Part shown: positions 1 to 32,145 of the stretch, piece by piece
Layout of the letters: each line of letters begins with the position of its first letter
Position numbering within the stretch: the stretch's first letter is position 1
Assembly: GCA_023262325.1 (NCBI GenBank)
Contig: JALRBS010000121.1
Coordinates: forward strand, 1 to 32,145
Direction of reading: 5' to 3'
Length of the DNA: 32,145 bases
Source: Ilumatobacteraceae bacterium
GTDB taxonomy: Bacteria > Actinomycetota > Acidimicrobiia > Acidimicrobiales > Ilumatobacteraceae
Made by a program: the position numbers and the translations under genes
Notes under the pieces: model-generated
Told to the model about the DNA's origin: nothing
What the model saw: the letters and a program-made list of their open reading frames with translations, nothing else
Database searches by the model: none

Positions 1-1
1 G

Positions 2-730
2 GCGGTCACCGAGCGAATGGTCGCGCACCTCGACTCAATGGTCGCGAGATACCGGACGGGAGAACCACTGCAATACGTGCTTGGCCGTTGGTCGTTTCGC
101 TATCTCGATCTCGCGATTGATCCCCGTGTACTGATTCCACGCCCTGAAACAGAACTTGTTGCGGGAGTTGCGATCGACCTCGCCCTCGCAGTTGCGGAAC
201 CACGTCGTGTCATCGATCTTGGTACCGGGTCCGGCGCGATTGGATTGTCGTTGGCGTACGAACTCCCACTCGATGGTACGGAGGTCTGGATCACCGATAT
301 CGATGACGATGCGCTCGATGTTGCGCGGGCCAACCTCGCCGGTCTTGGTCGTTCTGCAAGAAATGTCCGCGTGTTGCGCAGCGATTGGTTCGATGAGTTG
401 CCGAGCGGTTTCACCGCACATGTCATTGTCTCGAACCCGCCGTATGTCGCCGAACATTCACCGCTTCTCGACGCTTCGGTCGTGCAATACGAGCCGGCAA
501 GAGCCCTGTTTGGTGGAAGTGATGGGCTAGTTGCGCTCCGCACAATTATCGAAACGGCGCCGCGTTATCTCGTCGAAGGCGGTTGGCTCGTGCTCGAAAT
601 TGGTGCCGACCAGGGTGTCGCAGTCAAGGATCTGCTCGCAGACGCGGGTTACCACGAAATCGCCCTTAGAACCGATCTTGCTGGACTCGACCGAGTCGCA
701 ATTGGAAGAGCCCCAGTCTCACGGAGTTAG
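2..730 (+). CDS. prmC: Peptide chain release factor N5-glutamine methyltransferase PrmC (5'-truncated)
   Basis: This is an AdoMet-dependent methyltransferase of the PrmC/HemK family, which methylates the glutamine of the GGQ motif in release factors RF1 and RF2. The visible part contains the family linker (GEPLQYVLG, then DPRVLIPRPETELV), the AdoMet loop VIDLGTGSGAIGLSLA, and the catalytic NPPY motif in SNPPYVAEHSPL, followed by YEPARALFGGSDGL as usual. The frame is open to the first complete codon at base 2. The family's N-terminal helical domain of roughly 70 residues is missing, so the true start lies outside the window. ATG codons at 17 and 38 are probably internal. prmC normally sits beside prfA, which would be just upstream. 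Identification is secure; only the start is unknown. Confidence 0.93.
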   Translation, partial: AVTERMVAHLDSMVARYRTGEPLQYVLGRWSFRYLDLAIDPRVLIPRPETELVAGVAIDLALAVAEPRRVIDLGTGSGAIGLSLAYELPLDGTEVWITDIDDDALDVARANLAGLGRSARNVRVLRSDWFDELPSGFTAHVIVSNPPYVAEHSPLLDASVVQYEPARALFGGSDGLVALRTIIETAPRYLVEGGWLVLEIGADQGVAVKDLLADAGYHEIALRTDLAGLDRVAIGRAPVSRS

Positions 731-751
731 CGATGGTGTCATGCCCATCGC
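730..751 (+). other. Small inverted repeat after prmC
   Basis: Seven-base arms GCGATGG (730-736) and CCATCGC (745-751) enclose an 8-nt loop directly after the prmC stop codon. No T-run follows, so this is at best a weak terminator or processing hairpin. It may be chance. Confidence 0.25.
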
Positions 752-820
752 GCAGGGATGGCTCGCACGCAATCATCGGGGTAGCGTCTTGGCGGCGAAA
801 GATCGCTGAGGAGAGATGAC

Positions 821-1105
821 GTGACTGACGACCGTTTGGGCAGATATCGAGCAAGTATCGACAACATTGACGCCGCGCTCGTGCACATGCTCGCTGAGCG
901 TTTCAAAATCACTCAAGCTGTCGGCGAGTACAAGGCGGAAGCGGGCCTCCCGGCTGCTGATGAACGACGCGAATCGGAACAAATTGAACGGCTGCGTCGC
1001 CTCGCAACTGACGCTGGATTGGATCCGGCGTTCACTGAGAAGTTTCTTCGTTTCATTGTCGCTGAAGTCATCCAACACCACCAGCGCATCGCTGGCGACG
1101 GCTGA
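821..1105 (+). CDS. Chorismate mutase, AroQ type
   Basis: This is a 94-residue, all-helical monofunctional chorismate mutase. It would convert chorismate to prephenate, the entry to phenylalanine and tyrosine. The pattern matches the AroQ fold: an N-terminal RASIDNIDAALVHMLAERFKITQAVGEYKAE segment (read here in two pieces, RASIDNIDAALVHMLAERF then KITQAVGEYKAE) supplies the Arg and Lys of helix 1, and later DERRESEQIERL precedes FTEKFLRFIVAEVIQHHQ. The start is GTG at 821, preceded by an AGGAGA ribosome site at 809-814 with six bases between them. It is one of the few clearly Shine-Dalgarno-led genes here. A TAGCGT box at 782-787 could be its -10, giving a leader of about 30 nt. The TGA stop overlaps the next ATG (TGATG). 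No regulatory ACT domain is present. Confidence 0.88.
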   Translation: MTDDRLGRYRASIDNIDAALVHMLAERFKITQAVGEYKAEAGLPAADERRESEQIERLRRLATDAGLDPAFTEKFLRFIVAEVIQHHQRIAGDG

Positions 1106-2346
1106 TGCCGTCAGATACAACGCGGGTTGATGTCGCGGTCATCGGTGGCGGTCCCGCTGGCTCCGCTGCCGCGATGCGTCTCGCGCGAGGTGGAGCGAAA
1201 GTCGCCGTGTTCGAAGCCGGGGTCCGAGGACGCGACAAAATTTGCGGCGATGGTCTGACGCCCCGCGCCGTCGCCGCACTCGACGAATTAGGAATTTCGC
1301 TTGAGGCTGCGCACCGAATTGCCGGCCTACGAATGATTGCCGGTCGTCAAGTCCGGGAGTTGCCGTGGCCGGCGACGGACAGATTTCCCGGTCACGGTGC
1401 CGTTTGGCCTCGCCGCCGACTCGATGAGGCGTTGATCTCAGCTGCCGAACAGGCAGGAGCAGACGTGCAGTTCTCCTCGACGGCATTGCCGATCATCGAC
1501 GACGGACGTGTTGTTGGGGTGACCGTTGGCGAAGGTTCCTCCACTCGTCGGGTCAACGCAGATCTCGTCGTTGTCGCGGCTGGCGCACAGGGTGCGGTTG
1601 CTCGTGCAATCGGGGCTCAGCGAGTCGCTGATGAACCATTTGGACTTGCAATTCGAACCTATGTCGAGAGTCCTCGACATGCCGATGATCTCATTGAAGC
1701 CTGCCTCACGATGCGAGACGAGCACGGAACGCCGGTCCCCGGATATGGCTGGATGTTCCCGTGTGGTGATGGCACCGTCAACATCGGTGTTGGCGCGTTG
1801 TCAACGATGAAGGGATTTCGCAAACTCAACCTCAACACTCTGCTTGCGTCCTATCGATCGTCGGTCCGCGAGTCCTGGCAACTCGGGGCTGATACCGAAC
1901 GTGCGCGCGCCTGGCGTTTACCGATGAGCGTCGTCCGACGTACCGGACCTGGATGGGCGGCAATCGGTGATGCGGCTGGACTCGTCAATCCGATGAACGG
2001 CGAAGGCATCGATTACGGCCTCGAGTCAGGAATTCTGATCGCCGATGAGTTCCTCGCGAATCCCGATGGCGCCACCGAGCGTTACGACATTGCCGTCGGT
2101 GATCGATTCGATCGTTTTCTGCGCACCGGTCGGCGGTTCGCGTTTCTTATTGGTCACCCGATGATCCTGCGAACGGGCCTACGTATGGCGGTTGGCACAC
2201 AATCGATTGCGAATATCACCCTTCAGGTGATGGGGAACCTCATTGACGGCGACACCCCCGGCCTTGCCGGAAGGGTGTTTGGTGCGACCGACCGTGTGCT
2301 CGGAGTGGCTGATCCGTTGCTTCGTCGAACGAGAGCCCGCGCCTGA
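1105..2346 (+). CDS. Geranylgeranyl reductase family FAD-dependent oxidoreductase
   Basis: A 413-residue flavoprotein of the geranylgeranyl reductase (GGR/ChlP/MenJ-like) family, which saturates prenyl chains of quinones, lipids or pigments. The N-terminal Rossmann motif is [21 protein letters not shown]. It is followed by the family-specific segment [21 protein letters not shown], then the second FAD motif [20 protein letters not shown] and [19 protein letters not shown]. In a menaquinone-using actinobacterium, reduction of one isoprene unit of menaquinone or lipid saturation is plausible, but the substrate cannot be read from sequence. Its ATG overlaps the chorismate mutase stop by one base, so the two are probably translationally coupled. 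A chorismate-consuming enzyme beside a quinone-tail reductase is suggestive only. Confidence 0.85.
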
Positions 2347-2350
2347 TCGC

Positions 2351-2356
2351 TATCGT
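2351..2356 (+). promoter_or_regulatory. -10 box TATCGT of ppgK
   Basis: TATCGT lies exactly 7 nt before the GTG at 2364, the spacing expected when transcription starts on the start codon. No Shine-Dalgarno sequence is visible. Confidence 0.6.
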
Positions 2357-2363
2357 TCCACGC

Positions 2364-3125
2364 GTGAACCGTATGGAGCGCACAGGTTTCGGCATCGACA
2401 TCGGCGGGAGTGGCATGAAAGCGGCCATCGTCGACCTCGAATCAGGAGCGCTTATCGCCGATCGGTATCGCATTAATACGCCGCAACCGGCGACACCCGA
2501 GGCAATGGCCACCGTGGTGACCGAACTCGTTGATCACTTCGAATGGCAGGGTCCGGTGGGTATCGCACTGCCGTCGGTTGTGCGGCACGGCGTAGTTCAT
2601 TCTGCGGCGAACATCGACGCGAGCTGGATCGATGTCGACGCAGCGGCCCTGTTCGGGTCCGTGCTCGGAGCGCCACCACACGTGCTGAATGATGCGGATG
2701 CCGCTGGTCTCGCCGAGATGTCATTCGGCGCGGGTCGTGGTCGTAATGGGGTTGTACTCGTGCTCACTTTTGGCACCGGAATTGGGTCGGGGCTGTTCAT
2801 TAACGGACGACTCGTGCCGAACACAGAACTTGGGCATCTCGAGTACCACGGCGACTCGATCGAGAAGTGGGCCGCAGCGAGCGCGAAGCAACGCGAGAAG
2901 TTGTCTTGGCGCAAGTGGGCTGAGCGAGTCAATGTGTACCTGGAGATTGTCGACAAGCTGTTTTCCCCTGATCTCGTCATCATGGGTGGAGGGGCGTCAA
3001 AGTCCTCGGAAAAGTGGCTGTCGCGAATTGAATCGCGCTGTGAAATTGCGATTGCTGAGTTCGCGAACTCAGCGGGAATTATTGGCGCGGCGATGGCGGC
3101 GCAGTCCAGCGACATCGCACGTTGA
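2364..3125 (+). CDS. ppgK: Polyphosphate glucokinase (polyphosphate-glucose phosphotransferase)
   Basis: A 253-residue ROK-type kinase that phosphorylates glucose to glucose 6-phosphate using polyphosphate, often also ATP; it is typical of Actinobacteria. The phosphate-binding loop [17 protein letters not shown] is at the N terminus. [17 protein letters not shown] carries the catalytic Asp region, and [17 protein letters not shown] followed by [11 protein letters not shown] is diagnostic of PpgK, as is [21 protein letters not shown] closes the fold. The start chosen is GTG 2364 because of the -10 box 7 nt upstream; an in-frame ATG at 2373 would remove three residues. Its product feeds Pgi, encoded at 11151. 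It ends 8 bp before the convergent exchanger gene, with no terminator between them. Confidence 0.93.
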
Positions 3126-3133
3126 GAGAGTCG

Positions 3134-4270
3134 TTATCGACTGGGAGCGTGTTGACGAATGTGCTTGACGCTGCGCCCACCCACGATGGCGAGCGTCATC
3201 ACGGTGAGAGGGATGACAAAGGTGAGCATCGCCGTCTGGAAGTAGGTGTGCACGCTTGACGATGAGGCATCAAGTCCGAGCCACACGAGGTACGCCACGT
3301 AGTAGCCGACGAAGACGAAACCTTCCCAGCGTTTGATGACGAATCCGTTGATGAAAATCGGTAGGCATGCAATCGCGGTGGCGAGCATAAAGGGGATATC
3401 AAACTTCAGTGCGGTATCGCTGACGGCAATCGGCGCGAGCAGCGAACTTGTCCCGAGGACACCGAGAATGTTGAACAAGTTAGAACCGACGGCGTTGCCA
3501 ACGGCGAGGTCGCGATGGCCTCTGGCGGCTGCGACAACTGAAGTGGCGATTTCGGGAAGCGATGTTCCAACCGCGACAACGGTGAGTCCGATGACGAACT
3601 CGCTGGCGCCCAGCGATGCGGCGAGCGAAGTTGCTGCATCGACGAGCAGGTTGGCACCGATGACGAGCATGACGAGTCCGACAGCGACCATTCCAATGTT
3701 TGCGATGGTCGATGTTCGGTTGCTCAGCTCATTCGATAGGCCCGACGAGTACTCGAGTGAGATCTCCGCCGCGTGTTGCGCATCCGTGGTCTTCGAAGCA
3801 ACTTCACTCTGAACCTCGTCACGGGCTGACCGCACCATCCAGATGAGGTAACCGACGAGCGCAAGCACGAAGACGGCTCCGTCGATTCGTCCTAAAGAGC
3901 CGTCGAGACCGAGGAGCATGACCGCAAGTGAGGCGCCAATCATCAGCGGAACGTCGACGCGGACGATGCGGAAAGCGACGACGAGCCCGCTGCCAACGAC
4001 TGCTGATAATCCGAGAACGAGCAGGATGTTGGCGATGTTGCTGCCGACGACATTTCCGAGCGCAATATCGCTTGTTCCACGGAGTGCTGCGCCGACGCTC
4101 ACCGCAAACTCAGGTGCGCTCGTTCCGAATGCAACAACCGTAAGCCCGATGACCACCGGCGATAGTCCGCTGCTCGCCGCAATTCGGGAGGCTCCTCGCA
4201 CCAGCAATTCCGCCCCAGCGATAAGCGCAATGGTGCCGATGATGAAGCCGATGACGGTGGAAGGTGACAT
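3134..4270 (-). CDS. Calcium/cation exchanger of the CaCA family (YrbG-like)
   Basis: A membrane antiporter of about 378 residues with the two inverted repeats of the Ca2+:cation antiporter family. The alpha-1 repeat reads GLTVVAFGTSAPEFAVSVGA then GNVVGSNIANILLVLG. The alpha-2 repeat reads GLTVVAVGTSLPEIATSVVA then GNAVGSNLFNILGVLG. The GTS(A/L)PE glutamates bind the cation. About ten hydrophobic segments are visible, with a hydrophilic loop (DEVQSEVASKTTDAQH and onward) between the halves. It probably exports Ca2+ or exchanges Na+/Ca2+; substrate is inferred from the family. The frame stays open far upstream, but MSPSTVIGFIIGTIALIAGA at 4270 starts just before the first helix. ATG 4279, three residues earlier, is an alternative. 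AAAGAT 7 nt before 4270 is a poor -10. Confidence 0.88.
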   Translation of the reverse strand: MSPSTVIGFIIGTIALIAGAELLVRGASRIAASSGLSPVVIGLTVVAFGTSAPEFAVSVGAALRGTSDIALGNVVGSNIANILLVLGLSAVVGSGLVVAFRIVRVDVPLMIGASLAVMLLGLDGSLGRIDGAVFVLALVGYLIWMVRSARDEVQSEVASKTTDAQHAAEISLEYSSGLSNELSNRTSTIANIGMVAVGLVMLVIGANLLVDAATSLAASLGASEFVIGLTVVAVGTSLPEIATSVVAAARGHRDLAVGNAVGSNLFNILGVLGTSSLLAPIAVSDTALKFDIPFMLATAIACLPIFINGFVIKRWEGFVFVGYYVAYLVWLGLDASSSSVHTYFQTAMLTFVIPLTVMTLAIVGGRSVKHIRQHAPSR

Positions 4271-4300
4271 TTGTTCCATCTTTACAGGCGTTCTGCGTGT

Positions 4301-4316
4301 TCGCACGAAAGTGCGA
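4301..4316. other. GNRA-type hairpin in the divergent CaCA/PfkB region
   Basis: TCGCAC-GAAA-GTGCGA, a perfect 6-bp stem with a GAAA tetraloop on the + strand, lies between the two divergent starts. Its function is unknown. It could be an operator or chance. Confidence 0.3.
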
Positions 4317-4358
4317 CACAAGTCATGAAGAATTCGAGTTGTCTGCAACCATGTCGAC

Positions 4359-5282
4359 GTGGCAACGAACGCTGATGTCATTGTTCTCGGCGAAGCGCTC
4401 ATCGATCTGGTCGTCACGCCTGGCGGTGAGGTCACCGCGACATTGGGTGGGGCTCCGTTCAATACCGCACGTGCGCTGGGACGGCTCGAAGTGGAGACGT
4501 CATTTGTCGGCACGATCTCACAGGACCGCTTTGGTGTGATGCTTGAGTCAAGCCTCCTCGATGATGGCGTGAACACGTCAGCCCTGAAGCGAACCCAACG
4601 CCCGACGACACTTGCCCTCGCCGAAGTCAGCGAATCAGGCTCTGCGACGTATCGGTTCTACATCGATGGCACCTCAATTATTGACATCGACCTCGGCGAG
4701 GTACCGATCGATCCAGCGTGGGTCATCACGGGAGGCCTCGCCTGCGTGCTTGAGCCCGGAGCGCTCAGTGTTGCGGCGTATCTCGAGCGAATCGGCGACG
4801 CGACTCAACTCATGGTTGATGTCAACTGTCGGCCGAGTGTGATTGACGATCGTGACCGCTACATGGCACACCTCAGCCGCGTGTTACATCGTGCCGATGT
4901 CATCAAAGTGAGCGAAGAGGATCTCGCGTATCTCTACCCCAAGCGCGAGATCGTTGATGCCTGCACGGCGCTGCGAGGTGCTCGTACGAATGTCGTCATC
5001 GTCACCCGGGGTTCGGACGACATCATGCTCGTGACGTCCGATGTGACGGTGTCGGTGCCGGTACCTCCCGCTGACGTCATCGACACTATTGGTGCCGGCG
5101 ACACATTTAACGCCGGGTTCATTGCGTGGTGCATGCACCGAGGATTGACCGTTGGTCAGGCGTCGATCGAGTCTCTTTCGAGCGCCATCGCATTAGGTGC
5201 CCGTGCGGCAGCGGTTACCGTGTCGCGCCGCGGGTGCGACCCGCCGTATCGGTCAGATCTCGACCCTGCAATGTGGGACTGA
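4359..5282 (+). CDS. PfkB-family carbohydrate kinase (fructokinase-like)
   Basis: A 307-residue ribokinase/PfkB-fold sugar kinase. The N terminus DVIVLGEALIDLVV and GGAPFNTARALGRLEVETSFVG match signature 1, with the substrate-binding Asn in PFNTA. The C-terminal signature DTIGAGDTFNAGFIAW holds the catalytic Asp and the GAGD anion hole. VDVNCRPSVIDDRDRY and VSEEDLAYLYP are typical of bacterial fructokinases. It would phosphorylate a sugar such as fructose with ATP; the exact sugar is not decidable here. The start is GTG 4359. An overlapping ATG at 4351 is out of frame. No ribosome site is seen and only a weak AACCAT lies 6 nt upstream, so the promoter is unclear. It diverges from the exchanger gene. 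Confidence 0.87.
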   Translation: MATNADVIVLGEALIDLVVTPGGEVTATLGGAPFNTARALGRLEVETSFVGTISQDRFGVMLESSLLDDGVNTSALKRTQRPTTLALAEVSESGSATYRFYIDGTSIIDIDLGEVPIDPAWVITGGLACVLEPGALSVAAYLERIGDATQLMVDVNCRPSVIDDRDRYMAHLSRVLHRADVIKVSEEDLAYLYPKREIVDACTALRGARTNVVIVTRGSDDIMLVTSDVTVSVPVPPADVIDTIGAGDTFNAGFIAWCMHRGLTVGQASIESLSSAIALGARAAAVTVSRRGCDPPYRSDLDPAMWD

Positions 5283-5307
5283 CTGACCGCCACAAACCGC
5301 GCAGCAC

Positions 5308-5313
5308 TAGCGT
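5308..5313 (+). promoter_or_regulatory. -10 box TAGCGT of the M20 peptidase gene
   Basis: TAGCGT is followed by 6 nt (TGGGGT) and the ATG at 5320. This leaderless pattern matches other genes in the window. Confidence 0.6.
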
Positions 5314-5319
5314 TGGGGT

Positions 5320-6405
5320 ATGTCCGCTGAACTCGACATGATGATCGACGACCTTCGCACGCTCGTGGAGGTTGAGTCGCCATCACGTGATCGCGCTGCG
5401 CTCGCTCGTTCGGCTGAGGCGGTTGCGTCACTCATGGAACGGAGGTTGGGCAGCCGACCTCTCATTGTCGACGGTGAGGCTGGACCTCACGTTCATTGGA
5501 AAGGTAGCGCTGCACCCGAAGTGCTCGTGCTCGGTCACCACGACACCGTTTTCCCGATCGGCACGCTTGAACGTCGACCGTTTGCCGTTGAAGGCGGGCG
5601 TGCAACGGGTCCAGGTGTGTTCGATATGAAAGCTGGAATCGTTCAGGCGATTCATGCCGTCGCTGCGCTCGAAGATTCGGCGAAGGTGGAAATTCTCATT
5701 ACCGCAGACGAAGAGGTGGGTTCTGGAACCTCGCGAGCACTCCTTGAAGAGCGCGCGTTGGCGTGCGGATCGGTGTTCGTGCTCGAGCCGAGTGGTGACG
5801 GTGGCTGCTTGAAGACGGGACGAAAAGGGACTGGAACCTTCGAAGTCGTCATCACCGGGCGCGCCGCACATGCCGGACTCGAACCGCATCTTGGTGTGAA
5901 CTCACTCGTTGAAGCTGCTCATCAGGTGCTCGAAATTGTTCGTATTGCGAGCGAAAGCGAGGGAACGACTGTCACGCCGACCGTTGTTGCCGGCGGTACC
6001 GCAGACAACGTTGTACCGGCTGAAACTCGAATTCATGTTGACGTGCGTGTGACCTCAGCCGACGAGGCACGTCGTGTTGAGGCTGCATTCGTAGCGCTAC
6101 GCCCGGTGCACCCCGAAGCGATGGTGACCGTGCATGGTCGTGTCGGACGGCCACCGATGCCCGAGTCTGCCTCAGCTGAATTGATGCCGCTTGCGACGGC
6201 GCATGACCCGACGATCAAAGGCGTAGCCGTGGGCGGCGGCAGTGACGGCAATTTCACGGCTGCCGTCGGTGTTGCAACCCTCGACGGCCTCGGTGCAGTG
6301 GGAGGCGGCGCGCATGCCGACCATGAGTACGTTGTCGTCGAAACGATGCCGAGTCGAGCGCAGCTGTTGTCAGCAATTTTGTCGGCGCGACTTGCGTCGC
6401 GCTAG
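5320..6405 (+). CDS. M20 family metallopeptidase (carboxypeptidase G2-like)
   Basis: A 361-residue zinc-dependent M20 peptidase or aminoacylase, resembling glutamate carboxypeptidase/CPG2. The first metal ligand is in VLGHHDTVFP, the bridging Asp in GPGVFDMKAGIVQA, the catalytic Glu pair in ITADEEVGSG, a further ligand in VLEPSG, and the C-terminal His in GGGAHADHEYV. The dimerisation insert runs from about GTFEVVITGRAAHAGLEPHLG to the valine-rich EARRVEAAFVALRP segment. No signal peptide is seen, so it is probably cytoplasmic and acts on a peptide or N-acyl/N-glutamyl amino acid. It starts 37 bp after the PfkB gene but has its own -10 box. It ends 5 bp before the convergent argG stop. Confidence 0.88.
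   Translation: MSAELDMMIDDLRTLVEVESPSRDRAALARSAEAVASLMERRLGSRPLIVDGEAGPHVHWKGSAAPEVLVLGHHDTVFPIGTLERRPFAVEGGRATGPGVFDMKAGIVQAIHAVAALEDSAKVEILITADEEVGSGTSRALLEERALACGSVFVLEPSGDGGCLKTGRKGTGTFEVVITGRAAHAGLEPHLGVNSLVEAAHQVLEIVRIASESEGTTVTPTVVAGGTADNVVPAETRIHVDVRVTSADEARRVEAAFVALRPVHPEAMVTVHGRVGRPPMPESASAELMPLATAHDPTIKGVAVGGGSDGNFTAAVGVATLDGLGAVGGGAHADHEYVVVETMPSRAQLLSAILSARLASR
6385..6402 (+). terminator. Possible hairpin at the end of the M20 peptidase gene
   Basis: GCGCGAC-TTGC-GTCGCGC, a perfect 7-bp stem with a 4-nt loop, ends one base before the TAG stop. No U-tract follows, so if it terminates transcription it is not a classical intrinsic terminator. The neighbouring 10-bp palindrome ACTCGCGAGT sits just inside the convergent argG end. 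Confidence 0.3.
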
Positions 6406-6410
6406 TCAAC

Positions 6411-7766
<1,356 letters not shown>

Positions 7767-8201
7767 TCAGCGCCCTGCTGTGCTCGTCGAACCAGTCCAG
7801 GACGCAATCGAACAGAGCATGCCGGATGCAGCGAGGACGCATTCGATAACGCCAAACCGTGTGACCCGTGTGAGGTCAACGACCGCAATGAGTGCGATCG
7901 CGACGGACGCGAGACATCCGATAAGCCACACTCGGTTGACCGCCGTAACGACAGCGAGCAGCACCGCTGCAGGGGGCACGAAGGGCAACAACCCGATGAG
8001 GAAGCGCAATGAGCCGGGCCGAGGTAGGAGCCACCACGTACTCAGCCCAATCTGCGTGCTCGCCGCCCAAATCGCAGCAAAGGCCAAAAGAATTCCAAGC
8101 CAGAGGACGTACATGATGATTCGCCACGTCCGAACGAGTGTGTGAGGTCGTCGCGGCGGTTTCGGCGATGTTGGTATCTCAGTCACCGGCGCGGCGTCCA
8201 T
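7767..8201 (-). CDS. Small conserved-type membrane protein of unknown function
   Basis: A 144-residue protein I do not recognise. The first 25 residues are proline- and charge-rich and presumably cytoplasmic. They are followed by about four hydrophobic segments: IIMYVLWLGILLAFAAIW, FLIGLLPFVPPAAVLLAVVT, VWLIGCLASVAIALIAVV and FGVIECVLAASGMLCSIASW. No catalytic motif is visible. The gene lies upstream of argG and diverges from the glycosyltransferase gene. The start at 8201 is supported by TACAAT 8 nt upstream. Coding status is supported by the neat fit between neighbouring genes and the coherent membrane pattern. Confidence 0.7.
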   Translation of the reverse strand: MDAAPVTEIPTSPKPPRRPHTLVRTWRIIMYVLWLGILLAFAAIWAASTQIGLSTWWLLPRPGSLRFLIGLLPFVPPAAVLLAVVTAVNRVWLIGCLASVAIALIAVVDLTRVTRFGVIECVLAASGMLCSIASWTGSTSTAGR

Positions 8202-8209
8202 GCCGCATA

Positions 8210-8215
8210 ATTGTA
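8210..8215 (-). promoter_or_regulatory. -10 box TACAAT of the small membrane protein gene
   Basis: TACAAT on the minus strand is 8 nt before ATG 8201. It is among the closest matches to TATAAT in the window. Confidence 0.55.
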
Positions 8216-8253
8216 GGGAACACGTACCCGGCCATCGTTGAGCGATCGCTCGC

Positions 8254-8259
8254 TAGAGT
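8254..8259 (+). promoter_or_regulatory. -10 box TAGAGT of the GT2 gene
   Basis: TAGAGT, then CGTCCT (6 nt), then ATG 8266. No ribosome site is seen. Confidence 0.6.
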
Positions 8260-8265
8260 CGTCCT

Positions 8266-9036
8266 ATGCGCGCCGATCACATTGAAGATTCGACGCCATT
8301 CGGCCTGCTCAGCATCTTCTACCCAATGTGGAATGAAGAGGAATACATCGAACGGGCGATCGGATATGGCAAACGAGCCTGCGAGCGGCTCGTTGCGTCG
8401 GGTGACATCGTTGATTACGAACTCATCATCATCGACGACGCATCGACCGACCAAACATCCGAGATCGCGGACGCACTGGTCGCTGCCGACGATCATGTGC
8501 GCGTTATTCACCATCCGACCAACCGCAAGCTCGGAGGGTCGATGCGATCGGGATTTGCCGCTGCTAGGGGCGACATTGTGCTCTACACCGATGCTGATCT
8601 GCCGTTTGATATCAACGAACTCTCACGCATTGTTCGCCTATTGCGAGATTACGAAGCCGACATTGTGAGCGCGTATCGGTTCGATCGAACCGGCGAAGGC
8701 TCGCTTCGAACGTTGTACACGACGGTCTACAACGCTCTCATCAAGACGGTGTTCGGCGTTCGCGTGCGCGATATCAATTTCGCATGCAAACTCGTGCACC
8801 GTCGGGTACTCGATGCGATCGAGTTGAAGAGCGAGGGTTCATTCATCGATGCCGAGCTCATTATTCGAGCTCAACGGCGCGGATTTGACGTCATGCAACT
8901 GGGAGTCGATTATTTCCCGAGGACGCGCGGTGAGTCAACCCTGTCGTCGCCTGCGGTCATTCGCAAGATTGTTCGCGAGATGTGGTCGCTACGCCGAGAT
9001 CTTGGTGGACGCGGTGTGTCGGGCGTCAGCAAGTGA
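8266..9036 (+). CDS. Family 2 glycosyltransferase (polyprenyl/dolichyl-phosphate sugar synthase-like)
   Basis: A 256-residue GT-A fold glycosyltransferase of family 2, closest in style to polyprenyl-phosphate mannose or glucose synthases. FYPMWNEEEYIERAI opens the fold. IIIDDASTDQTSEIAD is the nucleotide-binding segment, NRKLGGSMRSGFAAARGD follows, and LYTDADLPFDINEL holds the metal-binding DAD motif. DINFACKLVHRRVL and GSFIDAELIIRAQRRG are typical acceptor-side segments. No membrane helix is apparent, so it is probably cytoplasmic or peripheral, loading a lipid carrier for cell-envelope glycans. It stands next to an L,D-transpeptidase, consistent with an envelope role, though no shared pathway is proven. 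Confidence 0.85.
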   Translation: MRADHIEDSTPFGLLSIFYPMWNEEEYIERAIGYGKRACERLVASGDIVDYELIIIDDASTDQTSEIADALVAADDHVRVIHHPTNRKLGGSMRSGFAAARGDIVLYTDADLPFDINELSRIVRLLRDYEADIVSAYRFDRTGEGSLRTLYTTVYNALIKTVFGVRVRDINFACKLVHRRVLDAIELKSEGSFIDAELIIRAQRRGFDVMQLGVDYFPRTRGESTLSSPAVIRKIVREMWSLRRDLGGRGVSGVSK

Positions 9037-9092
9037 GAACCTGTCGTTGGTACCCTCGAGTCGACATACCCCCACGTTTTTCGACTGACGAA

Positions 9093-9098
9093 TACCTC
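9093..9098 (+). promoter_or_regulatory. Possible -10 box TACCTC of the L,D-transpeptidase gene
   Basis: TACCTC is 7 nt before ATG 9106. It fits the leaderless spacing but lacks the final T of TANNNT. Confidence 0.3.
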
Positions 9099-9105
9099 GT
9101 AACCC

Positions 9106-10173
9106 ATGCCTCCCGATTCCCGTAAATGGCTTCCAGCGATTCTCGCCGCGCTGTTACTCGTCATCGTCGTCGTTGCGTCTCGTGGCGGAGACGAACAGTC
9201 GGCACCTAGCGACGCATCAACCTCGACTGCGCTTGCACCGCCGACGTCGACAACGACGACGACGGTGCCAAAGGTGCCAATTGAACGTTCACTTGAACGC
9301 GGTAGCTCGGGTGACGAGGTCGTCATGGTGCAGCAGCGTCTGCACGACATCGGATTTGATCCGGGCCCTATCGATGGGGTCTATGGCACATTGACGATCC
9401 AGGCGGTGTGGGCGTACGAAAAACTCGTAATGGGTGCACCTCGCGCTGACGCGACGGGCACTGTGACGCCAGAGTTGTGGAACCGGATGCAAGAACCCCT
9501 AGGAGTGCGGCCGCGCCGTCCAACTGGGGGCTTGAGTAATCACACAGAGGTGTACCTGCCTGAGCAAGTGCTCGTCGTGTTTCACAAAGACGTTCCGGCG
9601 CTCATTACGCATATCTCATCGGGTGAGCTCGACGAATTTGGGCAGCCTGCGCTGTACTGCGAGACCGTCACCTACGACACCGACCTCAATGGTGAATTAC
9701 TCGAAGAACCTGAGACGAAAGACATTTGTGCCTACGCGAAGACCCCAGGCGGAGTGTTCACCTATCGAAGATTGATCCAGGGGACACGAAGCGGTCCGCT
9801 GGGCGACATGTGGAATCCGGTGTACTTCAACTACGGAATTGCCGTCCATGGTGCGCTGAGCGTTCCTGCCGAACCGGCTTCGCACGGCTGCGTTCGAATT
9901 CCGCTCCATATCTCGGAGTATTTCCAGACGCTCGTTGCGATCGACGAAAAGATCCTCGTGTGGAATGGCGAGAAGGAACCTGAAGACGTCACCTACGCCG
10001 AGAGTCTCCCGAGCTTTGATGGCAGTGTGCCCAATCCAAGCACGACGACCACAAGCACGACCACGACGACGTCAACGACAACGACGACAGTGCCGACAAC
10101 GAGTTCGTCCGAGCCGATGTCAACCACCTCGATTGACGGCATCGGTGAATCATCGACGTCGGTCGCTGATTAG
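9106..10173 (+). CDS. Secreted/anchored L,D-transpeptidase with peptidoglycan-binding domain
   Basis: A 355-residue exported enzyme with a YkuD catalytic domain that forms 3-3 crosslinks or attaches proteins in peptidoglycan. Residues about 8-25 (LPAILAALLLVIVVVAS) are a signal anchor. A Ser/Thr/Pro linker follows to about residue 62. Residues about 66-125 are a PG_binding_1 repeat (LERGSSGDEVVMVQQRLHDI, then GFDPGPIDGVYGTLTIQAV). The YkuD domain ends with IAVHGALSVPAEPASHGCVR, with catalytic Cys at residue 262 and His in SHG. The C terminus is an unusual Thr-rich tail of about 50 residues after the catalytic domain. The start at 9106 is set by the signal anchor. It ends 14 bp before the convergent rarD-like gene. 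Confidence 0.9.
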   Translation: MPPDSRKWLPAILAALLLVIVVVASRGGDEQSAPSDASTSTALAPPTSTTTTTVPKVPIERSLERGSSGDEVVMVQQRLHDIGFDPGPIDGVYGTLTIQAVWAYEKLVMGAPRADATGTVTPELWNRMQEPLGVRPRRPTGGLSNHTEVYLPEQVLVVFHKDVPALITHISSGELDEFGQPALYCETVTYDTDLNGELLEEPETKDICAYAKTPGGVFTYRRLIQGTRSGPLGDMWNPVYFNYGIAVHGALSVPAEPASHGCVRIPLHISEYFQTLVAIDEKILVWNGEKEPEDVTYAESLPSFDGSVPNPSTTTTSTTTTTSTTTTTVPTTSSSEPMSTTSIDGIGESSTSVAD

Positions 10174-10187
10174 TCAGCCTGTCGACG

Positions 10188-11105
10188 TCAGGTCGCGAGT
10201 TGCGCAGCCTTTCGAGATTCGATGCGTTCGGCACGTGCCGAACGCATCGTTTCGACGGCGACGAGAACGAGCGCAACCCAGACAAGTGCAAATCCGATGA
10301 AACGCGTGACGGTCATGTCCTCTCCGTAGACGAGCCAGCCGAGCACGAAATTGATTACCGGAACCATCCAGCCGATCGGCCCCAACAAGGTAAATGGCAC
10401 ACGTGGTGCTGCGTGGGCGAACAGCAGTAGTGGGACCACAGTGACAAACCCGGTGAGCACGAGTAGCACCCAGTCGAAACCGTGCGCGATATCGCCGACC
10501 CCACCGGATCGCGACAACGAGATGATGACGACGAGTAGAGCGATCGGGCTCAACGTGGTGACTTCGCCTGTGAGGCTGTCGATTGGACCAAGCGGAACTC
10601 GACGTTTCGCCAAACCGTAAAACGCCCAACTTCCGCCAAGCGCTACGGCAAGAAATGGAAACTGCCCGTAGGTCACCGAGAGCAGAGTGATTGCGACGAT
10701 GACGAGCAAGATCGCGAAACCGCGCACCGGGGTAAGGCGTTCACCGAGCAGAAGAACTCCGATGCCCATCGTGATGAGGGGGGCGAGAAAATATCCGAGC
10801 GCTGTTTCGAGCACTCGGTCCGAGATGATGGCGCCAACGTACGTTGACCAGTTGACCACGAGCAGTGCGGCCGCTGGCAATAGGTACCGTCGAACACCTT
10901 TCGTTCGAAGCGCCGTCGTCACGCGTCCGAGCCCACCGCGCGCCGCATTGAGTACCCACAGCATCGCGGCTGCGGCGATGACTCGCCATCCGATGAGATC
11001 GGTTGCAGTGAACTCTGCGAGAAGTTTCCAAAAGACCGTGAGGCTGCCCCACAGGGTGTAGGCGAATACTGCCGATCGAACTCCACTGCGGGAGCGTTGG
11101 TCCAT
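10188..11105 (-). CDS. RarD-like EamA/DMT family transporter
   Basis: A 305-residue drug/metabolite-transporter-superfamily permease with about ten membrane segments. FAYTLWGSLTVFWKLLAEFT near the N terminus and WRVIAAAAMLWVL match the RarD subgroup pattern (LWG..P.YWK.L, then HR or WR). The second half carries WAFYGLAKRRVPLGPIDSL and the closing FTLLGPIGWMVPVINFVLGW. RarD proteins are annotated as chloramphenicol-sensitivity transporters, but their real substrates are largely unknown. The start ATG 11105 is supported by TAGGTT 6 nt upstream. It is transcribed divergently from pgi across only 45 bp. Confidence 0.85.
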   Translation of the reverse strand: MDQRSRSGVRSAVFAYTLWGSLTVFWKLLAEFTATDLIGWRVIAAAAMLWVLNAARGGLGRVTTALRTKGVRRYLLPAAALLVVNWSTYVGAIISDRVLETALGYFLAPLITMGIGVLLLGERLTPVRGFAILLVIVAITLLSVTYGQFPFLAVALGGSWAFYGLAKRRVPLGPIDSLTGEVTTLSPIALLVVIISLSRSGGVGDIAHGFDWVLLVLTGFVTVVPLLLFAHAAPRVPFTLLGPIGWMVPVINFVLGWLVYGEDMTVTRFIGFALVWVALVLVAVETMRSARAERIESRKAAQLAT

Positions 11106-11111
11106 TGGTAC

Positions 11112-11117
11112 AACCTA
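11112..11117 (-). promoter_or_regulatory. -10 box TAGGTT of the rarD-like gene
   Basis: On the minus strand, TAGGTT then GTACCA (6 nt) then ATG 11105. It lies back to back with the pgi -10, 20 bp away. Confidence 0.6.
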
Positions 11118-11137
11118 CGGGCAGAACGCACGATCGG

Positions 11138-11143
11138 TAGTGT
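11138..11143 (+). promoter_or_regulatory. -10 box TAGTGT of pgi
   Basis: TAGTGT, then 7 nt (CAGATCC), then GTG 11151. This decides the pgi start over an upstream ATG at 11097, which overlaps the divergent gene. Confidence 0.6.
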
Positions 11144-11150
11144 CAGATCC

Positions 11151-12716
11151 GTGAATGTGTTCCGGTCAATCACACCCGTTCGTGAGACGTTGAACGAACT
11201 CTTTGCGTCCGATCCCACCCGGGCAGATCGCTATGTCGGCAGGTTGGGCGAATTGCGGATCGACTGGTCCCGACAGCCGGTGAACGACGACGTGCTGCGT
11301 GACCTACGGATGGTTGCGCGTAAGGCTGGACTTTCTGATCGTTTCTCTGCGCTGATGAGTGGTGCGGTGAGCAACGTCACCGAAGGGCGCCGCGTGCTTC
11401 ACTCGGCTTTGCGCGCCCCGAGCGACAGGGTGATCGATGTCGATGGCCACAATGTTGTCGCGGATGTGCACGCAGTGCTGAACGCGATGTCGACCTTCGC
11501 CGCGCGAATTCGAAGTGATGAGCGAATCACTGACATTGTCAACATCGGTATCGGTGGCTCAGATCTCGGACCGGCGATGGCTGCACAAGCGCTGCAGGCC
11601 TATCGTCACCCAAGATTGCGGGCGCACTTCGTCTCAAACGTCGACGGCGCCGACCTTGCACGTGTGCTCGCAGAGGTGCGTCCTGAATCAACCTTGTTCA
11701 TCGTCGTTTCGAAAACGTTCACCACAATCGAAACGTTGACGAATGCCCGTACGGCCCGTACTTGGCTTGTCTCGGCTCTCGGCGAGTCCGCGGTGCGAGA
11801 TCACTTCGTTGCGGTGTCGACCGCTGAGGAGAAGGTCGTCGAGTTCGGCATCGATCCAGCATCGATGTTTGGATTTTGGGAGTGGGTTGGTGGTCGGTAT
11901 TCCGTGTGGTCGGCTGTTGGGCTGTCACTCATGGTGCTCATTGGTGGTGACGCGTTTCGCGAGCTCCTCGCTGGCGGGCACGACGTCGATGAACATATGC
12001 GGTTGACGCTCGTTGAGCACGATCGACTTGACGACAACATCGTCGTCACGCTCGCAATGATTGGTGTGCTCCACCGAAATGTGCTCGAACGAACATCAAA
12101 AGCGGTGCTGCCTTACGCACAGGAGCTTGCTCGCTTTCCCGCGTATCTGCAGCAACTCGATATGGAATCGAATGGTAAACGGGTGACCGAGCGAGGCGAA
12201 CCGGTGGATGGTGCGACGGGACCGATCATTTGGGGTGAACCTGGCACCAATGGTCAGCATGCGTTTTATCAACTGCTTCATCAGGGAACCGACGTTGTGC
12301 CTGTCGACTTCATCGGGTTCGCCCGCCCACATCATGACCTCGACGGGCACCACGACCTCCTCATGGCGAACCTGTTCGCCCAGGCGCAGGCCTTGGCATT
12401 CGGACGTGCGTCGGCGACCGAAACGCATCGACATTTTCCTGGAGATCGTCCCTCAACGCTCATTTTGGCGCCGCAGTTAACACCGCGTGTACTCGGTCAA
12501 CTCATCGCAATGTACGAACACCTCGTGTATGTACAGGGTGTTATCTGGGGAATCGACAGTTTCGATCAGTGGGGCGTTGAACTCGGCAAAGAACTTGCGA
12601 CGGGTCTTGCCCCATTGCTCGCAGGCGAATCTGTGAACAAATCGTCTCCTACCGTCGACCCTGCAACCGCTGCTGCCGTGCAGTGGTATCGCGATCATCG
12701 AACGATGCCAAGTTGA
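11151..12716 (+). CDS. pgi: Glucose-6-phosphate isomerase
   Basis: A 521-residue phosphoglucose isomerase interconverting glucose 6-phosphate and fructose 6-phosphate. INIGIGGSDLGPAMAAQAL is the sugar-phosphate binding loop, VVSKTFTTIETLTNA is the second SIS-domain loop, VGGRYSVWSAVGLS is PROSITE signature 1, and GVIWGIDSFDQWGVELGK is signature 2. The catalytic Glu lies in MESNGKRVT to GEPGTNGQHAFYQLLHQGT, as in the family. The start is taken at GTG 11151 rather than ATG 11097: the -10 box is 7 nt upstream, and the first 18 residues of the longer reading would be encoded by the promoter region. It links PpgK output to glycolysis and glycogen metabolism (glgX is convergent next door). Confidence 0.94.
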   Translation: MNVFRSITPVRETLNELFASDPTRADRYVGRLGELRIDWSRQPVNDDVLRDLRMVARKAGLSDRFSALMSGAVSNVTEGRRVLHSALRAPSDRVIDVDGHNVVADVHAVLNAMSTFAARIRSDERITDIVNIGIGGSDLGPAMAAQALQAYRHPRLRAHFVSNVDGADLARVLAEVRPESTLFIVVSKTFTTIETLTNARTARTWLVSALGESAVRDHFVAVSTAEEKVVEFGIDPASMFGFWEWVGGRYSVWSAVGLSLMVLIGGDAFRELLAGGHDVDEHMRLTLVEHDRLDDNIVVTLAMIGVLHRNVLERTSKAVLPYAQELARFPAYLQQLDMESNGKRVTERGEPVDGATGPIIWGEPGTNGQHAFYQLLHQGTDVVPVDFIGFARPHHDLDGHHDLLMANLFAQAQALAFGRASATETHRHFPGDRPSTLILAPQLTPRVLGQLIAMYEHLVYVQGVIWGIDSFDQWGVELGKELATGLAPLLAGESVNKSSPTVDPATAAAVQWYRDHRTMPS

Positions 12717-12743
12717 TCGGCATCAGGCGGATCGCTTGCGTGT

Positions 12744-14891
12744 CTACGGCTTGGGTGGCTCCGTGCGACGCAGCACAAGTGTTGTTCGAGGTTCAATGAC
12801 GATCTGTTGACCGGCGTTCACTTCGATGTTGTTCGCACTGTCGATCTCTGGACGCGAGGAGTCGAAACACACGATCCACCTTGCACCAAGTTTTTTTGGT
12901 GGGATTCGCCAGGTGAGCGTTGTGTCGCTTGCTGAAAACACGCAGAAGAAGGTGTCGTCGACGATTCGTTCGCCGTATTTGTCGGGAATTGCGATCGATT
13001 CACCGTTGACGAAGACGCCGACCGCTTGCGCAAAACCTTGCTCCCAATCGTCGTCGGACATCTCATGACCGTCGGGTCGGAACCAGGACATGTCGTCGAT
13101 GCCGCGTATCGGTCGGCCGTGGAACCATCTTCGACGTCGAAACACCGGATGGTCACGTCGAAATTGCACGAGACGTTGGCACCACTGGAGAAACTCGTTA
13201 TCAACCTGTGACCAGTCGTACCAACTCACCTCGTTGTCTTGGCAATACGCGTTGTTATTTCCTCCTTGGGAGCGCCCAAGTTCGTCGCCACCCAACAACA
13301 TTGGAACGCCTTGGGAGAGCAGCAGCGTTGCGATGAAATTTCTTCGCTGGCGATCGCGCAGAGCCGTGATGCTGGGGTCCTTGGTTGGACCTTCGACCCC
13401 GTGATTCCACGAACGATTGTGCGATTCGCCATCTCGGCTGTTCTCGAGATTCGCTTCGTTATGTTTTGCGTTGTAGCTCACGAGATCTCGAAGTGAGAAT
13501 CCGTCGTGGCAGGTGATGAAGTTCACCGAAGCGGTTGGCCGACGGGTGTCCGAACGATAGAGGTCGGATGAACCGGTGAACCGTTGACCAAATTCTGCAA
13601 GACGCGATTTCTCGCCACGCCAAAAGTCGCGCATCGTGTCTCGATATTGAGCGTTCCACTCCGACCATTTCGCTGGGAAGCCTCCAACCTGATACCCACC
13701 GTCGCCGACATCCCACGGCTCAGCAATGAGTTTCACCTGCGAAATCACAGGGTCCTGTTGGATGATGTCGAAGAACGCGGACAGGCGGTCGACTTCGTAC
13801 AGTTCGCGGGCGAGGGCAGATGCGAGGTCAAAACGAAATCCGTCGACGTGCATTTCGAGCACCCAGCAACGCAGGCTGTCCATGATGAGTTGAAGCACGT
13901 GCGGGTGTCGCATGTTGAGCGAATTTCCGCATCCCGTGAAGTCGAGATAATGACGGGCATCATGTTCAATCAGCCGGTAGTACGCGTGGTTGTCGATTCC
14001 GCGAAACGAAAGCATCGGTCCGAGGTGGTTGCCTTCGGCGGTGTGGTTGTAGACGACGTCGAGGATGACTTCGATGCCTGCAGCATGCAGCGCCGCAACA
14101 ACCGTTCGAAATTCAACGGTGGGGTCGCTGGATGCGGAGGTCGCGTAGCCGTTATGCGCACTGAAATAATTGAGCGTGTTGTAGCCCCAATAGTTGGTGA
14201 GACAGCGGGTAACGAGATGGTGGTCATGCACGAACTGGTGCACGGGCATGAGCTCGACTGCGGTGACACCGAGTTTCGTGAGATGGTCGATGATTGCAGG
14301 ATGCGCAAGGGCGCGAAAGGTGCCGCGATCACGCTCTGGTATCGCCGGATGTTGCAGTGTCAGGCTTCGTACATGCGTCTCGTAAATGATGCTCTGATGT
14401 AGTGGCACCTTTGGTGGGGCATCCTGCCCCCAATCAAACGACTCGTCGGCGACGACTCCGAGCGCAACATGGGGGGCGGAATCATCCATGTTTGCGAGCT
14501 CAGGGTCGTCGAGGTCGTAAGCGAAACAGGCGGGCGACCAGTCGATCGTTCCCGTGACGCGACGGGCATACGGATCGAGAAGGAGTTTTGACGGGTTGTG
14601 CCAGAACCCGTTCTGGGGCTCCCATCGGCCATGCACGCGATAGCCATATCGCTGACCGGGTGAAACATCGGGCAGATATGCGTGCCAGATATGACCGTCA
14701 ACTTCGGTGAGACGTACGCGCTGCTCGTCGGCGACGCCGTCGTCCCCATCAAACAGGCACAATTCGACACCGTCAGCCGTCGATGAGAACAACGCAAAAT
14801 TCGTTCCCGTTCCGTCGAATGTGGCGCCAAGTGGATACGGGTCGCCGGCCCAGACTCGCCGGTGGCGAGACGGGTGTGCGTCTGGAGCCAT
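12744..14891 (-). CDS. glgX: Glycogen debranching enzyme (isoamylase-type) GlgX
   Basis: A GH13 subfamily 11 enzyme of about 715 residues that hydrolyses alpha-1,6 branches of glycogen limit dextrin. The N-terminal CBM48-like domain opens WAGDPYPLGATFDGTGTNFA. The catalytic barrel shows VTAVELMPVHQFVHD, VILDVVYNHTAEG, DGFRFDLASALARELY (nucleophile Asp), KLIAEPWDVGDGGYQVGGFP (acid/base Glu) and NFITCHDGFSLRDLVSYNAK (transition-state Asp). A C-terminal beta domain ends the protein. The start at 14891 (MAPDAHPSRHRRVWAG) is preferred to ATG 14939, which would run into the divergent gene's promoter; CAGAAT lies 6 nt upstream of it. It probably acts with a glycogen phosphorylase not seen here. Confidence 0.92.
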   Translation of the reverse strand: MAPDAHPSRHRRVWAGDPYPLGATFDGTGTNFALFSSTADGVELCLFDGDDGVADEQRVRLTEVDGHIWHAYLPDVSPGQRYGYRVHGRWEPQNGFWHNPSKLLLDPYARRVTGTIDWSPACFAYDLDDPELANMDDSAPHVALGVVADESFDWGQDAPPKVPLHQSIIYETHVRSLTLQHPAIPERDRGTFRALAHPAIIDHLTKLGVTAVELMPVHQFVHDHHLVTRCLTNYWGYNTLNYFSAHNGYATSASSDPTVEFRTVVAALHAAGIEVILDVVYNHTAEGNHLGPMLSFRGIDNHAYYRLIEHDARHYLDFTGCGNSLNMRHPHVLQLIMDSLRCWVLEMHVDGFRFDLASALARELYEVDRLSAFFDIIQQDPVISQVKLIAEPWDVGDGGYQVGGFPAKWSEWNAQYRDTMRDFWRGEKSRLAEFGQRFTGSSDLYRSDTRRPTASVNFITCHDGFSLRDLVSYNAKHNEANLENSRDGESHNRSWNHGVEGPTKDPSITALRDRQRRNFIATLLLSQGVPMLLGGDELGRSQGGNNNAYCQDNEVSWYDWSQVDNEFLQWCQRLVQFRRDHPVFRRRRWFHGRPIRGIDDMSWFRPDGHEMSDDDWEQGFAQAVGVFVNGESIAIPDKYGERIVDDTFFCVFSASDTTLTWRIPPKKLGARWIVCFDSSRPEIDSANNIEVNAGQQIVIEPRTTLVLRRTEPPKP

Positions 14892-14897
14892 ACGAGA

Positions 14898-14903
14898 ATT
14901 CTG
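14898..14903 (-). promoter_or_regulatory. Possible -10 box CAGAAT of glgX
   Basis: CAGAAT on the minus strand is 6 nt before ATG 14891. It deviates from TANNNT at the first base. Confidence 0.3.
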
Positions 14904-14936
14904 CCTGTTTGATCGGGCCGTTCCCTCATTTTCGGG

Positions 14937-14942
14937 CATGAT
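14937..14942 (+). promoter_or_regulatory. Possible -10 box CATGAT of the dehydrogenase gene
   Basis: CATGAT, then GTCTGA (6 nt), then ATG 14949. It deviates from TANNNT at the first base. Confidence 0.3.
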
Positions 14943-14948
14943 GTCTGA

Positions 14949-15824
14949 ATGTCAAACGGTACTGAATCGATACAACGCGTCGGAGTGGTGGGCTGTGGTC
15001 TCATGGGTTCGGGTATTGCCGAAGTGTGTGCCCGAGCAGGACTCAACGTCATGATCCGTGAAGCGACGGCCGAGGCCGCGGAGGCTGGACGCGCACGACT
15101 CGTGACCTCGCTTGACCGCGGCGTGACCGCCCAAAAATTGACTGAGGCCGATAGAGACGCTGCGCTTTCTCGGCTTTCATTTACGACCGATGTCGCCGAT
15201 CTTGCCGACCGTGATCTCGTCGTCGAAGCGATCGTCGAGGACGAAGACCTCAAGGTTGGGCTGTTTCGCGAACTCGACAAAGTTGTCGAGAGTTCTCAGG
15301 CGATTCTCGCCTCGAACACGTCATCGATTCCGATTATGAAATTGGGTACTGCCACCTCGCGTCCGGAGCAAGTGATCGGAATTCACTTTTTCAATCCGGT
15401 TCCCGTGCTTCGCCTCGTCGAACTTGTCGAAAGTCTCATGACCTCCGAGGAGACATCGGCGCGAGCGGAGAGTTTTGCGACCGACATCTTGTCGAAGCGG
15501 GTGATTCATTCCCAGGATCGTGCTGGCTTCGTTGTCAACGCGCTGCTCATTCCGTATTTGCTGTCGGCAATTCGCATGATGGAGTCCGGTTTTGCCTCGG
15601 CCGAGGATATTGACGTTGGAATGGTCGAAGGATGTAGTCACCCCATGGGCCCGCTGCGCCTCACTGATCTCATTGGGCTCGACACGACGCTTGCGGTTGC
15701 GCAAAGCCTGTATGAAGAATTCAAGGAACCGCTCTATGCACCGCCACCGTTGTTGTCGCGCATGGTGGATGCCGGCCTGCTCGGCCGCAAATCAGGGCGT
15801 GGGTTCTACGAGTACCGCCGCTGA
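14949..15824 (+). CDS. 3-hydroxybutyryl-CoA / 3-hydroxyacyl-CoA dehydrogenase
   Basis: A 291-residue NAD(P)-dependent 3-hydroxyacyl-CoA dehydrogenase of the short, monofunctional FadB2/Hbd/PaaH type. The Rossmann motif is VGVVGCGLMGSGIAEVCARAG. DLVVEAIVEDEDLK and ILASNTSSIPIMKL follow, and GIHFFNPVPVLRLVELV carries the catalytic His. The Glu of the dyad is in the first domain's VEAIVED region by family comparison. HPMGPLRLTDLIGLDT and GRKSGRGFYEYRR are the C-terminal dimerisation signatures. It would oxidise 3-hydroxybutyryl-CoA or work in reverse. The stop overlaps the next start (TGATG), so it is translationally joined to two WYL regulators. Confidence 0.92.
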   Translation: MSNGTESIQRVGVVGCGLMGSGIAEVCARAGLNVMIREATAEAAEAGRARLVTSLDRGVTAQKLTEADRDAALSRLSFTTDVADLADRDLVVEAIVEDEDLKVGLFRELDKVVESSQAILASNTSSIPIMKLGTATSRPEQVIGIHFFNPVPVLRLVELVESLMTSEETSARAESFATDILSKRVIHSQDRAGFVVNALLIPYLLSAIRMMESGFASAEDIDVGMVEGCSHPMGPLRLTDLIGLDTTLAVAQSLYEEFKEPLYAPPPLLSRMVDAGLLGRKSGRGFYEYRR

Positions 15825-16753
15825 TGGCTGATCGAGTTGAGCGCCTGACAAATCTCTTGGCGCTGCTGCTTGAGACGCGCCGACCGCTCACACTCATTGA
15901 AATTTCTGACGAACTCGCGGGTCAATATCCGGATACCGCGCAAGCACGACGCGCCGCGTTCGAACGGGATAAAGCGGCGCTGCGTGAAATTGGTGTCGAG
16001 ATTTCATCCGAAACCTTTGGTGGTGATCGTGCCGGAGAGATGGGCTACTGGGTGGATCGCCGTGCCTTCGAACTTCCCGAGTTGCACCTTGACGATGATG
16101 AGATTCGTGCGCTTCAGGTGGCGTTAGCAACGACTCGTCCCGACTCGGCGATTGGCGAGGAGGCGCTGTGGAAGCTCGGTGGCACAAGTGGTGACGTCGG
16201 TGGTCCGGTCCGCATGCACTTGCCTGAACTTGAGTCGTTACCGGCGCTTCGCACTGCGGTTTCGAGTCGACATGTTGTTTCGTTTCATTACGGTGGCGCC
16301 GCTCGAGAAGTTGAACCGTGGGGGTTGCTCCTGCGCGAAGGTTTTTGGTACCTGCTTGCGCATGATCGAGGGAGAAGTGCGAAGCGAACCTTTCGAGTCG
16401 ATCGAATCGAAGGTGCGATTGCGATCGATTCGACCGCAACCTTTGATCGGCCGCCCGGCATTGACCTCTCGGCGGCACTGCCCAGCGATCCGTTGCTGAT
16501 CGGTGCCGACAACGCCGAGGTTCGCAACGCGATGGTGCGTATTTCGGCGCAATTCGCGGGTCGTGTCGAGCGCGAGGTCGGTGCGGGGCGTGTGGTTCGC
16601 CGCGAGTCCAACGGTTCGATCATCGTTGAGTTGCCGTTTGTTAATGAAGATGCCCTTCGCTCGTGGGTGCTCGGGTTTCTTGACGCTGCAGAATTACTCG
16701 AACCAATCGACGTGAGAGAGCGTCTCGTGGCTTGGCTTGGCGAGGTTGTCTGA
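15824..16753 (+). CDS. pafB: PafB-like WYL-domain transcriptional regulator
   Basis: A 309-residue regulator with an N-terminal winged HTH (about residues 1-60: RVERLTNLLALLLETRRPLT, then LIEISDELAGQYPDTAQARR, then AAFERDKAALREIGVEI). The WYL domain reads VVSFHYGGAAREVEPWGLLL then REGFWYLLAHDRGRSAKRTF then RVDRIEGA. The motif appears as FWYLLAHD. A C-terminal WCX-like domain ends the protein. With its neighbour it resembles the actinobacterial PafB/PafC pair, whose heterodimer activates the RecA-independent DNA-damage response. PafBC is often beside proteasome genes such as pafA, which are not in this window. Start ATG 15824 overlaps the previous stop. The symbol is by similarity and order. 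Confidence 0.8.
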   Translation: MADRVERLTNLLALLLETRRPLTLIEISDELAGQYPDTAQARRAAFERDKAALREIGVEISSETFGGDRAGEMGYWVDRRAFELPELHLDDDEIRALQVALATTRPDSAIGEEALWKLGGTSGDVGGPVRMHLPELESLPALRTAVSSRHVVSFHYGGAAREVEPWGLLLREGFWYLLAHDRGRSAKRTFRVDRIEGAIAIDSTATFDRPPGIDLSAALPSDPLLIGADNAEVRNAMVRISAQFAGRVEREVGAGRVVRRESNGSIIVELPFVNEDALRSWVLGFLDAAELLEPIDVRERLVAWLGEVV

Positions 16754-17691
16754 TGGCGCAACAACCTGCAACAGAACGCCTCCGGCGACTCCTCATCATT
16801 CTGCCGTGGTTAATGGAACGTGGCGAGGTCGCAGTGAGTGAGGTGGCTGAACGATTCCGTATCGACGAATCGTCCCTCATTCGAGACCTTGAACTCGTCT
16901 CGCTCTGCGGGCTGCCCCCGTACGTTGATGAGCTTGTTGATGTTTTCATCGACGAAGGAACAATTTTTGTTGGAGTTCCGCGACTGTTTACGCGACCGCT
17001 CACGCTCAACCAGGTTGAAGCATTTGAGTTACTCGCTGCCGGCCGTGCGGCGATGCAGTTGCCTGGTGCCGATCCGGACGGTCCACTCGGTCGAGGGCTT
17101 CGGAAGCTCGCACAAGGTCTCGGCGAGGATGACACTGGCGTACTTGTCATCCAGCCGACCCCCGAAACAATGAAAGCCCTGTCGGATGCGGCAAAGATGC
17201 GACGGCGTGTGCAGGTGCTCTACGACTCACATGGCGACGGTGAGCCATCGACTCGTGAGATTGAACCGCATCAGGTGTTCAGTTCGAAAGGGCGATGGTA
17301 CGTCAACGCATTCGATAGTCGAACGAACGAGGTTCGGACTTTTCGAGTGGATCGCGTGTTGTCGTCGAGCGACGTTGGTGCCGCTTCGTCGCAGCCTTCC
17401 TCAGCCGCCGCAGTCGACGATTGGTTCGCAGATGGTGCGCTCGAGCGGGTCACGCTCGACATCGGTCCGAGAGGTCGGTGGGTCACGGAGCGCTATCCGG
17501 TTGACGAAGTATCTGACGTTGAGGAGAACGGGTGGGTACGGGTGCGGCTCGCAGTATCGAATGATCGCTGGCTCGAGCGGCTGCTCGTGCGACTTGGCCC
17601 ACACGTGCGGGTCGTCGAGCCAACTCGGTTTGCAACGCTCGGTTCGACTGCGGCCCGGCGAGTTCTCGAGCGGTATCAGCCGTCGGCTTGA
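16753..17691 (+). CDS. pafC: PafC-like WYL-domain transcriptional regulator
   Basis: A 312-residue partner of the preceding gene, with an N-terminal HTH (ATERLRRLLIILPWLMERGE, then VAVSEVAERFRIDESSLIRD) and a WYL domain (VQVLYDSHGDGEPSTREIEP, then HQVFSSKGRWYVNAFDSRTN, then EVRTFRVDRV). The classical WYL triplet appears here as RWYVNAFD. The middle part LCGLPPYVDELVDVFIDEG and the segment PRLFTRPLTLNQVEAFELLA are typical of PafC. The start is ATG 16753, whose A is the last base of the upstream TGA, rather than GTG 16732 inside pafB. Its last 16 bp overlap the convergent exonuclease gene. Confidence 0.8.
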   Translation: MAQQPATERLRRLLIILPWLMERGEVAVSEVAERFRIDESSLIRDLELVSLCGLPPYVDELVDVFIDEGTIFVGVPRLFTRPLTLNQVEAFELLAAGRAAMQLPGADPDGPLGRGLRKLAQGLGEDDTGVLVIQPTPETMKALSDAAKMRRRVQVLYDSHGDGEPSTREIEPHQVFSSKGRWYVNAFDSRTNEVRTFRVDRVLSSSDVGAASSQPSSAAAVDDWFADGALERVTLDIGPRGRWVTERYPVDEVSDVEENGWVRVRLAVSNDRWLERLLVRLGPHVRVVEPTRFATLGSTAARRVLERYQPSA

Positions 17692-18221
17692 GCGCGTAGA
17701 AGGTGGGGGAGCACCTGCGCGGTTGCGGTCGCATCGGCAAGCGCATCGTGTGCGTCGGTGAGTGTCACGTCGTAACGGGCACAGAGGTCAGCGAGTCGGT
17801 GAGTCTGTGCGCGTTGCGGATCAAGCGCCCGTGAGCGGCGCAGGGTGCAGAGATGTTCTCCGTCGGGAAGCGGCACACCGGTCGTGTGGTGCGCGGCGAC
17901 GAGAAACGACCAATCAAAGGCGAGGTTGTGAGCAACGATCGTTCGATCCTCGCAACTTTGGTGAAGGCGTCGCATCACCTGTGTGAGCGTCGGCGCAAAG
18001 ATGAGCCGTCGGCGTGAGATGTGGTGAACATGTTGCGCGCCGATCGACGCCCAAGGTGGAACGAGGCGAACCATTGAGGACCATGAATGTTCAATCTCCA
18101 TGTGCCTGCCGATCACGTTGCACAACACCACGGCGACCTGAAGGATCGGATGCTCAGCTGGCTTTAGCCCACCGGTTTCTAGATCGATCACCGCAAAGGT
18201 CGTGCGGTTCTCGGATGTCAT
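17676..18221 (-). CDS. DnaQ-like 3'-5' exonuclease (DEDDh family)
   Basis: A 181-residue stand-alone exonuclease of the DnaQ/epsilon superfamily. Exo I is FAVIDLETGG (D13, E15), Exo II is IVAHNLAFDWSFL (Asp in AFD), and Exo III is TDAHDALADATATAQVL, with the His and Asp of the DEDDh class. All four acidic residues are present. Likely roles are proofreading, repair or degradation of short RNA/DNA. It has no UvrC or BRCT fusion, and no polymerase subunit gene is nearby. The start ATG 18221 sits in one arm of a 27-bp palindrome and has TAACGT 6 nt upstream. It follows whiB on the same strand by 32 bp, and overlaps pafC tail-to-tail by 16 bp. Confidence 0.83.
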   Translation of the reverse strand: MTSENRTTFAVIDLETGGLKPAEHPILQVAVVLCNVIGRHMEIEHSWSSMVRLVPPWASIGAQHVHHISRRRLIFAPTLTQVMRRLHQSCEDRTIVAHNLAFDWSFLVAAHHTTGVPLPDGEHLCTLRRSRALDPQRAQTHRLADLCARYDVTLTDAHDALADATATAQVLPHLLRAQADG

Positions 18222-18245
18222 ACGACCACGTTACGTGGTCGTATG
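18219..18245 (-). promoter_or_regulatory. 27-bp perfect palindrome over the exonuclease promoter and start codon
   Basis: Arms CATACGACCACG (18219-18230) and CGTGGTCGTATG (18234-18245) are exact reverse complements, separated by TTA. The minus-strand -10 TAACGT (18233-18228) sits at the centre and the start codon lies in the distal arm. If the gene is leaderless, most of the palindrome is not transcribed, which favours a DNA operator over an RNA hairpin. The binding protein is unknown. Confidence 0.7.
18228..18233 (-). promoter_or_regulatory. -10 box TAACGT of the exonuclease gene
   Basis: On the minus strand TAACGT is followed by 6 nt (GGTCGT) and ATG 18221. It lies at the palindrome centre. 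Confidence 0.5.
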
Positions 18246-18253
18246 GTCCCGGG

Positions 18254-18565
18254 TTAGGCGTTGCGGGCTCGTATGCCGATGGGCGCGGCGACGGTGTAGC
18301 CAAGAAGGTGACGGTCTTCTTCGTTTTCTCCAGCCCAGAACCCGTACTCATGATTGTCTCGTGCGAACTGTTGGCAGGGGATTTTCACCGGGCATGCAGT
18401 GCACAACATGTTTGCCCGCGCCTCGCGTCGTTCGCGTGCTTGTGGTCGTTCTGCTTTCTTGGCAAAGAAGAGTTCGAGTCGGCCTTTGCACATTGCGAAT
18501 TCTCGCCAGTCGACTCCTCGTGGAAGGTCATCGGATCGGAGGTCAAGCGCTTCAATTGCGGACAT
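18254..18565 (-). CDS. WhiB-family iron-sulfur transcription factor
   Basis: A 103-residue WhiB-like (Wbl) protein, a class restricted to Actinobacteria and their phages. Four cysteines C26, C55, C58 and C64 (C-x28-C-x2-C-x5-C, in AMCKG and MLCTACPVKIPC) would hold a [4Fe-4S] cluster. The beta-turn motif that is usually G(V/I)WGG reads GFWAG at residues 75-79, followed by ENEEDR. Wbl proteins bind the primary sigma factor and tune development or redox and stress genes. Which subfamily this belongs to cannot be settled here. The start at 18565 lies just below an AT-rich palindrome. It is transcribed towards the exonuclease gene and away from phoH on the same strand. Confidence 0.9.
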   Translation of the reverse strand: MSAIEALDLRSDDLPRGVDWREFAMCKGRLELFFAKKAERPQARERREARANMLCTACPVKIPCQQFARDNHEYGFWAGENEEDRHLLGYTVAAPIGIRARNA

Positions 18566-18568
18566 GCT

Positions 18569-18586
18569 CTATTTAACACTAAATAG
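18569..18586 (-). promoter_or_regulatory. AT-rich palindrome over the whiB promoter
   Basis: CTATTTA-ACAC-TAAATAG, perfect 7-bp arms, with two further pairs beyond one mismatch (18566-18589). On the minus strand TAGTGT (18581-18576) sits at its centre, 10 nt before the whiB ATG. It is a likely operator, perhaps autoregulatory. It stands out as a very AT-rich patch in its surroundings. Confidence 0.6.
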
Positions 18587-18599
18587 CGCATGAGTATTC

Positions 18600-18613
18600 C
18601 CGGTCCCGACCGG
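18600..18613 (-). other. Short GC hairpin between phoH and whiB
   Basis: CCGGTC-CC-GACCGG, 6-bp perfect arms, 11 bp past the phoH stop on the minus strand. No U-tract follows in the phoH direction, so termination is doubtful. Confidence 0.3.
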
Positions 18614-18624
18614 TTGTGCGGTTT

Positions 18625-20043
18625 TTACAGCAATTCGGCTGCGAGCGAGGCGACTCCCGACCGTTCACACGACTGGAGCGTGATGTGCCCGAAGCAGGAT
18701 TGACCCGTGAATGCACTGGTCAGAACGGCGAGCGCGTTGTTCGTCTCACCGAGATACGGTGCGTCGATCTGGCTCGTATCCCCGGTGAAGATGACCTTCG
18801 TGCCCTCTCCAACCCGGGTGAGAATGGTTCGCAACGTTGTCGGCTCAAGGTTCTGGGCCTCATCGATGACCACAATTTGTTCTTGAAGCGATCGACCTCG
18901 AAGGAATGTCACTGACTCGAGCGACAGTTTTTGACGCTCAGTGAGTTCGTCGATCAGGCGACGAGCGTCACCAGACGATCGGCGATCAGTAAGTGCAACG
19001 ACAGCATCGTGCACGGCCGACATCCACGGATCAAGCTTCTCGTCGAGTCCACCCGGCAGAAAGCCGACGTCGGCTCGACCAACCGGAACGAGCGGGCGGT
19101 AAATCGCTACTTTCTCGTACCGTTGCTCTTCGACGACCTGTTCAAGTGCCGCTGCGATGGCGAGAATTGTTTTTCCAGTGCCGGCTCGTCCATCAAGTGC
19201 TACGACGGTGACCTCAGGGTCCAGGAGCAGATCGATGGCGAATCGCTGCTCCTTGTTTCGAGGATGGAGTCCCCATGGTTGTGGGGTGGTGTGGCTGAGG
19301 AGTACGAACTCTGCATCGCGTCGTCGGGCAAGCGCCGACTGCGAGCCTGACCGAAGCACTGCGAACTCGTTCTCGCGCACTATTTCTGGCTTATCGACTG
19401 CGAATGCAAGCCCGATGCCCACCGGTGTCTCGTCGGATTGCGTGAGGACATCGTCAACGTCGACGACGCCATCGCGGTACAAGTCATCGATCGCGGCCGT
19501 ATCCGTATCGATGATGTGCCAGCCGGTCTGTCGAACTTCACGGGAGGCCTTGAGCGGTCGGTGTTCAATCGCGCTCAACCCGAGGTGTGCCGCCTTGATA
19601 CGCAGGGCCGCGTCGTTCGAAATCATCATCGTTGGTGCCTGGGTTGCCTGGCCGAGTGCGGCACCAATGATTCGGTTATCGGGTTTTGAGGCTTCAAGAC
19701 CGTGAGCCGCAAGAAGTTCGGTGTGCACACCGTTGACTTCGATGCGCAGCGATCCGGAGCCAAATGGAACGGCGGCGGCAAGCGAGCCGCCATGCTCAAG
19801 TCGAAGTTCTTCGATCGATCGAAGTGCAGTGCGAGCGGCTCGTCCGACGTCGTCGCTTCGGCTTTTGAGTCCGTCCAGTTCTTCAATGACGGTGAGTGGG
19901 ATGACGATGTCGACTTCGCCCATCGAGTGCAGGCAGTGCGGGTCTGCGATGAGTACTGATGTGTCGAGCACCACTCGGGTTCGTAGGAGATTGCCTTCAG
20001 CGTCGGTGACTGGCGTGACACCAGCGCGTGCAAGGTCGGTCAC
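18625..20043 (-). CDS. phoH2: PIN domain-PhoH ATPase fusion (PhoH2-type RNase/helicase)
   Basis: A 472-residue two-domain protein. Residues about 20-150 are a PIN nuclease domain (VVLDTSVLIADP with D27; VIEELDGL with E54/E55; D122 in KPDNRIIGAA; D144 in SNDAAL). Residues about 255-472 are a PhoH ATPase (Walker A GRAGTGKT at 285-292; Walker B IVVIDEAQNL near 390-399; FTGDTSQIDAPYL after it). PhoH2 proteins in mycobacteria are ATP-dependent RNA-unwinding ribonucleases paired with an upstream antitoxin-like gene, PhoAT. No convincing partner gene lies upstream here. The start is GTG 20043, preceded by AGGGGAGA, a good ribosome site. It is transcribed towards whiB and diverges from hup. Confidence 0.88.
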   Translation of the reverse strand: MTDLARAGVTPVTDAEGNLLRTRVVLDTSVLIADPHCLHSMGEVDIVIPLTVIEELDGLKSRSDDVGRAARTALRSIEELRLEHGGSLAAAVPFGSGSLRIEVNGVHTELLAAHGLEASKPDNRIIGAALGQATQAPTMMISNDAALRIKAAHLGLSAIEHRPLKASREVRQTGWHIIDTDTAAIDDLYRDGVVDVDDVLTQSDETPVGIGLAFAVDKPEIVRENEFAVLRSGSQSALARRRDAEFVLLSHTTPQPWGLHPRNKEQRFAIDLLLDPEVTVVALDGRAGTGKTILAIAAALEQVVEEQRYEKVAIYRPLVPVGRADVGFLPGGLDEKLDPWMSAVHDAVVALTDRRSSGDARRLIDELTERQKLSLESVTFLRGRSLQEQIVVIDEAQNLEPTTLRTILTRVGEGTKVIFTGDTSQIDAPYLGETNNALAVLTSAFTGQSCFGHITLQSCERSGVASLAAELL

Positions 20044-20090
20044 AGGTCTCCCCTCGTCGAGATCAGTGTTCGGAAGCGGTCGATCACGAT

Positions 20091-20114
20091 GTACAACGGG
20101 ACTAGTTGTACAAC
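20091..20114. repeat. GTACAAC / GTTGTAC triple half-site cluster
   Basis: GTACAAC at 20091-20097 and 20108-20114 are direct copies 17 bp apart. GTTGTAC at 20105-20111 is an inverted copy that overlaps the second to form the 10-bp palindrome GTTGTACAAC. It lies about 50 bp upstream of the phoH2 start, so it is likely a regulator-binding site for that gene. Confidence 0.5.
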
Positions 20115-20225
20115 GTGGGCCGCGCGAGGTGGTGGATAGAGCCGGCGAACTTCGGTGGATAACTCCTCAAGATTCCCTCGATGACGGGCGTACCCGTTGA
20201 TTGACAAAGCGGTCAGAGATTCTCA

Positions 20226-20255
20226 GTTGCAAATGCAACGACATGATTAGTTGCA
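20226..20255. repeat. GTTGCA palindrome plus third copy upstream of hup
   Basis: GTTGCA (20226-20231), AA, TGCAAC (20234-20239) form a perfect 6-bp inverted repeat; a further GTTGCA is at 20250-20255. It resembles the GTTGTAC half-sites nearer phoH2, differing mainly at one pyrimidine. Possible operator for hup. Confidence 0.4.
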
Positions 20256-20393
20256 CCAGTGTCATTTGCTTCATTTCGATGGTGTTGTTCCCGTTCAATC
20301 GATCAACTTGAAACATCATGTCGAAGGTCGATTCGAGTGGCCGGGAACCGGTGTGCAATCCCGCCCGCCGGCATCCCGAACCGAAGGACGAAC

Positions 20394-20666
20394 ATGACCA
20401 AGTCAGAACTCATCGACGCAGTGGCAAGCGCCGCTAACGTCTCGAAGGCAGACGCCGAGCGAACGATCGGCGCATTCTTCGACACCGTTGTCGCAGAGAC
20501 CAAAAAGGGTGACAAGGTCGCCTGGCCGGGCTTCGGCGCATTCAGTGTCACAAAGCGTCCCGCTCGCACTGGCCGCAACCCGCGGACCGGCGAGGCGGTA
20601 CAGATCAAGGCGTCGAAAGCAATGAAGTTCAGCGCCTCGTCAACCCTTAAGTCAACGCTTAACTGA
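20394..20666 (+). CDS. hup: HU-family nucleoid-associated DNA-binding protein
   Basis: A 90-residue HU protein, a homodimeric architectural DNA-binding protein. MTKSELIDAVASAANVSKAD is the N-terminal helical part. VAWPGFGAFSVTKRPARTG followed by RNPRTGEAVQI is the beta-arm with the intercalating proline in RNP. The C terminus ends at ASSTLKSTLN with no basic tail. This matters because many actinobacterial HupB proteins continue into a long K/A/P-rich tail, and here a peptide of exactly that composition is encoded separately 14 bp downstream. The start ATG 20394 has GAAGGA upstream; longer readings upstream in this frame are not HU-like. The gene has a long, repeat-rich upstream region and diverges from phoH2. 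Confidence 0.95.
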   Translation: MTKSELIDAVASAANVSKADAERTIGAFFDTVVAETKKGDKVAWPGFGAFSVTKRPARTGRNPRTGEAVQIKASKAMKFSASSTLKSTLN

Positions 20667-20680
20667 GAGAGAGTCAACAA

Positions 20681-20797
20681 ATGGCAGTGAAGAAAGCAGC
20701 TCCAAAGAAGGCTGCAAAGAAGGCTCCGGCCAAGAAGGCAGCAGCCAAGAAGGCAGCACCTAAGAAGGCTGCAAAGAAGGCTGCAAAGAAGCGCTGA
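20681..20797 (+). CDS. 38-residue lysine/alanine/proline-rich, histone-H1-tail-like peptide
   Basis: A short ORF reading MAVKKAAPKK and then further AAKK, APAKK, AAPKK units, ending AAKKR. It has eight KK pairs: 16 Lys and 1 Arg in 38 residues, with no acidic or aromatic residue. The composition matches the C-terminal tail of mycobacterial HupB and eukaryotic linker-histone tails, which bind and compact DNA. It starts 14 bp after the hup stop, has its own purine-rich ribosome site (GAGAGAG), and is in a different frame from hup. It ends 22 bp before a strong terminator, so it closes the hup transcript. The regular reading and position support a real gene. DNA binding is inferred from composition. 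Confidence 0.8.
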   Translation: MAVKKAAPKKAAKKAPAKKAAAKKAAPKKAAKKAAKKR

Positions 20798-20819
20798 GTC
20801 GCTTCACCAACACATTGTG

Positions 20820-20856
20820 GAACTGGCGGGGCCTAGGCCCCGCCAGTTCTGTTTTT
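20820..20856 (+). terminator. Strong intrinsic terminator of the hup operon
   Basis: Perfect 14-bp arms GAACTGGCGGGGCC (20820-20833) and GGCCCCGCCAGTTC (20836-20849), with TA between them, are followed by TG and TTTTT (20852-20856). It is the only textbook Rho-independent terminator found in the window. The U-tract is on the hup side only. Confidence 0.93.
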
Positions 20857-20873
20857 CGGTCACCTGTCGCACG

Positions 20874-21644
20874 TCACAGTTGTGACATGAGATGGAATGC
20901 CTCCCCGGCGGAAAACCCTGCTGGTGCCCCAATGTCGGCGAGACGTTGGTGCATGCGCTCGCGAAAAGCGGCGAGCCCATCGTCGTCTGTTGCTTTCATT
21001 GTTGACTCGAACTGGCTTTCATGAGCATCGAGGGCGTGGAGTTTGATGTCAACCGTTGCTTCGACGTCTTCAATGTGGTTCACCTCATCCGCCTCCCACA
21101 GAAGAAGGTGTAACGGCCGATGTGGATCGAGACCATGCTCGGGGTGAAAGTGCGGATCTCGTGCGGCGACAATCGCGTCGCACACCAGTCGACCAGTCTC
21201 GCGATGATCGGGATGCAGTCGGTAGCGCTTCCACGGGTCGTGCGAGAGCACCACGTCCGGTTTCACCGCGCGAATCACGCGTGCGATCTCGGACCTGCCG
21301 GGTATATCGGCGACAAGTTCGCCGTCGACACGCCCCAACCAGTGCACATCATTGGCACCGTGACCGCCAAGGCGAATGTGTGCCTCGACCTGTTCACGAG
21401 AGCGGCGAGCGACGAGCGCGGCTGTGTCCGCCGTCGGATCCCAGGTGCCTTTCGAACCGTCCGTGAGAACGAGGTGGTGAATTTCGCAGCCTGCTTGGGC
21501 CCACTTGGCGAGCGTGCCACCCGCACCAAACTCAATGTCGTCGGGGTGGGCGCCAATTGCAAGCGCGATGCGCGGCACCGCAAGATTCGTTGATATCGAA
21601 CCAGCGGCGGTGACTGGTGGCTGCCCGGGGTCATTTGCATTCAT
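20874..21644 (-). CDS. PIG-L (LmbE-like) family deacetylase
   Basis: A 256-residue zinc-dependent N-acetylglucosaminyl-type deacetylase. The metal motif ALAIGAHPDDIEFGAGGTLA is near residue 30 and the third ligand region is YRLHPDHRETGRLVCDA. LVLTDGSKGTWDP and RSREQVEAHIRLGG are family features. Actinobacterial members include MshB and Mca of the mycothiol system, but many others are unassigned; at 256 residues this is shorter than usual MshB. It could act on a glycoside precursor or conjugate. ATG 21644 overlaps the cofC stop by 4 bp (ATGA), so it is translationally coupled to an F420 gene. It faces the hup terminator at its 3' end. Confidence 0.85.
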   Translation of the reverse strand: MNANDPGQPPVTAAGSISTNLAVPRIALAIGAHPDDIEFGAGGTLAKWAQAGCEIHHLVLTDGSKGTWDPTADTAALVARRSREQVEAHIRLGGHGANDVHWLGRVDGELVADIPGRSEIARVIRAVKPDVVLSHDPWKRYRLHPDHRETGRLVCDAIVAARDPHFHPEHGLDPHRPLHLLLWEADEVNHIEDVEATVDIKLHALDAHESQFESTMKATDDDGLAAFRERMHQRLADIGAPAGFSAGEAFHLMSQL

Positions 21645-22258
21645 CGGTCATCCTCCTGACGGAACGACGTGGCGAGGGGGTGTGCAAGATCGTACGGCGT
21701 ATCGATATCGAGACCGAGTCGTCGATCGTTCACGACATGGAGTTTTGCGCCGGCACGACGAGCTGCGGCGCTCGCCATGTTGAGATGGAATGCGAACGAT
21801 CCATGTCCGTATGCGAACTCAACGTGTTCGTCGCACGGGAAACCCAAGACGTTGGTGCCTCTCTGCGCAAGATCGGGAACGAGCACGAATCCGCGCATCG
21901 TGACAATTCGAGATAGCGCCGAGGGGTATGGAAGGTCGGCATGCACGATGAAAAGTTGACGCGCCTGAACGGATCGCGCGTAAGTGACAGCGTGCACGGC
22001 GGCTTCGTTGAGCCCGCGCAGTTGAGGTTGAGTGGTCGCCAGCTGGCGAGCGCGTGCCCATTCGGCGACTTCATCGTCGTGGGTGACAACGACGATGTGG
22101 TGGTCACGAAGGGCTGTCGTCACACCATGCGCGAGTCGCCGTGCAAGCGCGGCGCGGGCTGACTCTGAGTAGGCGGCGCTCAGCCGTTCTTTTGCACCGA
22201 CGAACGACCGAATTGGTAACGCGATGACGACATCGGGTCGTGTAGTCGATTCGCTCAC
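21641..22258 (-). CDS. cofC: 2-phospho-L-lactate (phosphoenolpyruvate) guanylyltransferase, F420 biosynthesis
   Basis: About 205 residues of a CofC/FbiD nucleotidyltransferase, which activates phospholactate or phosphoenolpyruvate with GTP at the start of coenzyme F420 assembly. VVIALPIRSFVGAKERLSAA is the GTP-binding start (usually VPVK.F..AK.RL). VVVTHDDEVAEWA, RGLNEAAVHAV, FIVHADLPYPSALSR and RGTNVLGFP to the YGHGSFAFHLNMA segment follow the family order, ending LGLDIDTPYDLAHP. The frame is open well upstream, but GTG 22258 fits the family start and has TACGCT 7 nt upstream; earlier residues are Arg/Ser-rich noise. It implies F420 use by this organism. Confidence 0.87.
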   Translation of the reverse strand: MSESTTRPDVVIALPIRSFVGAKERLSAAYSESARAALARRLAHGVTTALRDHHIVVVTHDDEVAEWARARQLATTQPQLRGLNEAAVHAVTYARSVQARQLFIVHADLPYPSALSRIVTMRGFVLVPDLAQRGTNVLGFPCDEHVEFAYGHGSFAFHLNMASAAARRAGAKLHVVNDRRLGLDIDTPYDLAHPLATSFRQEDDR

Positions 22259-22265
22259 GCGCTCA

Positions 22266-22271
22266 AGCGTA
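22266..22271 (-). promoter_or_regulatory. -10 box TACGCT of cofC
   Basis: On the minus strand TACGCT is followed by 7 nt (TGAGCGC) and GTG 22258. It selects this start among several in an open frame. Confidence 0.55.
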
Positions 22272-22320
22272 TGGGTGGCGAATGGTGTCCGCTCCGTCGA
22301 GATCAGGTTGACTTGGTGAT

Positions 22321-23517
22321 GTGAACGTGCTCGACAAATTTCTGGCGCAACCCGTGCGATCCGGCGTCGTTGGTCAGGACTGGTCGATGACGGTGTCACC
22401 GCACGGAACCGTTCGGACAACAAATAATCACGCGTTGGGGTTTCATGTCGCGGCCGAAGATCGGTGGCATCACGCTGAGCAAGAAACAGGCGTTCGCCAA
22501 GTCCGGCGCAACGGCACGACGGTGACTGAGACACGGATGCGCGTACCGGGCGGTGACGTGGTTTCGACCGCCTACGCCGTCGCCGATCATGGTGGCGTTG
22601 TGGTGATCGAGTATTTCAACGACTCGCCACTGCCGGTTGTCATCGGGATCGACTGCGAGGATGTGATCGCCGAGAACGAGGCTGCGATTGGGGAAGTGCG
22701 AGGCGCCGATCTCGGTTCGGGGGGTTTCACGCTTTCGCTCGGTCATCACGCTCGTACACGCGTTGCACTCGCGGGTTCTGCGGCGAGCACCCCTCGCTTT
22801 GGTGGTATTTCAGAGGTCGATTCGGTCGTACGCGGTTGGACCGCGCTCGCCGCGCGTGCCGGTCGTTACGAACTTCCGGCCGGCATGTCGGGTACAGCAC
22901 GTGCTGACGCTGTCATTGCCGTTCGCTGCAGTTGGATGCTCGGAGATCTGAGCGACCCGTCCGATAGCCCAGTCGATGCCTTGATCGAACGCGAGGCGAT
23001 GAGCCGGATGGGCGTGCGGACCGACGAACTGGTTGACGACGTTGCACATGCAGTCGCTGCACTGCGCCATCGTCATGATGTCAACGAAGCAGTTGGGCTT
23101 CGTGCTGCTGAACGTGTCCTTCACAAGGCTGGCGAGACGCGCGCAGTCGCCGATGTTGCCCGGTTGCTCCCGCAGCACTCACGTCGCTCAGTCGAGGTGA
23201 ATTCGACTGCGACTGCGGTATGGCACTTCGATGAACGGTTCGCTCAGGTGAGCGGCGATGTCGTCGATCTCTTCCCATTTGGTTTGTCGGCTGACTGGGA
23301 TTACCAGCCGCTTGAAGTTTTCGATGTGCCGACTGCTCCAGGCACCTCGGTGTCCTTTGCGCTGAGGTGGCATGGCAACCGACCGGCGATCGTGTGGGAG
23401 TCGACCGGAGACCCAGCGACACTTACCGCGTCAGTGCTTGATCCACAGTGGTCGACACGCAAGCGCTCGGGAGAACACCTGTGGTCCTATGAAGCGCCGA
23501 CTGCGTCAGACACGTAG
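22321..23517 (+). CDS. Unrecognised 398-residue protein, probably two-domain
   Basis: I do not recognise this protein. Residues about 15-170 look like an all-beta domain, with alternating hydrophobic strands and many Gly/Asp turns (VVVIEYFNDSPLPVVIGIDC, FTLSLGHHARTRVALAG). Residues about 190-290 look helical (VDALIEREAMSRMG, LVDDVAHAVAALRHRHDV). The last 100 residues are again beta-like, with aromatic clusters (AVWHFDERFAQV, LSADWDYQPLEVFDV) and an Ig-like end. This layout recalls accessory domains around glycoside hydrolases of clan GH-L, but no catalytic motif is visible. No signal peptide or membrane segment is seen. Start GTG 22321 is by position; only a weak TTGACT lies 7 nt upstream. 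Its TAG stop doubles as the selD -10. Confidence 0.65.
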   Translation: MNVLDKFLAQPVRSGVVGQDWSMTVSPHGTVRTTNNHALGFHVAAEDRWHHAEQETGVRQVRRNGTTVTETRMRVPGGDVVSTAYAVADHGGVVVIEYFNDSPLPVVIGIDCEDVIAENEAAIGEVRGADLGSGGFTLSLGHHARTRVALAGSAASTPRFGGISEVDSVVRGWTALAARAGRYELPAGMSGTARADAVIAVRCSWMLGDLSDPSDSPVDALIEREAMSRMGVRTDELVDDVAHAVAALRHRHDVNEAVGLRAAERVLHKAGETRAVADVARLLPQHSRRSVEVNSTATAVWHFDERFAQVSGDVVDLFPFGLSADWDYQPLEVFDVPTAPGTSVSFALRWHGNRPAIVWESTGDPATLTASVLDPQWSTRKRSGEHLWSYEAPTASDT

Positions 23518-23520
23518 TAT
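23515..23520 (+). promoter_or_regulatory. -10 box TAGTAT of selD
   Basis: TAGTAT, then CCGCAC (6 nt), then ATG 23527. Its first three bases are the TAG stop codon of the preceding gene. Confidence 0.6.
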
Positions 23521-23526
23521 CCGCAC

Positions 23527-24540
23527 ATGACGAGCACTGCGTTTGGCCATCTCCGATTGACCGAATGGACCTCCTGTGGCGGCTGTGCGGCGAAATGGGG
23601 AGCGTCGCTGCTTGCAGATCTGGTTGCTGACTTCCCGGTGTCGCACGACCCGTCGCTCGTTGTTGGACTTGCGCCTTTTGATGACGCCGCCGTGTACCGC
23701 GTGTCGGACGATGTTGCGATGGTGTCGACCACTGACTTCTTCCCTCCACTTGTCGATGACCCCTCGGACTTTGGCGCGATCGCCGCGGCGAATGCGTGTA
23801 GTGATGTCTTTGCAATGGGCGCACGAGTCGTGATGGCGATCAACGTCGCTGCCTTTCCCGAACACTTCCCTCGAGAGGCGATCGCCGCGATATTCGCGGC
23901 TGGCGCGGCGGTGGTTGCCGAGGCCGGTGGCACGGTTGCGGGTGGGCACACGATTCGTAACCCGGAGCCGATCTACGGACTTGCAGTACAGGGTGTGGTG
24001 CACCCCGATCGAGTCCTTCGAAAGTCGGGAGCGCAACCCGGCGACGTCGTGTTGCTGTCGAAGCCGCTCGGAACAGGTTTGACCTTGGCTGGAGGAACGG
24101 ATGGTGACCGCGCCGCGGCGATTGACGGGATGAAGCGCGTGAATCGTGCTGCCTCAGAGGTGCTTGTTGCGGCGGGCGCCGATGTGCACGCGGTCACCGA
24201 TGTCACTGGTTATGGGCTCGCTGGACACGGCTGGGAGGTTGCCGATCGATCCGGCGTGCGGCTCGTGATCGAGAGCGAGCAGTTGGTGGCGTATCCAGGC
24301 GCGCGGGAGGCTGCAGCGTCGGGGGTGCGCACTGGGGGAGATCCGCGAAATCGCGACTACGTAGCAAACAACTTTCAGTCGTCAGCGACCGACGTGGCAG
24401 AAGCACTGTGCTTCGATCCGCAGACCTCGGGCGGATTACTCGCAGCGGTGTCGCCGGAGTTGGCCAGTGATCTCCTTTCGCAGGGCTTCTGGCGCGTCGG
24501 AAACATCGAGCGCGGCGATCGAGGTGTCGTACTCGCATGA
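23527..24540 (+). CDS. selD: Selenide, water dikinase (selenophosphate synthase)
   Basis: A 337-residue SelD, which makes selenophosphate from selenide and ATP for selenocysteine, selenouridine or selenium-cofactor pathways. The N-terminal active site reads LTEWTSCGGCAAK: Cys20 and Lys23 keep the Cys-x2-Lys spacing of the catalytic pair, with a further Cys17. The metal-binding Asp of the PurM-like domain is in FDDAAVYR, VSTTDFFPPLVDDPSDFGAI carries another, and AANACSDVFAMGA and GGHTIRNPEPIYGLAVQGVV are typical. FDPQTSGGLLAAV is the C-terminal signature. No selA, selB, tRNA-Sec or ybbB-type gene is in the window, so its use is open. It is Cys-type, not itself a selenoprotein. It is translationally coupled to rnhB (ATGA). 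Confidence 0.92.
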   Translation: MTSTAFGHLRLTEWTSCGGCAAKWGASLLADLVADFPVSHDPSLVVGLAPFDDAAVYRVSDDVAMVSTTDFFPPLVDDPSDFGAIAAANACSDVFAMGARVVMAINVAAFPEHFPREAIAAIFAAGAAVVAEAGGTVAGGHTIRNPEPIYGLAVQGVVHPDRVLRKSGAQPGDVVLLSKPLGTGLTLAGGTDGDRAAAIDGMKRVNRAASEVLVAAGADVHAVTDVTGYGLAGHGWEVADRSGVRLVIESEQLVAYPGAREAAASGVRTGGDPRNRDYVANNFQSSATDVAEALCFDPQTSGGLLAAVSPELASDLLSQGFWRVGNIERGDRGVVLA

Positions 24541-25232
24541 CCAGGCGCCCATCCCGTGCGCAACCGGGGTTGAGCGTTGAGGAGACATTTCATGCTGACG
24601 GGCTGACCGTCGCAGGAATTGACGAAGTTGGCAAAGGTGCGTGGGCCGGGCCCCTCGTCGTCGGCATCGCTGTTGTCCCAAAGCACGCATATGGCGGAAC
24701 CGTTCCATCGGAAGTTCGTGACTCGAAGACGATGAGCGAGAAGTCTCGGGAGGCCGCATTTGACGTTGTGAGAGATTGGTCTTCAGCCTGGTCGACGGGG
24801 TGGGCAACTTCGCGTGAGTGCGATGAACTTGGTATGGCGGACGCACAACGACTCGCATGTCGGCGGGCGATTGAGAGCCTTTCGGTACCCGTTGATGTCG
24901 CAATTGTTGATGGGCGTTGGGACTTTGTCTCCCCTCAAATTCCGGTTGTTGAAATGCGGATCAAGGCTGACCGTGATTGCGCGAGCGTTGCTGCGGCGTC
25001 GGTACTCGCAAAGGTGGCTCGCGATCGCCATATGCGCGAGTTGGCGGTGCACTACCCGTATTGGTCGTTTGAGTCGAACAAGGGTTATCCATGCGGGCTT
25101 CATCGAGCTGGATTGCACGCCTGGGGCGCGAGTCACGAACACCGAACGTCGTGGGCATTTATGGACACTTGTGTTCCGTGGGCGGGCGCCAACCGACGAG
25201 AGCGCCGAGGTTCGCAAGGGCGGCTGTTCTAA
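24537..25232 (+). CDS. rnhB: Ribonuclease HII
   Basis: A 231-residue RNase HII, which nicks at single ribonucleotides in DNA and removes RNA from hybrids. The first catalytic motif is TVAGIDEVGKGAWAGPLVVG (Asp and Glu of IDE), where most relatives have GIDEAGRGPLAGP. VRDSKTMSEKSRE has the third acidic residue, MRIKADRDCASVAAASVLAK has the fourth, and FESNKGYPCGLH is typical. About 20 extra N-terminal residues and an Arg-rich tail flank the domain. ATG 24537 overlaps the selD TGA by 4 bp, so translation is probably coupled. Its TAA stop interlocks with the convergent znuB stop. Confidence 0.92.
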   Translation: MTRRPSRAQPGLSVEETFHADGLTVAGIDEVGKGAWAGPLVVGIAVVPKHAYGGTVPSEVRDSKTMSEKSREAAFDVVRDWSSAWSTGWATSRECDELGMADAQRLACRRAIESLSVPVDVAIVDGRWDFVSPQIPVVEMRIKADRDCASVAAASVLAKVARDRHMRELAVHYPYWSFESNKGYPCGLHRAGLHAWGASHEHRTSWAFMDTCVPWAGANRRERRGSQGRLF

Positions 25233-26092
25233 CCGACGGCGTGACCACTTCGGGAAAGCGCTTGATGCACCCGGCGAATGATGAGCGCGAGAAAGAACAC
25301 CGTGACGTTGATGAGAGCCATTGTCGCTCCGGCAGCAGTTCGTTGGTGGTAGCTAATGATGAGCCCGACGTAGGAGCACATCACGCCAATTCCGACCGCT
25401 AGTAACACGATCTTCGACACTCGACGAGCGATGAGCGATGCCGTCGCCGGGGGCGCGACGAGAAACGCAAAGACGAGCAGACTGCCAACAGTTTCAAACG
25501 AGGCAACGATGACAAGCGCAATTAATGCGAGGAGCGCTCCGTGAACAAGTTGGGGGCGAAAGCCGGCCATCTTTGATTGCAGCGGATCGAAGGTGCCCAT
25601 GAGTAGCGCTCGATGTAGAAACACGATCGATGTCACTGCAACGACTGCGATGACCCCGAGTCGGGCGATATCACTACCGTCGACCGCGCTGATTGAGCCG
25701 AAGAGAAATCGTGAAAGGTCGCCCGCCCCTTGCGAGGATGACATGACGACCACGGCGAGTGCGAGAAATCCGACAAACAGAATGCCGATGGATGCATCGT
25801 CGGGTAGCGGTGAGTTCGATCGAATCGTCGAGATGCCACCAACCATGACGAGTGCCGCGATGATGGCGCCAAGAGATGTGTTTGCGCCAAATGCCCATGC
25901 GATTGCGATTCCCGGAAGTACTCCATGCGCGAGCGCATCCCCAAGGAAGGTGAGCCCACGAAGAAGCACCCAGGTTCCGATCGTCGAGGTACAGACCACC
26001 GCCAGCGTTGCTGCGAGTGCTGCATCCCGCATGAACATGTTGTCGATCATCGGTGCCACCCAGAATGACCACGGATGCAGCAGCCAGTTCAT
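25229..26092 (-). CDS. znuB: Zinc/manganese ABC transporter permease (ZnuB-like)
   Basis: A 287-residue ABC-3 family permease for Zn2+ or Mn2+ with about eight membrane segments. GTWVLLRGLTFLGDALAHGV followed by LPGIAIAW is the family hallmark, and DDASIGILFVGFLALAVVVM and SFETVGSLLVFAFLVAPPAT are the cytoplasmic coupling and membrane signatures. It forms a membrane dimer working with the ATPase at 27063 and the binding protein at 26089. Its start overlaps the znuA stop (ATGA), so they are one translational unit. Zinc rather than manganese is inferred from the Zur-type control region and the regulator. Confidence 0.9.
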   Translation of the reverse strand: MNWLLHPWSFWVAPMIDNMFMRDAALAATLAVVCTSTIGTWVLLRGLTFLGDALAHGVLPGIAIAWAFGANTSLGAIIAALVMVGGISTIRSNSPLPDDASIGILFVGFLALAVVVMSSSQGAGDLSRFLFGSISAVDGSDIARLGVIAVVAVTSIVFLHRALLMGTFDPLQSKMAGFRPQLVHGALLALIALVIVASFETVGSLLVFAFLVAPPATASLIARRVSKIVLLAVGIGVMCSYVGLIISYHQRTAAGATMALINVTVFFLALIIRRVHQALSRSGHAVG

Positions 26093-27042
26093 GGGGTTGC
26101 TCCGTTCGCTGCGAGTCCCATCGACATTCGCTCAGCCATCGTTGCCATGAGGGTCACATAGTCCTTGCCGTACTCGGCGCCCGAGGTGAGGGTGGCGGTC
26201 AGCAGTGGAACGATCTCGATGTTGAGGCGCTCTGCGAGCGCGCTCGATTCAGCGTCGCTGCTCTCGGCGTCGGTGAAGATGACGCGAATGTCGAGGCGCT
26301 CAATTGTCGACGCCAGGTCAGCGAGATCGGCGGGATTCGGCTCGCTCAATGTGGTCGTTGATGGAATGACCGATCCAACGACTGTGAGGTTGTAACGATG
26401 CGCAAAGTAGGCGAGCGCGTCGTGGTTTGTGACGATGGAGCGCTGATCTTGGGCGAGGGGAGCGATGAGCGTCTCGATGTACGCATCGAGCGTTTCGAGG
26501 TCGTCGACGTAGTCAGTTGTGCATGACGAAATTTGTGTGGATGGTAAGCCGGCTTCGATCGCCGCCGATCTGATGTCCTCGACCTTCTCGATCACGAGTT
26601 GTGGATCGAGCCAGATGTGTGGATCCAGTGTCGACGAGTGTTCTTCATTTGGTTCCGCTGAATTTCCGCTCGGCAGAAGGTCGACGTTGTCGGTCATGTA
26701 GCGCACGCGAGTCGTCGTTGTTGCGGCGAGGTCGAGAAGATCGGTGAGGCCGTGCTCTAGGTCAAGCCCGTTGGCAATGATGAGTGAGGCACGTTCGATG
26801 TCGGATCGGCTCGCCATCGACGGTTCCCACGAGTGCGGGTCGCTACCAATCGGAATAATCGAGTTGACCGGGTAGTCGCAAAGTGCTCGAGAAGCGATAT
26901 CTGCCCATATTGACGTCGTTGCAACGATCTGCGGATCGGCTGCATTGTCCGCAATCTCATCGTCAGCAGGTGCGCAACTCGATGCAGCGAATATCCCAAC
27001 TGCAGCGATGGCAGCAACTCTCCGTCGCAGAATGAGAATCAT
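26089..27042 (-). CDS. znuA: Zinc-binding lipoprotein of an ABC transporter (ZnuA-like)
   Basis: A 317-residue cluster A-I substrate-binding lipoprotein. The N terminus MILILRRRVAAIAAVGIFAA followed by SSC is a lipoprotein signal with the lipid-anchored Cys near residue 23. Metal-binding positions are visible: His in GSDPHSWEPS, His in LDPHIWLDP, His in TNHDALAYFAHRYNL, and an acidic residue in RVIFTDAESS. The His-rich loop found in many zinc binders is absent; that stretch is acidic (NSAEPNEEHSSTLD). The start at 27042 is chosen for the signal peptide and TACTCT 7 nt upstream; longer readings cross the promoter. The start codon lies within the palindromic metal-regulator box. Confidence 0.9.
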   Translation of the reverse strand: MILILRRRVAAIAAVGIFAASSCAPADDEIADNAADPQIVATTSIWADIASRALCDYPVNSIIPIGSDPHSWEPSMASRSDIERASLIIANGLDLEHGLTDLLDLAATTTTRVRYMTDNVDLLPSGNSAEPNEEHSSTLDPHIWLDPQLVIEKVEDIRSAAIEAGLPSTQISSCTTDYVDDLETLDAYIETLIAPLAQDQRSIVTNHDALAYFAHRYNLTVVGSVIPSTTTLSEPNPADLADLASTIERLDIRVIFTDAESSDAESSALAERLNIEIVPLLTATLTSGAEYGKDYVTLMATMAERMSMGLAANGATP

Positions 27043-27047
27043 TCTCA
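27033..27047. promoter_or_regulatory. Zur/Fur-type operator overlapping the znuA start
   Basis: TGAGAAT-C-ATTCTCA, a perfect 7-1-7 palindrome of the Fur/Zur class. It covers the znuA start codon and probable transcription start, and sits 1 bp from the znuC -10, so one bound repressor could silence both directions. Confidence 0.85.
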
Positions 27048-27048
27048 G

Positions 27049-27055
27049 TAGAGTA
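27049..27055. promoter_or_regulatory. Shared bidirectional -10 element TAGAGTA
   Basis: Read on +, TAGAGT (27049-27054) is 8 nt before the znuC GTG 27063. Read on -, TACTCT (27055-27050) is 7 nt before the znuA ATG 27042. The same seven base pairs serve as -10 in both directions. Confidence 0.7.
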
Positions 27056-27062
27056 TGCAGGC

Positions 27063-27983
27063 GTGAGGAGCGAAACAACCCCCAGTGCTGGGAGAAGTGT
27101 GACGAGTCGAGAGACTGCCGCAATCACGCTGGCTGGCGCATGCATGCATTGGGGGCCGCGCGTTGCACTCGCACCGGTGGACCTCGATATCACTGCTGGT
27201 AGTTCGGTCGCAATCGTCGGTGCGAACGGCAGCGGAAAGAGTACGTTGTTGCATCTCATCGCCGGCCTCATCACGCCGCCGGACGGCACGGTTGTCACCT
27301 CTGGGCGAATCGCGCTCGTCGCACAGCACCAACACCACCATGGCTGGATGCCGCTGTCTGTCGAAGAGGTCCTTCGCATGGGTCGTTACCGCTCGTGGAC
27401 TGCGCCACTTCGACGAACAGATCGAGTTGCGATCGACGAGGCCGCGGAGCGTCTCGAGGTTGCCGATTTGCGTCGACGGTCGTACGGCGAACTTTCGGGT
27501 GGACAACGGCAACGAGTGCTCATCGCCAAGGCGGTCGCGTCGGGAGCCAACATTCTGTTGCTCGATGAGCCGATCACCGGTCTCGACTTACCAAGTCAGG
27601 CAACGATTCTCGAAGTCATCGATGACCATGCACATCGAGGCGGCATTGTGTTGTACTCGACCCATCACCTCGGCGAGGCGCGTCGAGCGAGTCGTGTCGT
27701 GCTGTTGGCCGGTTGCGTCCTTGCTGACGGCGCACCCGATGAGGTACTCGTGCCGTCGCTGCTCGCCGAGGCGTTCGGGGGTCGAATGGTTGCAGCGAAC
27801 GCGATCGTCGTCGACGAACACCATCACCACGGTCTCGAAGGATCAGTCGCCGATCTTGCCGCACATCTCGACGTTCACGGTCACCATCACGGGCATGACC
27901 ACGACCACCATCATGAGCATGACGATGGGCATCAGGTTGCCCCGTCGAGCCCTCCGAACACCGCTGAAGCAGCCTCCTCATGA
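27063..27983 (+). CDS. znuC: Zinc ABC transporter ATP-binding protein with His-rich C terminus (ZnuC-like)
   Basis: A 306-residue ABC ATPase. Walker A is VGANGSGKS, the Q-loop is VAQHQHHHG, the signature is SYGELSGGQRQRVLIAK, Walker B is ILLLDEPITGLD, and the switch His is in STHHLGEA. The last 60 residues are unusual: EHHHHG, then HGHHHGHDHDHHHEHDDGH, a strong metal-binding stretch that ordinary ZnuC proteins lack. About 27 extra residues precede the domain. The start is GTG 27063, with TAGAGT 8 nt upstream. The 3' end overlaps zur by 4 bp (ATGA). It is split from znuA-znuB, which run the other way. Confidence 0.9.
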   Translation: MRSETTPSAGRSVTSRETAAITLAGACMHWGPRVALAPVDLDITAGSSVAIVGANGSGKSTLLHLIAGLITPPDGTVVTSGRIALVAQHQHHHGWMPLSVEEVLRMGRYRSWTAPLRRTDRVAIDEAAERLEVADLRRRSYGELSGGQRQRVLIAKAVASGANILLLDEPITGLDLPSQATILEVIDDHAHRGGIVLYSTHHLGEARRASRVVLLAGCVLADGAPDEVLVPSLLAEAFGGRMVAANAIVVDEHHHHGLEGSVADLAAHLDVHGHHHGHDHDHHHEHDDGHQVAPSSPPNTAEAASS

Positions 27984-28468
27984 GCGCATCGGTCACGAGT
28001 TCATCGATCGCAGCGAACGGTGACGGTGCGCTTCACGCCGCAGTGCGTGAACTGCTCATCGCTGCCGGGGTGACGTACACGTCCAATCGTCACGCAATTG
28101 TCGAGGTGCTTTTAAGCGCCGGTCCGCTGACATTGCCCGAAATTCTGCATGAACGGAAGGACCTGGCGCAGAGTTCGGCGTATCGCAACCTGTCCGTTCT
28201 CGTCGAAACCGGAGTTGTTCGTCGCATCGTTCACGACCACGACCACGCGAGATTCGAGCTCGACGAACAACTCACCGGTCACCATCATCACCATCTCGTC
28301 TGTTCGCAATGTGGCCTCGTCGTTGACGTCGACCTCCCGATGGCACTCGAACAGGAACTTGATCGAGCGCTTGAGCGAGTCGCAACGCGATCAGGGTTCA
28401 CGCTCGACGGGCACGATCTTGACATTCGCGGCAAGTGCACCCGTTGCTGCGCGCCCGTTCGCAGCTAG
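27980..28468 (+). CDS. zur: Fur-family metalloregulator, probably Zur
   Basis: A 162-residue Fur-superfamily repressor. The winged-helix domain spans about residues 20-90 (YTSNRHAIVEVLLSAGPLTL, then KDLAQSSAYRNLSVLVETGV). The metal and dimerisation domain follows: RFELDEQLTGHHHHHLVCSQ supplies the His cluster, and CSQC and CTRC are the two structural-zinc Cys pairs. Fur and Zur cannot be separated by motif alone. Location in one transcript with znuC, next to a 7-1-7 operator, argues for Zur. Start ATG 27980 overlaps the znuC stop. Its TAG stop interlocks with that of the convergent mycoredoxin gene (CTAG). Confidence 0.88.
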   Translation: MSASVTSSSIAANGDGALHAAVRELLIAAGVTYTSNRHAIVEVLLSAGPLTLPEILHERKDLAQSSAYRNLSVLVETGVVRRIVHDHDHARFELDEQLTGHHHHHLVCSQCGLVVDVDLPMALEQELDRALERVATRSGFTLDGHDLDIRGKCTRCCAPVRS

Positions 28469-28731
28469 GCGGGCAATAGATGAGGAGCATGCTCCTCGAG
28501 GTAACGAACGACGTCGTGAATCGACGGGTTGACGAAGCCAACGTCGCCGATGACAACCGTCGGCACCGTCTCGTTGCCTCGCGCAAAGGAGCGCACCGTG
28601 GCCGCCGCCTCGGGCTCCTCCCAGATGTTGTGGTCGGTTGTCACGATGCCGTGGGCGTCGAGGCCACGTCGCAACATCGAACAGAATGGACACCCTGGGC
28701 GCCAGAAATACGTGACCCCATTAGGCGCCAT
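28465..28731 (-). CDS. Mycoredoxin/glutaredoxin-like thiol oxidoreductase
   Basis: An 88-residue thioredoxin-fold protein with the redox motif WRPGCPFCSMLRRGL (C14, C17), the cis-Pro segment ETVPTVVIGD and the C-terminal NPSIHDVVRYL. WRPGCP(F/Y)C is characteristic of actinobacterial mycoredoxin-like proteins, which reduce mycothiol mixed disulfides; plain glutaredoxin activity is the alternative. Its ATG overlaps the end of the upstream SRPBCC gene by 11 bp, so they share a transcript. Its stop interlocks with zur on the other strand. Confidence 0.85.
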   Translation of the reverse strand: MAPNGVTYFWRPGCPFCSMLRRGLDAHGIVTTDHNIWEEPEAAATVRSFARGNETVPTVVIGDVGFVNPSIHDVVRYLEEHAPHLLPA

Positions 28732-29176
28732 CGTTTGAACTTTCGAACAGCGCAGCGAGTCGACTCAGCGTTTCGACGATTGCCTTGCGATTGCGTTCGG
28801 GATACCCCATGCGTTCGATGTATCGAGGCGCCTTTGAGGTTGACCAGTCAAACGTCTCGGTGACGAGCGTGCCGTCACCGTCCGGCGTGAGGGAGTACCG
28901 CCACCGATGTCCTCCAAGGTGCGCCCAGGCGATCAAACGGTCAGTTTCGAATTCGACAACACGGTTCGTCATTCGATACGGAATCGGGCCGAGCTTCATA
29001 TTCATGGTGAACGACGAGCCCTCGCCGAGCGTCTGGTCCCCACCCCGTTGCAGACGGACCATTCCCGAACCATCGAATCGATGATGTTGATTGGGGTTGC
29101 GCAGAAGTTCGAAGATTTCGGACGGCGACGCGTTTACGCGAATCGAGGCCGAAGACTGTTGGGCCGGGGGTGTCAC
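28721..29176 (-). CDS. SRPBCC (START/Bet v 1-like) superfamily protein
   Basis: A 151-residue SRPBCC-fold protein, polyketide cyclase/dehydrase type. SASIRVNASPSEIFELLRNP at the N terminus, RLIAWAHLGGHRWRYSLTPD and TLVTETFDWSTSKAPRYIER are typical of the hydrophobic-cavity family. Substrate is not predictable; members bind lipids, polyketides or quinones. The start is GTG 29176 with TATCGT 7 nt upstream, an apparently leaderless transcript also carrying the mycoredoxin gene. It lies 50 bp downstream of trkA on the same strand. Confidence 0.8.
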   Translation of the reverse strand: MTPPAQQSSASIRVNASPSEIFELLRNPNQHHRFDGSGMVRLQRGGDQTLGEGSSFTMNMKLGPIPYRMTNRVVEFETDRLIAWAHLGGHRWRYSLTPDGDGTLVTETFDWSTSKAPRYIERMGYPERNRKAIVETLSRLAALFESSNDGA

Positions 29177-29183
29177 AGCGCGG

Positions 29184-29189
29184 ACGATA
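29184..29189 (-). promoter_or_regulatory. -10 box TATCGT of the SRPBCC gene
   Basis: On the minus strand TATCGT is followed by 7 nt (CCGCGCT) and GTG 29176. This makes the SRPBCC-mycoredoxin pair a unit separate from trk. Confidence 0.55.
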
Positions 29190-29226
29190 TCGCTCGGCGT
29201 CGAGATGTGCCTATCTCATCGAGGAA

Positions 29227-29979
29227 TTAGTCAGAGTTGGCAAACTGCTCAACGTCATCGGGGTGTCCAGCGACAACGATGTGGTCATTTTCTCCGAGCA
29301 CAGTGTCGGACTCCGCGTAGGTGAACTTGCCACCTTCTGGCTTGATGCAGACAACCGTCACTTTGAATTCGGCACGAATACGAGCCTCGCCCAACGTCTT
29401 TCCGGCGCACCGCGACGGAACGATCATCTGGCTGATCACGAACTCGTCATTCGGGTCAAGCACCTCGTCAACCTCGTCCGACGCGTTGAGTCGGACGAAC
29501 TCTTCAAGGCGTCCAGTCACGAGGTGCGCAACGCGCTCGCCCATCTCGGCTTCAGGGAAGACGACGTGATGCGCGCCGACCTTCGAGAGAATGCGACCGT
29601 GGTCTGCGGTAATTGCTTTCGCCCAAATGTTCTGTATCTCGAGTTCGACAAGTAATGCGGTTGTGAGCACACTCGCTTCAATACCGCTGCCGATACACAC
29701 TGCGACGGTGAGTGCCTCGTGCACGCCGAGCGAGCGAAGTGCACGTTCACTTGTTGTGTCCGCTTGCGCGACGTGGGTGAGTTCGCCCTTCATCTCGTCG
29801 ACGCGTGTCGGATTACGGTCGATGCCGAGCACGGGATGACCGAGCCGCATCAGTTCGTGCGCGAGTGCAGAGCCAAATCGGCCGAGCCCGATCACGACAA
29901 TTTCGCCGGTGTGCTCAAAACGCGAGGATCGAATGCCCTCGAGCATGTTCTGCACGTTGTGAATAATTCGTTCAGCCAA
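29227..29979 (-). CDS. trkA: Potassium uptake regulatory protein TrkA/KtrA (RCK)
   Basis: A 250-residue RCK protein forming the cytoplasmic gating ring of a Trk/Ktr potassium system. The NAD/ATP-binding Rossmann motif is EIVVIGLGRFGSALAHELMR. LGIDRNPTRVDE holds the acidic ribose-binding residue. A TrkA_C domain follows (VISQMIVPSRCAGKTLGEA, then FKVTVVCIKPEGG, then GENDHIVVAGHPDDVEQF). The most likely start is TTG 29979, overlapping the trkH stop by 8 bp. Residues 1-25 before the Rossmann fold are somewhat long, and internal ATG or GTG starts are possible. It is a single-RCK form of about half the length of E. coli TrkA. Confidence 0.9.
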   Translation of the reverse strand: MAERIIHNVQNMLEGIRSSRFEHTGEIVVIGLGRFGSALAHELMRLGHPVLGIDRNPTRVDEMKGELTHVAQADTTSERALRSLGVHEALTVAVCIGSGIEASVLTTALLVELEIQNIWAKAITADHGRILSKVGAHHVVFPEAEMGERVAHLVTGRLEEFVRLNASDEVDEVLDPNDEFVISQMIVPSRCAGKTLGEARIRAEFKVTVVCIKPEGGKFTYAESDTVLGENDHIVVAGHPDDVEQFANSD

Positions 29980-31378
29980 TGATCGGACGCTCCTCGGGAT
30001 AACGATAGGGCAGGTCTCGGCTCTTCAGCGCGATTGCGGTCACGAAGGTCATTGGACCAATACGACCAGCGAGCATGACGAGAACGAGCAGGAATCGGGA
30101 GATCTCATTGAGCTGGCTCGTAATTCCCGTAGAGAGGCCGACGGTGCCGAATGCGGAGGTTGCCTCGAATAACGCAGGTGTGAGAGTGATATCCATGGTG
30201 CCAACGAGCACAAGTGCAGTGCCGACGACGAGACCGACGGACAGCAACGCGATGGTGATCGCTTGACGGACGACACCTCGAGACAGTCGACGTCCGAACG
30301 CATTTACGTCATTGCGGCCGCGCACCTCTGCCCAGATCACGAAACCAAGCACTGCAAAGGTCGTCACCTTGATGCCACCACTTGTCGACGCCGGACCCGC
30401 ACCAATGAACATGAGTGTGGTGACGAGTAGCAGCGTCGGTTCTTGCAGGCCGCCGATGTCGATCGAGTTGAATCCTGCTGTACGCGGTGTGGTGCCCTGG
30501 AACCACGCGGCGAGGATACGTTCGCCAACTCCCATCTCACCGAGTGTCTTGCTGTTACGCCATTCGAGAATTGCAACCGCCACGGGTCCAAACACGAGAA
30601 GTGCTCCGGTTGCCGCGACGGTGATTTTCGCGTGAAGACTCCATCGCTGCGGATCGATACGCAACAACCCGCGTCGGCTCGTTCGTCGCCCACTCGGGCC
30701 GGTGCCGCGCACTTGGCGGAGCACCTCGATGATGATTGGAAATCCGAGCCCACCGAGAATGAACGCGACCGAGATCGGAAGGAGAATGTAGGCATCTCCT
30801 GAGAATTGCTCAAGCGAGTCGGAGTACAGCGAAATTCCGGCGTTGTTGAACGAGGCGATCGAGTGGAACAGTCCCGAATACGCGGCGCGTAGCGGTGTTT
30901 CGTATCCGGCAAGCCAGAGTCGGGCAAAGAGCACGATCGCCAAGGTTCCTTCGATGATGAGCGTGATCTCGGCGACGCGTCGGAGAATGCCGCGGAGATC
31001 AACCTCGGCGAGCGTGCCGGAATCGAGACTTCCGAATTCGGCTTCGGCGAGGCGTCGTTGGCTGAGTCCCATTCGATGCGATGCCACGACGCTGAGAATC
31101 GCGCCGATCGCCATGATGCCGAACCCACCGATTTGAATGAGGATGAGAAGAATGAGTTCGCCGTAGATGCTGAATGACCCGATATCAATCGTTGCGAGAC
31201 CGGTAACTGTCGTCGCCGATGTCGCGGCAAATAGGGAGTCCACGAATGGTGGCAGCGGCCCATCGAAGGCGAACGGCAAGCGAAGAAGAAGTGCGCCGAC
31301 GAATATGAGCGACGCAAAGGCGGAGAGCACGAGACGTGCTGGATTTTCCGTCGCCCTTATCAACCGCCGTTGTGGCAC
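29972..31378 (-). CDS. trkH: Potassium transporter membrane subunit TrkH/KtrB
   Basis: A cation channel-like transporter of about 468 residues with four M1-P-M2 repeats. The filter glycines are visible in ATSATTVTGLATI (P1), IASFNNAGISL (P2), GTTPRTAGFNSI (P3) and ATSAFGTVGLSTGI (P4). GPASTSGGIKVTTF and the C-terminal AGRIGPMTFVTAI are typical. I place the start at GTG 31378 (VPQRRLIRATENPARLVLSA), with TAACGT exactly 7 nt upstream. ATG 31435 would add 19 Arg/Asp-rich residues with no signal before them. Length and topology fit TrkH/KtrB. It is translationally linked to trkA. Confidence 0.9.
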   Translation of the reverse strand: MPQRRLIRATENPARLVLSAFASLIFVGALLLRLPFAFDGPLPPFVDSLFAATSATTVTGLATIDIGSFSIYGELILLILIQIGGFGIMAIGAILSVVASHRMGLSQRRLAEAEFGSLDSGTLAEVDLRGILRRVAEITLIIEGTLAIVLFARLWLAGYETPLRAAYSGLFHSIASFNNAGISLYSDSLEQFSGDAYILLPISVAFILGGLGFPIIIEVLRQVRGTGPSGRRTSRRGLLRIDPQRWSLHAKITVAATGALLVFGPVAVAILEWRNSKTLGEMGVGERILAAWFQGTTPRTAGFNSIDIGGLQEPTLLLVTTLMFIGAGPASTSGGIKVTTFAVLGFVIWAEVRGRNDVNAFGRRLSRGVVRQAITIALLSVGLVVGTALVLVGTMDITLTPALFEATSAFGTVGLSTGITSQLNEISRFLLVLVMLAGRIGPMTFVTAIALKSRDLPYRYPEERPIIG

Positions 31379-31385
31379 ATCGTTG

Positions 31386-31391
31386 ACGTTA
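31386..31391 (-). promoter_or_regulatory. -10 box TAACGT of trkH
   Basis: On the minus strand TAACGT is followed by 7 nt (CAACGAT) and GTG 31378. It lies inside the longer reading of trkH, arguing for the shorter one. Confidence 0.5.
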
Positions 31392-31457
31392 TCCCCGCGG
31401 CACCAGTTGCGACGTCGACCGCTTGTCGCAGACATGTCGTCGGCGCGACGGTTGCGA

Positions 31458-31463
31458 TAGTTT
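31458..31463 (+). promoter_or_regulatory. -10 box TAGTTT of the NifU-N gene
   Basis: TAGTTT, then GGCGTCT (7 nt), then ATG 31471. Confidence 0.6.
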
Positions 31464-31470
31464 GGCGTCT

Positions 31471-31917
31471 ATGGGACAACTTGTCGGTGTCGTCGAACAG
31501 CCTGCAGCGCGAAGCGGTGTCATTCGATTCGAATTGAACCGGACGTTGTCAGGTCAAGGCCACGAACGTTTCGCTTCGGTCGCCGATGCTCGTGGTGATC
31601 GCCCGAGCGCAGTGCTCGCCCGACGCCTCTTCGATCATGGTGGCGTCGATGCAGTGCACGTGTACTCGAACATCGTGTCGGTCACGTTGACGGCAGGTTC
31701 GACTGGCGCAGGGCTGTCGAACATTGTCGAGCACTTGTACCAGTACTGGCTGCCCGGCGTGGAACCGCCCGTCTTCGAGGATCTCGAGCCAGAGGCGGCG
31801 GCCCCAGCAACCTCTGAAGGGGGAGCCGAGCTCTCCGAAGCCGCAAAGAAAATTCCGCCGCATCTCCTCGAACGAAGCCAGGCCGCAAAGGCTCGTTGGG
31901 ACGCAAAAAAGGGTTAA
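31471..31917 (+). CDS. NifU/Nfu N-terminal-domain-like protein without the cluster-binding domain
   Basis: A 148-residue protein. The first 90 residues follow the Nfu_N pattern: IRFELNRTLSGQGHERFASV, SAVLARRLFDHGGVDAVHVY, then SNIVSVTLTAG. That resembles the scaffold Nfu N domain (P..L.F..NR.......S....A......LA..LF...GV..V......ITV). The C-terminal NifU domain with the Cys-x2-Cys is absent. Instead the protein ends in an Ala/Glu-rich linker and a basic SEAAKKIPPHLLERSQAAKA segment with a WDAKKG end. No cysteine is present, so it cannot itself hold an Fe-S cluster in the usual way. Start ATG 31471 is decided by the -10 box 7 nt upstream. The role is unknown; scaffold assistance or regulation are guesses. 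Confidence 0.65.
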   Translation: MGQLVGVVEQPAARSGVIRFELNRTLSGQGHERFASVADARGDRPSAVLARRLFDHGGVDAVHVYSNIVSVTLTAGSTGAGLSNIVEHLYQYWLPGVEPPVFEDLEPEAAAPATSEGGAELSEAAKKIPPHLLERSQAAKARWDAKKG

Positions 31918-31960
31918 CAAAACTTCGTCGCACGGTCACGCAGTGAGTTGCGTGGCTTCC

Positions 31961-31966
31961 TAGCGT
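31961..31966 (+). promoter_or_regulatory. -10 box TAGCGT of the last gene
   Basis: TAGCGT, then CTCAAAG (7 nt), then GTG 31974. Confidence 0.6.
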
Positions 31967-31973
31967 CTCAAAG

Positions 31974-32145
31974 GTGAGCGAAGTGTTGTCGCTGCATGAA
32001 GCAGCGGCTGAGTTGGGGGTCCACTACATGACGGCGTATCGCTACGTCCGTCAGGGCCAGTTAGGCGCGCAACGAAGCGCGTCAGGTTGGCGCGTGCCGC
32101 GTAGCGCGATCGACGCGTTCCGATCCGGCGCACACGAACCAGCGG
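31974..32145 (+). CDS. Helix-turn-helix (MerR/excisionase-type) DNA-binding protein, 3' end cut off
   Basis: The first 57 residues are visible. They read VLSLHEAAAELGVHYMTAYR, then YVRQGQLGAQRSASGWRVPR, then SAIDAFR. This is a complete HTH_17/MerR-like winged helix in which the HEAAAELGVHYMTAYRYVRQ segment is the HTH. Actinobacterial proteins with this start often continue into a cobalamin-binding or other sensor domain, but nothing after the HTH can be seen. Excisionase of a mobile element is the alternative, with no other mobile signs here. The start is GTG 31974, set by the -10 box; the frame stays open to the window edge. Confidence 0.7.
   Translation, partial: MSEVLSLHEAAAELGVHYMTAYRYVRQGQLGAQRSASGWRVPRSAIDAFRSGAHEPA

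Follow-up and report, generated by a model that had tools for sequence, protein, structure and literature searches.

The closest described relatives of the locus presented here are the HU proteins HupB of mycobacteria and HupS of Streptomyces, in which an HU core is extended by a fused basic tail of the PAKKA type, rich in lysine, alanine and proline and with many KK doublets. In the available part of PMC5676037, the fused lysine-rich tail of HupB is needed for DNA and nucleoid binding in vivo in M. smegmatis, where tail-free HupB is dispersed and mobile; fused tails are thus described as stabilising HU on DNA. The tail of HupS, according to the portion available of PMC11229371, has many KK doublets and is acetylated. 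Two other groups of proteins carry lysine-rich sequence as well: actinobacterial TopA, whose C-terminal domain carries lysine repeats that help the enzyme to hold DNA (PMC5676037; see also PMC7398561), and the stand-alone lysine/alanine-rich basic proteins known as histone H1-like HC2 (PF07382) and Burkholderia H1-like (NF038053). For the class Acidimicrobiia, the accessible portion of PMC5683647 assigns only HU of the clade HU_acti_0, and describes the clade's Streptomyces member as lacking an extension at the C-terminus.

The window is a stretch of 32,145 nucleotides from an Ilumatobacteraceae genome (G000), and it carries what resemble the two parts of a HupB/HupS-like protein as two cistrons (Table 1). 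The hup product matches the Pfam model Bac_DNA_binding over its full length (residues 1-90 of 90), which places it in the HU/IHF family. It ends in LN-stop at residue 90 and the tail is out of frame, so that the HU polypeptide in the window has no lysine-rich tail of its own. Instead, the PAKKA-type sequence, with KKAPAKKAAAKK, lies in a separate open reading frame (ORF) with its own start, and this frame is open right to its stop. The peptide is composed of 16 K, 16 A, 3 P, 1 M, 1 V and 1 R, and contains eight KK pairs. Whereas the HupB and HupS tails are fused to HU and the TopA repeats to an enzyme, the tail in the window would be a free peptide; compared with HC2 and NF038053 proteins, it differs in its conserved linkage to hup.

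Table 1. Features of the hup locus in the window
Feature	Position	Strand	Support
hup, HU core of 90 aa without tail	20394..20666	+	PF00216, 109.8 bits (cut-off 22.4)
Spacer of 14 nt, purine-rich GAGAGAG at 20667-20673	20667..20680	+	sequence
Predicted detached HU-tail gene, 38 aa, MAVKK...AAKKR	20681..20797	+	conserved ORF, pN/pS, gap pattern
Intrinsic terminator 3' of the tail gene	20817..20858	+	16-pair stem, then T run
PIG-L deacetylase gene, convergent, syntenic marker of the hup locus	20874..21644	-	PF02585, 89.6 bits
PIN-PhoH ATPase gene, divergent, upstream of hup	18625..20043	-	Pfam PhoH 149.7 bits, PIN_4 93.2 bits

An earlier note, made from the window alone, had described an HU without a tail, a separate K/A/P peptide in another frame, a purine-rich ribosome site proper to it and a strong terminator behind it, and each of these elements was recovered. 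The GAGAGAG motif lies 7 nt 5' of the ATG. The terminator hairpin has a folding energy of -30.8 kcal/mol (z -4.4 against shuffles); the bare number of terminator-like hits, one, equals the shuffled mean of 1.0 and is unremarkable. A motif scan of positions 20044-20900 gave no sigma-70-like promoter, and since it was blank even upstream of hup, it says little on operon structure. As for the upstream neighbour, a PIN-PhoH gene precedes HU in 27 of the 94 family loci, many of which have short upstream flanks only.

The conservation of the tail ORF was surveyed in 221 genomes of the family, among which 193 had an HU match and 94, the window included, had their locus read. A K/A/P-rich ORF follows HU in 86 of these 94 loci; four have none, and in four others less than 150 nt of contig is left. 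Among the latter, G160 begins like a tail ORF, G204 has a tail-like beginning that gives way to dissimilar sequence with a stop close to where the contig ends, and the contigs of G013 and G016 extend 0 and 9 nt further. These counts leave out L064, where no HU was found, L131-L210, and L065-L070, L218, L286 and L294, which repeat genomes or places already counted. In the window's own genus, the ORF is present at 11 of the 12 other loci read, and the contig of the twelfth ends at the HU stop; the absence from close relatives that the earlier note had named as a refutation is thus not borne out. The four loci that have a tailless HU and PIG-L and no tail ORF (L015, L019, L032 and L076, from G019, G021, G034 and G138), out of 90 with enough downstream DNA, indicate that HU does not need a tail gene next to it. 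Two of these genomes, G019 (L304) and G034 (L309), have K/A-rich ORFs away from hup, which may encode tail peptides unlinked to it or H1-like proteins of another kind.

In the 86 loci the ORF starts 2-67 nt past the HU stop, with ATG (58), GTG (27) or TTG (1) as the start codon chosen by the script. Its frame relative to that of HU is distributed 25/33/28 over the three possibilities, and because it varies in this way, a sequencing error or frameshift as the cause of the split was rejected; the single-base error that the earlier note had named as a way of fusing the ORF to hup is excluded likewise. That note also requires correction on two points: the arrangement extends across the family and reaches past the order, and the 38 aa of the window version lie near the lower limit of a range of 20-170 aa (median 82, n=65 complete family ORFs; contig ends truncate some of the 86). 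Such a range implies that neither a fixed dose nor a fixed structure has been conserved. In several relatives the contig breaks off within the repeat of the tail ORF, and the window ORF contains a 21-nt exact repeat, so that some loss of repeat units in assembly is possible. The tail ORF is also present in the single-contig genomes G027 (4,830,181 bases), G033 and G145.

Selection on the ORF was estimated from frame-blind nucleotide alignments of pairs whose HU proteins are 85% or more identical; the pairs share ancestry and are non-independent. In the ORF's own frame pN/pS was 0.235, with 172 of 172 pairs below 1, whereas the two other frames gave 1.2 (54 of 162 pairs below 1) and 2.1 (13 of 148). 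All 244 internal gaps in these frame-blind alignments were multiples of three. A protein-guided variant of the alignment gave a pN/pS of 0.238, with 170 of 170 pairs below 1. At the level of sequence, these comparisons show purifying selection acting in the frame of the tail ORF. When 75 family ORFs were compared with themselves, the best repeat lag was always a multiple of three, and mismatches at codon positions 1, 2 and 3 numbered 1231, 965 and 1849. Across the family and same-order ORFs, lysine is encoded by AAG in 2485 of 2664 cases, and all four alanine codons are freely used. The 64 complete family peptides are 42% A, 41% K and 10% P, with one acidic residue in 5172. One of the Shine-Dalgarno-like words GGAG, GAGG and AGGA is found ahead of 49 of the 114 ORFs, compared with 128 of 1780 downstream positions picked at random (7%); the GAGAGAG of the window contains none of the three.

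The K/A/P-rich ORF call is specific to HU ends. Within the window it follows a single ORF end out of 114; the best 30-aa stretch reaches a K/A/P fraction of 1.00 at the tail ORF against 0.57 elsewhere. In the fetched loci, the call was made after 112 of 199 HU-ORF ends and after 20 of 2296 other ORF ends; 11 of these 20 are exact matches to an HU-adjacent ORF, and the other nine, reached from overlapping frames, read as the same ORF (7) or as HU itself (2). A chance ORF was rejected on this specificity in the window and fetched loci, together with pN/pS and the gap pattern. Judged on these comparisons, the 38-aa ORF is a real gene.

The arrangement was also looked for outside the family. Among 45 loci of the same class outside the order, 25 combine a tailless HU with a separate K/R/A/P ORF behind it, four have a fused tail and 16 have neither; in the 24 called first, the ORF starts 46-95 nt on, often as (V)TVPPAK. 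Among 38 loci of the same order outside the family, five have a fused tail together with a separate ORF, seven have a fused tail and 26 have neither. At L035, L036, L040, L043 and L045, from same-order families, the separate K/A/P ORF comes directly after the fused HU tail. A wider ORF search over the 88 loci first scored as none or fused changed two of them, L221 to detached and L040 to both. Outside the class, in the best-scoring 23 loci from a draw of 100 genomes, no separate ORF was found and the tail was fused in two. A contig scan yielded at least five loci with the arrangement (L131-L135) among the 80 listed; L146, a sixth locus called loosely and at a distance of 154 nt, does not resemble it in sequence.

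A convergent PIG-L gene is common to the window and many loci outside its family and order. Of the 172 scored loci that have 1 kb or more of downstream sequence, 74 carry this gene, and at these 74 the tail is detached in 62, both detached and fused in five, fused in three and lacking in four; 70 of the 74 thus have a tail in one form or the other. The likeness to the fused tails of HupB and HupS, which had been proposed from the window alone, gains support from these fused and double forms at PIG-L-linked loci. At the 98 loci without PIG-L, which may be other HU paralogues, the tail is absent from 61, detached in 23 and fused in 14. A tree of 139 HU cores over 90 columns has few supported forks, and its columns are too few to give the direction of fission or fusion; it took 28 of the 94 family rows, picked by hand, dropped identical cores and those below 80 aa, and carried L040 as both and L221 as none. 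On this tree the PIG-L label changes 17 times, compared with about 40 in shuffles. The simplest reading would be a single ancestral hup locus to which the tail belongs and at which it has been fused, detached or doubled.

We consider it likely that the product of the 38-aa gene is an HU tail supplied in trans, which compacts DNA together with HU. We infer one transcript for both genes, DNA binding by the peptide, its cooperation with HU and control of the ratio of core to tail. hup and the tail gene would be carried on a single transcript ending at the terminator 3' of the tail gene, and ribosomes would translate HU and then re-initiate, or start afresh, at the tail cistron, which lies 14 nt further downstream. 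The peptide, nearly all K and A and predicted from its composition to be disordered, would bind the DNA backbone without sequence specificity. In trans, it would do the job of the fused PAKKA tail in HupB and HupS, that is, stabilise HU on DNA and compact the nucleoid. That the tail is fused in some lineages and separate but adjacent in others supports a function shared with HU. Adjacent genes may be co-expressed without acting together; the strongest indirect support for a common function is that these two parts are fused at this locus in other lineages. The interpretation in the earlier note is partly supported, and it is the separately translated peptide resembling an HU tail that the data bear out. 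More broadly, we lean towards the view that much of the Acidimicrobiia has a split HU system, in which a tailless HU and a co-encoded free lysine-rich tail act in trans, with a core-to-tail ratio that could be set by translation and with the tail fused, detached or doubled at one ancestral hup locus.

The combination of an HU core with a fused lysine-rich tail is already known, and the tail as its own adjacent gene would be a variant of it. No description of a separate HU tail gene was found in the open-licence PMC literature, which excludes preprints and was represented mostly by titles and the beginnings of abstracts. The locus amounts to a separation of core and tail carried out by nature: at one and the same place, many species encode the two independently, others have them fused, and a few have both forms. 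This makes it possible to test whether the tail has to be attached to HU, whether it acts in trans and whether its dose is tuned by cells. It also adds a small-protein gene whose short versions could fall to a length filter.

Among the alternatives, the one that survives best, although unlikely, is that the peptide is a histone H1-like compaction protein in its own right, carried on the hup transcript and acting neither on nor with HU. Its composition is H1-like, and a 130-aa relative scores 28.4 bits against PF07382 (cut-off 40; E 2.2e-6) and 34.2 bits against NF038053 (cut-off 80), both below the curated cut-offs; the window peptide itself, at 10.1 and 14.2 bits, falls below both and outside the H1-like families so defined. 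The five same-order loci with a fused tail as well as a separate ORF, and the K/A-rich ORFs that some family genomes have at places other than hup (e.g., L304, L309), would also fit such a protein. However, adjacency to HU holds inside and outside the order, and the tail is fused to HU at the PIG-L-linked locus in other lineages. It is distinctly improbable that the peptide is a general basic peptide whose ligand is not chromosomal DNA but, for instance, ribosomal RNA or a different polyanion: it is very basic, almost without acidic residues, and K/A/P stretches are found on other proteins of these genomes too, but its linkage to hup is conserved at the loci read. Synthesis of HU and tail in a single polypeptide, through frameshifting or read-through of the stop, or their separation by a sequence error, would agree with the adjacency and with the fused forms of other lineages, but can be given almost no weight in view of the three relative frames, the variable family spacers, the ORFs' own start codons and the SD-like sites. 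A neutral low-complexity repeat or assembly artefact, to which the contigs ending in the repeat and the 21-nt exact repeat might point, is extremely unlikely, being contradicted by pN/pS and the gap pattern in the first case and by the ORF's presence in three single-contig genomes in the second.

The proposed trans-encoded tail can also be viewed against the other HU genes of the family. The HU search returned one match each in G000, where it is hup itself, and in G027, G033 and G145, which leaves the detached peptide as the sole HU-linked tail found in these genomes; K/A repeats do occur at other places in G027 and G033. A second HU (HU2) carries a fused tail at all six loci read (L048, L052, L053, L055, L056 and L059), which belong to other genera of the family and have 38-45% identity to the window HU; with the thresholds applied, the window's genus yielded no HU2. 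Counted from the match listing, the only HU match is weaker than 1e-20 in 27 of the 193 matched family genomes, and in G036 (97%-complete), the one read among these 27, HU is of the fused-tail HU2 type; this speaks against the detached tail being universal in the family.

K/A/P stretches were also encountered in other proteins. A 167-aa protein of G000 (L211:1062-1562, contig C123) begins with KKAVPAKKAAPAKKA; it matched no Pfam family at 1e-3, and the region after KKAVPAKKAAPAKKA is DksA/TraR-like by eye. In L305 and L310, the K/A/P stretches lie inside larger proteins with IRVHELAKELGMTNAETV in common near their start, a sequence that reads like that of a translation factor.
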